From Bacteroidota bacterium (lineage in GTDB: Bacteria; Bacteroidota; Bacteroidia; 2-12-FULL-35-15): a stretch of 64,000 nt of DNA. Made by a program: the position numbers and the translations under genes. The stretch lies in NCBI GenBank assembly GCA_947449315.1, contig CANFRC010000001.1:1-64000 (forward strand), in the 5' to 3' direction. Position 1 is the first letter of the stretch, and every line of letters begins with the position of its first letter. Under the pieces are notes generated by a model that searched no databases, was not told the DNA's origin, and saw only the letters and a program-made list of their open reading frames with translations. Below, in pieces: positions 1 through 64,000 of this stretch.

Positions 1-526
1 CACAGCGGTAGTAAATGCAACTGTTTTAAATGTAATTTCTGCAAGTCAAATTGCAGTGACTATCAATGGAGTTTCCACTTCAGCGTTTACGTATAATCTT
101 TCAACGAAGGTGTTGGTAATCCCTGTAAGTTTAATGTCAGGAGCAAATACAATAACAATTACAGCGACTAATTCAGCAGGAGCTGATTCAAAATCGGAAA
201 CGATTATCTATTCAAAACCTGTTCAGGAGTTACCACCCGTTGTAACAATTACATCTCCTACGGTTAATCCATTTAATACATCCGTTAGCACAGCGGTAGT
301 AAATGCAACTGTTTTAAATGTAATTTCTGCAAGTCAAATTGCAGTGACTATCAATGGAGTTTCCACTTCAGCGTTTACGTATAATCTTTCAACGAAGGTG
401 TTGGTAATCCCTGTAAGCTTGATGTCAGGAGCGAATACAATAACAATTACAGCGACTAATTCAGCAGGGACTGATTCAAAATCGGAAACGATTATCTATT
501 CAAAACCTGTTCAGGATTTACCACCC
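1..526 (+). repeat. 288-bp tandem repeat encoding 96-residue Ig-like modules
   Basis: Base 1 aligns with base 289 and the two copies stay in register to about base 534, with only about seven differences by eye over roughly 250 bases. The period of 288 bases is 96 codons, so copy number can change without breaking the frame. The first copy may be the end of a longer array outside the window. Confidence 0.9.
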
Positions 527-1288
527 GTAGTAACAATTACAATGCCTTCTACAGCAAGTTCATCAACTACTTCGAGTGTTTCTGTGGTTGAAGGCACAGT
601 ATTGAATGTTGCCGGAGCATCTAATATTAGAGTAAAGGTTAACGGGGTCCTTATTTCCGGATTTAGTTATCAGATTATTACTAAAAAAATAATATTTAAT
701 GCAAGTCTGGTGGAAGGGGTAAATACAATAGTTGTTTCTGCTATAAATTCTGCAGGTTCAGATAGCAAAACAATTACAGTAAATTATGTGAAACATGGTG
801 ATGATACGCATAATGATAATTCAGGAAATTCAACTCATGGTGATGATACGCATAATGACAATTCAGGAAATTCAACTCATGGTGATGGTACGCATAATGA
901 TAACTCAGGAAATTCAACACATGGTGATGATACGCATAACACAGAAAATCAAACATACGGACTTGGTCATACAAATGAACATAATAATCATGACAGCGAA
1001 GGAGATGATTCTGAGGGTGAGAAAAAGCCTTCAATCGTTTTTACTTTAGCAAATCCGTATTCAACTGCAGATGCTGTTGTTACTGTAACCGCAGTTGTTA
1101 GTAATATAGTAAATCAAAATAATATTGTAGTAAAATTGAATGCTTCAATTGTCCCATTTAAATATAATATTAATACTAAAACAATTACTATTGTAGGAAA
1201 TGTAAATATTGGGGCGAATACAATCTCTGTTACAGCAAGGAACAATCAGGGTACAAAAACCGTTACGCTTGTTGTAAACAGACAATAA
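2..1288 (+). CDS. 3' part of a large repetitive surface protein with Ig-like domains
   Basis: The reading frame is open from the window edge, so the 5' end lies outside. It encodes at least four beta-rich modules of about 90 residues, each ending in an N-T-I-x-V/I-T-A-x-N-x-x-G motif typical of bacterial Ig-like folds, with PPVVTIT linkers between the first three. The first two modules are almost identical. A His/Asp/Asn-rich linker of 14-residue repeats (from about base 794) and an acidic stretch separate the third module from the last. The protein ends at the last module and has no recognisable T9SS sorting domain. The codons before the first ATG (base 56) continue the repeat, so that ATG is not the start. 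Probably an exported adhesin-like or cell-surface protein; the precise role is unknown. Confidence 0.75.
   Translation, partial: TAVVNATVLNVISASQIAVTINGVSTSAFTYNLSTKVLVIPVSLMSGANTITITATNSAGADSKSETIIYSKPVQELPPVVTITSPTVNPFNTSVSTAVVNATVLNVISASQIAVTINGVSTSAFTYNLSTKVLVIPVSLMSGANTITITATNSAGTDSKSETIIYSKPVQDLPPVVTITMPSTASSSTTSSVSVVEGTVLNVAGASNIRVKVNGVLISGFSYQIITKKIIFNASLVEGVNTIVVSAINSAGSDSKTITVNYVKHGDDTHNDNSGNSTHGDDTHNDNSGNSTHGDGTHNDNSGNSTHGDDTHNTENQTYGLGHTNEHNNHDSEGDDSEGEKKPSIVFTLANPYSTADAVVTVTAVVSNIVNQNNIVVKLNASIVPFKYNINTKTITIVGNVNIGANTISVTARNNQGTKTVTLVVNRQ
794..939 (+). repeat. 42-bp minisatellite coding a His/Asp/Asn-rich linker
   Basis: Units begin at 794, 836 and 878, with a partial fourth at 920. 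Each full unit codes for 14 residues beginning HGDDTHNDNSGN. Units one and two differ by one base; unit three has four or five changes. It lies inside the surface-protein gene and keeps the frame. Confidence 0.9.
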
Positions 1289-1307
1289 GCAAAAAGCTAT
1301 TAATGAA

Positions 1308-1343
1308 AGAGCATTCTGTAATAAAACAGAATGCTCTTTTTTT
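1308..1343 (+). terminator. Rho-independent terminator
   Basis: A perfect 12-bp stem (left arm 1308-1319, right arm 1326-1337) with a 6-base loop is followed by seven T. It sits 19 bases after the surface-protein stop and abuts the stop of the convergent pentapeptide gene. Confidence 0.92.
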
Positions 1344-1914
1344 ATTCTACTACAATATCGTATTTAGCCAAAAGCCCAAGTAAAGAGTCGCGCGAGAATT
1401 TTGCTTTTTTAATAAAATTGATTTCAGGATCCAAAGTAAAATTAAAAGCTGTGGTGAAATCAACATTCTTTAATTGAGTTTTATTGAAAATACAGCCTTC
1501 CAAATTACTGTTTTTAAAAGTGGAGGAGGAAAGGTCGGCATTAGAAAAGTTAGCGTCTTTCAACGAACATTCTAAAAAGTTGGTTTTGGTCATTTTCTTC
1601 CCAACAAAAGAAACGTAATCCATGATGCAATGGTCGAAATTTACGCAAAAGAGAAAGTCTATACATTCATAAAAATTTACACCAATCAATTTACAATCTT
1701 TAAAGGAAACATCTTTCAGATGGGAGCTTTGGAGTTTTGTTAATGCTAAGTTGCAGCCAATGAATTTACATTCGCTGAAACTAGTGTGAGCTAAACTGAT
1801 TGTTGAAAAGTCGCAATTAGTAAAAACACATTTTTCGAATGTGCTATTCTTTAACTCTTTTTCAGAAAAATTTATTTTCTCGAATGTCTGGTTCTCATGA
1901 TTTATGGTTTCCAT
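1342..1914 (-). CDS. Pentapeptide-repeat protein
   Basis: Of the 190 residues, roughly 15-155 follow the five-residue periodicity of pentapeptide repeats, with Phe or Leu at the central position and small or polar residues beside it (for example STFEKCVFTNCDF and ANFSNADLSSSTF). This should form a right-handed quadrilateral beta-helix. Cysteine is unusually common at one repeat position. A short C-terminal helix (SLLGLLAKYDIVV) follows the repeats. The family includes Qnr and McbG, which protect DNA gyrase, but most members have no known function and nothing here points to quinolone resistance. No signal peptide, so cytoplasmic. Convergent with the surface-protein gene. Confidence 0.88.
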   Translation of the reverse strand: METINHENQTFEKINFSEKELKNSTFEKCVFTNCDFSTISLAHTSFSECKFIGCNLALTKLQSSHLKDVSFKDCKLIGVNFYECIDFLFCVNFDHCIMDYVSFVGKKMTKTNFLECSLKDANFSNADLSSSTFKNSNLEGCIFNKTQLKNVDFTTAFNFTLDPEINFIKKAKFSRDSLLGLLAKYDIVVE

Positions 1915-2087
1915 CTAAAATCAGTATTTTTTTATCAATTTATTTTTGTTGTTAATATTGATTTCAAAATTAAGCTATTGAATTTTTTTTATTAGGTTTG
2001 TAAATACTCAAATAAATAGGGGAACACTTCCCTGACAAATGTATTTTTTTTGAGCAGTTAAAACTAGGATTCATTAATAAACATTGT

Positions 2088-3569
2088 ATGAATAAAATAT
2101 TAGTAGCCAACAGAGGAGAGATCGCATTGCGTGTTATGCGTTCATGCCGTGAGATGGGGATTAAAACAGTAGCAATTTATTCGGAGGCAGATAGGAATGC
2201 CCCATTTGTTAAATATGCTGACGAAGCTGTTTGTGTTGGCCCTCCGCCTTCAAATCAATCCTATTTATTGGGAGATAAAATAATAGAAATCTGTAAAGTT
2301 TTGAATGTGGATGGGATTCATCCAGGTTATGGATTTTTGTCTGAAAACGCCGATTTTGCTGCTAAAGTAAAAAAGTCAGGTATTACTTTTATTGGCCCTT
2401 CTCCAGAAGCAATGAATATGATGGGGGATAAATTGTCTGCGAAAGCTGCAGTTAAAAAATATAAAATACCTATGGTTCCAGGTTCTGAAGGTGGAATTAC
2501 CAGTGTAGAAGAAGGAAAAAAGATTGCTCTAGAAACAGGTTTCCCATTATTGATAAAGGCGAGTGCCGGAGGTGGAGGAAAAGGAATGCGTATTGTGGAG
2601 AAGATAGAAGAGTTTGAAGAACAGATGAAGTTGGCTGTTAGTGAAGCGACTTCCGCTTTTGGCGATGGATCCGTATTTATAGAACGATATGTTGCTGGAC
2701 CTCGACACATTGAAATTCAAATATTAGGCGATACCCATGGAAATATTGTTTATTTATTTGAAAGAGAATGCTCTATTCAACGACGTCATCAGAAAGTGAT
2801 CGAAGAAGCACCGTCATCTGTATTAACTCCGGAGATTAGGAAAGCAATGGGAGAATGTGCAGTGAATGTTGGTAAAGCCTGCGATTATGTTGGTGCTGGT
2901 ACAGTAGAGTTTTTACTGGATGAAAACAAGAATTTTTATTTTCTTGAAATGAATACTCGTTTGCAAGTGGAACATCCTGTGACAGAAATGATCACAGGAA
3001 TGGATCTGGTAAAAGAACAAATAAAAGTAGCTCGTGGTGAAAAATTATCGTTCAAGCAAGAAGACCTTAAGATTCATGGACATAGTCTGGAAGTTCGCGT
3101 TTATGCGGAAGACCCAAGCAATAATTTCTTACCAGATATAGGCAAATTGGCTACCTACAGACGTCCGCAAGGTCTAGGTGTTCGGGTAGATGATGGTTTT
3201 GAAGAAGGTATGGATATTCCTATTTATTATGATCCTATGATTGCTAAGTTGGTTTCTTTTGGGAAAGACAGAGAAGAGGCAATTAACAGAATGCTCCGTG
3301 CTATAGACGATTATCAAATAACAGGTGTAGAAACAACTTTGAGTTTTTGTAAATTCGTTTTGAAACACAAAGCGTTTACTTCCGGTAATTTTGATACCCA
3401 TTTTATCAAACATCATTATTCACCAGAAATGCTAATAGAAGAAAAGGATGATGAAGCAATTGTTGCGGCAATCTTCGGAGCAAAATTGATGAGTACTCTT
3501 CAATCGAATAATAAGCAGGAAAGCCAAATGGAAGAGCCAAATAAATCAAAATGGAAATCAAACAGATAA
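2088..3569 (+). CDS. accC: Biotin carboxylase subunit of an acyl-CoA carboxylase
   Basis: 493 residues. It carboxylates the biotin of a carrier protein using ATP and bicarbonate, the first half-reaction of acetyl-, propionyl- or methylcrotonyl-CoA carboxylase. The N-terminal domain begins KILVANRGEIALRV; the ATP-grasp glycine loop (KASAGGGGKGMR) is near residue 157, the bicarbonate/biotin segment ERECSIQRRHQKVIEE near 225-240, and the metal-binding FLEMNTRLQVEHPVTE near 285. A C-terminal tail of about 45 residues exceeds the E. coli AccC length and is Lys/Glu/Asn-rich. No biotin carrier or carboxyltransferase gene is adjacent; a carboxyltransferase lies at 19907-21535. The actual acyl-CoA substrate cannot be assigned from the sequence. 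Confidence 0.92.
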   Translation: MNKILVANRGEIALRVMRSCREMGIKTVAIYSEADRNAPFVKYADEAVCVGPPPSNQSYLLGDKIIEICKVLNVDGIHPGYGFLSENADFAAKVKKSGITFIGPSPEAMNMMGDKLSAKAAVKKYKIPMVPGSEGGITSVEEGKKIALETGFPLLIKASAGGGGKGMRIVEKIEEFEEQMKLAVSEATSAFGDGSVFIERYVAGPRHIEIQILGDTHGNIVYLFERECSIQRRHQKVIEEAPSSVLTPEIRKAMGECAVNVGKACDYVGAGTVEFLLDENKNFYFLEMNTRLQVEHPVTEMITGMDLVKEQIKVARGEKLSFKQEDLKIHGHSLEVRVYAEDPSNNFLPDIGKLATYRRPQGLGVRVDDGFEEGMDIPIYYDPMIAKLVSFGKDREEAINRMLRAIDDYQITGVETTLSFCKFVLKHKAFTSGNFDTHFIKHHYSPEMLIEEKDDEAIVAAIFGAKLMSTLQSNNKQESQMEEPNKSKWKSNR

Positions 3570-3603
3570 AGCGAAATGCTTGTTAAAAAAAGATCGCTTT
3601 TTT
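3568..3603 (+). terminator. Possible terminator after accC
   Basis: A 7-bp stem (AAAGCGA at 3568-3574, TCGCTTT at 3594-3600) with a long A-rich loop runs into six T. It overlaps the accC stop codon. The 19-base loop makes it weaker than others in the window. Confidence 0.45.
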
Positions 3604-3673
3604 AAGCAACTTTTAGATACATTGTCCGTTATGTTGTAAAAAAGTAGTTCTTTTTTGATTTACAAAAAGCCAA

Positions 3674-4280
3674 ATGGCAAAAAAAGTTCTCATATTATTT
3701 TTATTTCTCCCTCTATTAGTTTGGGCTCAGGCAAATGCACCCACAGAACGTGACCCGGTATTGAATGGTTTTTTTGTCCATTCTGTAATTTACGAAGGAG
3801 ATACGATTCCTTATGCAGTTTTACCTTCCGTAACCTGCGTTACCAACAGAGTTTTTAAAACCAACAGGCAATATCAGGCTTGGAATCGGTTAAAGTACAA
3901 TGTAAAAAAAAGTATATCCTTATGCTATCCTCGCTGCAGCTAAATTGAAAGAGTATGATCGGATCCTGGCAACTATTCCCAGGGAAATTGATAGAGATGC
4001 TTACATGAAGTTAACGGAGAAGCAATTAAAAAACCAATTCGGAGATGAAATGAAGAATTTGAGTGTGACACAAGGTCGAATTCTGATAAAATTGATTGAC
4101 AGAGAAACAGGGAAGACAACGTATGATGTTGTAAAAAAAATGAGAGGTTCCTTTTCAGCTTTTATGTGGCAAGGAGTAGCCTTAATGTTTAATTCTAGCT
4201 TGAAAGCTGATTTCGATCCTGATGGAGATGAGAAAGGAATAGAGATCGCTATTAAAATGATTGAAGACGGGCAATTATAA
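3674..4280 (+). pseudogene. DUF4294 family secreted protein, interrupted by one-base frameshift
   Basis: Two adjoining frames, 3674-3943 and 3945-4280, together encode one DUF4294 protein of about 201 residues. The first carries a signal peptide (VLILFLFLPLLVWAQ) and the N-terminal half; the second the C-terminal half, with the family's TQGRILIKLIDRETG and GSFSAFMWQ motifs. Removing one A from the eight-A run at 3904-3911 restores N-V-K-K-V-Y-P-Y-A-I-L-A-A-A-K-L, exactly the expected joint. Either the gene is recently broken, the assembly has a homopolymer error, or slippage on A8 rescues expression. Both halves otherwise look intact. DUF4294 proteins are envelope-located in Bacteroidota and have no established function. 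Confidence 0.85.
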
Positions 4281-4320
4281 TGCTTGTCGTTCTTGGGAAT
4301 TCAATGAATCCTATGAAAAC

Positions 4321-4353
4321 AAAAAAACTCCAGACGAAAGCCTGGAGTTTTTT
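4321..4353. terminator. Bidirectional terminator
   Basis: The arms AAAAAACTCCAG (4321-4332) and CTGGAGTTTTTT (4341-4352) enclose an 8-base loop. It has A on one side and T on the other, so it can end both the DUF4294 gene and the convergent dehydrogenase gene. Confidence 0.9.
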
Positions 4354-4371
4354 TGTTAAGAATTAGTTTTC

Positions 4372-5274
4372 TTATGCCATTTCTTTCTTTTTGAAGCTAT
4401 CTGCAACAATCAGATCTTTTGTACCATGTCCCCATGAATAAAAACCCTGTCCTGATTTTACACCAAGATGTCCGGCAGTAACCATATTCACTAATAATGG
4501 GCAAGGAGCATATTTTGGATTTCCATATCCATCTTGTAAAACTCGAAGGATAGACAAACAAACATCTAATCCAATGAAATCAGCCAATTGCAATGGCCCC
4601 ATTGGATGAGCCATTCCTAATTTCATTACGGTATCAATTTCTTCAACACCAGCTGTTCCTTCATGAAGCGTGATGATTGCTTCATTGATCATTGGCATTA
4701 AGATTTTATTTGCCACAAAACCTGGGAAATCTCTGACTTCAGTAGGTACTTTATTTAATTTCTTAGACGTTTCCATAATCAGATTCGTAACAGCATCAGA
4801 TGTAGAATATCCTCTGATCACTTCTACCAATTTCATAACAGGAACGGGATTCATAAAATGCATACCTATTACTTTGTCAGCACGTTTTGTAACCGCACCA
4901 ATTTTTGTAATAGAGATAGAGGAGGTATTACTCGCTAAAATGGTATTTGGCGGACAAAGTTTGTCAAGGTCGCGGAAAATATTCAGTTTGATCTCTACAT
5001 TTTCTGTGGCAGCTTCTACAACCAGATCAGCATTTTTAACGCCATCTGCCATAACCGTGTAAGAAGTAATGTTTTTTAATGTTTGTGTTTTTTCTGCTTC
5101 AGTGATGGCGCCTTTAGCAACAATACGATCCAGATTTTTTGCTATCGTAGCTAATGCTTTATCTAATGCTGGTTGAGATATATCTATTAAGGCTACCTGA
5201 TATCCAAATTGCGCAAATGTATGAGCGATACCATTGCCCATTGTCCCTGAACCTATTACTGCGATATTCTTCAT
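4372..5274 (-). CDS. 3-hydroxybutyryl-CoA dehydrogenase
   Basis: 300 residues, the usual length for single-function members (Hbd/PaaH type). It oxidises 3-hydroxyacyl-CoA to 3-oxoacyl-CoA with NAD(P)+, or runs in reverse. The Rossmann motif GSGTMGNGIA is at residues 8-17; the family signatures ASNTSSISIT and HFMNPVPVMKLVEVI (catalytic His in the latter) follow, and the C-terminal dimerisation domain includes GMAHPMGPLQLADFIGLD. It is the last of four minus-strand genes, with a 95-base gap upstream containing a direct repeat, so it may have its own promoter. Substrate chain length is not determinable. Confidence 0.93.
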   Translation of the reverse strand: MKNIAVIGSGTMGNGIAHTFAQFGYQVALIDISQPALDKALATIAKNLDRIVAKGAITEAEKTQTLKNITSYTVMADGVKNADLVVEAATENVEIKLNIFRDLDKLCPPNTILASNTSSISITKIGAVTKRADKVIGMHFMNPVPVMKLVEVIRGYSTSDAVTNLIMETSKKLNKVPTEVRDFPGFVANKILMPMINEAIITLHEGTAGVEEIDTVMKLGMAHPMGPLQLADFIGLDVCLSILRVLQDGYGNPKYAPCPLLVNMVTAGHLGVKSGQGFYSWGHGTKDLIVADSFKKKEMA

Positions 5275-5277
5275 ATG

Positions 5278-5317
5278 ATTGAAAGATTAAAAAATTAATA
5301 TTGAAAGATTGAAAATT
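5278..5317. repeat. Short direct repeat upstream of the dehydrogenase start
   Basis: The 16-base sequence ATTGAAAGATTRAAAA occurs at 5278 and 5300, a period of 22 bases, directly upstream of the dehydrogenase ATG. Two turns of the helix separate the copies. It could bind a regulator or be an intergenic low-complexity repeat. Confidence 0.5.
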
Positions 5318-5369
5318 ATAAATGCTGGTTTAAATATAGGAAATATTCTATTTTTTTTAATTAATTATT

Positions 5370-6791
5370 TTACTTCCCCCGTCCCTGTATTACTATAAGT
5401 GCTGTATAAATGAGGATCTTCATATCAACACCTAATGACATGTTTTCTATGTAGATAATGTCGTATTTAAGGCGTTGAACCATTTCGTCTACATTTTCAG
5501 CGTAGCCATATTTAACTTGTCCCCAAGAAGTAATACCTGGTCTTACTTTATGCAGATGCTTGTAATGTGGTGCTTTCAATACAATTTGATCTATAAAAAA
5601 TTGACGCTCCGGGCGCGGACCAACAATACTCATTTCGCCGATCAATACATTATAGAACTGAGGTATTTCATCCAATCGGACCTTTCTTAAGAAACGACCC
5701 AACGGTGTGATTCTCGGATCCAGTTTACTGGACAAAGCTGGTCCTGATTTTTCGGCATCAATACTCATTGATCGGAACTTATGAATCATGAAAGGTTTTC
5801 CATGCCAGCCGATTCGCTCATGACTGTAGAAGACAGGACCTTTTGAAGTAAGTTTTACGCCAAGGGCAACTAGAATATATACCCAGCTGAAAAGTGTTAA
5901 AACAACTGCTGAAGCAGTAATGTCAAAGATACGTTTTATTGATTGTTCCCAGGTTGGCATTATTTCTCTGGAAATCTCTATTAAAGGAGCCCCAAATATG
6001 GAGGTCATTTTAACGGAGCCCGAAAGGATGTCATACATATCAGGAATTACTTTTATAATAAGACCTTGATAATCGAGTTCATTGACTATTTTGCCAATGT
6101 TTTCATGTTCAAAAGATTCAATGGCAATGATTACTTCTTCAATTTTTTTTTCATTTATAATATTCTTTAAATCAGATAGTTCACCCAGGTGAGGTAAGCT
6201 TTTGTTTAATACTTGCGAGAAGCCGTTCTTGTTTTCAATATGAACAAACCCCACAAATTTATTACCGGAGGATTTGGACTGATGTTCCATTTCATTGTAA
6301 AGTTTTACTGCATTCTCATTGCTACCCACCAATAAAGTATTAAACCCCATAATTCTATTATGAATACGGTAATTGGTGATGCTTGATAATATGAATCTGA
6401 GTATCGCAGTAAATCCAAAATGGAGCAAAAACAAAGTAAGTATAGTTTGATAATAATTTCTGTACGAAAGTATCTGGTCATCAAGCAGTAAAGTGAAAAA
6501 TATAATCAAAACACCTATAATAGAAAGCAGCAGTGTTTGCCCAACTTCTTTTAGACGTGATTTTCTGTAAATATCCTTATAACTTCCTGTAAGATAGTAT
6601 ATTATAATCCAAAAAAATGGAATAAATAGGAGTCCCCAAAAGAATCTGTTGTCAAAATTTAAAGGAATAGGTTTTCCGAATTTAGCGGTTTCAATATAAA
6701 GCTTTCTGAAGGTGTAAAAAAGTGTCCAGGCCAGCATAGCTGCTGATATATCGGCAATAAGGTACTTTAGAACTTGTAACTTTTTATTCAT
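5370..6791 (-). CDS. Polyprenyl glycosylphosphotransferase (exopolysaccharide initiating sugar transferase)
   Basis: 473 residues, the normal length for WbaP/WcaJ-type enzymes that transfer a sugar-1-phosphate to undecaprenyl phosphate and start a capsule, exopolysaccharide or O-antigen unit. Four hydrophobic segments lie in residues about 5-140, then a Rossmann-like central domain, then the catalytic PF02397 domain from about residue 280. That domain has the re-entrant helix after KRIFDITASAVVLTLFSW and the motifs MIHKFRSM, RLDEIPQFYNVLIGEMS, VGPRPER (about 390) and KVRPGITSWGQ. No other polysaccharide synthesis cluster is adjacent. It is 20 bases downstream of the lipoprotein gene, in the same orientation. 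Confidence 0.92.
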   Translation of the reverse strand: MNKKLQVLKYLIADISAAMLAWTLFYTFRKLYIETAKFGKPIPLNFDNRFFWGLLFIPFFWIIIYYLTGSYKDIYRKSRLKEVGQTLLLSIIGVLIIFFTLLLDDQILSYRNYYQTILTLFLLHFGFTAILRFILSSITNYRIHNRIMGFNTLLVGSNENAVKLYNEMEHQSKSSGNKFVGFVHIENKNGFSQVLNKSLPHLGELSDLKNIINEKKIEEVIIAIESFEHENIGKIVNELDYQGLIIKVIPDMYDILSGSVKMTSIFGAPLIEISREIMPTWEQSIKRIFDITASAVVLTLFSWVYILVALGVKLTSKGPVFYSHERIGWHGKPFMIHKFRSMSIDAEKSGPALSSKLDPRITPLGRFLRKVRLDEIPQFYNVLIGEMSIVGPRPERQFFIDQIVLKAPHYKHLHKVRPGITSWGQVKYGYAENVDEMVQRLKYDIIYIENMSLGVDMKILIYTALIVIQGRGK

Positions 6792-6811
6792 AAAACTGCT
6801 TACCCTTCCAC

Positions 6812-7690
6812 CTAATTATGAATGATTTTAATATTGTCCAGTGATAAAGAAATACTGTCTTCTGCCGTATTGTTGATCATGCCCCATGCGATTTTATAGT
6901 TTAAGGCGGAGGAAGCGCTGCTCACAGAAGGGGTGAGATAAACATAGGCTTTGTTCCATGTTAAACTTTGGTTGAAATGCAATACTACAAATTGAGCGGA
7001 TGTTGCTGCTCCATAGGCGTATATGCTAACCGTGAACCCATAATTACACTTATAGTTAAATTCTAAAAATACTGGGGAACCATATTGAGGCAAAACCATT
7101 GGAGTTACTGTTGCGCATTCGAATCTAGTATTGACAGGATCTAGATAGGCGATAGCAGAATGAGTTCCTTCAAAAACATTCTCATGAGGAGTGGCAGAGT
7201 AAAGTATTTGCAGGGTCGTATCTGTCTTTCCTTTTACAGTGTCAATTGTTGTTCCTGTTGTTTCGAAATCAGACATAAATTCGTATACTGTTGCTGAAGT
7301 GTATGTTGTAGTTGGAGTTAAAGTGGTTACTGTACCTTTCTGTAAATCAATGTCTTGTTCAATAAAATTATAAAAAGGGTAATAGGATCTGTTGGTAGCA
7401 ATACCATTTACCTTGATCCCGGGTTTGATCCTGATTCTATGCTTTCCATCATAAAGCACGGGGAAGGTTGCTGGCAATTCAAAACAGCCAATTAACTGTT
7501 CATCGATATACACCCATGCATCTGAAATTTTGCTAGAATTTGTTCCCTGAGTGGCTGTTGTAGTAAGGTCAATTTTTTGTATATGAATATAGGCTGGAAT
7601 AGGTTCAGCAGGATTGTATAATTCACATGAAGAAAAGGCGACAGCAAATAATAGACTAAATGCAATAATTATTTTGTAGTATTTTTTCAT
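6812..7690 (-). CDS. Putative lipoprotein of unknown function
   Basis: 292 residues. A signal sequence ends in a lipobox (FSSC, Cys about residue 22), so it should be lipid-anchored. The mature part begins with a beta-rich region that includes a segment resembling PEGA-type surface domains (VLYDGKHRIRIKPG), then a Thr-rich stretch (TVTTLTPTTTYTSATVYEF), then a jelly-roll-like region ending SLSLDNIKIIHN, a pattern seen in carbohydrate-binding beta-sandwiches. I do not recognise a named family. It lies between an oxidoreductase (9-base gap) and a sugar transferase (20-base gap), so it is probably co-transcribed with them. Confidence 0.7.
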   Translation of the reverse strand: MKKYYKIIIAFSLLFAVAFSSCELYNPAEPIPAYIHIQKIDLTTTATQGTNSSKISDAWVYIDEQLIGCFELPATFPVLYDGKHRIRIKPGIKVNGIATNRSYYPFYNFIEQDIDLQKGTVTTLTPTTTYTSATVYEFMSDFETTGTTIDTVKGKTDTTLQILYSATPHENVFEGTHSAIAYLDPVNTRFECATVTPMVLPQYGSPVFLEFNYKCNYGFTVSIYAYGAATSAQFVVLHFNQSLTWNKAYVYLTPSVSSASSALNYKIAWGMINNTAEDSISLSLDNIKIIHN

Positions 7691-7699
7691 TCTTCAGAT

Positions 7700-8704
7700 T
7701 TATTGATTCAATGGCTGTTCTTCCGTAAAATTAGATGTCAGCTTCATTTTTTCGATAATTTTGTAAGCAACATCCAAGGCTTTATAGCCATCATCAATAC
7801 TCACCAAAGGGGTTGTGTTGCTGATAATTGAATCAGCAAACGCTTCCAACTCCATTTTTATTGCATTGGTTGGTAAAATAGTTGGATTTTCGAAGTAGAT
7901 TTGTTTAGAGCCTTTGTTATTTCCAAGATCTATGGTAACTGAAAGGGGGTCTATTTCGCCAACCACGTCATTTAATCGGATAACATCTACTTTTTTATCA
8001 AGAAAATCTACTGAGATATAGGCATCTTTTTGAAAGAAACGGGACTTCCTCATGTTCTTCAAAGAGATTCGGCTGGCTGTAAGGTTGGCAACGCACCCAT
8101 TATCAAATTCGATACGTGCATTTGCAATATCGGGGCTTTCACTTACTACTGCTACACCGCTTGCGCTGATCCGTTTAATGTTCGATTTTACAACACTCAG
8201 AATAATATCGATATCGTGGATCATTAGATCAAGAACAACTGAAACATCAGTTCCTCTTGGATTGAATTGTGCCAAACGGTGTGTTTCAATAAACATAGGG
8301 TTGGAACAATAATCTCTGGCGGCAATAAACGCAGGATTGAATCTTTCAACATGTCCAACTTGTACCAGCACATTTGCTTCTTTGGAAAGACCTTTTAAGC
8401 TTTTTGCTTCTTCTATTGTATTGGTTACAGGTTTTTCAATGAAAATATGTTTGGAGCTTTTTATTGCTTTGGAAGCGCAATCATAATGCGCTATCGTAGG
8501 TGTAACAATATCAACAGCGTCAACTTGTTCTAATAATGCATCAATCGTATCAAATCTTTTTATTCCGTATTCCTTTTCAACAAGTGCTGCTGATTCAGGG
8601 TTCGCGTCATAAAATCCAACTAATTCATATTTATCAATTTCCTTCAATAGTCGGATATGAATTTTACCAAGATGACCAGCACCCAGCACTCCAATTTTTA
8701 TCAT
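7700..8704 (-). CDS. Gfo/Idh/MocA family oxidoreductase
   Basis: 334 residues from the ATG at 8704; a longer frame to 8743 exists, but its extra 13 residues precede the typical MIKIGVLGAGHLGKIH opening. The Rossmann motif GAGHLGKIH binds NAD(P), and the family motif EKPVTNTIEEA contains the usual catalytic-site Lys-Pro. The C-terminal alpha/beta domain includes DLMIHDIDIILSVV with the conserved His-Asp. Members oxidise or reduce sugars and inositols; the neighbouring sugar transferase suggests a nucleotide-sugar or glycan substrate, which is inference only. First gene of the minus-strand group 4372-8704. Confidence 0.88.
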   Translation of the reverse strand: MIKIGVLGAGHLGKIHIRLLKEIDKYELVGFYDANPESAALVEKEYGIKRFDTIDALLEQVDAVDIVTPTIAHYDCASKAIKSSKHIFIEKPVTNTIEEAKSLKGLSKEANVLVQVGHVERFNPAFIAARDYCSNPMFIETHRLAQFNPRGTDVSVVLDLMIHDIDIILSVVKSNIKRISASGVAVVSESPDIANARIEFDNGCVANLTASRISLKNMRKSRFFQKDAYISVDFLDKKVDVIRLNDVVGEIDPLSVTIDLGNNKGSKQIYFENPTILPTNAIKMELEAFADSIISNTTPLVSIDDGYKALDVAYKIIEKMKLTSNFTEEQPLNQ

Positions 8705-8722
8705 AAACTCTTTGCTTTTGTA

Positions 8723-8730
8723 CAAAAATA
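8723..8730 (-). promoter_or_regulatory. Candidate -7 box for the Gfo/Idh/MocA gene
   Basis: TATTTTTG on the minus strand matches the Bacteroidota TAnnTTTG element, 18 bases upstream of the ATG at 8704, and supports that start over 8743. No TTG is found at the usual distance upstream. Confidence 0.4.
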
Positions 8731-8820
8731 CTTTTTTCCACAATTGATTATTGAAAAATTACTTTTTTTATTAAGTATACTGTTGTTAATTTCCTCAATT
8801 TCGTGATCTAGAAAACAATT

Positions 8821-9471
8821 ATGACAAACGACACATATCGGCACAAAGGTTTACGCAGGCAATTAGCATCCTTATTAAAGGAGAAAGGAATAGAAAATGC
8901 GTCAGTTTTAACAGCAATTGAGACCGTTCCACGTCATTTGTTTTTAAATAGCTCATTTATAGAACGTGCTTATGAAGATATAGCATTCCCAATTGGGTCG
9001 GGACAAACCATTTCAAGACCACATACTGTTGCTTTTCAAACGGAATTGCTCGAACTTAAAAAAGGGGAGAAGGTTTTGGAAATAGGTACTGGTTCGGGCT
9101 ACCAAACAAGCGTTTTGCTGGAAATGGGTGCTAAAGTATACACAATTGAGCGTCAAAAAGCACTTTTCGACCTTACCAAAACATTTTTGCCAACTATTGG
9201 ATATAATCCTAAGTTCTTTTATGGCGATGGGTACAAAGGGTTACCTGTTTTTGCTCCTTTTGATAAAATCATTATAACGGCGGGTGCACCCATTATCCCC
9301 GATGCACTTTTGGATCAGTTAAAGATTGGTGGAATAATGGTTATTCCGCTTGGAGATGCAGTGCAGGTAATGACCTTGATAAAAAAGGTAGCCAATAAAA
9401 AGTTTGAAAAAGTGGAATATGGGGAGTTTCGATTTGTTCCATTATTAGAGAACAAGGAGTGGGGGGATTAA
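8821..9471 (+). CDS. pcm: Protein-L-isoaspartate O-methyltransferase
   Basis: 216 residues, the normal bacterial length. It methylates isoaspartyl residues in damaged proteins with S-adenosylmethionine and so starts their repair. Visible motifs are VPRHLF, the active-site segment PIGSGQTISRPHTVAF (about 59-74), the SAM-binding VLEIGTGSGYQTSVL, and the C-terminal PLGDAVQVMTLI. No signal peptide. It is divergent from the oxidoreductase and stands alone. Confidence 0.94.
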   Translation: MTNDTYRHKGLRRQLASLLKEKGIENASVLTAIETVPRHLFLNSSFIERAYEDIAFPIGSGQTISRPHTVAFQTELLELKKGEKVLEIGTGSGYQTSVLLEMGAKVYTIERQKALFDLTKTFLPTIGYNPKFFYGDGYKGLPVFAPFDKIIITAGAPIIPDALLDQLKIGGIMVIPLGDAVQVMTLIKKVANKKFEKVEYGEFRFVPLLENKEWGD

Positions 9472-9538
9472 AGGTTATGAACAATTTACTGTTTAAAACA
9501 ACTAAATTGTTAATAACTTATATCGTTGAAAAATGTAT

Positions 9539-9546
9539 TATCTTTG
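9539..9546 (+). promoter_or_regulatory. Candidate -7 box for the outer-membrane protein gene
   Basis: TATCTTTG matches TAnnTTTG and lies 55 bases before the ATG at 9602. No TTG occurs at the usual distance of about 19 bases, so the upstream element is weak or absent. The leader is A-rich, as in strongly expressed Bacteroidota genes. Confidence 0.5.
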
Positions 9547-9601
9547 TAGCACTGAATTTTAATTATTACAAATCAATTATTTAAACTAAACAACAAAAAC
9601 T

Positions 9602-10528
9602 ATGAAAAAATCAGTATTAGTAATTGCTTTAGCACTTGGCGTAACAGGTGCTTTTGCGCAAGATTTAACATCAAAAAAAGGTGAGCCAATTTTACCAGAG
9701 TCTGGTGATTGGGCTATCAGTATGGATGCAACTCCTATCTTTAGCTTTGTAGGAAATGCATTTAACGGTAACACAGGTAATGCTGCTCCAGGGGTAAATT
9801 GGTTGAATGGTAACCAAACAATCATCGGAAAAAAATTCATCGATGAGAAAAGCGCTTACAGAGCTTTAGTAAGATTAGCGTTTACTAACCAAACGTACAA
9901 AAACATGGTTGTCGATAACTCAATCGTTACTGCAGCAGTTTTCCCAGCTACAGATGCTTTGGTTCAGGATAAATTAAAAGTGAGAAATACAACAATTGGT
10001 TTAGGTGTTGGTAAAGAGTGGAGAAGAGGAAAAACGCGTTTGCAAGGGTATTATGGTGCTGACGCGATGATATGGATCGCTAGCTCTTCTAACAAATTTG
10101 AATACGCTAACACAATGTCAGCTACAACTGGTTCAGGAACAACAACACTTCCAACAACAACAGATTTTTCTACTCCATTAGGTGGTGGTTATGCTTCTTC
10201 AGGTGTTCCTTCTCGTACAATATCTTCAAAATCAGGAATGACTTTTGGGTTAGGTGTTCGTGGTTTTATTGGAGCTGAATACTTCATCTTCCCTAAAATT
10301 GCAATCGGTGCAGAATACGGTTGGGGATTAGGTTTCCAAGTTCAAGGTAAAGGTAAAACTTCAACTGAAAAGCAAGGTGGATCACCAAACCAAGTAGCAA
10401 CAATCGAAACAGAAACTGCTGGTAACTCTAAATTTGGTTTCGATACAGATTTAAACCAAGGAACTATTTTTGGTTTCAGAGGTTCTAACACTGGAACAGG
10501 TTCATTAAGAGTAACTTTCCACTTCTAG
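9602..10528 (+). CDS. Probable outer-membrane beta-barrel protein
   Basis: 308 residues. A clear signal peptide (KKSVLVIALALGVTGAFAQ) is followed by alternating amphipathic strands with many Gly, Thr and aromatic residues, ending in a barrel-like last strand (SLRVTFHF) with a terminal Phe. A Thr/Ser-rich segment near residue 175-200 looks like an extracellular loop. Stand-alone transcription unit with a TAnnTTTG promoter element and a strong terminator; the use of GGT and GTT codons is consistent with high expression. No transport specificity can be read from the sequence. Confidence 0.75.
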   Translation: MKKSVLVIALALGVTGAFAQDLTSKKGEPILPESGDWAISMDATPIFSFVGNAFNGNTGNAAPGVNWLNGNQTIIGKKFIDEKSAYRALVRLAFTNQTYKNMVVDNSIVTAAVFPATDALVQDKLKVRNTTIGLGVGKEWRRGKTRLQGYYGADAMIWIASSSNKFEYANTMSATTGSGTTTLPTTTDFSTPLGGGYASSGVPSRTISSKSGMTFGLGVRGFIGAEYFIFPKIAIGAEYGWGLGFQVQGKGKTSTEKQGGSPNQVATIETETAGNSKFGFDTDLNQGTIFGFRGSNTGTGSLRVTFHF

Positions 10529-10549
10529 TAAGTTGAAATTATACGAAAC

Positions 10550-10579
10550 AAAAAATCCCGCTTCTAGCGGGATTTTTTG
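10550..10579. terminator. Bidirectional terminator
   Basis: The arms AAAAAATCCCGCT (10550-10562) and AGCGGGATTTTTT (10566-10578) enclose a 3-base loop. It is shared by the outer-membrane protein gene and the convergent pseudouridine synthase gene. Confidence 0.92.
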
Positions 10580-10581
10580 TT

Positions 10582-11115
10582 TTATGACAATAGTAAAAAA
10601 AGCGTTGCTACTTCATCCTCCGTCAGCTCCCTCCATTCTCCTAATTTTAAATTACCTAATTTAATATTCATTATTCGTACTCGTTGTAATTTTAAGACCT
10701 GATAATCTAATGCATTGCACATTCTCCGGATCTGTCTGTTCAAGCCTTGTTTTAGCGTGATTCTGAAAATACGTTTGGCATTTGGCTCTGCTTTTATTTT
10801 ACATGGTTTTGTTGTTGCTTCTCCAATATTTACTCCTTGTGCCATTTGCTTTAGAAATTGATTTCGTAGGGGAAGGTTAAGTGTTACGATGTATTCCTTT
10901 TCGTGTTCAAAGTTGGGGTGAATAATTTTGTTGATGATTGCTCCATTATTTGTCAGTAATAGCAGTCCTTCCGAATCTTTATCCAATCGACCGACAGGTA
11001 AAATATTTTCCTTGTGATTGATGGCATCAATAATATTCCCCTCTATTTTTTCTGTTGTACAAACAATTCCAGCGGGTTTATTGTATGCGATATAAATAAA
11101 TTTATGTTCTTCCAT
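10582..11115 (-). CDS. rRNA pseudouridine synthase, RsuA/RluE/RluF family
   Basis: 177 residues. It isomerises a specific uridine in ribosomal RNA. The catalytic motif GRLDKDSEGLLLLTN (Asp in RLD) is near residue 42-56, with KPAGIVCT before it and the family's QGLNRQIRRMC near residue 124. It lacks the N-terminal S4 RNA-binding domain of RsuA, RluB and RluF, so in architecture it is closest to RluE, although databases may call such proteins RluF. The target base cannot be assigned. Terminated by the hairpin it shares with the outer-membrane protein gene. Confidence 0.88.
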   Translation of the reverse strand: MEEHKFIYIAYNKPAGIVCTTEKIEGNIIDAINHKENILPVGRLDKDSEGLLLLTNNGAIINKIIHPNFEHEKEYIVTLNLPLRNQFLKQMAQGVNIGEATTKPCKIKAEPNAKRIFRITLKQGLNRQIRRMCNALDYQVLKLQRVRIMNIKLGNLKLGEWRELTEDEVATLFLLLS

Positions 11116-11169
11116 TTTTAATATTTCAGCAAATGTAATTTGTAAATGATGGTATATGAAATAAATTTT

Positions 11170-11177
11170 TACATTTG
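11170..11177 (+). promoter_or_regulatory. Candidate -7 box for the cobalamin-riboswitch transcript
   Basis: TACATTTG matches TAnnTTTG and ends 8 bases before the riboswitch core, which places transcription start at its 5' edge. An inverted copy (CAAATGTA, 11130-11137) faces the divergent pseudouridine synthase gene. Neither has a clear -33 TTG at the usual spacing. Confidence 0.55.
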
Positions 11178-11184
11178 TCCGCTT

Positions 11185-11352
11185 TTGGTCCCTTCCATTA
11201 TTGGGAGGGTTAAAAGGGAATCAGGTGTGAATCCTGGACATTTCCCGATGCTGTAAGTTCATTTTTAGTTTTTAACATTCAAAGCCACTGTCCGCTCACG
11301 CGGATGGGAAGGCGTTAAAAAACAGAACAAGTCAGAAGACCTGCCATTTGCA
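11185..11352 (+). promoter_or_regulatory. Cobalamin (AdoCbl-type) riboswitch
   Basis: The conserved core is readable in order: GGTCCC, TTAAAAGGGAATCAGGTG, a TGTAAG segment, AAAGCCACTG, GGGAAGGCG and the B12 box AAGTCAGAAGACCTGCC (11329-11345). This is the standard order of the cobalamin aptamer. It lies 113 bases before a BtuB-type receptor gene. The region after it holds a small hairpin (GTTAT at 11395-11399, ATAAC at 11404-11408) and a pyrimidine-rich stretch that may form the expression platform. By family precedent, bound cobalamin should lower expression of the two downstream genes. Confidence 0.95.
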
Positions 11353-11464
11353 AATATTCAATGCTTTCGGGTAAAGAGCTAAGAATGGAAACAGGTTATT
11401 TTTATAACAATCCTATCCGTTCCCCTTTTTACTCCTTTTATGTACATTTTAAAAATATTTAAAA

Positions 11465-13669
11465 ATGAAAAAGGAGAAAATCTTCATCGTATCAAGCGCA
11501 ATAGTATTGCTGGCGCTAAGTGTTTCTGCGCAAGATTCATTAAAGAACAAACAACTTTCTGAAGTAGTGGTTTCTGCAACACGCAGTGAGAGGAACATCA
11601 CTGATATTGGTCGCAGTATTTCTGTGATCACCTCTGACGACATCAAAAAATCGGGTGCAACCTCTATGGCAGAACTGCTTAGCCAACAAGAAGGAATGTA
11701 TGTTGTTGGAGCTGGACAAAACCCGGGTATGACCTCCAGTATTTTTACGCGCGGAGCAAATAGCAATCAGACAGTCGTCTTAATTGATGGGGTCAGGATA
11801 ACTGATCCATCAGCGATCAATAACTCGATTGATGTTAGTGAATTATCATTAGCAAACATTGACAAGATCGAAATTGTCAGAGGATCACACAGCATATTAT
11901 ACGGCTCTTCTGCAATTGGTGGGGTTGTGAATATTATCACAAAAAAATCTGCTAAGCCTGGATTGTCCGCAGATGTTGCATTAACAGCTGGAACCTTTGG
12001 TAAAAACACATCCGAGATTACTGAAAATGTGTATTTGAATTATGCCCTTAAAAATGGTTTTTACGCGAGCGCTGAGGTGATGAACACGGATGTCAAGGGG
12101 TTGAATGCGACTGTGGATACCGTCACAACCTCTTCCGCATATAAATATGATAATAGGAGCGATGGCTTTTCAAAGCTGGATTGGGTGGCAAAAACGGGGT
12201 TTCAGAATAAAAAACTTGATGTATATGCTTCCTACAAACAAACTCAACAGCTAGCTGATATTGATAAATCAGCCTATAAAGATGACGACAACTATACAGT
12301 GGCATTTAAAAGAAGTTTGTTTACCTATGGCGCTTCCTATAAGTTGAGTGAGAAATTTAATTTTGGTTTGATTGGTGGAATGTCTGCTATGAAAAGAACA
12401 GCCATTGACGATTCGTCAACAATTGATGCAGCTGGAACATACGATAAAACCTATAATAAAGGAGTGTATGAAGGAAAAATAATGAGCAATGAATTGCAAG
12501 CAAATTATATGATCAAAGGGTTGAATATTGTTCTTGGAGCAGGTTTGTATAGTGAAGGGATGAAGGCAAATACGAGCTACTTGTATTATAATCAATGGGG
12601 ATTTCCACCCAGTTACGTTGATTTAAAAACATCCACCGATTCCATTAACCCTGCGTCAACCACTTCCACTATTTTTTTGCATACAGATATAGGAGGTGAA
12701 CTTTTTAATGAAAAACTAAAGTGCCTGAATCTATCAGGTGGTCTAAGAGTTAGCAATCACAATGTGTTTGGGACAAATCTAACATATGAGATCAATCCTT
12801 CAGTAAAAGTTGTAGAGGGTGGATTGTTGTATTTTACCTATGCCACCGGTTACAATGCCCCTTCGTTATATCAACTATATGATGCCACAAAGTATGTTAC
12901 CTGGGATACTCAAATCACAAATGGCTTAACAAGAGGGAACAAAAAACTATCTCCTGAAAGCTCCAAAACGTTTGAGATCGGTTATAAACAGAAGATCAAT
13001 GATGTTACATTCTCTGTCGCCTATTTTAATACATGTGTCGATCATGTGATTGAATATGTGTACTTATGGGATAAAAATATAGGCATTGATACTTTAGGTC
13101 AAAATTTTGGAAGAGACGATTATAGAGGTGATACATATATTAATATTGGGAAGATGACGACACAAGGTGTGGAGTTTGGCTTCAGTTCAAAAGTGTCAGA
13201 ACAATTATCAGTGTCTGCAAATGTAATTTTGGTGAATGGTAAATTACACTATTCACCCAGCGATATTGACACATCTCAAACACATGGAGATCATGTTCAG
13301 ATTTTTGGTAACGGTGCATTTATTTCAAATAAGGAAGTTGAAACACTTGGTTTGTCTCGTAGACCGAGTACAGCGAATATTTCAATTACATATATGCCGA
13401 TTAAAAAAATTGCTTTAAGGGCCGATGTTCGTTACGTGGGATCAAGAGGTGATGTTTATTACGAATCAAGCCTTGGACCTTATGGTGCACTAGGAACAGT
13501 GTCTGTTGAACAATATACATTGTTTGATCTATCCCTTCGAACAGCAATTTATAAAGGATTTTCGGCAAACCTTAGCGTATCCAATTTGTTGGATAAAAAA
13601 TATTACGAAATAAACGGCTTTACAACTCGTGGCAGGGGAGTTTATTTAACATTGCATTATACTTTATGA
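11465..13669 (+). CDS. btuB: TonB-dependent cobalamin receptor (BtuB type)
   Basis: 734 residues. An outer-membrane receptor, predicted to import cobalamin or other corrinoids using TonB energy. A signal peptide ends LALSVSAQ; a TonB-box-like LSEVVVSATRSER follows, then the plug domain (VVLIDGVRI, LANIDKIEIVRGSHSILYGSSAIGGV) and a barrel of about 570 residues with the family motifs NKKLSPESSKTFEIGYK and a C-terminal strand GVYLTLHYTL. The upstream riboswitch supports the substrate. Its stop overlaps the next start in ATGA, so translation is probably coupled. Confidence 0.93.
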   Translation: MKKEKIFIVSSAIVLLALSVSAQDSLKNKQLSEVVVSATRSERNITDIGRSISVITSDDIKKSGATSMAELLSQQEGMYVVGAGQNPGMTSSIFTRGANSNQTVVLIDGVRITDPSAINNSIDVSELSLANIDKIEIVRGSHSILYGSSAIGGVVNIITKKSAKPGLSADVALTAGTFGKNTSEITENVYLNYALKNGFYASAEVMNTDVKGLNATVDTVTTSSAYKYDNRSDGFSKLDWVAKTGFQNKKLDVYASYKQTQQLADIDKSAYKDDDNYTVAFKRSLFTYGASYKLSEKFNFGLIGGMSAMKRTAIDDSSTIDAAGTYDKTYNKGVYEGKIMSNELQANYMIKGLNIVLGAGLYSEGMKANTSYLYYNQWGFPPSYVDLKTSTDSINPASTTSTIFLHTDIGGELFNEKLKCLNLSGGLRVSNHNVFGTNLTYEINPSVKVVEGGLLYFTYATGYNAPSLYQLYDATKYVTWDTQITNGLTRGNKKLSPESSKTFEIGYKQKINDVTFSVAYFNTCVDHVIEYVYLWDKNIGIDTLGQNFGRDDYRGDTYINIGKMTTQGVEFGFSSKVSEQLSVSANVILVNGKLHYSPSDIDTSQTHGDHVQIFGNGAFISNKEVETLGLSRRPSTANISITYMPIKKIALRADVRYVGSRGDVYYESSLGPYGALGTVSVEQYTLFDLSLRTAIYKGFSANLSVSNLLDKKYYEINGFTTRGRGVYLTLHYTL

Positions 13670-14379
13670 TGCGTCTAAAAGAAAAATGTATTTTTTGTTG
13701 GAGCGGAGGAAAAGACTCCGCTCTGGCGTTATACAAAGTGTTGCAATCAAACAAGTATGAAGTTGTTGCTTTACTTACTACACTAAATGCTCCATTTAGT
13801 CGAGTTTCCATGCATGGTGTTCGTGAAGAATTATTAGAAAAGCAAGCTGAATCAATTGGTTTGCCTTTGATAAAAATGTATGTAAGTGAAGGAACCAATT
13901 CAGAATATGAATCGGAGATGGAGTCAATACTTTTAAAATATAAAGTTCAAGGAGTTACGAAAGTCATTTTCGGTGACATCTTTCTTAAAGACCTTCGGAA
14001 GTACAGAGAAAACAATTTGTTGAAAGTAGGATTGGTTGCCGAATTTCCATTGTGGATGAGGGATACAAAAGAATTGATTCAGGAGTTTTTAGGTCTGGAT
14101 TTCAAAACAATCGTTTGTTGCGTGAATGATTCATATTTAAATGAAAACAATGTAGGAGTGGAGATCGATGAAGAATTTATAAAAAAATTACCTAAGGAAG
14201 TAGACCCTTGCGGAGAAAACGGCGAGTATCATTCGTTTTGTTATTCAGGACCTATCTTTAAAAAACAAATAAACTTCGCTTTGGGAGAAAAAGTATATAA
14301 ACCTCTTGGGAAAAGCGTGTCAGAAGAAAAAAGTGAATCTACAAAAGGATTTTGGTACAGTGATTTGATACCAATTTAG
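13666..14379 (+). CDS. PP-loop ATPase of the Dph6/diphthine-ammonia ligase-like family
   Basis: 237 residues. The PP-loop SGGKDSALAL near residue 14 binds ATP for adenylation. The rest matches the Dph6-type domain, including VSMHGVREELLEKQAE, KVIFGDIFLKDLRKYRE and the C-terminal DPCGENGEYHSFCYSGP. In eukaryotes and archaea Dph6 amidates diphthine on EF2, but bacteria lack diphthamide, so the bacterial proteins do something else. It overlaps btuB by ATGA and shares its cobalamin riboswitch, so a role in corrinoid handling, such as an amidation or activation step, is a reasonable guess. Substrate unknown. Confidence 0.85.
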   Translation: MMRLKEKCIFCWSGGKDSALALYKVLQSNKYEVVALLTTLNAPFSRVSMHGVREELLEKQAESIGLPLIKMYVSEGTNSEYESEMESILLKYKVQGVTKVIFGDIFLKDLRKYRENNLLKVGLVAEFPLWMRDTKELIQEFLGLDFKTIVCCVNDSYLNENNVGVEIDEEFIKKLPKEVDPCGENGEYHSFCYSGPIFKKQINFALGEKVYKPLGKSVSEEKSESTKGFWYSDLIPI

Positions 14380-14406
14380 GAATAACAATTTATTGGAAGT
14401 TAATTC

Positions 14407-15540
14407 TTACAAACTTTCTTCGACCAATTGAGCTACTTCTTCGCCAACTAAACTGCCGATAGCAACACCCATTCCGCCCATTCTCACAGCACAGAAAACA
14501 TTTTTACTTACACATTGCACAATACTTTTTTTTGAAGGACCTACACCCATTATTCCGCTCCATCGCATGTCAATGGTGTGTTTTGTATTTGGTAAGATCA
14601 TTGTTTTTAATAACTCTTCCAGCTTATTTTGCACTAATTGCGTTAACCCGAAGGCAGTAGTTTCTTCAGTAACAAAGTCTAGATTTCTTCCACCCCCAAA
14701 CAGAACACGATTGCCAATATTTCTAAAATAATAATAGCCGCTGTTATAATGGAATGTACCTTTTAGTTTCAGTTCTTTAATTGGATGAGTTATCAAAACC
14801 TGTGCTCGGGCAGGTGCTACAGAATAATTAGGTAGAAATTGTTTTGCAAATCCATTTGTTGCAATGATTAAACGGTTGCAGGTAATATTTATTCCACTTG
14901 ACGAATGAATGATAACACCCTTATGTGTTTCATTAATTTCGGTTACCTCATATCCGTTAATTATTTCTACACCTAAATTGCGAACTTTAGCAATAAGTGC
15001 TGAGATCATTTTCCCAGTATCTATTTGTGCTTCCGCGGTGTTGTTAATCATGTGTTTTACATTTTTAAATCCGAATTTTTTTATAGAATCATCGGCATTT
15101 TTATAAACGGCTCTTTTGCCAATTATTTTTCCGGTTTGCTTATTTAAATAATCGAGCATTGAATTGCATTCTGAAAAACTTTTTTTAGAATCGAACACTT
15201 CATAACCTCCCCAATTGTGAAAATCAATTGCTTTGTCACCTAAATTTTTTCTAAGCCGGATCAATCCATTCCATCTTTTTTCAACCAGTGAAAAGACCTC
15301 CTCTTCCGAATTTGCCTTTAGGTCATCTAGCAGTTCAGAAGGGCTTCCAAAGCAAGCAAAACCAGCGTTTTTAGAGCTTGCTCCCATTGGCAATATGCCA
15401 CGTTCGAGGATGATTATCTTTAAATTTTTATTCTTCTTTTTTAAATTTAATGCAGCATTCAAACCCACAATACCACTGCCTATTATGGCGACATCTATGT
15501 TGTTAAAAAATGTGTTTTGTTCCCAGTAACTTAAATTCAT
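14407..15540 (-). CDS. FAD-dependent oxidoreductase (DAO family)
   Basis: 377 residues. The N-terminal dinucleotide-binding motif VAIIGSGIVGLNAAL, an Arg/Gly-rich second motif (ERGILPMGASSKNAGF), the family's FGGGRNLDF near residue 283 and the C-terminal FAD-binding MGVGPSKKSIVQ and RMGGMGVAIGSLVGEE segments place it in the glycine/D-amino-acid oxidase group. It should oxidise an amine or amino acid with transfer of electrons to oxygen or a carrier. No signal peptide. The amine substrate is not determinable. Single gene; no clear promoter motif upstream. Confidence 0.88.
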   Translation of the reverse strand: MNLSYWEQNTFFNNIDVAIIGSGIVGLNAALNLKKKNKNLKIIILERGILPMGASSKNAGFACFGSPSELLDDLKANSEEEVFSLVEKRWNGLIRLRKNLGDKAIDFHNWGGYEVFDSKKSFSECNSMLDYLNKQTGKIIGKRAVYKNADDSIKKFGFKNVKHMINNTAEAQIDTGKMISALIAKVRNLGVEIINGYEVTEINETHKGVIIHSSSGINITCNRLIIATNGFAKQFLPNYSVAPARAQVLITHPIKELKLKGTFHYNSGYYYFRNIGNRVLFGGGRNLDFVTEETTAFGLTQLVQNKLEELLKTMILPNTKHTIDMRWSGIMGVGPSKKSIVQCVSKNVFCAVRMGGMGVAIGSLVGEEVAQLVEESL

Positions 15541-15795
15541 GATAATAACATCGTTATGTTTTTTTCAATATAAAATCATATGCGAAATTAAGCAAATTAA
15601 AATAATGGCTAAAAAGCTCGTTAGGCAATATGTTCGGTATGCAAAAAATGAAACAAACAAATGGAAGAAAACTTTCGATTTTAGGCATTTTTTCACCATA
15701 TTTGCTAAGCAATTTATAAGCTAATATTTGTAACTGCAAATCAAGTTGTAAATACAATTCTTCACTTAAATTATATATAATCACAAGAATAATTA

Positions 15796-16449
15796 ATGAC
15801 ATCTCATTTTTTAAAAACAGGGCTTTCAATTTTATTGATTTGTTTCTATTCTTCACATTCTTTTTCTCAGGATATTTATTCAAGTAAGGAATCGTCTCGG
15901 TTCTCTTTTACTGCAGGTATGACAAGTACTACTTTATTAAAAGATACTTTTGGATATAAGCCGGGTATATTATGCAATGGAGGATTTATGTATAGTTTGG
16001 CAATATCAGAAAAATTCAATGTCGTAGGAAATCTTCTATATACCGGAAAGTCATTAAAAAACGATTCTCCAATAATTAAATACCGGTATTTTTATATTGA
16101 TCTACCAATTTATTTGCAATATCAGTTAAGTGACAATATTAGGCTAAATCTTGGCGGGCAATATTCATGGTTTACAAATTCCAAGGCGATTGTCATAGAT
16201 GGTTCCAATTCAACAGGTGTAAATGTTGAAAAGTCTGGGAGCTTAAAAGAGAGCGATTATGGTTTTTTGGCAGGAGCAGAGATCGATCTAAATCACGCTA
16301 TATCATTGGCTGCACGTTACACTCTCTCAGGGTCTACATTTTTTGAGATGAATAAAATTAATTTTGGTGTATTTCAATTTTCATTTAATTATTTAATTTA
16401 CAGCTCTCACAAAAAAAATTTCTCGAGAACAAAAACTGAAAATCAATGA
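15796..16449 (+). CDS. Outer-membrane beta-barrel protein (PorT-like)
   Basis: 217 residues. After a signal peptide (SILLICFYSSHSFSQ) come alternating strands matching the Bacteroidota OMP_b-brl type: FSFTAGMTSTT, MYSLAISEKFNVVGNLLYTGKS, FYIDLPIYLQYQL, IRLNLGGQYSWF, YGFLAGAEIDL and a last strand FGVFQFSFNYLIY. The IDLPIYLQY motif is common in this family. It probably spans the outer membrane; function unknown. Its stop overlaps the next start (ATGA), so the two are likely coupled. Confidence 0.78.
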   Translation: MTSHFLKTGLSILLICFYSSHSFSQDIYSSKESSRFSFTAGMTSTTLLKDTFGYKPGILCNGGFMYSLAISEKFNVVGNLLYTGKSLKNDSPIIKYRYFYIDLPIYLQYQLSDNIRLNLGGQYSWFTNSKAIVIDGSNSTGVNVEKSGSLKESDYGFLAGAEIDLNHAISLAARYTLSGSTFFEMNKINFGVFQFSFNYLIYSSHKKNFSRTKTENQ

Positions 16450-17345
16450 GAGCAATTGGATTGCTTTTGCTGCCAGCGTTATTGGCAACTCTGAATTCTT
16501 GCAATAACACTAATGCAAATTCCCAGCATATAGTAATTGCATGTCCAGCATCCAGTGTAACTTCTTTTACATCAAATAATATATATTGTTGGAAAGATAA
16601 TTATGATTCTAAGAATGCGATAATAAACCGTATTCCATGTCCTGAAGGATATAAAAGAGTGGAAGCTAAGGAAGGTTCTTTCGCCAATTGGCTTCGTTTT
16701 TTGCCACTGAAAATAGGGAATCCTGATGTGCATTTATACAACGGAGAATTAAAAAAATATCAAAGTGGCCATGCGGCAGTTTTGGATATTGATGTGGGTA
16801 ATAAAGATCTTCAGCAATGTGCAGATGCAGTGATGCGGATGCGTGCGGAATATTTGTATTCAAAAAAGGATTTTGAAAACCTTCATTTTAATTTTACTAG
16901 TGGAAATACTGTTGGGTTTAATAAGTGGTCAAGTGGCTACAGAACGGTAATAAAAGGAAATGAAGTTTCGTGGGTGCTTTCAGCGCTTAAAGATGATTCT
17001 TATAAAACATTTAAAGGGTATATGAATGTCATCTTTAGTTATTGCGGAACATCTTCATTGAGTAAAGAGTTAAAGCCTGTTGCATTAAAAAAGATTGAAA
17101 TTGGCGATGTGTTTATTTTTGGCGGATTTCCTGGTCATGCCGTTTTAGTGGTTGATATGTGTGAAAACGAAAAAACGGGAGATCAATTATTTCTGATCCA
17201 GCAAAGTTATATGCCTGCTCAGGACATCCATCTTCTTAAAAATTTTAATAATGCAGCCTTTAGTCCATGGTACAGTATCAATTTTGAAGGTGATCTTAAA
17301 ACTCCTGAGTGGACATTTAGCAAAGATCAGTTGATGGGCTGGTGA
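16446..17345 (+). CDS. DUF4846 lipoprotein
   Basis: 299 residues. The lipobox LNSC (about residue 19) predicts a lipid anchor. The DUF4846 hallmarks are present: FANWLRFLPLK, VHLYNGELK, AVLDIDVGNKDLQQCADAVM, MRAEYLY, FTSGNTVGFNKW and IGDVFIFGGFPGHAVLVVDM. The last of these, a Gly-Asp followed by Gly-His-Ala-Val, resembles the catalytic His region of NlpC/P60- or CHAP-like folds, so an amidase or peptidase role is possible but unproven. The family has no established function. Translationally coupled to the barrel protein upstream, so they may act together at the outer membrane. Confidence 0.85.
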   Translation: MRAIGLLLLPALLATLNSCNNTNANSQHIVIACPASSVTSFTSNNIYCWKDNYDSKNAIINRIPCPEGYKRVEAKEGSFANWLRFLPLKIGNPDVHLYNGELKKYQSGHAAVLDIDVGNKDLQQCADAVMRMRAEYLYSKKDFENLHFNFTSGNTVGFNKWSSGYRTVIKGNEVSWVLSALKDDSYKTFKGYMNVIFSYCGTSSLSKELKPVALKKIEIGDVFIFGGFPGHAVLVVDMCENEKTGDQLFLIQQSYMPAQDIHLLKNFNNAAFSPWYSINFEGDLKTPEWTFSKDQLMGW

Positions 17346-17368
17346 AAAAATAAATGTAATTGATGTGT

Positions 17369-18634
17369 TTATTTTTTAATTATTTTCTGTGTAATTATCT
17401 TTTCTTCAATCTTAATTTGTACAATATATATTCCTGAAGGGTATTTGGAAACGTCAATCATTACAGAGTTATTTTCTAGAGAATAACTAGGATACATGGA
17501 TTGTCCATAACAATTAATTAGGGTAATCGTTTCAATTTTTTTGCTGTAAGCAAATATGTTAAGTTGGTTGGTAACCGGATTAGGGAAAATGCTTGGATAG
17601 CTAGGCACCATGCTTGTTTCAATACCTGCAAGAAGTGTGTTTACGTTTTGTACAATTGTATCTGAATAATCACAATAGTGCGCTATTAAAGTTACAGTAT
17701 AGTTACCGCTGCTTGAATAGCTATGAACAGGGTTTGTAATAGATGACGAGTTGCCATCTCCAAAATCCCATTCATAATTTGATGCATTAATCGAAAGGTT
17801 GTTAAAAGCGACTATGTTCCCAGGAGATACGGAAGAACTGAAGTTTGCAAGGGGATCATATTTTCCAATATTCCAATTCATTAGACTATCAAATAAAACT
17901 GCTTTGACAGCAGTTCTGATATGCATGGCATCAATAGGAGATAAGGTATAATCATAAGAAATGAGCAGCGGATTTTTTCGGAACATAGACGTGTAAAAAC
18001 TGCATGCCCCGGCATAAGATCCAGCGGCAGATGGATGACTTTCATCCGCCTGATAAAGTTCAATTAATGGGAAATTCTGTCTTATGTAATTCCAAACGGC
18101 TCCTACAGGCGACACTTCTGCATTATTACTGTCTGCCATCATCTGATATCGTAAATGCAATAAACTATCCATACCGTTATAAGTACATACAGGTGGCCAA
18201 GAACTACAATTAGAAGCATCTCCATTTTTTCTTCCCCATGTCATATAGAACAAGGTTTGCGCACAATTATTATATTCGTTGATGAGGCTGTCGAGTGTGT
18301 GTGCGTATGGGAAAACATCGGTCTCAACTTGAACTATATCAAAGGATGGAAGTTGACTTTGTTCTTGAAGTACAACATAATTCCAGTTTCCTACCATAAT
18401 TTTGCTGAGCGAAGTAGCATTAGTAGAATGCCCTTGAAGCGTATATCCACCAGGTGTATTACTGTCGAATAGCAATGTGTCGTTCATTGATGTAGCAATG
18501 TCAGCAGTAATCTGTGGTAAATTATTGACATACGTATAACTGTTTCCAAGGAACAAGACACTTTTTTTTGTTTGACCAATGGAATAGTAAGAAAAAACGA
18601 AAACAAAACTGAAAATGGAGATTGTTTTATTCAT
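17369..18634 (-). CDS. Secreted SGNH-type hydrolase with PKD domain and T9SS sorting domain
   Basis: 421 residues. A signal peptide precedes an SGNH/GDSL-like hydrolase domain: the GNSYT block near residue 30 (its Ser in place of GDS) and ADESHPSAAGSYAGA near residue 195 (Asp and His of the triad). A PKD domain follows at about 265-335 (YEWDFGDGNSSS, PVHSYSSSGNYTVTLIA). The last 75 residues are a type A T9SS sorting domain (PSIFPNPVTNQLNI, YPSGIYIVQI, IITQKIIKK). It should be secreted across the outer membrane and act on an ester, perhaps acetylated glycan or lipid; the substrate is inference. Confidence 0.88.
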   Translation of the reverse strand: MNKTISIFSFVFVFSYYSIGQTKKSVLFLGNSYTYVNNLPQITADIATSMNDTLLFDSNTPGGYTLQGHSTNATSLSKIMVGNWNYVVLQEQSQLPSFDIVQVETDVFPYAHTLDSLINEYNNCAQTLFYMTWGRKNGDASNCSSWPPVCTYNGMDSLLHLRYQMMADSNNAEVSPVGAVWNYIRQNFPLIELYQADESHPSAAGSYAGACSFYTSMFRKNPLLISYDYTLSPIDAMHIRTAVKAVLFDSLMNWNIGKYDPLANFSSSVSPGNIVAFNNLSINASNYEWDFGDGNSSSITNPVHSYSSSGNYTVTLIAHYCDYSDTIVQNVNTLLAGIETSMVPSYPSIFPNPVTNQLNIFAYSKKIETITLINCYGQSMYPSYSLENNSVMIDVSKYPSGIYIVQIKIEEKIITQKIIKK

Positions 18635-18730
18635 AGGACAATTTGAAGGTAATTGAATTATCTTATATGTAGATGCAAAAATAGTTATAAGGTTGCATTT
18701 CTGTTCACTCCATTTTATTTTAGTGAGGCC

Positions 18731-18738
18731 TAATTTTG
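18731..18738 (+). promoter_or_regulatory. Candidate -7 box for the SET-domain gene
   Basis: TAATTTTG matches TAnnTTTG, 45 bases before the ATG at 18784. No TTG lies at the normal spacing, so this is only a candidate. Confidence 0.35.
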
Positions 18739-18783
18739 ACTACTTTTATATGAAATAGGTATCAATTCACATTATTATTAATT

Positions 18784-19248
18784 ATGAATAATCCAACGGA
18801 TGAAATTCCAGATAAAATTCACGCAAAAGAAACAGATTACCTGTATCTAAATCAGTCAGAAATTAGTGGAGCAGGTAAAGGGTTATTTACATCTATACAA
18901 ATATATAAAAATGAGGTGATCTCACTTTTTAAAGGTGAACGCTTAACCAACTCTGAGGCAATGATTAGAGTGAAAAAGGGTATGGATGGCTATTTTATAA
19001 ATATGTTAGATGGATCGATCTTGGATTCTAAGAAAGTAAAGTGTTTTGCAAAGTATGCAAATGATGCTGAAGGGTTTTCGACAATAAAATCCAAGAACAA
19101 TTCAAAAATATCCTTGGATGAAAATGATAAGGTTTGTTTGGTTGCACTCAGAAATATTAAGATTGGAGAAGAGATATTTTGTAGTTATGGCAAAAAGTAT
19201 TGGAATAAATTTAGTTTAAGTGCATCTAAACTTATTCAATCAAGATAG
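18784..19248 (+). CDS. SET-domain protein (putative lysine methyltransferase)
   Basis: 154 residues, nearly all SET domain. SET enzymes transfer a methyl group from S-adenosylmethionine to protein lysines. The N-terminal SAM-binding GAGKGLF is near residue 30, the core RCANH-equivalent reads CFAKYANDAEG near residue 81, and the terminal catalytic segment GEEIFCSYGKKYW contains the conserved Tyr. No pre- or post-SET cysteine clusters and no signal peptide, so a small cytoplasmic form. It stands alone between convergent or divergent neighbours. The protein target is unknown; bacterial SET proteins can act on ribosomal or nucleoid proteins in some species. Confidence 0.85.
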   Translation: MNNPTDEIPDKIHAKETDYLYLNQSEISGAGKGLFTSIQIYKNEVISLFKGERLTNSEAMIRVKKGMDGYFINMLDGSILDSKKVKCFAKYANDAEGFSTIKSKNNSKISLDENDKVCLVALRNIKIGEEIFCSYGKKYWNKFSLSASKLIQSR

Positions 19249-19257
19249 ATTAAACAA

Positions 19258-19286
19258 AAATGGCGAAACCAAAAGCTTCGCCATTT
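19258..19286. terminator. Hairpin between convergent genes, probable terminator
   Basis: The arms AAATGGCGAA (19258-19267) and TTCGCCATTT (19277-19286) form a perfect 10-bp stem with a 9-base loop, 9 bases after the SET stop. A runs on the left and only three T on the right suggest it works better for the minus-strand DUF6580 gene. Confidence 0.6.
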
Positions 19287-19305
19287 CATTATTGTAAAAG
19301 TTAAA

Positions 19306-19842
19306 TTAAGCTTTGATTAAAGCAGGTATTCTGCGTTGAGCTAAATAGAAGGCTCCGAATAGGAGCGCATTAAAAAATAAATCTCCTAATAACGTAGGAG
19401 CAAAAAATGGTATCCCTAATACATAGGTTGTGCCTAATCCTGCTGGTCCGCCAACCATTCCGCATGATGCCCATACTCCAAAGTTAGTGATCGTGAAAAA
19501 CAAAACAGATGAAGCGACTGACGCTGCTAAAATTGTTTGCACGTTTGTATTACGTCTTACAAATAAACCTATAATGGATGTTAAGATAAAACTAGCATAC
19601 ACGTATCCAATTGTGTTATGGAAGCCCCAACCTGTAGTTAATTCCAATATTGAATCTGAAAGAAACATAGCTAATAAAGGAACAATAATGGCCAGTCGTT
19701 TATCTTTCAAATACACACCTCCAAACAGAGCCATTGCAGCAATAGGAGTGAAGTTAGGAATGTGAGGGAATAATCGGCTGATGGAAGCAACCAAAATAGC
19801 AGTTGTTATAAAAATAAATCGAGGTGTAAGTATCTTTTTCAT
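19306..19842 (-). CDS. DUF6580 family membrane protein
   Basis: 178 residues with five or six hydrophobic segments. The family motifs are LFPHIPNFTPIAAMALFGG, LSDSILELTTGWGFHNT, and VWASCGMVGGPAGLGTTY. It is an inner-membrane protein. Databases describe the family as putative transport proteins, and its size and the N-terminal pattern recall ECF substrate-binding subunits, but that is inference. Single gene with a possible -7 box TACTTTTG at 19863-19870 on the minus strand. Confidence 0.78.
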   Translation of the reverse strand: MKKILTPRFIFITTAILVASISRLFPHIPNFTPIAAMALFGGVYLKDKRLAIIVPLLAMFLSDSILELTTGWGFHNTIGYVYASFILTSIIGLFVRRNTNVQTILAASVASSVLFFTITNFGVWASCGMVGGPAGLGTTYVLGIPFFAPTLLGDLFFNALLFGAFYLAQRRIPALIKA

Positions 19843-19906
19843 AAAGTTCTTTTTTACTAAATCAAAAGTAATAAAAATTATAACGTATCATTAATATTAT
19901 ATGACC

Positions 19907-21535
19907 TTATGTTTGTATCACACCAACATTATAGGGTTTTGTAATAGGAGAGTTATTAGCCATTTCTAATCCCATAGAGATCCATTTTCTGGTATCCAAC
20001 GGATGAATAATAGCGTCCATCCATAATCTAGCTGCAGCATAATATGGCGTGGTCTGGCTGTCGTAACGGTCTTTTGTTTTATTAAATAATTCAGCTTCTT
20101 TTTCTGGGGTAATCACTTCTCCTTTTGCTTTCAATGATGCAACTTCAATCTGAACTAATACTTTTGCAGCTTGGGCTCCACCCATCACGGCCATTTGTGC
20201 TGTAGGCCATCCTATTATCAATCGGGGATCATATGCTTTTCCGCACATGGCATAATTTCCTGCACCATAGGAATTACCAATGACAATAGTAAATTTTGGA
20301 ACAACAGAATTAGCCATTGCATTGACTAGTTTTGCACCGTCTTTGATAATTCCACCTTGTTCTGATCTGGAACCAACCATAAAACCTGTAACATCTTGTA
20401 AGAATACCAATGGAATCTTTTTTTGATTGCAGTTCATGATGAAACGAGCGGTTTTATCTGCACTATCGCTGTAAATCACACCGCCAAATTGCATTTCACC
20501 TTTTTTACTTTTTACAACTTTACGCTGATTGGCAACTATACCTACGCTCCAGCCATCAATGCGGGCAAGGCCACATAAAATACTTTGTCCGTATCCTTCT
20601 TTGTATTCTTCAAAATCAGAATCATCTACCAAACGTGCAATGATCTCATGCATGTCATATTGTTTATCACGCGCATCAGGAATAATACCTAAAATTTCTT
20701 TTGCATCTTTCTTTGGTGATTTTGACTCGGTGCGGTTAAAGCCTGCTACATCAAAATGCCCAACTTTACTCATGATATTTCGGATACGATCCAATGCGTC
20801 TTTATCGTCTTTACATTTATAATCTGTAACACCAGAAATTTCGCAATGTGTAGTAGCACCTCCAAGTGTTTCATTGTCGATTGTCTCACCGATTGCTGCT
20901 TTCACTAGGTAGGAACCTGCTAGGAAAATGCTTCCCGTTTTATCAACAATCATTGCTTCATCACTCATGATTGGTAAATATGCTCCACCTGCAACACAAC
21001 TTCCCATCACGGCAGATATCTGTAAAATCCCCATGCTGCTCATGACAGCATTGTTTCTGAAAATACGTCCGAAGTTTTCTTTATCTGGAAATATCTCATC
21101 TTGCATTGGAAGGTAAACACCAGCGCTATCAACCAAATAAATGATTGGCAATCTGTTTTCCATTGCAATTTCCTGCGCACGCAAATTCTTTTTCCCTGTA
21201 ATCGGAAACCATGCTCCTGCTTTTACAGTGGCATCGTTTGCAACGATTATGCATTGTCGTCCGCTGATATATCCAATAACAATCACCACGCCCCCGGCAG
21301 GACAACCTCCATGTTCTTTATACATATCTTCGCCAGCAAATGCTCCAATCTCAATTGTTTGGGAGTCTTTATCTGTCAGATATTCTATACGTTCACGAGC
21401 AGTCATTTTCCCTTGCTCATGCAATTTATCTATTCTTGTTTTTCCTCCTCCCAAATAAATCTTTTCCAACTTTCTTTCCATTGCGGAGATGAGTTGATTC
21501 ATTACATCTTCATTTTTGTTAAATTCTATATCCAT
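19907..21535 (-). CDS. Acyl-CoA carboxylase carboxyltransferase (beta) subunit
   Basis: 542 residues with the two crotonase-like halves of carboxyltransferases. It moves the carboxyl group from carboxybiotin to an acyl-CoA. Diagnostic segments include GKMTARERIEYL, SAGVYLPMQDEIFPD, MGSCVAGGAYLPIMSDE, GGATTHCEISGVTDY, and in the second half FLQDVTGFMVGSRSEQGG and IGNSYGAGNYAMCGKAYDP. The first-half pattern (FGRIFRNNAVMSSMG) is closer to methylcrotonyl-CoA carboxylase beta than to AccD or PccB, but I would not fix the substrate. No alpha subunit or biotin carrier is adjacent; a biotin carboxylase lies at 2088-3569. Confidence 0.9.
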   Translation of the reverse strand: MDIEFNKNEDVMNQLISAMERKLEKIYLGGGKTRIDKLHEQGKMTARERIEYLTDKDSQTIEIGAFAGEDMYKEHGGCPAGGVVIVIGYISGRQCIIVANDATVKAGAWFPITGKKNLRAQEIAMENRLPIIYLVDSAGVYLPMQDEIFPDKENFGRIFRNNAVMSSMGILQISAVMGSCVAGGAYLPIMSDEAMIVDKTGSIFLAGSYLVKAAIGETIDNETLGGATTHCEISGVTDYKCKDDKDALDRIRNIMSKVGHFDVAGFNRTESKSPKKDAKEILGIIPDARDKQYDMHEIIARLVDDSDFEEYKEGYGQSILCGLARIDGWSVGIVANQRKVVKSKKGEMQFGGVIYSDSADKTARFIMNCNQKKIPLVFLQDVTGFMVGSRSEQGGIIKDGAKLVNAMANSVVPKFTIVIGNSYGAGNYAMCGKAYDPRLIIGWPTAQMAVMGGAQAAKVLVQIEVASLKAKGEVITPEKEAELFNKTKDRYDSQTTPYYAAARLWMDAIIHPLDTRKWISMGLEMANNSPITKPYNVGVIQT

Positions 21536-21716
21536 AATAATGTTTGGGTTTTTTTCTCGTTTCGGTCAAAGCCGAAAAATATTGTTTCATAATAAGCGGC
21601 AATCGTTTTGGTTTTTCAGCTACTTTTTTGGAATTATATTTTAAGAATATTAGTGTCAAATATAATAACAAATTGTTGTCATTGGTTCAAAAAAGAGGCA
21701 GCTTTTTCGAGAAAAA

Positions 21717-22334
21717 TCAAAGGAAATCGGATGCTTTTGAGCCCTGGTTAAACAACAGGTCTACAATACTTAAGTTTGGGATAAAACCATGTTTGGTCTC
21801 AAATACCTGCCAATAGGGTTTTACCTTAAATTCTGTATCTGATTCAAGGGCGATCTTTGGATGCATTTTACTTCTCAGATCAATAGTTTCTGGATAGGAT
21901 TCGTGATACGCTGTAGTAAAAGAATAATGAGGTTTTAGTTTTAATAAACCGAGAACCTTTTGCTGTAACGATTCGTTCAAATCAATTAAATATTCGGTTT
22001 TTGTATCATGATAAAAGGAATAAAAATCGTCTTCGTAATATTCAAAAAATGGAGAGCTTCTATAACTGGATTCAAGAGTTCTCCAATGGATTTTTTGCCA
22101 ATCATAATCGTAAGAGATCTTGATGTCTTTCATTATCTGACGATGATTTCGTTTTACTAATGGAATGCTTAATGTTAATAAGCCATTAGGGGAATAAATA
22201 TTACAACGTCCTCTGTAAGATTGTTTGGGGTAGTTTTCAAAATGTTCGATCAAACAATTTTGATATTTTTTTAATTTAGAATAATATTGAATAGGAGCAA
22301 GGTAAGCAGTTGGTAAAAGCACTGATTGATTCAT
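21717..22334 (-). CDS. WbqC family protein
   Basis: 205 residues matching the WbqC-like family: LLPTAYLAPIQYYSKL at the start, the YRGRCNIYSPNGLLTLSIPL segment, a WRTLESSYRSSPFFEYYEDD motif and a C-terminal LSIVDLLFNQG. No signal peptide. WbqC proteins occur in glycan synthesis loci in Proteobacteria and are also found next to signal peptidase genes in Bacteroidota, as here (38 bases after lepB). The biochemical function is not firmly established; a role in envelope glycan metabolism is inference. Confidence 0.88.
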   Translation of the reverse strand: MNQSVLLPTAYLAPIQYYSKLKKYQNCLIEHFENYPKQSYRGRCNIYSPNGLLTLSIPLVKRNHRQIMKDIKISYDYDWQKIHWRTLESSYRSSPFFEYYEDDFYSFYHDTKTEYLIDLNESLQQKVLGLLKLKPHYSFTTAYHESYPETIDLRSKMHPKIALESDTEFKVKPYWQVFETKHGFIPNLSIVDLLFNQGSKASDFL

Positions 22335-22372
22335 TCTTTATTATTTGTTTTGAAAATAGAAACTAAACTATT

Positions 22373-23431
22373 TTAATTCACAGATTTAAACCATCTGTTT
22401 CCTCGTATATGATTTCCATTATCCGTTTTATCGATAGACATGATAACCATAACCGTTTTTCCGACAATGTGATCTTCCGGTACAAACCCCCAGAATCGAG
22501 AGTCGGCTGAATTGTGACGGTTGTCGCCCATCATAAAAAAATAATTTAGCTTAAAGGTGTATTGTTTGGTGTATCTGTTATTTATAAAAATAGAATCATT
22601 GCTTACGCGAAGATCATTGTGTTCATATACTTTTATGATCCTCTCATACAGAGGGAGCGAGTCGATGGAAAGTTTTACGGAATCTCCAGCCTTTGGAACA
22701 TAGATTGGGCCGAAATAATCCATATTCCATAAAAAGTGTTCATTTTCCGGAAACAAATAATCGTTGTAACTTCCTTTTTTTTCAATAAGCAATTGCAGAT
22801 TTGTGACATGAGGAAAGTGTTTCATTTTTTCCACATTGTCAAGGGATAGGGTGAACCAAAATTCTCCTTTGTTTTGCATTTTTCCGCCTTCGGTAATTCC
22901 TAATGCGGTGAGTGAATCACTATCGAGCGAATCAACATCAGCTAAAACTTTATAATTGAATTGTAATTTTTCTGGCTGATCAGTGTATTTTCCATTGATA
23001 TTAACTTGTCCATTTCTGATTTCCAATGTGTCTCCTGAAATTGCGACACAGCGTTTAATATAAAATGTACGTTGATCCACTGGGCGGTCATCTTCCATGG
23101 GCCAGTTAAAAACAACCACATCATTTCTTTTAATACTTGGCGAGCCAAATAGTCTCAGATAAGGAATTTTAATCCAATCCAGATAGGAATTTGTATTCTC
23201 TGTAAAAGGCATTCGCTGGTGAGCGAAAGGAAAGGCTAATGGAGTATTTGGGATCCTCGGACCATAACTTAACTTGCTAACTAATATATAATCGCCAGTC
23301 AAAAGTGATTTTTCCATGGAAGCAGATGGAATAGTAAATGCTTCGAAGAAAAAGAGTCGGAATAATAAAATCGTCACAAAAGCAAATACTATCGCTTTTA
23401 TCCAATCCATTATGGCTGATTTTTTTTTCAA
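22373..23431 (-). CDS. lepB: Signal peptidase I, second copy
   Basis: 352 residues. It cleaves signal peptides on the outer face of the inner membrane. One N-terminal membrane segment (about 10-29) precedes the Ser box FTIPSASMEKSLL (catalytic Ser38). The Lys box reads FYIKRCVAISGDTLEI and the late box MGDNRHNSADSRFWGFVP. A region of about 100 residues between the boxes, absent from E. coli LepB's core, is Bacteroidota-like. It directly follows a longer paralogue (48-base gap), so there are two tandem signal peptidases. Which preproteins each handles is unknown. Confidence 0.94.
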   Translation of the reverse strand: MKKKSAIMDWIKAIVFAFVTILLFRLFFFEAFTIPSASMEKSLLTGDYILVSKLSYGPRIPNTPLAFPFAHQRMPFTENTNSYLDWIKIPYLRLFGSPSIKRNDVVVFNWPMEDDRPVDQRTFYIKRCVAISGDTLEIRNGQVNINGKYTDQPEKLQFNYKVLADVDSLDSDSLTALGITEGGKMQNKGEFWFTLSLDNVEKMKHFPHVTNLQLLIEKKGSYNDYLFPENEHFLWNMDYFGPIYVPKAGDSVKLSIDSLPLYERIIKVYEHNDLRVSNDSIFINNRYTKQYTFKLNYFFMMGDNRHNSADSRFWGFVPEDHIVGKTVMVIMSIDKTDNGNHIRGNRWFKSVN

Positions 23432-23479
23432 ATTAGTTTAGTTACTTCCAATTCTTTTTGGAATGGGAAAAAGTGATGT

Positions 23480-25240
23480 TTACTTCTTTACGTTTTTAAC
23501 TTTGCGTTTGTTTCTGAAAAAGACAAAACCAGAAATTCCGCCTACAATAATTAGAAAATGAACCAGATAGGAACGTGATAACCCGTCATTTGTGACAAAG
23601 CAAAAGAAACGATTCCATCTGAACTTCCCTTTATCGCCAACTTTTGAAATTGATTTTATTAAACCAACATTTCCAGAAACAGGATTGTTTTTTGGGTCTT
23701 TGATACTCATCCATACAAAAACAGGTTTACCCACAATGTGATCTTCTGGAACTACTCCCCAATAACGGGAATCAGCAGAGTTTTGTCGGTTGTCTCCCAT
23801 CATGAAATAGTAATTCAGTTTGAATGTATAGGTATTTGTTTCTTTACCATTAATAAAAATCTTATCGCCTTTTATTTCTAATGTATTTAATTCGTAGTTA
23901 ACAATCATTCTGCTGTAAAGCACTATGTTTGCAGTGTCTAATCTAACGGTTGAGTTGGCTTTAGGGATTACAAACGGACCAAAATTATCGTTATTCCATT
24001 TGTAATTTGCAGCGTGAGGAAATATCCTGGCTTCATAAATACCTTTTGGTGTTATTTCTTTTTCAACTGATATTACTCCTTCCATACCTTTCACTTTTTC
24101 AAGGGTTGACACGGGCATATTTAATAAATATTCAACCGTATCGTTCATGATATTTCTGATACCTGCTTCATTAATGTAGATATCTAATCGGTCAAATATT
24201 TTTAAATTCGGCATAAATTGTTGCGCCTGAAAATTGTATTCTCCAAAAACAAACCCTTTGGTTTTAACGATATAATGGAATTGTGCATGTTCAGGGGTTT
24301 CAACATGCTTCTCATTTATATAAACTTCCGCATCTTTAATTTCTAATTTGTCACCCGCAATAGCAATACATCTTTTCACATAATTTTCACGTTTGTCTGC
24401 CGGACGATATACTACATCTCCGATAGGTCTATTCTGTTTACCTTCATCCGTTTCTGCTACAATTGTTTTCTCCGGATTGTTGTATAAGCTTTTTACCCCA
24501 TTATCTCTGCATATCTGATAATAGCTTTGGTTTTGATAGTCTAATGCTACTGTGTCACCATCTGGATAATTAAATACTACAATATCGTTGTTCTTAACAG
24601 AGCCAAATCCAGGTAAACGGAAGTAGGGTAGCTTGAACCATTCCAAGTAAGATTTTGTTTGGGTGGTCAAAGGAAGTGTGTGGTGCGCAAAAGGGAAGGA
24701 GAGCGGCGTATTAGGAATCTTAGCTCCATAACTTACTTTGCTTACAAATAAATAATCACCTACCATCATTGATTTTTCAAGCGATGAAGTAGGAATGGTA
24801 AATGCTTCGAAAAAGAAAGTGCGGATTACTGTTGCAGCTATTACAGCAAATACAATTGCTTCGGTCCATTCACGACCCATAGATGGTTTTCTTTTACTCA
24901 TATCTTCTGGACCAACATATTTTGTTTCAGGTTGAAAACCCAGAAATGGTAAATAAAAATATCCAAACAATACGGCGATAGTTTTTTCTTGAAAAGTTCT
25001 TTTGTTGTATGCTTTTGCAGTAAGAAGATACAGGATGGCGATCATCAAAAAATTGACACCGGGAGTAATGATCAAAAATATCCACCACCATGGTTTTTTA
25101 ATTAGTTTTAGCCAAACAATAAAATTATACAATGGAACAAAAGCTTTCCAACCTTTTTCTCCTGCTAAAGGAAATAATTTCCATAGTCCGATGATTGTTG
25201 TGATTGAAAAAAGAATCAATAATAAAAAAGAAGTATCCAT
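23480..25240 (-). CDS. lepB: Signal peptidase I, long form with extra N-terminal membrane domain
   Basis: 586 residues, against about 350 for its neighbour. An extra N-terminal domain of about 110 residues with three hydrophobic segments (FSITTIIGLWKLFPLAG, WWWIFLIITPGVNFLMIAIL, IAVLFGYFYLPFLGF) precedes the S26 peptidase part. The Ser box is FTIPTSSLEKSMM, the Lys box NYVKRCIAIAGDKLEI and the late box MGDNRQNSADSRYWGVVP. A long insertion lies between the boxes, and a final hydrophobic segment (VHFLIIVGGISGFVFF) ends in a basic tail. It lies between dapB and the second lepB in the order parA-parB-DUF5683-dapB-lepB-lepB-wbqC, found in many Bacteroidota. Confidence 0.93.
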   Translation of the reverse strand: MDTSFLLLILFSITTIIGLWKLFPLAGEKGWKAFVPLYNFIVWLKLIKKPWWWIFLIITPGVNFLMIAILYLLTAKAYNKRTFQEKTIAVLFGYFYLPFLGFQPETKYVGPEDMSKRKPSMGREWTEAIVFAVIAATVIRTFFFEAFTIPTSSLEKSMMVGDYLFVSKVSYGAKIPNTPLSFPFAHHTLPLTTQTKSYLEWFKLPYFRLPGFGSVKNNDIVVFNYPDGDTVALDYQNQSYYQICRDNGVKSLYNNPEKTIVAETDEGKQNRPIGDVVYRPADKRENYVKRCIAIAGDKLEIKDAEVYINEKHVETPEHAQFHYIVKTKGFVFGEYNFQAQQFMPNLKIFDRLDIYINEAGIRNIMNDTVEYLLNMPVSTLEKVKGMEGVISVEKEITPKGIYEARIFPHAANYKWNNDNFGPFVIPKANSTVRLDTANIVLYSRMIVNYELNTLEIKGDKIFINGKETNTYTFKLNYYFMMGDNRQNSADSRYWGVVPEDHIVGKPVFVWMSIKDPKNNPVSGNVGLIKSISKVGDKGKFRWNRFFCFVTNDGLSRSYLVHFLIIVGGISGFVFFRNKRKVKNVKK

Positions 25241-25327
25241 ATGTTAGTTTAAAGTTTTAAAATGTACTGTCAAAAAATTTCGTGTTAAAAACGAATATCC
25301 GATAATTTATTGTTTTATAGTTGTTAA

Positions 25328-26050
25328 TTAATGTGAATTGTCCATCAGGTCATCCATCCCGAAAATACCTTTTTTTCCTTTTGTCCATTCAGCTGCAATC
25401 ACTGCTCCTAAGGCAAAGCCTTTGCGACTATGAGCAATGTGCGTAATGCTTATTTCATCTACCTCGGAACCATATGTTACGGTATGAGTACCAGGTATTT
25501 CATCAATCCTTTTTGAAACGATCTCTAATTCGTTTTCTTCTGATGCTGATTCATTGACCCATTTCAATTTTTTTTCCAAATTTTCAACGATCTTATTGGC
25601 TAAGGTAATAGCTGTACCACTCGGAGAATCCTTTTTGTGCACATGATGTATCTCTTCCATGGACGCATTATAATCGGGATATTTATTCATCAGTTTTGCT
25701 AAATATTCATTTAGTTTGAAAAATAAATTTACACCAATACTATAATTTGATGCGTGAAATAATGTTTGATTTTTTTCATTGCATTTTTGTATTACCTCAT
25801 CCAGGTTCTTATGCCAACCTGTTGTTCCAACAATAATAGGTACAGAAGCTTCAAAGCATTTGTTGATGTTGCGAACAACAGCTTCTGGTGTACTAAACTC
25901 GATAGCTACATCTGCTTTTTTTAATTCTTCTACAGAATATGTCGTAGCATTTTCGCTAGAAACTTTTAGTATAATTGTATGTCCGCGTGATAGCGCAATT
26001 GCCTCTATCTCTTTTCCCATTTTCCCGTATCCGATAAGTGCTATATTCAT
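25328..26050 (-). CDS. dapB: 4-hydroxy-tetrahydrodipicolinate reductase
   Basis: 240 residues, slightly shorter than E. coli DapB (273), as usual in Bacteroidota. It reduces the dihydrodipicolinate intermediate with NAD(P)H in lysine and meso-diaminopimelate synthesis. The nucleotide motif is IALIGYGKMGKEI, with VGTTGW near residue 85 and the substrate-binding EIHHVHKKDSPSGTA near residue 130, which includes the catalytic His and Lys. A -7-like box TAACTTTG on the minus strand overlaps the stop of the upstream gene (26090-26097), but without a clear -33. Confidence 0.94.
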   Translation of the reverse strand: MNIALIGYGKMGKEIEAIALSRGHTIILKVSSENATTYSVEELKKADVAIEFSTPEAVVRNINKCFEASVPIIVGTTGWHKNLDEVIQKCNEKNQTLFHASNYSIGVNLFFKLNEYLAKLMNKYPDYNASMEEIHHVHKKDSPSGTAITLANKIVENLEKKLKWVNESASEENELEIVSKRIDEIPGTHTVTYGSEVDEISITHIAHSRKGFALGAVIAAEWTKGKKGIFGMDDLMDNSH

Positions 26051-26094
26051 ACGTTAATTATTAAGTTCAGATGATTAATGATCTATTCGCAAAG

Positions 26095-26736
26095 TTAAAA
26101 CTTAATATTTAATGAGAGTGCGGTAGTGTAATGATTTACATTAGCGGTATTTATTAGTGTTGGGTGGATATTAAATGACAGGTCATCGCTGACATCAAAA
26201 GTAAAAAGGTGTGCATCAACTGACGCATCAATAATATTAATTGCATAAAGTGCAGCAAACCCAATGACTGTTAAATCGCGGTAACGGTTATAATATTTAA
26301 AAAGTGTATTCAGCTGATCGTTCGAATATTTTCCGATATAATCATCCGGAATTCCATTTAATCGGTCACTATAAGCATTTCGATACTTTATATAGCGTGA
26401 TTGATTAAATTGGAAAGAGTACATTAAACCACCGGCAGCAGCATAAACGACAGGTATCTTCCAGTATTTTTTGTTATAAGCCTGTCCTAAACCTGGCAGT
26501 ATCATTGAAAATATGGCCGCTTTTTTTGGTGAATGATACTTTTTTATTTTTAAAGAATCAGTTTTTATGCTATCGGTAATTGATAGTTTTTTGAAAGTAG
26601 AGGCGGAGTCGCTTTCCTGAGCAGCTGTCCTATTGGTAAGAAAAAGCAAAAAGGTTATTCCAATCATTAATTGAAATAACCTGAAAGAATAATTATTAAA
26701 ACAGATTGTTTTGTTATCCATTATTTGGTTATGCAT
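26095..26736 (-). CDS. DUF5683 membrane protein
   Basis: 213 residues from the first ATG, which overlaps parB by 8 bases; a second ATG at 26721, 7 bases past the parB stop, is equally plausible. A signal-like segment (LMIGITFLLFLTNRTAAQ) precedes the DUF5683 domain: SPKKAAIFSMILPGLGQAYN, KKYWKIPVVYAAAGGL, and FKYYNRYRDLTVIGFAALYAINIIDASVDAHL. The domain has paired membrane helices and the PGLGQ motif shared with other small membrane families. Function unknown. It stays in a fixed order with parB and dapB in many Bacteroidota. Confidence 0.85.
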   Translation of the reverse strand: MHNQIMDNKTICFNNYSFRLFQLMIGITFLLFLTNRTAAQESDSASTFKKLSITDSIKTDSLKIKKYHSPKKAAIFSMILPGLGQAYNKKYWKIPVVYAAAGGLMYSFQFNQSRYIKYRNAYSDRLNGIPDDYIGKYSNDQLNTLFKYYNRYRDLTVIGFAALYAINIIDASVDAHLFTFDVSDDLSFNIHPTLINTANVNHYTTALSLNIKF

Positions 26737-27640
26737 CTAACAGATCCAATATGCGTTTTAGGTCATTGTCGGATTTAAACGGGATCACAATTTTTCCTTT
26801 CCCGTTCAACTCTTTGCTGATCTGCACTTTTGTATTGAATACAGCACGTAAGTCATTCACAATATTTTGCTGTTGAACAGATAAGGAAGATTTAGAAACT
26901 TTTTTATCTGTACTCGCTTTTTGGTTAGTAGTTGTTTTTTCTGATTTTATTCCACGGGCAAGATCTTCTACATCACGAACAGATAGATCGTTCAGTACAA
27001 TTTGATTGTATATGTCAAGTTGTTTGTCTTCATTGTCTATGTTAATCAATGCACGGGCATGGCCCATGGTAATATCTCCGTTTCTGATTGCTAATTGAAT
27101 TTCAACGGGAAGTTTTAATAAACGTAAGTAGTTGGTAATCGTTGAACGTTGTTTGCTAACTTTTTGGGAAAGTTGTTCTTGTGTTAAGGAGCATTCATCA
27201 ATCAATCTTTTGTAGCTGATGGCAACTTCAATAGCATCTAAATTTTCGCGTTGAATGTTTTCAACCAGCGCCATTTCTAACATTGCCTGATCGTTGGCAA
27301 TTCTTATGTATGCAGGAACACGAGTTAAGCCTGCAAGCTGAGAGGCGCGAAAACGTCTTTCGCCTGAGATCAATTGGTATTTGTCGTATCCTAATTTACG
27401 AACAGTAATAGGCTGGATGATGCCGTGTTCTTTAATGGAACCAGCTAATTCGTTCAAAGCATCTTCTTCGAAATGCGTGCGCGGTTGAAAAGGATTTGTT
27501 TCAATTTTTGAAATCTCAATATCAGCTACTGCACCAACTACTTTTCCTTCACCTTCTAGTTTATTGCTTGTAATATCTGTGTTTGCATTTTCCAATAATG
27601 CACTTAATCCTCTACCTAAAGCGTTTCTTTTTGTTGACAT
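26729..27640 (-). CDS. parB: Chromosome partitioning protein ParB
   Basis: 303 residues. It binds parS sites, slides and spreads with CTP, and works with ParA to segregate the origin. The N-terminal ParB/Srx domain includes NPFQPRTHFEEDALNELAGS, HGIIQPITVR, the CTP-binding GERRFRAS, and ENIQREN. The helix-turn-helix part follows (LTQEQLSQKVSKQRSTITNYLRLLKLP, with GDITMGHARALI), then a Lys/Thr-rich linker and a C-terminal dimerisation region. It lies 158 bases downstream of parA. No convincing parS site was found in the window. Confidence 0.95.
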   Translation of the reverse strand: MSTKRNALGRGLSALLENANTDITSNKLEGEGKVVGAVADIEISKIETNPFQPRTHFEEDALNELAGSIKEHGIIQPITVRKLGYDKYQLISGERRFRASQLAGLTRVPAYIRIANDQAMLEMALVENIQRENLDAIEVAISYKRLIDECSLTQEQLSQKVSKQRSTITNYLRLLKLPVEIQLAIRNGDITMGHARALINIDNEDKQLDIYNQIVLNDLSVRDVEDLARGIKSEKTTTNQKASTDKKVSKSSLSVQQQNIVNDLRAVFNTKVQISKELNGKGKIVIPFKSDNDLKRILDLLDA

Positions 27641-27798
27641 GTTTGAATATTTATGTAGGAATTTGGAAGTTCAATTTCGAAAGTTTATTATTTTCTTAAG
27701 AATATGAATTTCTTTTTCCTCGAATTTACGTTTAATATTTTCTTTAAATTTTTCTTCCAAAATTTTATTCTCGCATAGAATGACTTTCGACTTCTGTT

Positions 27799-28614
27799 TT
27801 AATTTTCTTCAACAATATTGATGAATTTTTCAGAGTCGTTCAATCGTGTTAAGCCATTTTTTTGTAAGATCTCGCGGGCTAAATTTAAATAGTTGACAGC
27901 GCCTTTTCCGCTTGCATCATGCATGATAATAGTTTGTCCGAAACTTGGTGCTTCTCCTAATTTTGTGTTTCTCTGAATGATTGTATCAAAAACCATTTGC
28001 TGAAAATGCGTTTTTACTTCTTCTACCACCTGATTACTTAGGCGTAAACGCATATCGTACATTGTCAATAATATTCCTTCTATTGCTAGTTCAGGGTTTA
28101 ATCGGGTTTGAACAATTTTTATGGTGTTTAATAGTTTCCCAAGTCCTTCTAATGCGAAATATTCACATTGAACTGGAATTAGCACAGAGTCGGCAGCCGA
28201 AAGCGCATTCACCGTAATCAAGCCAAGAGAAGGTGAGCAATCGATGATGATAAAGTCATAATCGTTCTTGATCTTTTCAAGAGACATCTTCATCATTTTT
28301 TCACGATTTGGAAGATTGATCATTTCAATTTCTGCACCCACCAAATCGATATGAGCAGGCAAAAGAAACAAGTTAGGCGTTTCTGTTTGAAGAATAATAT
28401 CTTTCGGATCAACACCATCGATGATACATTCATAGATACCTGTTTTGATATTACGAGGGTCAAAGCCTACTCCTGAGGTTGAGTTTGCTTGTGGGTCAGC
28501 ATCGATCAACAATGTTTTAAATTCCAATACAGCTAAACTAGCTGCCAAATTAATTGCTGTTGTTGTTTTTCCTACTCCGCCTTTTTGATTAGCAATTGCT
28601 ATAATTTTTCCCAT
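27799..28614 (-). CDS. parA: Chromosome partitioning ATPase ParA (Soj)
   Basis: 271 residues, with no extra DNA-binding domain, as in chromosomal Soj. The deviant Walker A KGGVGKTTTAINLAASLA is at about residues 11-28, followed by the Walker A' region LLIDADPQANSTSGVG and Walker B DFIIIDCSPSLGLIT. The later LLTMYDMRLRLSNQVVEEV and PSFGQTI motifs fit the family. It forms nucleotide-dependent gradients on the nucleoid that move ParB-parS complexes. First gene of the par-dapB-lepB group. Confidence 0.95.
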   Translation of the reverse strand: MGKIIAIANQKGGVGKTTTAINLAASLAVLEFKTLLIDADPQANSTSGVGFDPRNIKTGIYECIIDGVDPKDIILQTETPNLFLLPAHIDLVGAEIEMINLPNREKMMKMSLEKIKNDYDFIIIDCSPSLGLITVNALSAADSVLIPVQCEYFALEGLGKLLNTIKIVQTRLNPELAIEGILLTMYDMRLRLSNQVVEEVKTHFQQMVFDTIIQRNTKLGEAPSFGQTIIMHDASGKGAVNYLNLAREILQKNGLTRLNDSEKFINIVEEN

Positions 28615-28903
28615 CCCTTTTTTTTAGTCTTTAGTTGTTTGTCTTTGGCATACTTGCCTAAAATTTCCTATTAGTTATCAATTGCTTACTTCCAATTGTT
28701 TATGCGATTGATTTAAAAGGGTCAAATAAAATATGTTTATTTTTTACCTCAATTCCAAAACAAGAATGACCGTAATATGTTATATTCATGAAAATGCTTT
28801 ACTTTGTCTTTTAAATAGGATTTTAAAAATACAGATTTAGAAGGAGTTTAAGCTTCAAAACTTATTATAGTTTTTAAACAGTTTTTTGTTAATAATATTT
28901 ACG

Positions 28904-29425
28904 ATGATTACCATTATTTCTGCTACAAACCGACCAAATAGTAATACCCTGAAAGTTGCACAAAAATATTCGCAACTTATGGAAAAACAAGGTGTTAAAT
29001 CTGAGTTGCTCTCTTTGGAATCTTTGCCACATGATTTTATTTTTACTGACATGTATGGTAAAAGATCGGATAATTTTCAACAATTATTAGATAAGTGTAT
29101 CATTCCTGCTCAAAAGTTCGCAATTGTTGTTCCTGAATACAATGGTAGCTATGCTGGAATCCTAAAATCCTTTCTGGACGCCATTCCACCTGAAATCAAC
29201 AAAGGTAAAAAGGTTGTTTTGATTGGCGTTTCTTCAGGAAGGGCTGGAAACATTCGCGGTTTGGATCATTTAACCTCTGTTTTGCATCATTTAGGAATGC
29301 ATGTTCACCCTAATAAGTTGCCTATTTCCAGTGTGTTATCAATGATTGACTCGGATGGAAATTTAGTTGATGAGAAAACATTACTCGTCCTTGAAAATCA
29401 AACTATAGAATTTTTGAAATGGTAA
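28904..29425 (+). CDS. NAD(P)H-dependent FMN reductase
   Basis: 173 residues from the ATG at 28904; a TTG 18 bases upstream is in frame but the typical opening is MITIISATNRPNSNT. Flavodoxin-like fold: the FMN phosphate loop SATNRPNSNT, PEYNGSYAGILKSFLDAIP near residue 80 and SSGRAGNIRGLDHL near residue 110 mark the family (chromate/azo/quinone reductases). It should reduce flavins or quinones with NAD(P)H in the cytoplasm; the true substrate is unknown. Single gene ending in a strong shared terminator. Confidence 0.9.
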   Translation: MITIISATNRPNSNTLKVAQKYSQLMEKQGVKSELLSLESLPHDFIFTDMYGKRSDNFQQLLDKCIIPAQKFAIVVPEYNGSYAGILKSFLDAIPPEINKGKKVVLIGVSSGRAGNIRGLDHLTSVLHHLGMHVHPNKLPISSVLSMIDSDGNLVDEKTLLVLENQTIEFLKW

Positions 29426-29450
29426 ATGAACTTTGTATATATAAATTAAT

Positions 29451-29483
29451 AAAAAAGCCATTCTTAATAGAATGGCTTTTTTT
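29451..29483. terminator. Bidirectional terminator
   Basis: The arms AAAAAAGCCATTCT (29451-29464) and AGAATGGCTTTTTT (29469-29482) enclose a 4-base loop. It can end both the FMN reductase gene and the convergent serC gene. Confidence 0.93.
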
Positions 29484-29501
29484 GTAGAAAGAAATAGTTA
29501 G

Positions 29502-30590
29502 TTAAGCAAATTTCTTTTCAAAAGCTTGCATCACTTCAACCAATGCATTGACGCTTTCTAGAGGAAGAGCATTGTATAGGGAAGCTCTGTAACCACCAAC
29601 ATCACGATGGCCTTTTAATCCGCTTAAGTTCGCTTCTTTCGCCAATTTATCAAATTCCGGTTCTAATTCTGGTTTATTCATGATGAACGTTACATTCATG
29701 TTTGATCGGTCTTCATTTGCTGTAGTTCCAATAAATAAAGAGTTACGATCAATCTCATTGTAAAGTGTAGCCGCTTTTTCCTGATTTATTTTCTCGATCC
29801 AAGGAATACCCCCATTATTTTTTAGCCATTTCAAGGTAAGCATTGAAACATAAATCGGAAACACAGGAGGTGTGTTGTACATTGAATCTCCTTTGATATG
29901 CACTTGATAATCTAACATAGACAACATTTTTCGTCCAGTTTTTCCAAGTTTAGTTTCGTCAACGGCAACCATGGTAGCTCCTGCAGGTCCCATATTTTTT
30001 TGTGCTCCGGCATAAATCAATGAAAAGTCAGAACCATTTACTTTTCTACTGAAAATATCACTACTCATGTCGCAAACCAAAGGCACTGAAGTTTTAGGGA
30101 AATTCTTCATTTGTGTACCATAAATAGTATTGTTTGAAGTAATGTGAAGATAGTCAAGGTTAGCTGGAATTTCATATCCTTTTGGAATGTAATTGAAGTT
30201 TTTATCTTCTGATGAAGCTACAACAACTGTATTCCCAATGGTTTTTGCTTCTTTGATTGCCTTGCTGGCCCAAACACCTGTATTGATATAACCTGCAGTT
30301 CCTTCTGTACGAAGCAAATTATAAGGTACCATGGCAAATTGTAAGCTAGCACCACCACCTAAAAAAAGTACTTTATAGTTGTCATTTAAACCTAATAATT
30401 CTTTTACTAATGAACGAGATTCATCCATCACTGCTTCGAAATTTTTACTTCTGTGAGAAATTTCTAAAAGTGAAAGATTGAGATTATCAAAGTTGATGCA
30501 AGCTTCAGAAGCTTGTTTTAATACTTCTACCGGTAAAATTCCGGGACCAGCGCTAAAATTGTGGACTTTTGTAATTTCTTTTGTTGGCAT
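29502..30590 (-). CDS. serC: Phosphoserine aminotransferase
   Basis: 362 residues, normal length. It converts 3-phosphohydroxypyruvate and glutamate to phosphoserine in serine synthesis; the same enzyme type can act in pyridoxal phosphate synthesis. Visible are the opening HNFSAGPGILPVEVL, the substrate segment SLLEISHRSKNF, the cofactor phosphate site LFLGGGASLQF, and the PLP lysine in YAGAQKNMGPAG near residue 197, with the C-terminal KGHRDVGGYRASLYNA. It has its own promoter and terminator. serA and serB are not in the window. Confidence 0.95.
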   Translation of the reverse strand: MPTKEITKVHNFSAGPGILPVEVLKQASEACINFDNLNLSLLEISHRSKNFEAVMDESRSLVKELLGLNDNYKVLFLGGGASLQFAMVPYNLLRTEGTAGYINTGVWASKAIKEAKTIGNTVVVASSEDKNFNYIPKGYEIPANLDYLHITSNNTIYGTQMKNFPKTSVPLVCDMSSDIFSRKVNGSDFSLIYAGAQKNMGPAGATMVAVDETKLGKTGRKMLSMLDYQVHIKGDSMYNTPPVFPIYVSMLTLKWLKNNGGIPWIEKINQEKAATLYNEIDRNSLFIGTTANEDRSNMNVTFIMNKPELEPEFDKLAKEANLSGLKGHRDVGGYRASLYNALPLESVNALVEVMQAFEKKFA

Positions 30591-30633
30591 TATCTTTTAT
30601 GAATTGATTGAATCAAATGTGAGGATCTATTCG

Positions 30634-30666
30634 CAAAATTAGAAATAATTTGAACGTGAAATTCAA
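30634..30666 (-). promoter_or_regulatory. Promoter of serC
   Basis: Minus strand: TTG (30666-30664), 22 bases, TAATTTTG (30641-30634). Predicted start about 40 bases before the ATG. Confidence 0.6.
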
Positions 30667-30682
30667 AAGTAGAGGGGAATAT

Positions 30683-31672
30683 TTAATTACCCTTGCCTTT
30701 TTTCTTTTTCTTGTTCGGATCTTTGTATTGGTTGCTTTGGTCTTTGCTTTGGCTTCTATCATGCGGATCATGATAGAGTTTATCTTTCTCATCCTTTTCG
30801 TTGGTGGCGTTTAGGTCTTCTCCATAATTCCATTTTCCTTTTTTAAATCCAAATCCATCATAACTCATATCGGAGCAATAATATTGAAATTGTCCTTCTA
30901 ACTGAGGCGAGGTAGGCGAAAGGTGGTCGAAAATGATGGAATCTTTTTTGTTGCTGTATTTTAAGGACATATTGCAGGTGGCCGAATATTCAAAGATCAC
31001 CCGTTTAGGAAATTTCTTTTTCATATTAAAAATAGCTGCACCAAATCGGGGACTACCATTTTCGTCAAAAGTAAGAACATCGATGATTTTTTTTCTAGAA
31101 AATTTATCGTTTCCGTCCCAGGCTAAAAGGGTGTAGTATGTTTTTGATTTTGTTTTCTTCAGTATGATCTTGTTGTAAAGTGCACCCAACCATTTTTTAT
31201 TGTCCGTGACAGCATTGTCAGGGTTTTTTATTTCTGAAGACTTATCAATTAGCGGATAAACTTGCATTATTTCCGACTTTTCTTTTTTGAATAAGCCTTT
31301 CTTTATAATCTGAGTATATTTTTCCTGAATAAAACCAAAATATTCTTGTGTTTCATCATTCATGGGTACATTCCAGTTGATAATCCTGAATGTATTATCA
31401 GGTGAGGTAAGGATGGCCATTTCAGTTTTTAATGAATCAAACGAATAATTGAATGAATTTGGTTCATTTAATAGTTCTTCAAATTGGTTGACTAATTCAG
31501 AATTGATTTTTTGTTTTTCTATATCCGATAAGTTTGTTTTTGAATGATATAATCTTTGACAAATCATCATCAATTTGTGCTGAGCGAAAGCGGCCTTTTC
31601 TTGAATAAGGGCATCTTGCGCATAAATGCAATTGGAAATAGTAATTAATAAAATGCAGGCAGCTTTTTTCAT
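30683..31672 (-). CDS. Exported protein of unknown function with basic tail
   Basis: 329 residues. A signal peptide (CILLITISNCIYAQ) is followed by an alpha-helical region and a beta-rich domain with KKWLGALYNKIILKK, YTLLAWDGNDKFSRKKIIDVL, FDENGSPRFGAAIF and RVIFEYSATCNMSLKY. The strongly charged C-terminus (Asn/Asp/Lys-rich, ending KKKKKGKGN) looks disordered. I do not recognise a named family; the YTLLAWDGN and LTFDENGSPRFG patterns recur in Bacteroidota exported proteins as far as I can judge from memory. Its ATG follows a TACTTTTG motif (31678-31685) by only 5 bases. Monocistronic. Confidence 0.72.
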   Translation of the reverse strand: MKKAACILLITISNCIYAQDALIQEKAAFAQHKLMMICQRLYHSKTNLSDIEKQKINSELVNQFEELLNEPNSFNYSFDSLKTEMAILTSPDNTFRIINWNVPMNDETQEYFGFIQEKYTQIIKKGLFKKEKSEIMQVYPLIDKSSEIKNPDNAVTDNKKWLGALYNKIILKKTKSKTYYTLLAWDGNDKFSRKKIIDVLTFDENGSPRFGAAIFNMKKKFPKRVIFEYSATCNMSLKYSNKKDSIIFDHLSPTSPQLEGQFQYYCSDMSYDGFGFKKGKWNYGEDLNATNEKDEKDKLYHDPHDRSQSKDQSNQYKDPNKKKKKGKGN

Positions 31673-31723
31673 TCCTTCAAAAGTATGAATTATAAAACGG
31701 AAATAGAAATCGGATATTGTAAC

Positions 31724-31759
31724 AATAAAAAAGCGTCATTCTGATAGAGAATGACGCTT
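31724..31759 (-). terminator. Terminator of the ferredoxin gene
   Basis: The arms AAGCGTCATTCT (31731-31742) and AGAATGACGCTT (31748-31759) have a 5-base loop. On the minus strand the stem is followed by six T. It lies 21 bases past the ferredoxin stop. Confidence 0.92.
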
Positions 31760-31780
31760 AAAATATCCTTTAATTAGTGA

Positions 31781-32128
31781 CTATAAATGTAAGGAACCTT
31801 TTTTGGCCAAAAGTTCTTCTTTGCTTTCTCTCCATTTTTCATCATCAACACAGCAGTCAACAGGGCAAACAGCAGCACATTGCGGCTCATCATGAAAACC
31901 AACACATTCTGTACATTTGTCGGATACGATATAATAAACATCCATTTCTACAGGTGTTTGAGGTATTTCAGCGTCAACATTGAGTCCGCTTTTGGATGCA
32001 AACATTCCTTTTAAAGAAGTCCCATCAGCGAAACGCCATTCATTCCCTCCTTCATAAATTGCATTGTTAGGGCATTCCGGTTCGCAAGCTCCACAATTAA
32101 TGCACTCTTCAGTAATTTTAATTGCCAT
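31781..32128 (-). CDS. 4Fe-4S dicluster ferredoxin
   Basis: 115 residues. The first cluster motif is CINCGACEPECP, and the second CTECVGFHDEPQCAAVCPVD, with an eight-residue spacing in the second that is typical of the Alvin/Chromatium-type 2[4Fe-4S] ferredoxins. A central segment of about 45 residues between the motifs is longer than in clostridial ferredoxins. It should carry low-potential electrons in the cytoplasm. It has its own promoter and terminator and is divergent from a LuxC-type acyl-CoA reductase gene, whose coding start its promoter overlaps. Confidence 0.93.
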   Translation of the reverse strand: MAIKITEECINCGACEPECPNNAIYEGGNEWRFADGTSLKGMFASKSGLNVDAEIPQTPVEMDVYYIVSDKCTECVGFHDEPQCAAVCPVDCCVDDEKWRESKEELLAKKGSLHL

Positions 32129-32157
32129 AATTATATTAGTTTTGTAATAAATTTTTG

Positions 32158-32187
32158 CAAATATAAATATAAAATGACCATAAGCAA
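32158..32187 (-). promoter_or_regulatory. Promoter of the ferredoxin gene, overlapping the luxC-like start
   Basis: Minus strand: TTG (32187-32185), exactly 19 bases, TATATTTG (32165-32158). The upstream element lies inside the first codons of the divergent acyl-CoA reductase gene, so transcription of the two genes may interfere. Confidence 0.75.
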
Positions 32188-33244
32188 TCGAATAAAAGCA
32201 TTTATAACCTTAGGTAATTTCTTAAAACAGTTCTCCAATTTAGAAATGAAACAAGAGGATAATGTCTTGAATCCTTTGTTTTATAATGATTTTAAAGAAT
32301 TAATTGCTATCGTTCATATTCACAATGCTTGGTTTGCTGAGGGAAATGTGAAAAATGCCATTGGCGCTATTGCGGAGAGTATTGAAGAGGAGAAATTAAT
32401 AGAATGGTTATCTATATATGTAAAAGAAAGTCCAGCTACTAAGAAACCACTGTCTGTAGCCGTTATCATGGCTGGAAATATCCCTATGGTGGGTTTTCAC
32501 GATATGCTTTGTGTTTTATTGTCTGGAAATAAATTTATTGGTAAACTTTCTTCAGATGACAAACTATTACTTCCTTTTGTTTCGAAGGTTCTAATAGCTA
32601 TTGAGCCGGGTTTTAACGAATTAATAGAATTTACAGACGGACAATTAAAGAATATTGACGCAGTTATAGCAACTGGTAGTAATAATTCTGCAAGATATTT
32701 CGAATACTATTTTGGAAAATACCCGAATATCATTCGTAAAAACAGAAATTCTGTTGCTGTTTTAACCGGACAAGAAAGTGTCAATGACTTATGTTTGTTG
32801 GGGAATGATGTGTTTCAATATTTTGGTTTAGGGTGTCGTAATGTTTCTAAGCTATTTGTGCCTAAGGGATATAAATTTGACACTTTTTATGAATCAGTTT
32901 TCGATTTTCAAAATGTGGTTAACAATAACAAATATGCTAACAATTATGAATACAATAAAACCGTTTATTTAATGAGTAGTAATCCAACTTTGTTGGATAA
33001 TAATTTTTTATTGCTCAAAGAAGATCAAAGTTATTCTTCTCCAATAGGCGTTTTGTTCTATGAGTATTATGATGATCTGAAATCATTAAATGATCGTCTT
33101 GAGAATGACAAAGAATTAATTCAATGTGTTGTTTCAAATACATCCGAAATAAAAAATAGTATTCCTTTCGGTAAAGCCCAATGTCCGCAACTAACTGATT
33201 ATGCTGACGGAATAGACACAATGAGATTTCTGATAAGACTGTAA
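32174..33244 (+). CDS. LuxC-type acyl-CoA reductase
   Basis: 356 residues, somewhat shorter than bacterial luciferase-operon LuxC (about 480). It should reduce acyl-CoA to aldehyde with NADPH. The aldehyde-dehydrogenase-like fold is visible as VAVIMAGNIPMVGFHDMLC (nucleotide region) and IDAVIATGSNNSARYF; the likely nucleophilic cysteine is in YFGLGCRNVSKLFVP near residue 222. No luciferase, LuxD or LuxE gene is near, so light emission is not implied; aldehyde, wax-ester or alkane metabolism is possible. Its stop is one base from the convergent lipoprotein gene. Confidence 0.85.
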   Translation: MTISNRIKAFITLGNFLKQFSNLEMKQEDNVLNPLFYNDFKELIAIVHIHNAWFAEGNVKNAIGAIAESIEEEKLIEWLSIYVKESPATKKPLSVAVIMAGNIPMVGFHDMLCVLLSGNKFIGKLSSDDKLLLPFVSKVLIAIEPGFNELIEFTDGQLKNIDAVIATGSNNSARYFEYYFGKYPNIIRKNRNSVAVLTGQESVNDLCLLGNDVFQYFGLGCRNVSKLFVPKGYKFDTFYESVFDFQNVVNNNKYANNYEYNKTVYLMSSNPTLLDNNFLLLKEDQSYSSPIGVLFYEYYDDLKSLNDRLENDKELIQCVVSNTSEIKNSIPFGKAQCPQLTDYADGIDTMRFLIRL

Positions 33245-33245
33245 A

Positions 33246-33494
33246 TTAATTTTTTGGTGCGCCAGGTGCAGTTTTTCTTCCAAACAAACGCTTTCTATTT
33301 GTATGCATTTGTTTTTTATACATTTTTTCTTGCCGTTTGACAATTTTTTTGTTTTGCTTTTGCTCTTTTGTACTCGGTTTGTTCTTCATGTGAAGGTAAG
33401 CATTCTTCCCAGCCTTTGGTTTGCAGGAAGGAAATGCAACAACAAAAAAACAAGCAGATAAAACAAGTAATATTATTTTAGAGAAACGTATCAT
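33246..33494 (-). CDS. Small Lys-rich lipoprotein, copy 1
   Basis: 82 residues. A signal sequence with the lipobox FPSC is followed by a strongly basic, helical mature peptide of about 55 residues: KNAYLHMKNKPSTKEQKQNK, later MYKKQM and an RKRLFGRK tail. It shares the pattern Cys-Lys-x5-Asn-x-Tyr-Leu-x2-Lys-x-Lys-Pro-Ser and a YKKQ motif with the next gene, 43 bases upstream, so the two are paralogues. No known family recognised. A basic lipoprotein could bind DNA, peptidoglycan or lipopolysaccharide; this is speculation. Confidence 0.65.
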   Translation of the reverse strand: MIRFSKIILLVLSACFFVVAFPSCKPKAGKNAYLHMKNKPSTKEQKQNKKIVKRQEKMYKKQMHTNRKRLFGRKTAPGAPKN

Positions 33495-33537
33495 TTCTGC
33501 AAAGATAGGTACATCCGATCTTGATAAAAAATGTCTA

Positions 33538-33837
33538 TTACGTTTTTTGAAGATATTTCTTCCTTTTGTTCTTTTTCAAATGCTTGTAATGCTTCTTAGG
33601 CGAAGTTGATTTTTGGATATTCCCTTGGATATCCTTTTTGTTTTTTAGCAGTTGCTTTTTGTATGCCTTAGTCCCGATCTCTAACTGTTCTTTTTCTTCT
33701 TTCCGTTGCTTATCGCTTGGTTTTTCTTTTGCAGTTAGGTATGGATTGTATGATTTTCGCGTTTTACAGGAAGTGAATAGCAATATACTTGTAACGCTAA
33801 CTACTACAATGTAAATTCTTTTTTTATAATATTTCAT
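33538..33837 (-). CDS. Small Lys-rich lipoprotein, copy 2
   Basis: 99 residues. Lipobox FTSC follows a hydrophobic signal. The mature part repeats the pattern of the preceding paralogue (KSYNPYLTAKEKPSDKQRKE, then YKKQLLKNKKDIQGN) and ends in a longer Lys/His-rich tail. Lysine is more than a third of the mature sequence. Same orientation, 43 bases from its paralogue, so likely one transcript. No recognised family. Confidence 0.65.
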   Translation of the reverse strand: MKYYKKRIYIVVVSVTSILLFTSCKTRKSYNPYLTAKEKPSDKQRKEEKEQLEIGTKAYKKQLLKNKKDIQGNIQKSTSPKKHYKHLKKNKRKKYLQKT

Positions 33838-33907
33838 AGTGCATTAAAACATTCTCTTAATTTTGTTTGAATGTTATTTCTATAACGTCCAATTTTTAAG
33901 AAGATAC

Positions 33908-33929
33908 ATCTCGCTCATCCGTGCGAGAT
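33908..33929. promoter_or_regulatory. Hairpin or operator-like inverted repeat before the cytochrome-monooxygenase gene
   Basis: The arms ATCTCGC (33908-33914) and GCGAGAT (33923-33929) are perfect complements with an 8-base spacer, 13 bases before the ATG. It has no T run, so it is not a terminator. It could be a leader hairpin or a dimeric regulator site. Confidence 0.5.
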
Positions 33930-33942
33930 CAATTTATATAAA

Positions 33943-35304
33943 ATGAACATCAACAGTCGTATAGTCTCTTTTTTTATTATTTGTATCATCGTATCCTGCG
34001 GCAGTGAAAAGAATCCCGAATGGGTTACATTCTCAAAACAAATAGCCCCGATCATTTATAAAAATTGTACTTCTTGTCACCGTCCGGGTGAGTCAGGACC
34101 ATTTAGTTTGATCAGTTATAAGGATATTGCTTCACGCGGAAAGCTATTGAAATTTGTTACTCAGTCTCGTTTTATGCCTCCTTGGCCTGCAGATGCCGAA
34201 TATGTTCATTTTATGGATGAAAAAGTATTATCTAAAGATGAAATAGATTTAATTGCTTTATGGGTAGATGGCGGATGTGCTTTGGGTGACTCCACAAAAA
34301 TTCCTTCGCCACCAGTTTTTCCCAAAGGCTCTCAATTAGGGAAACCCGACTTAGTTATTAAATTCAGAGATGTCTATAAAATAAAAGGAAATGGAGAGGA
34401 CCAATTTTTATTGATGCGTGTTCCATATGAGATACCTATAGATACCTTCATTACTACTATTGAAGTGGTTCCCGATAACCGTAAATTATTGCATCATGTG
34501 AATGCACAATTATTGAGTTACGATTTTGATAAAAAGAAAGATGTCTTTAAAGGAAATGTCGTGATCAATTTAGAGGATGTTCCTGATAAGATGCAAGCTT
34601 ATGAAGCTATCGGACTGGCTAACGATGATGGTGTTTCTTTTCCTACCATGACTCAATCTGTTACTAATTATTTACCAGGTGTTACACCACCAATATACCC
34701 TGATGGTATAGGTGGTTTCAAAATGGTAAGAAAAGGTGCTTTGTTTTTAAAAGACATTCATTATGGCCCTTCGCGTGTGGATACAACCGATCAGACTTCA
34801 TTCAATGTTTTTTTCGCAAAGTGCGCTCCAAAAAGACCAACGCAAGAGTTTCAGATGGGAACATTCGGTGTTTCTCCTACAGTTCCTCGTTTGATTATAC
34901 CTCCTGATACCATAATGACATTTACCTCTGAATATAAATTACCTATTGATATCTCTATTTTAACGATCAATCCGCATATGCATTTATTGGGTAAAAGTTT
35001 TTGGGCTTATGCGGTCACGTTGCAAGGTGATACCATTCCATTAATTAAGATCAAAAAATGGGATTTCCGTTGGCAATATTTTTATACATTTAAAAAAATG
35101 ATAAAAATTCCGAAAGGAGCAACTATTCACAGCGTTGGTGTTTACGACAATACACGTCATAATCCGAATAATCCATTTAGTCCGCCAAGATTGGTTGCGG
35201 AGCGGGGGGGAAGCATGCGTACATCTGATGAAATGTTTCAGTTCATTATCACATACCTTCCTTATGAAAGTGGGGACGAATTAATCAGTTTGGAAAAGAA
35301 ATAA
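33943..35304 (+). CDS. Lipoprotein fusing a cytochrome c domain to a PHM/DBM-like copper monooxygenase
   Basis: 453 residues. A lipobox (VSC, Cys19) anchors the protein. A cytochrome c domain has the heme motif CTSCH at 42-46 and a likely distal Met in the segment RFMPPWPAD. The remainder matches the two-domain type II copper, ascorbate-dependent monooxygenase fold. All six copper ligands of peptidylglycine monooxygenase have counterparts: His184, His185 and His273 (HHV, DIHYG) for one copper, and His345, His347 and Met431 (NPHMHLLGK, SDEMF) for the other. A built-in heme could supply the electrons that ascorbate gives in animals. It should sit in the periplasm or on the cell surface. Substrate unknown. 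Confidence 0.85.
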   Translation: MNINSRIVSFFIICIIVSCGSEKNPEWVTFSKQIAPIIYKNCTSCHRPGESGPFSLISYKDIASRGKLLKFVTQSRFMPPWPADAEYVHFMDEKVLSKDEIDLIALWVDGGCALGDSTKIPSPPVFPKGSQLGKPDLVIKFRDVYKIKGNGEDQFLLMRVPYEIPIDTFITTIEVVPDNRKLLHHVNAQLLSYDFDKKKDVFKGNVVINLEDVPDKMQAYEAIGLANDDGVSFPTMTQSVTNYLPGVTPPIYPDGIGGFKMVRKGALFLKDIHYGPSRVDTTDQTSFNVFFAKCAPKRPTQEFQMGTFGVSPTVPRLIIPPDTIMTFTSEYKLPIDISILTINPHMHLLGKSFWAYAVTLQGDTIPLIKIKKWDFRWQYFYTFKKMIKIPKGATIHSVGVYDNTRHNPNNPFSPPRLVAERGGSMRTSDEMFQFIITYLPYESGDELISLEKK

Positions 35305-35377
35305 ATGCGTATTTGCTCATTAAATAATTAAACAATCCATTTTTTCTTTTGTTGATTCTAAATGTCTACGGAAACTT

Positions 35378-35407
35378 TGAAATCGAAAAATGTTTCCATA
35401 GTTTTGC
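35378..35407 (+). promoter_or_regulatory. Promoter of the metallophosphoesterase gene
   Basis: TTG (35378-35380), exactly 19 bases, TAGTTTTG (35400-35407). The predicted start is about 14 bases before the ATG at 35425. An inverted repeat GGAAAC (35371-35376) and GTTTCC (35393-35398) surrounds the upstream element and could be an operator. Confidence 0.75.
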
Positions 35408-35424
35408 CGTCTAAATAAATTACA

Positions 35425-36690
35425 ATGGGAACTACGATCCGTCTATTACTAATTGGTTTGCTTTTATTTTCCATTGATCTGTATTTTTATCAGGCAATAA
35501 AAACATTGTTGTTCGGAAGTTCTTCGTATAAAAAAAATGTTGTCTATTTTATTTATTGGGGATTTACACTCTTTTCTTTCCTATTGTTTTTAGTACCTAC
35601 TTTTTTTAATTTTTATGAACTACCAAAATTTTTCCGCATCTATGTATTTGCATTTGTGATTATGATCTTTATTTCAAAAATCATTGGATCAGTATTTATA
35701 GCGGTTGACGATGTTATTCGACTGTTTCGTTGGGGAGGCAGTTTTTTTATTAAGCCTGCTGTAGCTTCCTCTGAAATGACTCCTAATCCGCATTCAATAT
35801 CCCGGTTGAAATTCTTGAATTATATTGCTGTTGGTATGGCCGCATTGCCTTTTGTAAGTTTTATTTATGGTATGGTAAAAGGAGCTTTCGACTACAAGGT
35901 TAGGAATGTAAAAGTAATTTTACCTCAGTTGCCTTCTTCATTCAATGGCTTGAAAATAGTTCAGATCTCTGATATCCATTCCGGCAGTTTTGTTTCAACC
36001 ACACACATTGAAGAAGCGATTAATATTGTAATGCAACAAAAAGCGGACATCATTTTTTTTACAGGCGATCTCGTTAATAACGAGGCAACAGAAACAGAAC
36101 CTTTTATCGAAATTTTAAGCAGGGTAAAAGCACCAATGGGTGTTTTTAGCACTCTTGGTAATCATGATTATGGCGATTACAAAACCTGGGAAAGCCCTGA
36201 AGCAAAAGTAAAGAACCTTCAGGATCTGAAAGATATTCATGCACAATTAGGTTGGAAATTAATGATGAATGAACATGTTGCGTTGAAAAAAGGTGATGAT
36301 GAAATAGCTTTGATTGGTGTAGAGAATTGGGGAGGTAATTTGAACTTTCCAAAATATGGTGACATGAAAAAGGCACATGCTGGAACCGAAAAATATCCTG
36401 TGAAATTGTTGCTTTCACATGATCCATCGCATTGGGAAATGCAGGTTCGTAAGGATTATAAAGATGTTGATATAACTTTCAGTGGTCATACACATGGTTT
36501 TCAATTTGGAATAGAAATTCCGGGTTGGATCAAATGGAGTCCTTCTCAATTTGTATATAAACAATGGGCTGGATTGTACACCGAAGGAAATCAACATGTT
36601 TACGTGAACAGAGGCTTAGGGTTTTTAGGCTATCCGGGAAGAGTAGGTATCTTGCCAGAGATAACGGTGATGGAATTGTATAATTCTTGA
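35425..36690 (+). CDS. Membrane-anchored metallophosphoesterase
   Basis: 421 residues. Four hydrophobic segments in the first 155 residues (for example LLIGLLLFSIDLYFY and FVIMIFISKIIGSVFIAV) anchor the protein. The calcineurin-like domain follows, with the metal-binding motifs QISDIHSG, FTGDLVNN, LGNHDYGDY, LLLSHDPSHW and FSGHTHGFQFG in order. Related YkuE/YaeI-type proteins hydrolyse UDP-diacylglucosamine or lipid phosphates. The exact substrate is not readable. It has its own promoter and no clear terminator. Confidence 0.9.
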   Translation: MGTTIRLLLIGLLLFSIDLYFYQAIKTLLFGSSSYKKNVVYFIYWGFTLFSFLLFLVPTFFNFYELPKFFRIYVFAFVIMIFISKIIGSVFIAVDDVIRLFRWGGSFFIKPAVASSEMTPNPHSISRLKFLNYIAVGMAALPFVSFIYGMVKGAFDYKVRNVKVILPQLPSSFNGLKIVQISDIHSGSFVSTTHIEEAINIVMQQKADIIFFTGDLVNNEATETEPFIEILSRVKAPMGVFSTLGNHDYGDYKTWESPEAKVKNLQDLKDIHAQLGWKLMMNEHVALKKGDDEIALIGVENWGGNLNFPKYGDMKKAHAGTEKYPVKLLLSHDPSHWEMQVRKDYKDVDITFSGHTHGFQFGIEIPGWIKWSPSQFVYKQWAGLYTEGNQHVYVNRGLGFLGYPGRVGILPEITVMELYNS

Positions 36691-36748
36691 TATTATTGAA
36701 TTTTAGATTTGTATAATTAAATGTGAATTGTTCCGATTAGCTATATTT

Positions 36749-36785
36749 AATTTTCAAATTATATTATTTCCAAATTTTCAAATTA
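36749..36785. repeat. 13-base direct repeat upstream of the AlkC-like gene
   Basis: AATTTTCAAATTA occurs at 36749 and at 36773, a 24-base period, in the last 45 bases before the ATG. It is AT-rich and similar low-complexity repeats occur before other genes, so its meaning is unclear. Confidence 0.4.
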
Positions 36786-36789
36786 CTAT

Positions 36790-37878
36790 ATGGCTGATGC
36801 TCTGAAAGATATGTTCAACAAAAAATTCTATGAGCGATTGGCTGTTGCATTTAATGAAGCAGATAGAAATTTTCATCCAGATAAATTTATAAAGCAAGTA
36901 ACAAAAAATCTCGATTCATTTTCCTTGAATCAACGATTAAGAAACACTTCTGTTGTTCTGAAAGATCATTTACCACAAGATTATAAGAAAGCCCTTCATA
37001 TTATTTATGAAGTTGCGCCCCAATTTAAATCGCATTATACGGCATTGTTGTTCCCCGATTTTGTTGGTCAATTTGGACATAATGATATTGAACGTTCGCT
37101 TGACGCATTAAAACTACTGACTCAGTATGGCTCATCGGAATTTGCGATTCGCGAATTTTTAATACGTGATTTTGATAAGACCTTGAAGGTCATGAACGAT
37201 TGGGCAGAGGATAAAAATTATCATGTCAGACGATTAGCGAGCGAAGGAAGCCGTGCTCGTTTACCATGGTCTTTTAATCTCGATCAAGTAATGAAAAATC
37301 CGAAACTTACCCGATCTATTCTGGAGAAATTAAAGGCTGATGATGAATTATACGTTAAAAAGTCGGTTGCGAATCATCTCAACGATTTTTCAAATAAGAA
37401 TACACAGTATTTATTAGATTTGATGAATAGCTGGGATAAAACGAATCCCCATACGGCATGGATAATAAAACATGCCAGCCGAACGCTTATCAAAAAAGGA
37501 CATCCGGGTTCCTTAGCGATCTTCGATTTTGAAAAAAAGGTCCAATTAAAATTAACGAATTTTAAAATTAAGAGTCCGCAACTAAAATTGGGCGATTCAC
37601 TCCTGTTTAGTTTTGATTTAACTTCTGAGAAAAGTAAATCTCAAAAGCTAGTTGTCGATTACGCCATTTATTATCAGAAAAAATCAGGCGAACTCGTTCC
37701 GAAAGTTTTTAAATTGAAAGAACTAAACTTCAAAGCGAATGAAGTAATTACAATTTCTAAATCTCATCGCTTTCAGGATTTTACTACACGAAAACATTAT
37801 GCTGGGAGGCATGCCGTTGAAATAGTGATAAATGGAAAATCGCATTTTAAAAAATATTTTACGCTAATTCTTCCTTAA
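36790..37878 (+). CDS. DNA alkylation repair glycosylase, AlkC-like
   Basis: 362 residues. The first 235 or so are HEAT-like helices of the AlkC/AlkD family, with the signature HVRRLASEGSRARLPWS near residue 148 and LYVKKSVANHLNDFS and HTAWIIKHASRTLIKKGHPG later. The remaining 120 residues form a beta-rich, Ig-like domain (SPQLKLGDSLLFSFDLTS, LVVDYAIYYQK), as in AlkC but not AlkD. The family removes 3-methyladenine and other alkylated bases without base flipping. Cytoplasmic. Possibly the head of a unit with the flippase-like gene downstream (65 bases). Confidence 0.85.
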   Translation: MADALKDMFNKKFYERLAVAFNEADRNFHPDKFIKQVTKNLDSFSLNQRLRNTSVVLKDHLPQDYKKALHIIYEVAPQFKSHYTALLFPDFVGQFGHNDIERSLDALKLLTQYGSSEFAIREFLIRDFDKTLKVMNDWAEDKNYHVRRLASEGSRARLPWSFNLDQVMKNPKLTRSILEKLKADDELYVKKSVANHLNDFSNKNTQYLLDLMNSWDKTNPHTAWIIKHASRTLIKKGHPGSLAIFDFEKKVQLKLTNFKIKSPQLKLGDSLLFSFDLTSEKSKSQKLVVDYAIYYQKKSGELVPKVFKLKELNFKANEVITISKSHRFQDFTTRKHYAGRHAVEIVINGKSHFKKYFTLILP

Positions 37879-37943
37879 TTATTTTTTACAAAGCGGCATT
37901 ACTTGGAACGAATAAATTCAGAACTTCAATTATTTAATTATTT

Positions 37944-38975
37944 TTGTTTCACATTAACAAGCTGCTTGTGAACACTCGATTTTCAAAAATACTTCAATAC
38001 ATTATTTTACTTTCATTAGGAATTCTGTTGTGCTGGAAATTTTTTGAAACATTAAATCTTCATGATTTAATGGGTAAGATCAGTTCAGGTGATTTCGGTT
38101 GGTTTTATCTCGTCATGATCGTTTCACTCGTAGTGTATGTTCTTCGTGTGCTACGTTGGTTGATGTTGATAAAAGCAATTGGACATGAGGCAAAATTTCA
38201 TTCCGCTTTCTCAGCGCTTTCCATCAGCTACATGGTTAGTTTCGTAGTTCCTCGGTTAGGAGATGTGACACGTTGTCTTTCCGTGAAAAAACAAAGTAAC
38301 ATCCCATTCATTCCCTTATTAGGCACGGTTATTATTGAGCGTGTAATTGACATTATTAGTTTGCTAATTGTGCTTCTTGTTACCCTTGTTTTGCAATTTC
38401 ATGAGATCATAGAATTTATGCAAGCGTATGTTTTTAAGCCTTTTTATGAAGGGGTGATCCTAAAAGTAATAGGAGGGAACACTTTTTTTTTAGTAGCTGG
38501 AGTAGCATCCATTGTACTACTTGTATTTCTGTTTTACTATTTCAGAAAATACATCCGTGAAAGATCACCAAAACGTATCGTTTCTTTTATTGAAAGTTTA
38601 AAGCAAGGTATAGCAAGTGTTTTAAAGTTGGAAAATAAAAAAATATTTATTGTATACACAATTCTCATTTGGTTGGGTTATTATTTAATGACTTATTTCT
38701 GGTTCTTTGTTTTTAAAGAAACAGCTGTTTTAACTTGGGGGGCATGCCTTTCTATCTTGACCATCGGAACTATTGGTCGTTCAGTTCCTATCCAGGGTGG
38801 TGGAATGGGTGCGTATCATTTTTTAGTAATGAGCGTTGTTATGTTATATGGCTTATCTTCCGACTGGGGAAAGGCCTTAGCCACATTGATTCATGCAGGG
38901 CAAACCTTTTTTACATTTGCAATGGGGCTGATTGGATTGCTTATTTTCTTTGTTGATTATTGGAGAAAGAAATAA
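37944..38975 (+). CDS. Flippase-like (lysylphosphatidylglycerol synthase transmembrane) protein
   Basis: 343 residues from a TTG start; a GTG at 37968 giving MNTRFSKILQ would suit the family's usual opening as well. No ATG is available near. Eight or so membrane segments are visible, with the family motifs LRVLRWLMLIKAIG, SYMVSFVVPRLGDVTRC, and GRSVPIQGGGMGAYHFLV. UPF0104/LPG-synthase transmembrane proteins are inner-membrane flippases or glycosyltransferase partners. No catalytic C-terminal synthase domain is present. Its stop directly abuts the convergent HEAT gene. Confidence 0.82.
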   Translation: MFHINKLLVNTRFSKILQYIILLSLGILLCWKFFETLNLHDLMGKISSGDFGWFYLVMIVSLVVYVLRVLRWLMLIKAIGHEAKFHSAFSALSISYMVSFVVPRLGDVTRCLSVKKQSNIPFIPLLGTVIIERVIDIISLLIVLLVTLVLQFHEIIEFMQAYVFKPFYEGVILKVIGGNTFFLVAGVASIVLLVFLFYYFRKYIRERSPKRIVSFIESLKQGIASVLKLENKKIFIVYTILIWLGYYLMTYFWFFVFKETAVLTWGACLSILTIGTIGRSVPIQGGGMGAYHFLVMSVVMLYGLSSDWGKALATLIHAGQTFFTFAMGLIGLLIFFVDYWRKK

Positions 38976-39485
38976 TTAGATTAGTTTTTTTAAAACTAAT
39001 CGAGCTCTTGCACCAAATGCTGCAGTTGTTTTTGGTAGCTGATCTTCAATAGCGGCTTTTAATTCTCCTTTTAATTCAGGGTGTTCATTTGTTAGGTTTG
39101 CGATGCATTGCATGGCATGTACTTTTACTGCAACTTTTTCTTCCGATGATACCATTAATTCAAAGCAAAGATCGATCAACTTCCCTTGTAATTTTTTAGG
39201 GATTTTATGAGTCGCTAAAACATTGATCATATTTCTTTTCGGAGCATCATACTTAAATTTTTTTATCGTGTCAATGAATAATTTTAAATAGGGTTCTAGC
39301 AATTTAGGATGGTTATTGTTTACGATTGTCAAAAGCCACGATGCTCTTTGAGGTAAAGGTGCTTCTTCTTTGTAAATAATATCAATGATCTTCTTGAATT
39401 CAAAAGGGTCATTTCCAATTGCACTTGCAATTTTATCTGTGTTAGAACGTGAATGTTCCTTTAGTAGTTGAGTTGTATACTTCAT
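38976..39485 (-). CDS. HEAT-repeat protein of unknown function
   Basis: 169 residues, almost wholly alpha-helical with paired-helix repeats (for example APLPQRASWLLTIVNNNHPK, KRNMINVLATHKIPKK, EKVAVKVHAMQCIANLT). This is consistent with a small HEAT or ARM solenoid. No catalytic motif, signal peptide or membrane segment. Close to the stop of the convergent flippase-like gene (no gap). It lies directly downstream of the M2 peptidase terminator, so it needs its own promoter, which I did not find. Confidence 0.75.
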   Translation of the reverse strand: MKYTTQLLKEHSRSNTDKIASAIGNDPFEFKKIIDIIYKEEAPLPQRASWLLTIVNNNHPKLLEPYLKLFIDTIKKFKYDAPKRNMINVLATHKIPKKLQGKLIDLCFELMVSSEEKVAVKVHAMQCIANLTNEHPELKGELKAAIEDQLPKTTAAFGARARLVLKKLI

Positions 39486-39491
39486 CGTAAT

Positions 39492-39524
39492 AAAAAAGTC
39501 TCACATTTCTGCGAGACTTTTTTT
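39492..39524 (-). terminator. Terminator of the M2 peptidase gene
   Basis: The arms AAAAAAGTCTC (39492-39502) and GAGACTTTTTT (39513-39523) enclose a 10-base loop, with six T following on the minus strand. It stands between the peptidase stop (39537) and the start of the HEAT gene (39485). Confidence 0.88.
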
Positions 39525-39536
39525 AGTTTTTTATTC

Positions 39537-41363
39537 CTACTTCAATTCCGGTAATGTATATTTTCTGCCTTTGTTTGCTTCTTTTAAATAATCCATCAAT
39601 GGAGCAAAGTATTCAAGCATCGCTTTTGCACTAAGGTCACTTCCTGTTTTTTCTTTTAATAATTTTCTCCAATCTGAACTGGCACCCGGCTTCATAATCT
39701 CTGCAATGAATTTTCCAATTTCCTTATTTCCATAATAATTGGTTGCATGAGGATCTTGATGCAGGATTTGTTTTGCAATGTGATCATGCACTTGGAAAAG
39801 CAAAACAAATGATAAGGCATAATCATAATATTGTGCAGCATCATTGTTAATGTGAGTTTTCGTTGCGGCATCACAATATTCTTCACCACGAATTGTTGGA
39901 GGCGCTATTCCTTGGTATTGAGCAGCAAGTTCCCACCAACGTTTATTGAATTGATCGGCTGGAAGATTGTTTGCATAAAGATCATGCTCGAACATACTCA
40001 TCGTTCCTGTGCTGAATGGAATAAATACAACATAGTTCAAGGCTTCTTTCAATAAGGTTTGCATCTCATCCGATTTTGTATTCTTTGGAATCAGATTCAA
40101 ATTTTCCATAAATGGTTTTTGCATGGCAGCCATACCCATCATACTTCCTAATGCTTCATGATATGCTCTGTTTGCTCCTTCACGCAAAAGGATAGGAACA
40201 TCAGGATTACTGTAAGAAAGGTAATAATAGATATGCCCTAATTCATGATGTGCTGTTTCGTACCATTCGCTGTTTGGCTCAACACTCATTAAAGAGCGGA
40301 CATCCTGGTCGTAATCCATGTGCCAGGCAGAAGCGTGATTGTTCTTCTTGTAATTAGCGCCTTTAGGAGCAGGATAAAGATCTGATCTTTCCCAGAAAGT
40401 TTTTGGTAATTCAGGAAAACCGATACTTACATAAAATCGTTCTCCTTGTTTAACAATCCATTCAGCGTCTTTTGTTTTTAAGGCACTATCCAGGTTAATG
40501 CCTTTTACATCTACTAAACTTCCCCAATCTTGTCCCCAACGATTTGGCAACCATTGTGCGGGAAGCAGATCCGGCACATCTTTTACGCCATATTTTTTTG
40601 CATACTCATAACGAGCGTAGGTATGTAATTCACGGTAAAGGGGATAGAGCTCTTTGTTGAATTGTTGCAACATATCAATCATTTCTTGAGTCGTCATTCC
40701 GTAATCAGAAACCTGATATTCAAAAAAATCTTTGTACCCAAGTCCTTGCACTGTTTTGTTGCGAAGATCACGTAGGTTGACCAAGCCATCTTTTAACCCT
40801 TTACCAACTTCTTTACTTGCTTCCCATGCTTTCAAGCGTTTTGGCATATTGGTTTCTGTTGCTAAAATGCCATCGATATCATTGGTAGAAACTGATTTGC
40901 CGTCAATTTTGAAATCGAATCCGAACAATTTTTCTGTTTGTTTGGTTTCAGCTTTGATGCGTTCTTTTACAATATCTTGAATCGTTTCTGGATTGTTAGC
41001 CGCTTTGTATAAAATGCTGTTGAGTTGCTTTATCTGTAGCTCCGTTAATTTCTCTTTTTGAGTCAGATATCTTTTTGCTGTCTCAATATTTTCACTACTT
41101 CCGGTAAATTTAGCATACGCTTCCTGAGCAACATTTAGAGCAGTTGCGTTTGTTGAATCACCTTCAACAATATGGGTGTTCGACTTCCAGTCAGCTTCAT
41201 TTGATATGATGCTTAAACCTTGATAGATTTTATTGTAACCTGTAAGATAAGTTTGAACAGTGTCCTGAAAAGCGGTGTTCGCGTTTTCACCTGATTCATT
41301 TTTGTTTTCACCACAGGAATACAGAAATGCAGCACTGACGAATAGTATAAGAGTTTTTTTCAT
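39537..41363 (-). CDS. M2 family zinc dipeptidyl carboxypeptidase (ACE-like), lipoprotein
   Basis: 608 residues, the length of bacterial ACE-like enzymes. It should release C-terminal dipeptides from peptides. A lipobox (LYSC, about residue 17) anchors it. The zinc site is HHELGHIYYYL near residue 375, and the third ligand is in REGANRAYHEALGSM. Also visible are DLRNKTVQGLGYKDFFEYQ and the C-terminal TPLMDYL-like end. Mature protein probably faces the periplasm or outside and feeds on peptides. Monocistronic, with its own promoter and terminator. Confidence 0.92.
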   Translation of the reverse strand: MKKTLILFVSAAFLYSCGENKNESGENANTAFQDTVQTYLTGYNKIYQGLSIISNEADWKSNTHIVEGDSTNATALNVAQEAYAKFTGSSENIETAKRYLTQKEKLTELQIKQLNSILYKAANNPETIQDIVKERIKAETKQTEKLFGFDFKIDGKSVSTNDIDGILATETNMPKRLKAWEASKEVGKGLKDGLVNLRDLRNKTVQGLGYKDFFEYQVSDYGMTTQEMIDMLQQFNKELYPLYRELHTYARYEYAKKYGVKDVPDLLPAQWLPNRWGQDWGSLVDVKGINLDSALKTKDAEWIVKQGERFYVSIGFPELPKTFWERSDLYPAPKGANYKKNNHASAWHMDYDQDVRSLMSVEPNSEWYETAHHELGHIYYYLSYSNPDVPILLREGANRAYHEALGSMMGMAAMQKPFMENLNLIPKNTKSDEMQTLLKEALNYVVFIPFSTGTMSMFEHDLYANNLPADQFNKRWWELAAQYQGIAPPTIRGEEYCDAATKTHINNDAAQYYDYALSFVLLFQVHDHIAKQILHQDPHATNYYGNKEIGKFIAEIMKPGASSDWRKLLKEKTGSDLSAKAMLEYFAPLMDYLKEANKGRKYTLPELK

Positions 41364-41385
41364 TTTTTGATTTTTTATAGGATAG

Positions 41386-41414
41386 CAAATGTACTAAAAA
41401 AACTATCTTTGCAA
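41386..41414 (-). promoter_or_regulatory. Promoter of the M2 peptidase gene
   Basis: Minus strand: TTG (41414-41412), 18 bases, TACATTTG (41393-41386). Its upstream TTG overlaps the plus-strand -7 box TATCTTTG at 41404-41411. Confidence 0.65.
41404..41411 (+). promoter_or_regulatory. Candidate -7 box for the glycosyltransferase gene
   Basis: TATCTTTG matches TAnnTTTG but ends only 5 bases before the ATG at 41417, so the transcript would be leaderless or almost so. No TTG at the expected distance upstream. Confidence 0.4.
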
Positions 41415-41416
41415 TC

Positions 41417-42562
41417 ATGTCTGTTAAGAACCTAAAAGCGATCATTGTAGGCCCCGCCTTTCCATTAAGAGGTGGAATTGCTAATTTTAATGAGGCCTTG
41501 TGCAGAGCAATGATTGTAGCAGGTATAGATACGAAAGTAATCTCCTTTTCTTTGCAATATCCGGGCTTTTTGTTTCCAGGAAAGACCCAGTTCGATATTG
41601 GAATAGGACCGAAGGACATTGTTATCGAAACAAAGATTAATTCCATTAATCCATTCAATTGGTTGAAAGTAGCCAGGCAGATCAAGAAAGAGAACCCTGA
41701 CATTGTTATTTTCAGGTACTGGTTACCTTTTATGGGACCTTGTTTAGGAACCATAGCCAAACGGATAAAAAGAGGGACAAAAATAAAGGTGATTGCCATA
41801 ACCGACAATGTCATTCCTCATGAAAAGCGATTGGGTGATAAGAAATTCACCAGCTATTTTATAAAGCAATGCGATGGTTTTATTGCGATGTCGCAATCGG
41901 TTTTAAATGATCTCAAAAAATTTACTTCTTCTGAAAAAAAATCATTTTTACCTCATCCTATCTATGATATTTTTGGTGAAAAAGTAAGCAAATCAATTGC
42001 TTTAAAGCATTTACATCTCAATGAAAATGATAAACATTTGTTGTTTTTTGGTTTTATCCGTAAATATAAAGGGTTGGATCTATTGCTAGAAGCCATGGCA
42101 GATGAGCGCATACGGCAGTTAGGTGTGAAATTAATAGTGGCAGGTGAATATTATGAAGATGCTACTCCATACAATGAGATCATCCAGAAGAACGGACTGG
42201 AAGAGCGTGTTATTTTAAAAACAGAATATATTCCCTCGGAACTGGTTCGGTATTATTTCTGTGCAAGCGATATGGTTGCTCAACCCTATAGAAGTGCTAC
42301 TCAGAGCGGTGTAACACAAATAGCCTATCATTTTGAAAAGCCTATGTTAGTAACAAATGTAGGTGGATTATCGGAAATTGTTCCTCATAATAAAGTAGGG
42401 TATGCTACTGAAATTGACTCAAAGTCCATTGCAAATGCCATTGTTGATTTTTATAGCAATAATAAGGAACCTATCTTTATTCAGAATGTGATTGTTGAAA
42501 AACAGCGTTTTCTTTGGAGTTCCTTTGTAGATGGTGTTTTGGGGTTATTTAATCAACTCTAA
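41417..42562 (+). CDS. Family 4 glycosyltransferase
   Basis: 381 residues with two Rossmann-like domains (GT-B fold). The acceptor-side loop PAFPLRGGIANFNEALCRAM is at about residues 12-31; the donor-side domain has LLFFGFIRKYKGLDLLLEAM near residue 210, and the family's C-terminal SATQSGVTQIAYHFEKPML with GGLSEIVPHNKVGY. It transfers a sugar from a nucleotide donor, likely to an envelope glycan. Neither sugar nor acceptor can be named. Not part of a larger polysaccharide cluster. Confidence 0.87.
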   Translation: MSVKNLKAIIVGPAFPLRGGIANFNEALCRAMIVAGIDTKVISFSLQYPGFLFPGKTQFDIGIGPKDIVIETKINSINPFNWLKVARQIKKENPDIVIFRYWLPFMGPCLGTIAKRIKRGTKIKVIAITDNVIPHEKRLGDKKFTSYFIKQCDGFIAMSQSVLNDLKKFTSSEKKSFLPHPIYDIFGEKVSKSIALKHLHLNENDKHLLFFGFIRKYKGLDLLLEAMADERIRQLGVKLIVAGEYYEDATPYNEIIQKNGLEERVILKTEYIPSELVRYYFCASDMVAQPYRSATQSGVTQIAYHFEKPMLVTNVGGLSEIVPHNKVGYATEIDSKSIANAIVDFYSNNKEPIFIQNVIVEKQRFLWSSFVDGVLGLFNQL

Positions 42563-42590
42563 AATACCGCATTCAAAACTGGCTCAATAT

Positions 42591-42623
42591 TTGAAAATCC
42601 CAGTACTAATTTTCGTACTTTTG
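42591..42623 (+). promoter_or_regulatory. Promoter of the MORN-protein/mnmA unit
   Basis: TTG (42591-42593), 22 bases, TACTTTTG (42616-42623). The predicted leader is about 83 bases. It contains an 11-codon AUG-led frame (42643-42678) that is probably not meaningful. Confidence 0.6.
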
Positions 42624-42709
42624 TAAATAAAAGTTTAAAAAAATGACGAATATAGTCACGTATCTATTTTACGTTTAACCGTTATATTAAAAACTTAAAT
42701 CAGTTTATT

Positions 42710-43513
42710 ATGAAACTTAAATCATTATTAACCACAATAGTCATTTTTCTATCATTTTTTTTATCTGCTCAAACGGCTCCGAATAAAACAGATGCTGCTG
42801 GAAAAAAGCAAGGACATTGGATAAAATTGGATGATAATCATAAAAAGATTTATGATGGGAATTTTGAAAACGGTGTCCCTGTCGGTAAATTTACCTATTT
42901 CTATGATTCAGGAATTCCTTGGTCAGTTTCATTCTTTTCACAAAATGGGAAAGTAGCACGAACTCAAATGTTTGATGCTGGCGGAAAGCTTATAGGCGAA
43001 GGGAAATATCTGAATGAAAAAAAAGATAGTATATGGAAATTTTATAATCAGGATAGTAAACTATTATCGGATGAAACATATATGAATGGTTTGAAAAATG
43101 GAAGTTGTAAAGTCTATTATGCTAATGCACAGATTTCGGAAGAGAAGATTTGGAAAAATGGAAAACTTAACGGTCCATGCAAAAAATATTTTGAAAGTGG
43201 TCAGTTAAAATATTCCGGTAATTATATTGATGACAAAGTGGATGGTAAGGTTACTTTTTATTTTGGTTCCGGAAAGGTTGATGCTGAAGGAATGTACAAA
43301 AATGATGTGAAAGACGGTGTTTGGAAATATTATATGGAAGACGGAAAAGTTAAAAGAACGGATACCTATTTAAATGGTAACATGGTTGACAGTTCGGATA
43401 AAAATAAAGACAAAGATGTGATTTCCAAAGAGCAGCAGGCATTAGAGAAAAAGAATTCTCAAAAATTTGAAATAAAAGATCCCTATCAAGAGAATTATCA
43501 TCCCGAGAATTAA
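42710..43513 (+). CDS. Exported MORN-repeat (YwqK-like) protein
   Basis: 267 residues. A signal peptide (VIFLSFFLSAQ) is followed by about nine MORN_2 type repeats of the pattern G-x-x-x-G-x-W-x-x-Y (for example NGVPVGKFTYFYDSG, NGSCKVYYANAQ, DDKVDGKVTFYFGSGK). A Lys/Asp/Asn-rich tail ends the protein. Databases often label such proteins YwqK-family antitoxins, but a secreted form has no reason to be one. Function unknown. Its stop overlaps the mnmA start by one base, so mnmA is probably translated from the same mRNA. Confidence 0.82.
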   Translation: MKLKSLLTTIVIFLSFFLSAQTAPNKTDAAGKKQGHWIKLDDNHKKIYDGNFENGVPVGKFTYFYDSGIPWSVSFFSQNGKVARTQMFDAGGKLIGEGKYLNEKKDSIWKFYNQDSKLLSDETYMNGLKNGSCKVYYANAQISEEKIWKNGKLNGPCKKYFESGQLKYSGNYIDDKVDGKVTFYFGSGKVDAEGMYKNDVKDGVWKYYMEDGKVKRTDTYLNGNMVDSSDKNKDKDVISKEQQALEKKNSQKFEIKDPYQENYHPEN

Positions 43514-44619
43514 TGAGTAAAAAAGGAAAAGTTTTATTGGCGATGAGTGGTGGAATAGACAGTTCCATCGCAGCTTTGTTATTGCATGAACAAGGCTATG
43601 AAGTGGTTGGAATAACGATGAAAACATGGGATTATGCGTCATCTGGTGGTTCTAGTAAAGAAACAGGATGTTGCAGTTTAGATTCTATCAATGATGCAAG
43701 AATGCTTGCAGTTAATTTGGGCTTCCCTCATTTTATCCTAGATATTCGACAAGAGTTTGGTAATTATATCATCGATAATTTTGTTGATGAGTACCTGGCC
43801 GGACGCACTCCGAATCCTTGTGTTTTATGTAATACTCACATTAAGTGGGAAGCACTTTTGAAAAGAGCCGATATGCTAGATTGTGAATTTATTGCAACCG
43901 GACATTATGCAAGAATTCGGGAAGAAAATAATCGTCATGTTATTTCAAAAGGATTGGATACCAACAAAGATCAATCATATGTGCTTTGGGGGCTGACTCA
44001 GGAAAGTTTAAAACGTACTATTTTCCCTTTACAAGATTTTCGTAAATCGGAGATCAAACAAATGGCAATAGATAATGGATATGTTGATCTAGCTTCAAAA
44101 AGCGAGAGCTACGAAATTTGTTTTGTGCCAGATAACGATTATCGAGGGTTTTTAAAACGTAAAGTGGAGGGCTTGGAAGCTCGCGTTGATGGAGGCGATT
44201 TTGTGGATAGAACAGGGAAGGTGCTTGGAAAACATAAAGGCTTCCCATTCTATACAATAGGTCAGCGAAAAGGATTAGAAATAGCTGTTGGTGAACCATT
44301 ACATGTTTTAGAGATCGTTCCTGAAACAAATACAGTCGTGCTAGGTACGAAAGAAGATCTGGAACAACAACAGATGACTGTCGGCAAATTCAATCTTATT
44401 AAATACGCATCATTGCCTGATAATTTCGAAACGTTGACCAAGATTAGATACAAAGATCCGGGTTCAATGGCAACCGTTTCACATAAAGACAATAAATTAA
44501 ATGTATTGTTTCACAATCCTGTTTCCGCTATTGCTCCGGGCCAATCTGCCGTGTTTTATGAAGGAGATGATCTGGTTGGTGGAGGCATCATTGAACGTCA
44601 ATTTCCCTTAGGCTTTTAA
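43513..44619 (+). CDS. mnmA: tRNA 2-thiouridine(34) synthase
   Basis: 368 residues. It adds sulfur to uridine 34 of Lys, Glu and Gln tRNAs using ATP and a sulfur relay. The PP-loop SGGIDSSIAALLL is near residue 12; the catalytic cysteines are Cys103 (NPCVLC) and Cys203 (YEICFVPDNDYRGFL). The target-recognition segment GQRKGLEIAVGEPLHV follows. The start overlaps the upstream stop in TAATG. Normal family length, complete. Confidence 0.96.
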   Translation: MSKKGKVLLAMSGGIDSSIAALLLHEQGYEVVGITMKTWDYASSGGSSKETGCCSLDSINDARMLAVNLGFPHFILDIRQEFGNYIIDNFVDEYLAGRTPNPCVLCNTHIKWEALLKRADMLDCEFIATGHYARIREENNRHVISKGLDTNKDQSYVLWGLTQESLKRTIFPLQDFRKSEIKQMAIDNGYVDLASKSESYEICFVPDNDYRGFLKRKVEGLEARVDGGDFVDRTGKVLGKHKGFPFYTIGQRKGLEIAVGEPLHVLEIVPETNTVVLGTKEDLEQQQMTVGKFNLIKYASLPDNFETLTKIRYKDPGSMATVSHKDNKLNVLFHNPVSAIAPGQSAVFYEGDDLVGGGIIERQFPLGF

Positions 44620-44673
44620 TTTTCTATCCTCAACAAATTTTCTTAACTTAGTAGCACGTTAAAAAAAAATCAA

Positions 44674-45423
44674 ATGAAGCAAGTTTTTGGTATATTATTT
44701 ATTTCTGCAGTTTTGATTTGTGGCATCGTTTCTTGTAAAAAAGATAAGTTAACCGATCCAGATCTAGGTTATAACTACTTTCCCAATCAAGTCGGGAAAT
44801 ATGTGATTTATGATGTCGATTCTTTTTACTACAATGATTTTACTAGTCATATCGACACGTTTAAATTCCAATTAAAAGAAAAGATCCAATCGGTCTTTTT
44901 AGATAACCAAAACCGGCCCACATTGCGTTTAGAACGTTTTGTAAAGTATTATAATGATACAGTTGCTTACTCTTTAATGCCTTGGACTTTTCGGAATGTG
45001 TGGGCAGAAAACAGAACGGCTGCTACAGCAGAAAAAGTAGAGGAAAACGTACGATTTATTAAGTTAGTCTTTCCTGTTAAAAAAAATAAATCCTGGAATG
45101 GAAATGTTCAGAATACAAATCCTGAAATCGATTATTCTTATTCCTATGTAGATCAGTTAAAAAATATTGCTGGGATGACTTTTGATTCAACCCTAGAAGT
45201 GGTACAGCAAAATAATCTGACGCTCATCGCTCAAAAATATTCCATAGAACAATATGCGAAAAATGTAGGATTGGTTTACAAGAAAATAATTGACGTTGCA
45301 TCTCAACCGAATCCCCTTTGGACACCAACTCAATTTGCCGCTTTTTATGTATTGCCTATTTTACAAAGAGTAACGTCGGGCGTACAATATACATGGACAA
45401 TCAATTCATCTGGTACAGAATAA
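44674..45423 (+). CDS. Lipoprotein of unknown function
   Basis: 249 residues. The lipobox VSCKKDK (Cys about residue 21) follows a short signal, and the mature part opens PDLGYNYFPNQVGKYVIYDVDS, an opening common to Bacteroidota lipoproteins of this size. The rest is beta-rich with YSLMPWTFRNVWAENR and a Lys/Trp-rich ridge KNKSWNGN. No named family recognised. It precedes the subtilase gene by 7 bases, and so is probably in the same transcript. Confidence 0.78.
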   Translation: MKQVFGILFISAVLICGIVSCKKDKLTDPDLGYNYFPNQVGKYVIYDVDSFYYNDFTSHIDTFKFQLKEKIQSVFLDNQNRPTLRLERFVKYYNDTVAYSLMPWTFRNVWAENRTAATAEKVEENVRFIKLVFPVKKNKSWNGNVQNTNPEIDYSYSYVDQLKNIAGMTFDSTLEVVQQNNLTLIAQKYSIEQYAKNVGLVYKKIIDVASQPNPLWTPTQFAAFYVLPILQRVTSGVQYTWTINSSGTE

Positions 45424-45430
45424 AATTAGT

Positions 45431-47101
45431 ATGAAAAAAATAATCTTTCTCTCTTCTTTTTGCTTTTTTTTACAATTTTCAATTGCTCAAACAACCAATT
45501 ATTGGATCATATTAAAAGATAAAAAGGATACCCCTTATTCCATCCACAAACCTTCCGAATTTTTATCGGAAAAAGCAATTGCCAGAAGAGTGAAACAGCA
45601 TATTGCAATCAATGAAAGTGACCTACCGGTTAATCCCTCCTATCTCTATACTATTCAAACAGCAGGAGTTAAAATATTGAATGTGTCTAAATGGATGAAT
45701 GCAGTTTCTGTTACCACTACTGATGTTTCAAAAGTAGAACGAATAAAGACGCTTTCATTTGTAAAAGAAGTGATTGAAATTTCAATTAACAACAAGTTAG
45801 ATCATAAGTTTGATAGAGAACAAACAACAGACGTTACGACTGAAAAATCTACTTTAAAAAGTGCATCCGATCTTTTAAACTACGGTATCTCATCCAATCA
45901 ATCTCGTCAGATCGGTGTTAATTGTTTACATAATGCAGGTTATCAAGGGCAAGGGATGACAATCGCTGTTTTTGATGTGGGTTTCTTTAAAGTAGATTCA
46001 TTGCCTGCATTTGATACTATTCGTGCAAACGGACAGATATTGGGAACACATGATTTTGTAGCTGGTGGCACAAGCGTATACGAAGATCCAACACACGGAA
46101 TGAATACTCTATCTTGTATGGGAGGGAATCTTCCAGGCAGATTGGTTGGAACAGCTCCCAAAGCAAAATTCTGGTTGCTAAGAACAGAGAATGAAGCAAG
46201 CGAAAGTTGGCAAGAAGAAATTAACTGGCTTTCAGGTGCTGAATTCGCAGATAGTGTTGGAGCGGATATTATCAGTTCATCGCTCGGCTATAGCACGGGA
46301 ATGACAAATCCAGCGGAGGATCATTTGTTTTCAGAAATGGATGGAAATACAACCATAGTTACAAAAGCTGCCGATTGGGCTGCAAGCAAAGGCATTTTTG
46401 TTACTTCCGCAGCAGGAAACGCTGGTGGCCCCCCTTGGTTTAAGATCACAGCTCCTGGAGATGCAGATAGCATTTTAACTGTTGGAGCTGTTGATTCTAT
46501 GGGAGTCATAGCAGATTTTAGTTCAAGAGGATTCACCTACGATGGTCGAATAAAACCGAATACTGTAGCACAAGGTGTTCAGGCAATCGTTGCTTCTCCT
46601 TTTGGTGATGTTTTTGGACAAAACGGAACCTCTTTCTCTACACCAATAACAGCAGGTGCTGTTGCATGTTTATGGCAAGCACATCCAGCGGCAACGATGA
46701 TGCAATTACTTTTTTCAATCGAAGAAAGTGCAAGCCAATTCTACTTACCTGATTCAATTAAAGGTTATGGTATTCCAAATTTTTGTGCTGCTGATTCTAT
46801 TCTGAATTATATGGGGCTTGGTATCTTAGTGCATCAATATTCAATTGACAATTTGAATGCATTTCCTAATCCTTTTAACGACCAATTACAGATCAGTTTT
46901 TATTCTTCAGCAAAAGAATTGGTTGAGATAGTATTGATTGATGTGGAAGGAAGAGAAATAGTTAGACAGATTAAATCGGTTAATGCTAATTCAAATAATA
47001 CGATTATTATAAATGAGTTAAATAAAATTTCTAAAGGAGTATACATTCTAAGATTGGTAACTGCTGAAAAAACATTTTTCAAAAAAATAATAAAAGAATA
47101 A
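45431..47101 (+). CDS. T9SS-secreted S8 (subtilisin-like) serine protease
   Basis: 556 residues. A signal peptide (FCFFLQFSIAQ) and a propeptide precede the S8 domain. The triad is readable: Asp in TIAVFDVGFF near residue 184, His in DPTHGMNTLSCMGG near residue 223, and Ser in NGTSFSTPITAGAVACL near residue 400. The last 80 residues form a T9SS type A sorting domain (AFPNPFNDQLQISFY, ISKGVYILRLVTAEKTFFKK). Co-transcribed with the lipoprotein before and the S46 peptidase after, so it likely starts extracellular protein breakdown. Confidence 0.93.
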   Translation: MKKIIFLSSFCFFLQFSIAQTTNYWIILKDKKDTPYSIHKPSEFLSEKAIARRVKQHIAINESDLPVNPSYLYTIQTAGVKILNVSKWMNAVSVTTTDVSKVERIKTLSFVKEVIEISINNKLDHKFDREQTTDVTTEKSTLKSASDLLNYGISSNQSRQIGVNCLHNAGYQGQGMTIAVFDVGFFKVDSLPAFDTIRANGQILGTHDFVAGGTSVYEDPTHGMNTLSCMGGNLPGRLVGTAPKAKFWLLRTENEASESWQEEINWLSGAEFADSVGADIISSSLGYSTGMTNPAEDHLFSEMDGNTTIVTKAADWAASKGIFVTSAAGNAGGPPWFKITAPGDADSILTVGAVDSMGVIADFSSRGFTYDGRIKPNTVAQGVQAIVASPFGDVFGQNGTSFSTPITAGAVACLWQAHPAATMMQLLFSIEESASQFYLPDSIKGYGIPNFCAADSILNYMGLGILVHQYSIDNLNAFPNPFNDQLQISFYSSAKELVEIVLIDVEGREIVRQIKSVNANSNNTIIINELNKISKGVYILRLVTAEKTFFKKIIKE

Positions 47102-47113
47102 CCCCCTGTTTTT

Positions 47114-49276
47114 ATGATCAAAAAAATTACTGCCGTCTTTCTGATTTTCAATTTTTCATTTACAATTGTTTCAAAAGCTGACGAGGGCATGTGGCTGCCC
47201 TTGTTGTTAAAGCAATTGAATGAGTCGGATATGCAAAGGAATGGTTTGAAACTTTCCGCTGAAGATATTTACAGCATTAACAAATCAAGTTTAAAAGATG
47301 CAATCGTTCAATTTAACGGTGGCTGCACCGCAGAAGTAATTTCAGATAAAGGATTGATTCTTACTAACCATCATTGTGGTTATGGTCAAATTCAAGCGCA
47401 TAGTTCAGTTCAGAATGATCTTCTTACAAACGGCTTTTGGGCAATGAATCAATCAGAAGAATTAGTGAATGCGGGTGTTACTGCAACATTCATAGTTCGA
47501 ATGGAAGATGTAACTTCAAAGGTGTTGGCAGGTATAACAGATCAAATGGGAGACGCTGAACGTGATAAAAAAATAAATGAAGCGATCGTTCAGATTCAGA
47601 AAGAAGCTGTAACCGGAACGCGCTATGCAGCCTTTATTCGCCCATTTTATTATGGGAATGAATATTATATGTTCATCACAGAAACATTTACGGATGTTCG
47701 TCTTGTAGGAGCACCACCCTCATCCATAGGCAAATTTGGTGGCGATACAGATAATTGGATTTGGCCGCGTCATACGGGTGATTTTTCTATTTTTAGGATT
47801 TATGCAAATAAAAACAATGAACCAGCTAATTATTCTGCTGACAATATTCCATACAAACCAAAATATGTAATTCCTATTTCTATGAAAGGTGTGGAAAGTG
47901 GCGATTTTACAATGGTATACGGGTTTCCTGGCCGCACCACTGAATATTTGTCTTCTTATGCAGTAAATATGATCATGAATCAATCTGATCCTGATAAAGT
48001 GAAAATACGCAACACTCGTTTACAAATTATGGATCAAGCGATGAAAGGGAGTGATGCTATCCGAATTCAGTACGCAGCAAAATATGCAGGCATTGCAAAT
48101 TATTGGAAAAAATGGCAAGGTGAAATAAACGGTTTGAAGAAACTGGATGCCATCAGCAAAAAGGAACAATTTGAGAAGAGTTTTTTATTAAACGTGAATG
48201 CAAGCAATGATGCAAGAAACAAATATGGAAACCTTTTTACGGATTTCGAAAAAAAATACAAAGAGCTGTCTATTCTAAATAAACAGCGTGATTATTATTA
48301 TGAAGCTATACTCGGTGTTGAAGCAATTAGTTATACATCTAGTTTTTATGATGTAATTGAAGGTTTGTATGCTGGTAAAAAAATAAATGATTATGAAAAA
48401 GAGATTGATAAATTGAAATCAAATATGAAGGTCTTTTTTAAATATTTTAATGCATCTACGGACGAAAAGATAGCAATTGCTTTATTAAAAATGTATTCAG
48501 AGGATATCAATAAAAAAGACCAGCCGGAAATTTTTAGCATCATCGAAAAAAAATATCATGGTGATTTTTCAAAGTATGCTCAAGAAATATACGCCAAATC
48601 AATCTTCGTTTCAGAAGATAAAATGAATAAGTTGTTTCAAAATTTTGGCAGAAATTATAAGAAGATTAGTAAAGATCCTATGTATAAGTTGATGCAAAGT
48701 TGTTATTCTAAATTTCTGAAAGATATAAAACCACAATATACGGCCTTAGATGTTGATGTGACTAAGCTGAATCGTGCTTATATGAAAGGAATGCGTGAAC
48801 TAATCACTGATAAAAAATATTATCCGGATGCGAATAGTACTTTACGTGTTGCATATGGAAAAGTGAATGGCTATTTTCCCCGTGATGGTGTTTTCTATGA
48901 TTACTATACAACACTTGAAGGTTTGATTGAAAAAGAAAATCCCCTAGTAGACGAATTCATGGTTTCACCAAAATTGAAGGAGTTGTATCTGAAAAAAGAT
49001 TATGGTAAGTATGCTGACAAAAATGGAGAACTAAGAGTGGCATTTTGTGCAAGTAATCATACAACAGGTGGAAACTCGGGTAGTCCCGTTTTAAATGGAG
49101 AAGGACAGTTAATCGGAACGAATTTCGACAGGGATTGGGAAGGAACCATGAGCGATATTATGTATGATCCTAATCAAGTTAGGAACATTGTTTTAGATGT
49201 TCGTTATACATTGTTTGTTATTGATAAATATGCTGGAGCAGGATATTTATTAAATGAAATGCAAATTGCAAACTAA
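47114..49276 (+). CDS. S46 family dipeptidyl-peptidase, DPP11-like
   Basis: 720 residues, standard for S46. It removes dipeptides from peptide N-termini. A signal peptide leads to GGCTAEVISDKGLILTNHHCGY with the catalytic His86. The acid is in TDNWIWPRHTGDFS, and the nucleophile is Ser657 in GGNSGSPVL. The specificity residue is Arg673 in NFDRDWEG. In Porphyromonas enzymes, Arg at this place marks DPP11 (prefers Asp/Glu at P1), and Gly marks DPP7, so this copy should prefer acidic residues. It follows the subtilase by 12 bases. It probably acts in the periplasm, feeding dipeptides to amino acid use. Confidence 0.93.
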   Translation: MIKKITAVFLIFNFSFTIVSKADEGMWLPLLLKQLNESDMQRNGLKLSAEDIYSINKSSLKDAIVQFNGGCTAEVISDKGLILTNHHCGYGQIQAHSSVQNDLLTNGFWAMNQSEELVNAGVTATFIVRMEDVTSKVLAGITDQMGDAERDKKINEAIVQIQKEAVTGTRYAAFIRPFYYGNEYYMFITETFTDVRLVGAPPSSIGKFGGDTDNWIWPRHTGDFSIFRIYANKNNEPANYSADNIPYKPKYVIPISMKGVESGDFTMVYGFPGRTTEYLSSYAVNMIMNQSDPDKVKIRNTRLQIMDQAMKGSDAIRIQYAAKYAGIANYWKKWQGEINGLKKLDAISKKEQFEKSFLLNVNASNDARNKYGNLFTDFEKKYKELSILNKQRDYYYEAILGVEAISYTSSFYDVIEGLYAGKKINDYEKEIDKLKSNMKVFFKYFNASTDEKIAIALLKMYSEDINKKDQPEIFSIIEKKYHGDFSKYAQEIYAKSIFVSEDKMNKLFQNFGRNYKKISKDPMYKLMQSCYSKFLKDIKPQYTALDVDVTKLNRAYMKGMRELITDKKYYPDANSTLRVAYGKVNGYFPRDGVFYDYYTTLEGLIEKENPLVDEFMVSPKLKELYLKKDYGKYADKNGELRVAFCASNHTTGGNSGSPVLNGEGQLIGTNFDRDWEGTMSDIMYDPNQVRNIVLDVRYTLFVIDKYAGAGYLLNEMQIAN

Positions 49277-49287
49277 GGGAAAAAGAA

Positions 49288-50541
49288 ATGCAGGTTGAGA
49301 TAATTACGATAGGGGATGAAATTTTAATAGGACAAATTGTGGATACTAATTCTGCATTTATTGGTCAGCTATTGAATTTAAATGGCATGAGTGTGAAGCA
49401 GATTTCATCTGTTTCGGATGATCGGGAACATATTTTAAAAGCGCTTGACGAAGCAAAAAATCGTGCTGATATTATTTTAATTACAGGCGGTCTTGGTCCT
49501 ACAAAGGATGATATTACCAAAAAGACTTTGTGTGAATATTTTAAAACAACAATGCGTTTTGATGAAGGAGCGTATCAGGATGTTGTCAATATTTTTGCAA
49601 CTTTTGGAAAAGAGGTTACGCCATTGAATAGGCTTCAGGCAGAAGTGCCATCCATTTGTGAGGTCGTGCATAATTACAATGGAACAGCTCCATGTATGTG
49701 GTTTGATGTGGAAGGTAAAATATTTGTTTCTATGCCGGGAGTGCCCTACGAAATGAAAGCATTGATGAAAGATCAGATCATCCCAAAATTAAAACAACGT
49801 TTTAATTTTCCTTTCATATATCATAAAACAGTTTTAACACAAGGAATTGGCGAGTCTACTTTGTCCGAATTAATTTCTGATTGGGAAGATAGTTTGGCAG
49901 CTTTAAATATAAAACTAGCTTATTTGCCTTCTCCGGGAATGGTTCGTTTGCGTTTGAGTGCCAAGGGCGAAGTCGAAGCTGATTTAAAGATTTATGTTGA
50001 TAAGAAAATTGAAGAATTGAAATTGCTCATCTCGGAGTATATTTATGGATATGAAATTTTTGGGGAAGAAAAAGAAACGTTGGAGGAGATTGTTGGTAAA
50101 TTATTAAGAACCAAAAAGAAAACTATTTCTACTGCAGAAAGTTGTACCGGTGGTTACATATCTCATCTTTTGACGAGAGTAGCAGGAAGTTCCGATTATT
50201 ATATTGGTTCTGTTATCTCCTATGCATACGAAATAAAAGAAACGGAATTAGGTGTGCCTCATGATATTATTTTAAATCACGGAGCGGTGAGTCAACCTGT
50301 TGTTGAACAAATGGCAATTGCTATCCGAAAAAAATATAAAACAGATTATTCTATTTCAGCTTCTGGAATTGCTGGTCCAGGTGGAGGAACAGACGATAAG
50401 CCTGTTGGTACGGTCTGGGTTGCTATTGCTACTCCCGAAAAAGTTATTTCTGAAAAATTCTTGTTTGGAAATAATCGTGAACGGAACATACAAAAAACAG
50501 CAAATGCTGCACTGAATATGTTGAGAAAAGAATTGGAATAA
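49288..50541 (+). CDS. cinA: CinA-family nicotinamide-nucleotide amidohydrolase
   Basis: 417 residues, full length. The N-terminal MoCF-like (COG1058) domain opens VEIITIGDEILIGQIVDTNS and has ITGGLGPTKDDITKKT; the C-terminal CinA amidase domain has STAESCTGGYISHLLTRVAG, GAVSQPVVEQMA, ASGIAGPGGGTDDKPVGTVW and NIQKTANAALNML. Known two-domain proteins recycle nicotinamide mononucleotide in pyridine cofactor repair; some also hydrolyse ADP-ribose. It starts 11 bases after the S46 peptidase stop and may be read through from it. Confidence 0.94.
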   Translation: MQVEIITIGDEILIGQIVDTNSAFIGQLLNLNGMSVKQISSVSDDREHILKALDEAKNRADIILITGGLGPTKDDITKKTLCEYFKTTMRFDEGAYQDVVNIFATFGKEVTPLNRLQAEVPSICEVVHNYNGTAPCMWFDVEGKIFVSMPGVPYEMKALMKDQIIPKLKQRFNFPFIYHKTVLTQGIGESTLSELISDWEDSLAALNIKLAYLPSPGMVRLRLSAKGEVEADLKIYVDKKIEELKLLISEYIYGYEIFGEEKETLEEIVGKLLRTKKKTISTAESCTGGYISHLLTRVAGSSDYYIGSVISYAYEIKETELGVPHDIILNHGAVSQPVVEQMAIAIRKKYKTDYSISASGIAGPGGGTDDKPVGTVWVAIATPEKVISEKFLFGNNRERNIQKTANAALNMLRKELE

Positions 50542-50575
50542 GTACTCTTTTATTATTGCCCAGATTTTTATTTTT

Positions 50576-51163
50576 ATGTCATTACATGCTCAGCCAACTA
50601 AATTAATATATCCCATCAGAGAGTTGGAGCAAGAGAATGTTTCTCTTTCAATAGACCATGCAAATATTAGCTCAGGATCTGTAATAGCAGAGGGTTCGAC
50701 AGTTTCTTTCCCCCTTCCTCACAAACCTATGCCATCAGAAAATGATGATACGAAAGAATCGCAACATACATCTTCTGAAATAAATAAAGGTTGTTTGTTA
50801 TTAGTTGAAGATAATTTGCTCAATCAGCGTTTGACAAAGTTGATAATGGAGAAAGCAGGATTTAACGTGATTACTGCAAATAACGGACAAGAGGCTGTGG
50901 ATTTATATCGATCAAAAAATGAAATAAAATTAATTGTAATGGATGTACACATGCCGATTCTTGATGGCTTGTCGGCAACACAAATAATCCGTAATGACGA
51001 ATCGGATAAAAAATTAAATCGAATACCTATCATCGCATTAACGGCAAATGCCATAATAGGTGATAAAGAAAAATGTTTGGAGGCTGGTTGTGATAACTAT
51101 TTTTCTAAACCCATAATGATTGATGTTTTGATGAATACCGTCAAAAAATATATATTAAACTAG
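50576..51163 (+). CDS. REC-domain protein, probable C-terminal remnant of a hybrid histidine kinase
   Basis: 195 residues. The last 125 form a response-regulator receiver: VEDNLLNQ (acid pocket), LIVMDVHMPILDG with the phospho-acceptor Asp, ALTANAIIG and FSKPI. The first 60 are not a normal linker: SGSVIAEGSTVSFPLPHKP matches the end of a HATPase domain (the G-x-GS-x-F-x-F-x-LP pattern). So this looks like the tail of a hybrid kinase whose sensor and kinase core are gone. It could still function as a phosphate acceptor. No output domain. Confidence 0.8.
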   Translation: MSLHAQPTKLIYPIRELEQENVSLSIDHANISSGSVIAEGSTVSFPLPHKPMPSENDDTKESQHTSSEINKGCLLLVEDNLLNQRLTKLIMEKAGFNVITANNGQEAVDLYRSKNEIKLIVMDVHMPILDGLSATQIIRNDESDKKLNRIPIIALTANAIIGDKEKCLEAGCDNYFSKPIMIDVLMNTVKKYILN

Positions 51164-51317
51164 AAATAAAAAAAGCCCTTCAGTTCGAAAAAAAGCTTAA
51201 TTACATCTGTTTCTTAATAAAACGAATTTTGAATGTTCTTTTTGGTATTTAATGTTAAATTAAAAATAGCTGAATAGCAGGAATGAATGAGTCCTTGATG
51301 CAGGAATTGGCAGAAGA

Positions 51318-51464
51318 TTAATCTAAGGAATTGGTAGTCACCCAATATTTATAAGCGACTATACCCATTTCCCATTTTTTTAGACTTTTCAGATCCTTTT
51401 TGTAATATTTGGGCAGAATGGCTTTGTTTATTCGGGCTAAAAGCTTAAAAATCGACTTTTTCAT
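51318..51464 (-). CDS. Small basic protein, 48 residues
   Basis: A complete frame on the minus strand, from ATG at 51464 to TAA at 51318. The product is highly basic and begins MKKSIFKLLARINKAILPKY, with later KKWEMGIVAYKYW and a VTTNSLD end. The Leu-Leu-Ala-x-x-Asn-Lys-x-x-Leu-Pro and Ala-Tyr-x-Tyr-Trp-Val-Thr patterns match, as I remember it, an uncharacterised small protein common in Bacteroidota; this needs a search. Its position between the REC gene and rpmE2 is otherwise gene-free. It falls below common ORF length cutoffs. Function unknown; a ribosome- or membrane-bound role is speculation. Confidence 0.65.
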   Translation of the reverse strand: MKKSIFKLLARINKAILPKYYKKDLKSLKKWEMGIVAYKYWVTTNSLD

Positions 51465-51539
51465 CCAGCAAATATAACCCGAATTTTATTTCAGATATAC
51501 TCTTTGGAAGAGGAATAAATGAAATTTTCATAAAAATTA

Positions 51540-51569
51540 TTGTAGTTTTAATACAAATACCTATATTTG
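51540..51569 (+). promoter_or_regulatory. Promoter of rpmE2
   Basis: TTG (51540-51542), exactly 19 bases, TATATTTG (51562-51569). The predicted leader is about 45 bases and is very A-rich just before the ATG, typical of ribosomal-protein genes in this phylum. Confidence 0.85.
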
Positions 51570-51618
51570 CATCCCGATTTGAAAATTTGATCGGTATAAA
51601 AAATAAAAATAATTCAAA

Positions 51619-51894
51619 ATGAAAGCAGGAATTCACCCGGAAAACTACCGTTTAGTAGTATTTAAAGATTTGAGTATTGATTACTCTTTTTTAACAAAAT
51701 CATGTGTTGAAAGCAAAGAAACAGTAAAATGGGAAGATGGAAATGAGTATCCTATTATAAAATTGGAGATTTCACATATGTCTCATCCTTTTTATACTGG
51801 TAAGGTTAAATTGGTGGATACAGCAGGTCGTGTTGATAAATTCCGCACGCGTTACGCTAAAAAAGGCGATACTGCTAAAACGGAAGAGAAATAG
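51619..51894 (+). CDS. rpmE2: 50S ribosomal protein L31, type B
   Basis: 91 residues. It opens [17 protein letters not shown], the type B (zinc-free) form, and contains [20 protein letters not shown] and FRTRYAKKG. It lacks the four cysteines of the zinc-binding form. An acidic/Lys tail (AKTEEK) follows. Monocistronic, with the best-formed promoter and a strong terminator. Confidence 0.96.
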
Positions 51895-51917
51895 TATTTT
51901 TCTATAAAATTACTGAG

Positions 51918-51953
51918 ATCCCTTGTCATGAAAATGATGAGGGATTTTTTTTA
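51918..51953 (+). terminator. Terminator of rpmE2
   Basis: The arms ATCCCTTGTCAT (51918-51929) and ATGATGAGGGAT (51934-51945) pair over 12 bases with two G-T pairs and a GAAA tetraloop, followed by eight T. Confidence 0.93.
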
Positions 51954-52094
51954 ATTTGACTAGATAGGAAAGTAGGGATCGCTTCCGAGGTCAAACAAAA
52001 AAAAAGAAAAACGATTTTTTTACACATAAGGAACCTAAAAAAATGTGTCAGAAAAGGACAGAAAAACAAATAATGATTTTTTCTTCACAAGTGT

Positions 52095-52124
52095 TTGTAT
52101 TCAGCTAGAAAAAACATACTTTTG
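52095..52124 (+). promoter_or_regulatory. Promoter of sucC
   Basis: TTG (52095-52097), exactly 19 bases, TACTTTTG (52117-52124). The predicted start is about 26 bases before the ATG. Confidence 0.8.
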
Positions 52125-52153
52125 GAAGCAATTAAAAATAAAATCTCATTCAA

Positions 52154-53365
52154 ATGAATATACACGAATATCAAGGTAAAGCCGTTTTAAAAGGGTTTGG
52201 TGTAGCAATACAAGAAGGTATTGTTGCTGATACTCCGGAGCAAGCTGTTGAAGCTGCAAAAGAATTACAAAAAACAACCGGAACAGGTTGGTGGGTGGTG
52301 AAATCTCAGATACATGCAGGTGGACGCGGAAAAGGTAAAATTGCCGGTACAGAGCAACGTGGTGTTGCATTAGCAAAATCATTGGATGATGTAAAAACAA
52401 TCTCTAAAAATATCCTTGGAAATAACCTGATCACAGCACAAACCAGTGCTACAGGTAAAAAGGTAAGTAAAGTATTGATTGCTCAGGATGTATATTATCC
52501 GGGTGAAACACCTACGAAAGAATTTTATGTAAGTGTTTTGCTGGACCGCGCGAAAGGTCGCAATGCAATTATGTATTCTACCGAAGGCGGAATGGACATT
52601 GAAACCGTTGCACACGATACGCCACATTTAATATTCAAAGAAGAAATAGATCCTAAAGTTGGATTGCGTGATTTTCAATGCCGTAAGATTGCTTTTAATC
52701 TTGGATTAAGTGGAGAAGCATTTAAAGGAATGACAAAATTCGTTGCGTCACTTTACAAAGCATTTGAAGCGACTGACTCTTCAATGTTTGAGATCAATCC
52801 AGTATTAAAAACATCTGATAACAAGATCATTGCAGTCGATTCAAAAGTTTCTTTGGATGGAAATTCACTTTTCCGTCATCCTGATCTTGCTGCTTTACGT
52901 GATGTAACAGAAGAAGATCCTACAGAAGTAGAGGCAGGTGAACATAACCTGAACTATGTGAAGTTGGATGGTAACGTAGGTTGTATGGTAAATGGTGCTG
53001 GATTAGCAATGGCTACTATGGATATCATCAAATTATCTGGTGGAGATCCAGCTAACTTCCTTGATGTTGGAGGTACTGCAAATGCTGCTCGTGTTGAACA
53101 AGCATTCCGTATCATCTTAAAAGATCCTAAAGTAAAAGCGATTCTTGTAAATATTTTTGGTGGTATCGTTCGTTGCGATAGAGTTGCACAAGGAATTGTG
53201 GAAGCATATCAAAATATGGGAACAATCAATGTTCCTATCATTATTCGTTTACAAGGAACAAATGCTGTAGAAGCGAAAAAGATCATTGATGAGTCTGGCT
53301 TAAAAGTATTCTCTGCAATTACATTGCAAGAGGCTGCCGACTTGGTTAAGAAAGTTGTTGGATAA
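52154..53365 (+). CDS. sucC: Succinyl-CoA synthetase, ADP/GDP-forming beta subunit
   Basis: 403 residues. It makes succinate and ATP (or GTP) from succinyl-CoA in the TCA cycle. The ATP-grasp domain opens MNIHEYQGKAVLKGFGV, and includes WVVKSQIHAGGRGKGK and MFEINPVLKTSDNKIIAVDSK; the C-terminal CoA-ligase domain has LSGGDPANFLDVGGTA and NIFGGIVRCDRVAQGIVEA. The alpha subunit sucD is not adjacent, as is common in Bacteroidota. Own promoter and terminator. Complete. Confidence 0.96.
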   Translation: MNIHEYQGKAVLKGFGVAIQEGIVADTPEQAVEAAKELQKTTGTGWWVVKSQIHAGGRGKGKIAGTEQRGVALAKSLDDVKTISKNILGNNLITAQTSATGKKVSKVLIAQDVYYPGETPTKEFYVSVLLDRAKGRNAIMYSTEGGMDIETVAHDTPHLIFKEEIDPKVGLRDFQCRKIAFNLGLSGEAFKGMTKFVASLYKAFEATDSSMFEINPVLKTSDNKIIAVDSKVSLDGNSLFRHPDLAALRDVTEEDPTEVEAGEHNLNYVKLDGNVGCMVNGAGLAMATMDIIKLSGGDPANFLDVGGTANAARVEQAFRIILKDPKVKAILVNIFGGIVRCDRVAQGIVEAYQNMGTINVPIIIRLQGTNAVEAKKIIDESGLKVFSAITLQEAADLVKKVVG

Positions 53366-53388
53366 TCAATAGATTCGTTTGAAAAAAT

Positions 53389-53423
53389 AAAAAGCGTACC
53401 GCAAATCGTGGTACGCTTTTTTT
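53389..53423 (+). terminator. Terminator of sucC
   Basis: The arms AAAAAGCGTACC (53389-53400) and GGTACGCTTTTT (53410-53421) enclose a 9-base loop, followed by T. It is 23 bases past the stop. Confidence 0.92.
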
Positions 53424-53555
53424 ATTAGTTGCTCATTACTTTTGGCTTGTATTTTTAGAATATAAAGATGACAAGAAATCTCAGAGATTTTTTTGCCAAT
53501 ATGACTATCTGTTTATACGCTAAAAATGAATATCAGTGCGTAGATGATCTTCGAT

Positions 53556-54137
53556 CTAAAAATTTAATAATTCTTCATACAACTCTCTGACAGGCAATCC
53601 CATTACATTAAAATACGAACCTTCAATTTTGTCGACAGCTATGTAACCAATCCATTCTTGCGCACCATAGGCGCCTGCTTTATCATATGGGTTGAAGTTG
53701 TTAATGTAGAATTCAATTTCTTGTTGGGATAATGTTTTGAAATAAACGTTGGTTAGCGCATAAAATGATTTTGTTTTGTGTTTTGCTTTCAAGCAAACGC
53801 CAGTATATACTTCATGCATTTTTCCGGAAAGCATTTTAAGCATGCGCACAGCATCTTCATAGTTTTCAGGTTTATTCAGTACTTGTCCTTCAACCCAAAC
53901 GATCGTATCAGCAGTAATAACGATGGTGTTGTCATTTAATTCTTCATCAAAGGCATTCGCTTTCTTCTCACATAAATAAAGTGGGATCTCTTGCGCTTTT
54001 AGATCTGAAGGAAAACTTTCTTCTACTTCTTTGGTGCGTACCTCGAATTCAAGTCCTAGTTCTTTCAGCAGGTATTGTCTTCTAGGTGATTTAGAAGCAA
54101 GTATCAACTGGTATTTTTTTAGTTCTTCAAAATGCAT
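53556..54137 (-). CDS. maf: Maf family nucleotide pyrophosphatase
   Basis: 193 residues from ATG 54137, which overlaps the ubiA-like stop by 11 bases; a longer frame to 54167 is less likely because the family opens LILASKSPRRQYLL. Other motifs are EVEESFPS, ITADTIVW, and AYGAQEWIGYIAVDKIEGSYFNVMGLPV. It hydrolyses modified or canonical nucleoside triphosphates such as dTTP, UTP or m5UTP to the monophosphate. Last gene of a long minus-strand group. Confidence 0.92.
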   Translation of the reverse strand: MHFEELKKYQLILASKSPRRQYLLKELGLEFEVRTKEVEESFPSDLKAQEIPLYLCEKKANAFDEELNDNTIVITADTIVWVEGQVLNKPENYEDAVRMLKMLSGKMHEVYTGVCLKAKHKTKSFYALTNVYFKTLSQQEIEFYINNFNPYDKAGAYGAQEWIGYIAVDKIEGSYFNVMGLPVRELYEELLNF

Positions 54138-55095
54138 GTAAGATGTCGTGTAAGATAGGGTAGGCAAATAGAAGTAAATAACAAATGCCCATCAGCATGA
54201 TGAACTTAGACAAATTACAGGCAAAATGAAATTGCTTTTTTTCTTTAGCGGTGAATATTCGGAAGATCAAAAATAATAGCGGCAATTGCAATGCAACACT
54301 AAAATAAATGAATGAATTCATATCATCAATTTTTAAAAACTGCTGTTGAATGAATCCAAGGCATATCATTGTAGTCAGCGCAATAAAAATGGCAATGTAT
54401 TTTGATGTTTTTATTCCAAGCACAATAGGTAGTGTTTGACAGCCGTATTCTTTATCTCCATCTACATCTTCAATGTCTTTAATTATTTCGCGCAAAAGTG
54501 TGAGAATGAAAGCGAAAAATGAAAGTGCAATTACATATTCCCAAACAGATCTGAAACTTAAATGCTCCTCTATCGGGATGTATTTCCTGTATATCGGAAG
54601 AAGATCATAAATCACTGCAATCAGAGGAACAAGAGCTGTGAAAAGTGCGATTACAAAGTTTCCGATAAAAAACTGACGTTTAAAAGTGGTGGAATAGAAC
54701 CATAAACCGCCTGCACAAATAAAATGAATCAACGCCAATCTCAAAGAGCCGATCGAATAGGAAACGTAGAGTGCTATGACTATTGCAATAAAATTAATAA
54801 CTGTGTGTGCTCCAATGGCTACCCTTCTTTTTATTCCTTTGCCGATAACCAAACGCTGCGGTTTGTTTACTTTGTCAATATTGATGTCAAAATAGTCATT
54901 GATAATATATCCGGCAGCAGCAATCATTACAGTAGAGAGTACCAAAAGAAAAAAGTTGATCTCACTAACTTGAAGTTCGTAATAAGTGCTGTTAAGTTTA
55001 ATGATCGGATATACAATGCACCAGCGCACCACATATTGCGTAAAGGCAATAATAAGCAGGTTTTGAATTCGAATTATTTTTAAAAAAGACAACAT
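54127..55095 (-). CDS. UbiA-type prenyltransferase (geranylgeranylglycerol-phosphate type)
   Basis: 322 residues with eight or nine membrane helices. The two Asp-rich motifs that bind the prenyl diphosphate are NDYFDINIDKVNKPQR near residue 66 and REIIKDIEDVDGDKEYG near residue 205. Database annotation in Bacteroidota often calls such members geranylgeranylglycerol-phosphate geranylgeranyltransferase; the native aromatic or lipid acceptor is not established from sequence. It lies between kdsC-like and maf genes, an order often seen in the phylum. Confidence 0.85.
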   Translation of the reverse strand: MLSFLKIIRIQNLLIIAFTQYVVRWCIVYPIIKLNSTYYELQVSEINFFLLVLSTVMIAAAGYIINDYFDINIDKVNKPQRLVIGKGIKRRVAIGAHTVINFIAIVIALYVSYSIGSLRLALIHFICAGGLWFYSTTFKRQFFIGNFVIALFTALVPLIAVIYDLLPIYRKYIPIEEHLSFRSVWEYVIALSFFAFILTLLREIIKDIEDVDGDKEYGCQTLPIVLGIKTSKYIAIFIALTTMICLGFIQQQFLKIDDMNSFIYFSVALQLPLLFLIFRIFTAKEKKQFHFACNLSKFIMLMGICYLLLFAYPILHDILHAF

Positions 55096-55148
55096 AATTA
55101 GAACTTAATGCATCAACTTTTAACTATTCTCAAAATAACATTTACTTT

Positions 55149-55670
55149 TTACCAAACAAATCCGTCTCTGTCAAACCAGTTCCCATGAACCCTCATTACC
55201 TGTTCAATAACATCTCTTACAGCACCTTTGCCGCCTTTTTTATTAGATACGTAAATCGAAATGTCTTTTATTTCCTGAGCTGAATCGTTCGGGCAAGTGG
55301 GTACACCGATGCGCTGCATCACTTCGTAGTCGGGAATGTCATCTCCCATATAAAGAATTTCATTCGGGTCAAGATCATAGGTTGCAATAAATTCATTGTA
55401 AGTATCAATCTTTGTATGACTTCCGAGGTAGATATCTGTTATCCCTAATCCATTCAAACGCTTTCTTACCATCTCTGATTTTCCACCGGAAATGATTGCA
55501 ATCTTGTACCCTTTTTTAACAGCCAATTGTAGGGCATATCCGTCCTTAATATTCATTACTCTTACCTGTTCTCCATCTGCCGTCAATGTAATGGAGCCAT
55601 CGGTTAAAACGCCATCTACATCAAAAATAAAAGTTTTAACATTGTTAAGTTTGGTCTTGAAATTTTCCAT
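55149..55670 (-). CDS. KdsC-like HAD phosphatase
   Basis: 173 residues, the short capless HAD form. The nucleophile motif is FIFDVDGVLTDGSI (DxD) near residue 16; VKKGYKIAIISGG carries motif II and LYMGDDIPDYEVM motif IV. KdsC removes phosphate from 3-deoxy-D-manno-octulosonate 8-phosphate in lipopolysaccharide core synthesis; related short HADs act on other sugar phosphates or N-acylneuraminate 9-phosphate, so the assignment is by similarity. It starts 10 bases after the DUF2520 gene. Confidence 0.88.
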   Translation of the reverse strand: MENFKTKLNNVKTFIFDVDGVLTDGSITLTADGEQVRVMNIKDGYALQLAVKKGYKIAIISGGKSEMVRKRLNGLGITDIYLGSHTKIDTYNEFIATYDLDPNEILYMGDDIPDYEVMQRIGVPTCPNDSAQEIKDISIYVSNKKGGKGAVRDVIEQVMRVHGNWFDRDGFVW

Positions 55671-55680
55671 TGATGCTAAT

Positions 55681-56472
55681 TTACAACTTATTCTTTTTAC
55701 TTGAATCGATGATACTTTTACTGACTAGTTCGTATATTTTTTTTTGATCTTTATTGCTCGAAAGCATTTTCAAATGAGCTTTCATTGTTTTTTTGTCGCC
55801 ACGTATAGATGGTCCTGTTTGAGATTTTGATGGTGAATGCTCTTTTATCTTCGCAGCTGTTTCTTCAATAAGTGGTTTTAAAAGTTCTAAAGACAATTTA
55901 TTTTTTATTAAGATACTTTCAGCCAGCGTATACATATGATTGCTGAAGTTGCATGCAAATACTGCTGCCAGATGAATGGTTTTTCTTTGCTCTGAATTAA
56001 TATGCTGAACGTTGGTGCAAAAGCTTTTGGCAAAATATGTTAATGTAGTGGAAGTTGATTTGTTGTTTGCTTCGATGCATATCGGAATGTTTTTAAAATT
56101 CAAATTCCGTTCTTTTGAAAATGTTTGCAGCGGATAAAATACACCATAGTTCTTAGAAACATTTTTCAAAATATTCATTGGGATGCTTCCAGATGTATGC
56201 ACGACAATTTTGTCTTTTAGTTTAATTTTTTTTGCAACCTGTTCGATGGCATCATCTTTAACTGCGATGATATAAATGATAGCAGTTGGATCCAATTGTT
56301 TTAGATCAGAAATGGCTTTAGCGTTAATTTTTCTTGCTAATAACTCAGCCGATTTTATAGTTCTGCTGAATACTTGGGAAATAAGATAGCCTTCTTTAAA
56401 AAGTGCTATTCCCAGATTTGTTGCAACATTTCCAGCACCTATGATTACGATATTTTGTTTTGCGGCACTCAA
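55681..56472 (-). CDS. DUF2520 Rossmann-fold oxidoreductase-like protein
   Basis: 263 residues. The N-terminal NAD(P)-binding domain opens NIVIIGAGNVATNLGIAL and has VVHTSGSIP. The C-terminal DUF2520 helical domain includes HLAAVFACNFSNHMYTLAES and TGPSIRGDKKTMKAHL, both characteristic of the family. Similar to ketopantoate- or F420-type reductases in fold; the substrate is unknown. Fourth-from-last gene of the ccm/maf minus-strand group, 60 bases after ccmF. Confidence 0.85.
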   Translation of the reverse strand: MSAAKQNIVIIGAGNVATNLGIALFKEGYLISQVFSRTIKSAELLARKINAKAISDLKQLDPTAIIYIIAVKDDAIEQVAKKIKLKDKIVVHTSGSIPMNILKNVSKNYGVFYPLQTFSKERNLNFKNIPICIEANNKSTSTTLTYFAKSFCTNVQHINSEQRKTIHLAAVFACNFSNHMYTLAESILIKNKLSLELLKPLIEETAAKIKEHSPSKSQTGPSIRGDKKTMKAHLKMLSSNKDQKKIYELVSKSIIDSSKKNKL

Positions 56473-56532
56473 TTTATTTCTGTGTTTTACATTGTGTTTT
56501 GTTGGCGTATAAAAACACCCGGAGAATAAAAT

Positions 56533-58950
56533 CTATTTCGATTTTTTTATTCTTTCCCAGATAGCAAGTAAAGTTCCCAATGCCATAATGATGCAACCCA
56601 TCCATAGAATATTGATGTATGGGAAGACCATTGCTTGCATCACAATAAAGTCGCGTACGTTTGATTTCTTTTCTTGCAAGGAGATTTGAATAGTTCCTTT
56701 TGTAGGGTCTATTTGCCAGAACATGAATTGTAAACCCAGTTCGTCGATCTTGGAAGAAATAGGTTGAACGGCACTGTTATGAATAACGTATACCGGAGTG
56801 GCTTCGTATTTTTTTGTGATGTCTAACACTCTGATGTACGCCTTCACTGCAATATCTTTTTCGTCTAGATGATAGGGTGTTTTATCAAAATTTGTTGATA
56901 GCGAATCATATATGATAATTGCATTGGAAGAAAAAATAGTATCACCTTTTTTCAATGTGTAATTTTTTGCAGCTGTATATTCATCAGCTGTTGCTTCTTT
57001 TTTCTGATTAATACTTTCAAGGTCGGCATAAGTTACATGCGTGTATACATCATAGGTAAGGAAGTGTCTTGTATCCGGCTCCGCTATATTTCCCATCTTA
57101 GGATTTGTTTGGACCAACGGTGATAAAGTAAATTCCTTTGTTAAAGCTCCTGTTTTACCTTTTGTAAAATAATCAACATCATAATAAACATTGATTCCTT
57201 CCTGACGTTTTCCTTTGTAGGTCACTAAATAGTTCCCCATCGGTAACGTATCGCCTTGCGTCAAAAGTATGTTGTCATTGTTTGAAAAATCTTTCCCTAA
57301 ACTTTCAATACTTTTACCTGAGGTGTTTTGAGAGATGATGTCTTTTTTAGATGTAGAAATTAACGCACCTAACAAAACTAATCCAAAGCCAATATGTGCA
57401 ATAGATGCTCCCGATTTTTTTACTTTTCCTTTCATCACTCTGATCATGTAGTCGGCATTCGCAACTGCAGCAAAGATGGAAGAGAATAGAAGTAATGAGT
57501 AATAGTTGTTGTGAAATTGTAAGATGTAGATCATGAAAAAAGTCAATGCAAAAGAAATGAACAATGATAGACTCATCTTTTTTCCGAAGGCTTTTATGTC
57601 TGTATCTTTGTATTTAAAATATTGACCCACACCAATTAACAATGTGGTAATGAATGCGAAAGGCAGCTGCCAATTATTATAGAAGCTGATAAGATCTTTC
57701 GCTGGTGCTTTGTTCAAGCTAAATAATTTATTCCATACCGGCATGGATGTATAAAACATGATCTGAAAGGAGGAGACTAGCAGAACAATTGCGCCCACAA
57801 ACATCCAGAATTCGCGTGACCAGATGCCTTCTTCTTCTGTTTGTTTTGGAAAATACTTCCAGTTTTTCGCCATTAAAAATAGACCAAGCAATAAAAAGAA
57901 AAACAAATAGATCAATAGTTGTCCGGACATTCCCAGATCGGTAAAGGCGTGTACAGATGTTTCTCCTAAAATACCACTTCGGGTAAGGAAAGTAGAATAG
58001 AGAATCAAAATAAAAGTAAGGATTGCTAAAAAGAAGGCCGTTATTAACGATTGACCTTTTTGTTTGTTGATCAGCAATAAATGTGCTGTTCCAACTAAAG
58101 TCAGCCAAGGTACCAAAGATGCATTTTCAACAGGATCCCAAGCCCAGAATCCCCCAAAGCTCAATGCTTCATAAGCCCATGCGCCACCCATTAAAACACC
58201 AACACCCAAAACTGCTACACCTAAGAAAGTCCAGGGAAGCGCAGGTTTTATCCATTCATTGAATTGTTTTTTCCACAAACCAGCAATAGCGTATGCAAAA
58301 GGAACAACGGTCAAAGCAAAGCCAAGAAAAAGAGTAGGAGGGTGGATGGTCATCCAATAATTTTGCAATAATGGATTTAGTCCGCGACCATCCAATTTTT
58401 CCAAATAATGTGGATCACTGAATAAAGGAATTTTACTAAAGTCCGGATGCTCACGTAATAAAACAGCAAAAGGATTGCTTCCTATTCGGTGTTCAAAAAC
58501 AAAGATGCCCAATAACATGGAAGCTAAAAATGCCTGAACCAAGGAAATGATTGTCATAACAGGCGCTTCCCAATTTTTTGCGGAGCGTTGTAATATAATT
58601 CCAATTACGACATGCCAAAACGTCCAGAGTAAAAAGCTACCTTCTTGTCCTTCCCAAAAGCAAGAGAGTATGTAGCGAATAGGCATTTCTTTATTACTGT
58701 GGTGCCAAACATATTCATATTCAAAATAGTGATTCATCAACATGATGAAAAGACTTACAACAATTCCTATGACAGATAATCCGTGAATACGAAAAGAAAC
58801 ACGTGCAATTCGTTTCCAGGAGGAAGCACTTTCTTTTTCCTGTGCCGAGAAGAAATAACTGATACTTGCTAAAAGAGCAAAAACAAAGGAAAGGATGACA
58901 AATACATTTCCAACTTTGCCGACCCATAAATGCTCACCTATGTATTCCAT
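56533..58950 (-). CDS. ccmF: Cytochrome c heme lyase CcmF
   Basis: 805 residues with about 15 membrane helices. It takes heme from CcmE and attaches it to the CxxCH cysteines of apocytochrome. The Trp-rich WWD motif reads GGFWAWDPVENASLVPWL near residue 265, with CFWEGQEGSFLLW near residue 92 and the conserved TIHPPTLFLGF. A periplasmic insert of about 200 residues precedes the last membrane segment. The usual partner CcmH is not encoded in the window. Last gene of the ccm set. Confidence 0.92.
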   Translation of the reverse strand: MEYIGEHLWVGKVGNVFVILSFVFALLASISYFFSAQEKESASSWKRIARVSFRIHGLSVIGIVVSLFIMLMNHYFEYEYVWHHSNKEMPIRYILSCFWEGQEGSFLLWTFWHVVIGIILQRSAKNWEAPVMTIISLVQAFLASMLLGIFVFEHRIGSNPFAVLLREHPDFSKIPLFSDPHYLEKLDGRGLNPLLQNYWMTIHPPTLFLGFALTVVPFAYAIAGLWKKQFNEWIKPALPWTFLGVAVLGVGVLMGGAWAYEALSFGGFWAWDPVENASLVPWLTLVGTAHLLLINKQKGQSLITAFFLAILTFILILYSTFLTRSGILGETSVHAFTDLGMSGQLLIYLFFFLLLGLFLMAKNWKYFPKQTEEEGIWSREFWMFVGAIVLLVSSFQIMFYTSMPVWNKLFSLNKAPAKDLISFYNNWQLPFAFITTLLIGVGQYFKYKDTDIKAFGKKMSLSLFISFALTFFMIYILQFHNNYYSLLLFSSIFAAVANADYMIRVMKGKVKKSGASIAHIGFGLVLLGALISTSKKDIISQNTSGKSIESLGKDFSNNDNILLTQGDTLPMGNYLVTYKGKRQEGINVYYDVDYFTKGKTGALTKEFTLSPLVQTNPKMGNIAEPDTRHFLTYDVYTHVTYADLESINQKKEATADEYTAAKNYTLKKGDTIFSSNAIIIYDSLSTNFDKTPYHLDEKDIAVKAYIRVLDITKKYEATPVYVIHNSAVQPISSKIDELGLQFMFWQIDPTKGTIQISLQEKKSNVRDFIVMQAMVFPYINILWMGCIIMALGTLLAIWERIKKSK

Positions 58951-58977
58951 ATTCTATTGTGAATCTATTTTGATTTA

Positions 58978-59367
58978 CTAATTACTAGCTGTTGGTTTTC
59001 CATCGTTGTATTTGGATGGACATTTCATCAAGATATCTGAAGCCTGAAACTCATTTCCGGTCATTTTACCAATCAGAACTATTTGTTCGGAACGTTCAAA
59101 GTCTTGTGGTTTGTTTTTATGTAATACTACTTTGCATTGAGTTCCCTTGTTATCGACCATATAAAATGAAAACAAATTTGCATCAACTTTTGGTTCGTAT
59201 ACAGATGCGCTGTCTTTGTTTAATTTTCCAACAACATGAAACTCGCTATCCGGTTCTTTTGCTGCTTCCGAAAAACTAGCATAGGTACTTGTGTTGTTTA
59301 ATGTGGTAAATATGGCTCCAATTGCAACTGCAATAATAATGATGCCTAGGATGTGAATTTTTTTCAT
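58978..59367 (-). CDS. ccmE: Heme chaperone CcmE, CxxxY type
   Basis: 129 residues from ATG 59367; an upstream in-frame ATG at 59382 is less likely. One N-terminal membrane helix (ILGIIIIAVAIGAIFTT) holds an OB-fold beta domain (FHVVGKLNKDS, VVLHKNKPQDFERSEQIVLIGKM). The heme-binding site is Cys116-Pro-Ser-Lys-Tyr120, i.e. CxxxY, where the well-studied proteobacterial form has HxxxY. Cys variants are known from archaea and some sulfate reducers and mark the system I variant without CcmH. Sits between ccmD and ccmF. Confidence 0.9.
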   Translation of the reverse strand: MKKIHILGIIIIAVAIGAIFTTLNNTSTYASFSEAAKEPDSEFHVVGKLNKDSASVYEPKVDANLFSFYMVDNKGTQCKVVLHKNKPQDFERSEQIVLIGKMTGNEFQASDILMKCPSKYNDGKPTASN

Positions 59368-59412
59368 GGTGATGTTTTGCAATTATGCGATACTGCGCAA
59401 AGTATTTTCTTA

Positions 59413-59655
59413 CTATTTATTTTGAACTTCTTTTTCGAGCTTACTTATTTTTCTGTCTAGCAATATTAAGTACGTTACTATTCCTATAAAAATAATAGCA
59501 ACCACTGCTACAACAACATATATTTTACCTGATTGATATAATCCTGTTGCCATTTCTACGGGCGCTTGTGTTGCTGATTGCATAGCTTGTGCAAACATGC
59601 TTCCGGAGCAGAAAGCAAGAACAAGAAGTATTAAAAATCTTTTAAGTGTGCTCAT
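59413..59655 (-). CDS. ccmD: CcmD family protein
   Basis: 80 residues. An N-terminal signal-like segment (LILLVLAFCSGSMFAQ) is followed by a second hydrophobic helix (IYVVVAVVAIIFIGIVTYLI) and a charged tail LLDRKISKLEKEV. It matches the CcmD-like proteins in Bacteroidota. CcmD helps release holo-CcmE from CcmC. It begins 4 bases after the ccmC stop. Confidence 0.82.
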   Translation of the reverse strand: MSTLKRFLILLVLAFCSGSMFAQAMQSATQAPVEMATGLYQSGKIYVVVAVVAIIFIGIVTYLILLDRKISKLEKEVQNK

Positions 59656-59659
59656 TTTT

Positions 59660-60325
59660 TTAATCGTTTAAATAAATTTTACGTTTTACTTTTTCCAGTC
59701 GGACACGGAGTGTAAAGATCCAGACAACAAACAATATCCACCCTGTTACCGCAGGATAAAAGACCATACGCATATTGCTGTCTAGGTCATATTTGTTGAA
59801 ACCTGGGTTTCCGCCATTGCCTGGATGTAACGAGTCGTTCATACGAGGAATGATCATCAGAAAAACAACTAACATCACATAAGCAAAAATATTGTATACG
59901 GCAGAAATACGAGCTCGTTTTTGTTCTTCATCAATGGAACCTCTTAAAACAAAATAGGCTAAATAGATCAGCATCGTAATGGCAGCTCCGTTTAATTTAG
60001 TATCGGCTACCCACCAAGCACCCCAAGTATAACGCGCCCAAATGGACCCTGTGATCAAGCCTAATGCACCCACAAGCATTCCTGTATGTGCAGCTTGAGA
60101 AGCAAGTAGATCACTTTCAATGTTAGATTTACTCAGGTATTTTATGCTGTTCCATAAGGACACAAATAATATCGTCATCATTGAAAACCACATCGGAACA
60201 TGAAAATAAAGATTGCGGATGCTCTCGTGAAGAATTGGTTGAGCAGGAACTTTTAAAAGAAATCCTGCAATGATGGTGTATAGCACAAATACAACTGCAA
60301 TTATTTTCCACCAATTTTTTTTCAT
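59660..60325 (-). CDS. ccmC: Heme transfer protein CcmC
   Basis: 221 residues from ATG 60325 (KKNWWKIIAVVF); an in-frame ATG 12 bases upstream exists. Six membrane helices. The conserved segments are RNLYFHVPMWFSMM and the WWD-type TWGAWWVADTKLNG, in which the usual WD of WGTWWVWD reads AD, as in other Bacteroidota that I recall. It passes heme to CcmE together with CcmD. Followed by ccmD at 4 bases. Confidence 0.9.
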   Translation of the reverse strand: MKKNWWKIIAVVFVLYTIIAGFLLKVPAQPILHESIRNLYFHVPMWFSMMTILFVSLWNSIKYLSKSNIESDLLASQAAHTGMLVGALGLITGSIWARYTWGAWWVADTKLNGAAITMLIYLAYFVLRGSIDEEQKRARISAVYNIFAYVMLVVFLMIIPRMNDSLHPGNGGNPGFNKYDLDSNMRMVFYPAVTGWILFVVWIFTLRVRLEKVKRKIYLND

Positions 60326-60396
60326 TTTAATATGCAAATATTTTTAGTACAATTCCCAATTTAATAAAGCTATGGGGAGGATTTTGAACACCTCTA

Positions 60397-61053
60397 TTAA
60401 TCGCGCCAAAGGTAACGAAATAATAAATAGGATAATGCGATAATTATGACATTTAAAAACACAAGTACCATTAAAAAATTCATATCCCAATGTTCTAATC
60501 CATCGATGGCATTTTTTGATAGTTTAATGAGTACGATCAGCAAAGGAATAAGAATAGGGAAACTTAAAATAGCCATCAATGTAAAGTTGTTGCTTGCTTT
60601 TGATGCAATAGCCGAAACCATAGTCAATAAGGAAGAAAACCCAAAACTGCCTAATAGCAAGGTGAGCATGAATAAGGGCATATCTTGAACAATGTTACCG
60701 ATAAATAAACTATATACAGCCAGGCAAAGTGCTGCTAAAACAGTTAATAATAATGAGTTGTATATGATCTTGGATAGAATCACTGCTTGCGGACTCGTTA
60801 AAGTATATAAATAGAGTAGACGACCTTTTGTTTCACTAATAAAACTTTTTGCAATGGCATTGACAGATGCAAATAGAAAGATGATCCAGAAAAGCGCATT
60901 CCAAGTTGCTGGAGTAACAATTTTTTTGAAAGAGAGGTAACTTACAAAAACAGTTGAAACTACATATAATAAAATGCCGCCAAGCGCGTATTTATTGCGC
61001 ATTTCTAGCCTTAGTTCTTTTGCGATGAGGTATTTTATTTGTTTCCCAATCAT
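60397..61053 (-). CDS. ccmB: Heme exporter membrane subunit CcmB
   Basis: 218 residues with six membrane segments. It opens IKYLIAKELRLEMRNKYALGGILLYVVS, and has NAIAKSFISETKGRLLYLYTLTSP and LLLGSFGFSSLLTMVSAIAS, all CcmB features. It normally pairs with the ATPase CcmA, which is not in the window. It begins 3 bases after the upstream nuclease gene. Confidence 0.9.
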   Translation of the reverse strand: MIGKQIKYLIAKELRLEMRNKYALGGILLYVVSTVFVSYLSFKKIVTPATWNALFWIIFLFASVNAIAKSFISETKGRLLYLYTLTSPQAVILSKIIYNSLLLTVLAALCLAVYSLFIGNIVQDMPLFMLTLLLGSFGFSSLLTMVSAIASKASNNFTLMAILSFPILIPLLIVLIKLSKNAIDGLEHWDMNFLMVLVFLNVIIIALSYLLFRYLWRD

Positions 61054-61056
61054 TCG

Positions 61057-62460
61057 TTAAGGTATTTCAATTAGATCATTCATTGCCGGAATTGTGATGT
61101 TTCTGAAACCTGCATCGATCAGCTTTTCCTTCCAGTTTAGTTGTGTTTCATATTCACCATGAACCAAAAAAACTTGTTTGATACGTGTTTTATCCTGACA
61201 CTCAAAATAATGAAGCATTTCTTTGTAATCGCCATGCGCACTGTATGAATCCATAATTACAATTTCCGCTTTCACGTGATAGAGCTCACCAAATATCTTC
61301 ACTTCTTTTTGTCCGGCTCTTAGCTTACCACCAATAGAATTAGGCTCTGCATAACCAACCATCAAGATGGTGTTATTCGGATCTTCGATATTGTTTTTTA
61401 CATGATGTTTGATCCTCCCGGCATCCAGCATTCCTGAAGCTGAAATAATAATACATGGTTCTTTTTGATCATTCAGATGTTTTGATTCTTCTACATCTTG
61501 CACATAGATCAAATTGTCAAATCCGAAAGGATTCGAATCTGTTTTCATATAGTTGATGATGTCTTCATTAAAACATTCCGGATGATTGCGCATGATCCCG
61601 GTTGCATTGACAGATAAAGGACTATCAACATATACATTGATCTTCGGAAGCATTTTTTTATTCGACATTTTATCTAATGCAAAAACAAGTTCTTGTGTTC
61701 GCCCAAGACTGAATGCCGGGATAATTAGTTTTCCTTTTTTGGTGATACACGTATTGAAAACAACATCAAAAAGTTGTTGCTCGCTGTAGGTAATGTCACT
61801 GTGAAGTCTGTCGCCATAGGTAGATTCTGCGATCAGGTAGTCTGCTTGAGGAAAGGGTTGAGGATCTTTTAAGATAGAGCCATTGTATCGACCTATGTCA
61901 CCTGTAAAACAGATGATTTTTGTTTGTCCGCCTTCTGTCAATTCTAGATTAACGGCGGCGCTTCCTAAAATATGGCCCGAATCGGTGAATTTCACCTTGA
62001 GGTCTTTATACACTTCATAGGCTTGTCCGTATGGAATACTTACAAATAGGGGAATGCATTTTTCGACATCTTTAACACTGTATAATGGTTTTAGAGGCTC
62101 TTCGCCTCGTTTCATTCTTCTTTTATTTAAAAAACGGATATCGTTTTCCTGAATGTGAGCACTATCGGTTAGCATTATGCGACAAAGATCCAGTGTAGCA
62201 GCGGTACAAATGATAGGTCCTCTGAACCCTTGTTTTACCAGATTGGGGATATTGCCTGAATGATCAATGTGTGCATGAGAAAGGATAAGAAAATCAATAC
62301 TTGCAGGATCAAAATTAAAATTACGGTTTAAGCCATCCGTTTCTGTGCCATGTCCTTGAAAAAAACCGCAATCCAGTAATATTTTTTTACCATCTGTAGT
62401 TGTGATCAAATGTTTACTACCAGTGACAGTTCGGGCTGCTCCTAAAAATTGAATCTTCAT
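61057..62460 (-). CDS. Beta-CASP metallo-beta-lactamase nuclease
   Basis: 467 residues. The metal site is SHAHIDHSGNIP, and the next ligands are in KFTDSGHILGSAAV and FTGDIGRYNG. The beta-CASP domain follows, with AESTYGDRLHSD, VPAFSLGRTQELVFAL-like IIPAFSLGRTQELVFAL and the motif LVDSPLS-equivalent VYVDSPLSVNATGI, and the RMMBL domain at the end (MVGYAEPNSIGGKL, DSYSAHGDYKEML, QVFLVHGE). Family members are CPSF73-like RNA or DNA processing nucleases; the target is unknown. First gene of the minus-strand set that continues into ccmB. Confidence 0.9.
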   Translation of the reverse strand: MKIQFLGAARTVTGSKHLITTTDGKKILLDCGFFQGHGTETDGLNRNFNFDPASIDFLILSHAHIDHSGNIPNLVKQGFRGPIICTAATLDLCRIMLTDSAHIQENDIRFLNKRRMKRGEEPLKPLYSVKDVEKCIPLFVSIPYGQAYEVYKDLKVKFTDSGHILGSAAVNLELTEGGQTKIICFTGDIGRYNGSILKDPQPFPQADYLIAESTYGDRLHSDITYSEQQLFDVVFNTCITKKGKLIIPAFSLGRTQELVFALDKMSNKKMLPKINVYVDSPLSVNATGIMRNHPECFNEDIINYMKTDSNPFGFDNLIYVQDVEESKHLNDQKEPCIIISASGMLDAGRIKHHVKNNIEDPNNTILMVGYAEPNSIGGKLRAGQKEVKIFGELYHVKAEIVIMDSYSAHGDYKEMLHYFECQDKTRIKQVFLVHGEYETQLNWKEKLIDAGFRNITIPAMNDLIEIP

Positions 62461-62479
62461 ATATCAGTCAAATTTTCAA

Positions 62480-62487
62480 CAAAGATA
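62480..62487 (-). promoter_or_regulatory. Candidate -7 box for the beta-CASP nuclease/ccm unit
   Basis: TATCTTTG on the minus strand matches TAnnTTTG, 19 bases upstream of the ATG at 62460. No TTG at the expected spacing, so only a candidate. Confidence 0.45.
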
Positions 62488-62554
62488 CAATCAAATAAAC
62501 ACGGTATTCATATTATTTTCATTTCGAACAAATTCCTGTTCTGTTTGTTTTTTG

Positions 62555-62562
62555 TACATTTG
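62555..62562 (+). promoter_or_regulatory. Candidate -7 box for the glutathione peroxidase gene
   Basis: TACATTTG matches TAnnTTTG, 24 bases before the ATG at 62587. Upstream TTG not found at the usual spacing. Confidence 0.45.
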
Positions 62563-62586
62563 ATAACCTAAAATAAATTAAACGCC

Positions 62587-63138
62587 ATGAAACTAAAATT
62601 CTCTTTTCTGATTCTTGTTGTAGTTGGATTAACAGCCTTTACTGTTAAACAAAGCAGCACATCATTCTATGACCTGAAAACCAAAACAATTGACGGCAAA
62701 GCTTTTAACATGGCTGACCTGAAAGGTAAAAAAGTTTTGCTAGTAAATACAGCTTCCAAATGCGGTTATACACCTCAATATGAAGATCTGCAAAAATTAT
62801 ACAACGATTATAAGGATAAGAATTTTGTAATTATAGGCTTCCCCGCAAACAATTTTATGCACCAGGAACCGGGAACAAACGATGAAATAAAAGAGTTTTG
62901 CACTAAAAATTATGGTGTTACTTTTCAAATGATGCAAAAAATATCCGTGAAAGGCGATGATATGGATCCTATCTATAAATGGCTTACACAAAAGGCTTTG
63001 AATGGTAAAATGGATTCTTCAGTAAAATGGAATTTTCAGAAATACATGATTGATGAAAAAGGAAATTTAGTAGATGTAGTTTATTCGAACGATAAACCAA
63101 ATTGTGATAAAATTGTAAATTGGATAAACGGGAAATAA
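62587..63138 (+). CDS. Exported glutathione peroxidase-family thiol peroxidase
   Basis: 183 residues with an N-terminal signal-like segment (FSFLILVVVGLTAFT), so the mature enzyme is periplasmic or outer-facing. The peroxidatic Cys is in VNTASKCGYTPQYEDL; the usual Q of the tetrad is replaced in GFPANNFMHQEPGTN; the Trp-Asn pair is present in VKWNFQKYMID. Bacterial members generally use thioredoxin-like donors, not glutathione. A second Cys in EFCTKNYG could be resolving. It has its own -7 box. Confidence 0.9.
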   Translation: MKLKFSFLILVVVGLTAFTVKQSSTSFYDLKTKTIDGKAFNMADLKGKKVLLVNTASKCGYTPQYEDLQKLYNDYKDKNFVIIGFPANNFMHQEPGTNDEIKEFCTKNYGVTFQMMQKISVKGDDMDPIYKWLTQKALNGKMDSSVKWNFQKYMIDEKGNLVDVVYSNDKPNCDKIVNWINGK

Positions 63139-63212
63139 ATAATACGGAAGTTTAATTTCGGATCTTGATTTCTCCCCCTTATTGAAACTGTCTTCTTATT
63201 AATTGGCTTTAT

Positions 63213-63929
63213 ATGAAACTTGATATCCTTGCTATTGGTGTGCACCCTGACGATGTTGAATTGTCTTGTTCTGGAACCTTATTGAAGCATATTGCTATGG
63301 GCAAAAAATGCGGAATACTGGACCTTACTTGTGGTGAATTAGGTACCAGAGGAAGTGGTGAATTGCGATTGGTTGAAGCAGCAAATGCAGCAAAAATATT
63401 GGGAGTCAGCGTACGTGAAAATTTAAAAATGGCAGATGGCTTCTTTAAAAATGATAAAGAACATCAGTTAGAGATCATAAAAATAATTAGAGAATATCAA
63501 CCTGAAATAATCCTTTGTAATGCTGTTTCCGACCGTCATCCTGATCATGCAAGAGCATCTGAATTGGTTTCGGATGCATGCTTTTACACTGGACTGATAA
63601 AAGTGCCAACCACCTTCAACGGGAAAGAACAAGCGGCATGGCGCCCTAAAGCGGTTTATCATTATATTCAGGACCGTCAGCTAAAACCCGATTTTGTTGT
63701 TGATATAACTTCTTTTATTGATAAAAAAATGGAGGCGATCAACGCCTTTAAATCTCAGTTTTATGATCCGAATTCTAAAGAACCTGAATCACCAATTTCT
63801 GTTGCCAACTTTTTTGATGTTGTAAAAGGGAAAATGAGTGTTTTTGGTCGTGATGCAGGTTATGACTATGCAGAAGGGTTTACTGTTGAACGTACTATGG
63901 GGGTGAACAATTTATTCGATTTGAAATAA
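63213..63929 (+). CDS. bshB1: Bacillithiol biosynthesis deacetylase BshB1
   Basis: 238 residues. It removes the acetyl group of GlcNAc-malate, the second step of bacillithiol synthesis. The zinc and catalytic motif AIGVHPDDVELSCSGT is near residue 7; GELGTRGSGELR and NAVSDRHPDHARASEL (zinc His) follow, with SQFYDPNSKEPESPIS in the C-terminal region. Normal length. It follows the peroxidase by 74 bases and may have its own promoter. Its presence indicates that the organism makes bacillithiol. Confidence 0.93.
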   Translation: MKLDILAIGVHPDDVELSCSGTLLKHIAMGKKCGILDLTCGELGTRGSGELRLVEAANAAKILGVSVRENLKMADGFFKNDKEHQLEIIKIIREYQPEIILCNAVSDRHPDHARASELVSDACFYTGLIKVPTTFNGKEQAAWRPKAVYHYIQDRQLKPDFVVDITSFIDKKMEAINAFKSQFYDPNSKEPESPISVANFFDVVKGKMSVFGRDAGYDYAEGFTVERTMGVNNLFDLK

Positions 63930-64000
63930 TTCCTGTTTCATTTTACTGAACTTTTATTGCTCCTTGTTCGGATGAATTGGTTGTATGGTAATTGCAATAA

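Follow-up and report, generated by a model that had tools for sequence, protein, structure and literature searches.

A predicted PHM/DBH-type dicopper monooxygenase joined to a c-type cytochrome in a Bacteroidota genome

In animals, the textbook dicopper enzymes PHM and DBH draw their electrons from ascorbate, and enzymes of this type make noradrenaline and peptide hormones. A gene of a Bacteroidota bacterium raises the question of how such a core might be reduced in a bacterial envelope. It lies at 33943-35304 on the + strand of the window, that is, the whole stretch of 64,000 nucleotides analysed here. The frame starts with ATG, stops at 35302-35304, and encodes 453 aa with a lipoprotein signal, a predicted monoheme cytochrome c domain and a PHM/DBH-type dicopper monooxygenase core. 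We consider it rather probable that the product is an envelope lipoprotein of two modules, a c-type cytochrome and a PHM/DBH-type core.

The signal peptide occupies 33943-33999 (+) and ends in the lipobox IVSC, with the codon of Cys19 at 33997-33999. Cys19 is found after IVS and is conserved in at least 90% of 81 aligned sequences, which supports the lipid anchor proposed in the initial annotation. The genome scan, carried out with a 13-sequence alignment, yielded 386 relatives, and the 80 best of these were retained. These 80 are nearly all from Bacteroidota and mostly from metagenome assemblies.

Downstream of the signal, a cytochrome c domain is predicted at about residues 29-115 (34027-34287, +) from a sub-threshold Pfam match, family matches and secondary structure. 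The Pfam match, to Cytochrome_CBB3 (PF13442), covers residues 36-83 with an E of 0.008, below the cut-off; 50 of the 81 members match the same model at E<=0.01. Helices of this domain are modelled at residues 30-41, 59-63, 66-74 and 98-109. The heme-attachment motif CTSCH, reported earlier at residues 42-46, is present (Cys42-Cys45-His46; 34066-34080, +) and invariant in 81 relatives. It is placed after the lipoprotein signal, i.e. in a protein with an export signal. Met78 of an MPPW motif (34174-34176, +) was not named in the initial annotation; it is likewise invariant in these relatives and is the predicted distal heme ligand, and axial ligation by His46/Met78 is probable. The domain shares with the monoheme c-type cytochrome domains of PF13442 the CXXCH motif and the downstream invariant Met and Trp, whereas it differs from them in falling below the cut-off, in its length of about 85 residues and in being joined to a copper core.

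All intact members examined have a CX2-4CH heme motif ahead of the copper core. That distant members without CXXCH might be heme-free was considered and rejected, since the same place holds CX3CH in one of them (L166) and CX4CH in others (L148, L156, L147, L157 and L167). MPPW is missing from these distant members; Met78 is invariant within the close family of 81 sequences. Judged by its motif, heme binding appears to persist although the remaining cytochrome domain has changed in the most distant members, and the view that a c-type heme domain is a fixed part of the family is supported.

The identity of the copper core was addressed through structure prediction, as had been suggested for comparison with PHM. 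An AlphaFold2 model built from the 81 aligned sequences reached a mean pLDDT of 89.8 and a pTM of 0.82; a single-sequence model had a pLDDT of only 32.9 and was not used. The best 30 Foldseek matches in the PDB are all PHM or DBH, the best with an E of 2.9e-12. VIA-align gave a Z of 18.6 over 279 residues for human DBH (PDB 4zel) and 14.7-18.0 for rat PHM (PDB 1sdw and others), against 6.7 for the next unrelated chain. The modelled fold is the two-domain jelly-roll of PHM/DBH and not another one. A profile limited to the C-terminal domain matched no PDB sequence, while the wider family profile A6 matched DBH (E 2.6e-14) and PHM (E 5.9e-13), and its alignment pairs all six ligands (HH/HH, HY/HY, HxH/HTH, EM/EM).

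The copper ligands of DBH are His262, His263, His333, His412, His414 and Met487 (PMC4846438). By profile alignment, His184-His185 within LLHHV (34492-34497, +) would be the CuH ligands equivalent to DBH His262/His263 and PHM His107/His108, and His273 within DIHYG (34759-34761, +) the third CuH ligand (PHM His172; DBH His333). The CuM site would be formed by His345 and His347 of the His345-Met-His347 stretch within NPHMHLLG (34975-34983, +; PHM His242/His244; DBH His412/His414) and by Met431 of the DEM motif within SDEMF (35233-35235, +; PHM Met314; DBH Met487), where dEM is aligned with DEM. The corresponding motifs of rat PHM are HHM, HYG, HTH and DEM. The codons were checked directly, and the six residues stand exactly where the initial annotation had placed them, in the contexts of the two copper sites that it had recognised. 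Because the fold match is joined by an alignment to documented DBH ligands, both copper sites appear, on the evidence of sequence and fold, to be in place; the fold match and the alignment imply a clustering of the six ligands as two metal sites, each of which would hold one copper. We regard the copper fold and the ligand assignment as almost certainly right.

A search with the Cu2 monooxygenase profiles, also proposed earlier, succeeded for one domain of the pair. Cu2_monoox_C (PF03712) matches residues 332-407, a range that includes His345 and His347, at 28.1 bits (cut-off 23), and it matches 81 of 81 aligned sequences. PF01082, the N-domain model paired with it, finds no match in any of the 81 members; the N domain is nevertheless covered by the structure alignment and the profile alignment. 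Since half of the copper core is known to Pfam, databases already list such domains in bacteria. No NCBIfam family matches the 453-aa protein, and the open-access literature searched, from which subscription journals are mostly missing, yielded neither a characterised bacterial member nor an account of the heme fusion.

Conservation of the putative ligands extends across the family. Cys42, Cys45, His46, Met78, His184, His185, His273, His345, His347 and Met431 are invariant in the 81 aligned sequences, so that homologues losing the copper ligands, which would have spoken against the initial annotation, did not appear among them. A more diverse set of 19 members, with identities as low as 14%, leaves only 15 columns unchanged (C42, C45, H46, W107, H184, H185, G246, P253, H273, H345, H347, G392, N403, E430 and M431), and all nine proposed heme and copper ligands are among them. 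Drawing all nine ligands by chance into 15 positions out of 453 has a probability of about 2e-15, a figure that ignores the general conservation of Cys, His and Trp. By these alignments, conservation of the heme and copper residues is far beyond chance. Among 63 relatives including paralogs, these residues depart in one degenerate copy only, L048 (4666-6288, -). This paralog has the equivalents of H185D, H345F and H347R, with CXXCH and MPPW intact and a PNP tail; its genome holds several copies, and it is possibly a pseudoenzyme.

Related Bacteroidota commonly carry the protein. The distribution survey covered Bacteroidota. In an even sample, counting matches that span it, about 27 of 198 Bacteroidota genomes match the copper core, the other listed matches being to the cytochrome domain only; of 59 related genomes 49 matched, some through the cytochrome domain or a paralog only. 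No relatives were found in viral contigs or plasmids. Within the host genome, PF03712 detects the window copy only, and a wider family profile detects a second, very distant member. On contig C13 of the same genome, L187 (5415-7082, -) encodes 555 aa with CTSCH, SHTHKYG, NDEMM and a T9SS sorting tail; Pfam detects only the tail, and the family profile gives an E of 7.6e-47. Members of a second class are about 520 aa long and have a sorting tail of T9SS type A (TIGR04183, 50.4 bits versus a cut-off of 23), from which export to the cell surface is expected. Elsewhere, L052 holds tandem giant reading frames of 1168 and 1411 aa (5003-8509 and 8772-13007, +), each with an N-terminal cytochrome-copper enzyme and, behind it, long stretches of repeats and a PNP tail motif.

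The neighbours of the window copy are a LuxC-like reductase, a metallophosphoesterase and a DNA-alkylation-type repeat protein. They recur in a minority of relatives only, all among the closest ones examined, and therefore no substrate is drawn from them. Two small, divergently transcribed basic lipoprotein-like frames (33246-33494 and 33538-33837, -), alike by eye in being K-rich with SCK and KPS, also adjoin the gene in a minority of relatives only.

A different association is seen farther out in the family. Among relatives with enough upstream sequence to be testable, an AhpC/TSA-redoxin gene lies immediately upstream on the same strand in 29 of 53 outside the closest clade, and in 0 of 21 within that clade (>=64% identity). 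The redoxin gene often overlaps the copper-enzyme gene by 4-19 bases. In L164, redoxin, cytochrome c and copper core are fused in a single 599-aa chain. The link to a redoxin is thus real in part of the family. Two cysteines are invariant in 29 of 29 upstream redoxins, a CP near the N-terminus and a GC close to the C-terminus, and the partners are weakly similar to ResA/DsbE. An assignment of the upstream gene as a CNHCP-type redoxin was rejected, as the adjacent genes carry N-terminal CP and C-terminal GC-x-I-E. On contig C2 of the host genome, a cluster at L188 (2585-8113, -) comprises a multicopper oxidase with a T9SS tail, a two-cysteine redoxin, a YHYH protein with a T9SS tail, MbnP and a MauG-type di-heme peroxidase. 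It looks like a copper-related envelope system. The redoxin in it is related to the upstream redoxins and overlaps the multicopper oxidase gene, a context that hints that such redoxins may serve envelope copper proteins.

The window also encodes ccmF (56533-58950), ccmE (58978-59382), ccmC (59660-60337) and ccmB (60397-61053), all on the - strand and assigned by Pfam. The initial annotation took them as the machinery that would mature the heme. The genes are there, and as a group (56533-61053) they encode System I cytochrome c maturation, which serves the cell as a whole. As an argument for heme maturation of this protein their proximity is weak, because they lie 21 kb from the dicopper gene and at least six other cytochrome c domains in the host genome are served by them.

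How, then, might the core be reduced? In PHM and DBH, CuH serves in electron transfer, CuM is the site for O2, and ascorbate supplies one reducing equivalent per copper (PMC6123673, PMC4846438). We propose that an envelope electron carrier reduces the heme, which would stand in for ascorbate and pass single electrons to CuH (His184/His185/His273). CuH and CuM (His345/His347/Met431) would then reduce O2 at CuM, where one oxygen atom would be inserted into a C-H bond of the substrate and water released. Where a redoxin gene adjoins, its product may protect or mature the enzyme by peroxide removal or by thiol or copper handling. Several observations make transfer from heme to CuH the most economical choice: the animal homologues need an external one-electron donor, none of the intact members examined lacks a heme domain, no ALO-type aldonolactone oxidase is detectable in the host, and the host respires O2. 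The respiration is deduced from two COX1 (heme-copper oxidase) genes in the host genome. The ALO result comes from a search with a single family (PF04030), which includes ascorbate-forming enzymes and had no match in that genome; it bears only indirectly on the use of ascorbate as donor. Monooxygenase activity is predicted with good confidence, and a heme acting as electron donor to copper with slightly less. The complete proposal, a two-module lipoprotein with electrons flowing from heme to CuH and monooxygenation at CuM, is our best explanation and a fairly likely one, in which metal occupancy, the direction of electron flow, hydroxylation and the class of substrate are the parts that we infer. 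Computation itself shows the fold, the conserved ligands, the fusion, the anchor signal and, in relatives, the operon link. Some points count against it. The T9SS-tailed paralogs, among them the distant one of the host genome, are predicted to exit the cell, and it is less easy to picture a respiratory donor at work out there; the window gene is without a functional neighbour; and the upstream AhpC/redoxin of relatives is also compatible with a role that is driven by peroxide or concerned with copper handling.

The last point leads to an alternative in which the enzyme is peroxide-driven or uncoupled, the core using or making H2O2, the heme only priming or re-reducing the copper, and the AhpC/redoxin managing the peroxide. 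Both the upstream position of the two-cysteine redoxin beyond the closest clade and its fusion in L164 would suit this arrangement, and H2O2 can bypass the need for a reductant in PHM (PMC6123673). However, no redoxin stands beside the window copy or in any of the 21 testable close-clade relatives, and the invariant full heme motif suggests a sustained electron supply and not priming alone. We therefore hold this alternative to be improbable, though it is the strongest of those considered. Electrons might also run in reverse, with copper oxidising the substrate and the heme feeding the respiratory chain, as in a copper-heme dehydrogenase. Cytochrome c domains fused to periplasmic oxidoreductases are often electron acceptors, which lends this idea some appeal. 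Nevertheless, CuM and CuH are arranged exactly as in PHM/DBH, the one for activating O2 and the other for accepting electrons, and we know of no dehydrogenase with a PHM/DBH dicopper core; reversed flow is accordingly given a still smaller chance. Less probable again is a copper or heme handling protein, a chaperone, store or sensor and not an enzyme. The resemblance of the redoxin partners to ResA/DsbE, and the overlap of the related host redoxin with a multicopper oxidase gene near those for MbnP and MauG, could be read that way. Yet both copper sites and the heme are invariant in very distant members with the enzyme fold intact, and storage would not need the pair of a 3-His and a 2-His-Met site.

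Among enzymatic readings, peptide alpha-amidation like that of animal PHM has the fold and copper ligands in common with the protein studied here. In PHM, Arg240, Asn316 and Tyr318 anchor the peptide carboxylate. Arg240 is aligned with Asn343 of the window protein, and Asn316 and Tyr318 fall at Gln433 and Ile435, by position counted from the aligned DEM motif. Since these anchoring residues are not conserved, peptidylglycine is unlikely as the substrate. An amidating lyase domain is neither fused nor adjacent in the window, and amidation is in our view very unlikely. The protein also departs from rat PHM in its fused heme and in having no disulfides, and it is not classed here as a PHM in the enzymatic sense. 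Its cysteines are at 14, 19, 42, 45, 112 and 294 only, and the disulfides of the animal enzymes are therefore absent. Human DBH shares the dicopper core and the six aligned ligands at 15% identity, whereas the window protein is a bacterial lipoprotein without the extracellular disulfide pattern and with no evident ascorbate supply. Both carry an extra N-terminal domain, a c-type cytochrome here and in DBH a DOMON domain, which belongs to a class reported to bind heme or sugar (PMC4846438).

We hold it about as likely as not that bacteria possess a widespread branch of PHM/DBH in which a c-type heme built into the chain replaces ascorbate, and which exists as lipid-anchored, redoxin-fused and T9SS-exported proteins; this type might be the older one in a class that is mostly presented as eukaryotic. 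With the heme fixed permanently to the copper core in one chain, such bacterial enzymes would make the much-debated electron-transfer step more accessible to study. That the branch occurs so widely in Bacteroidota suggests an oxidation, within the cell envelope or on its surface, that has so far escaped notice.
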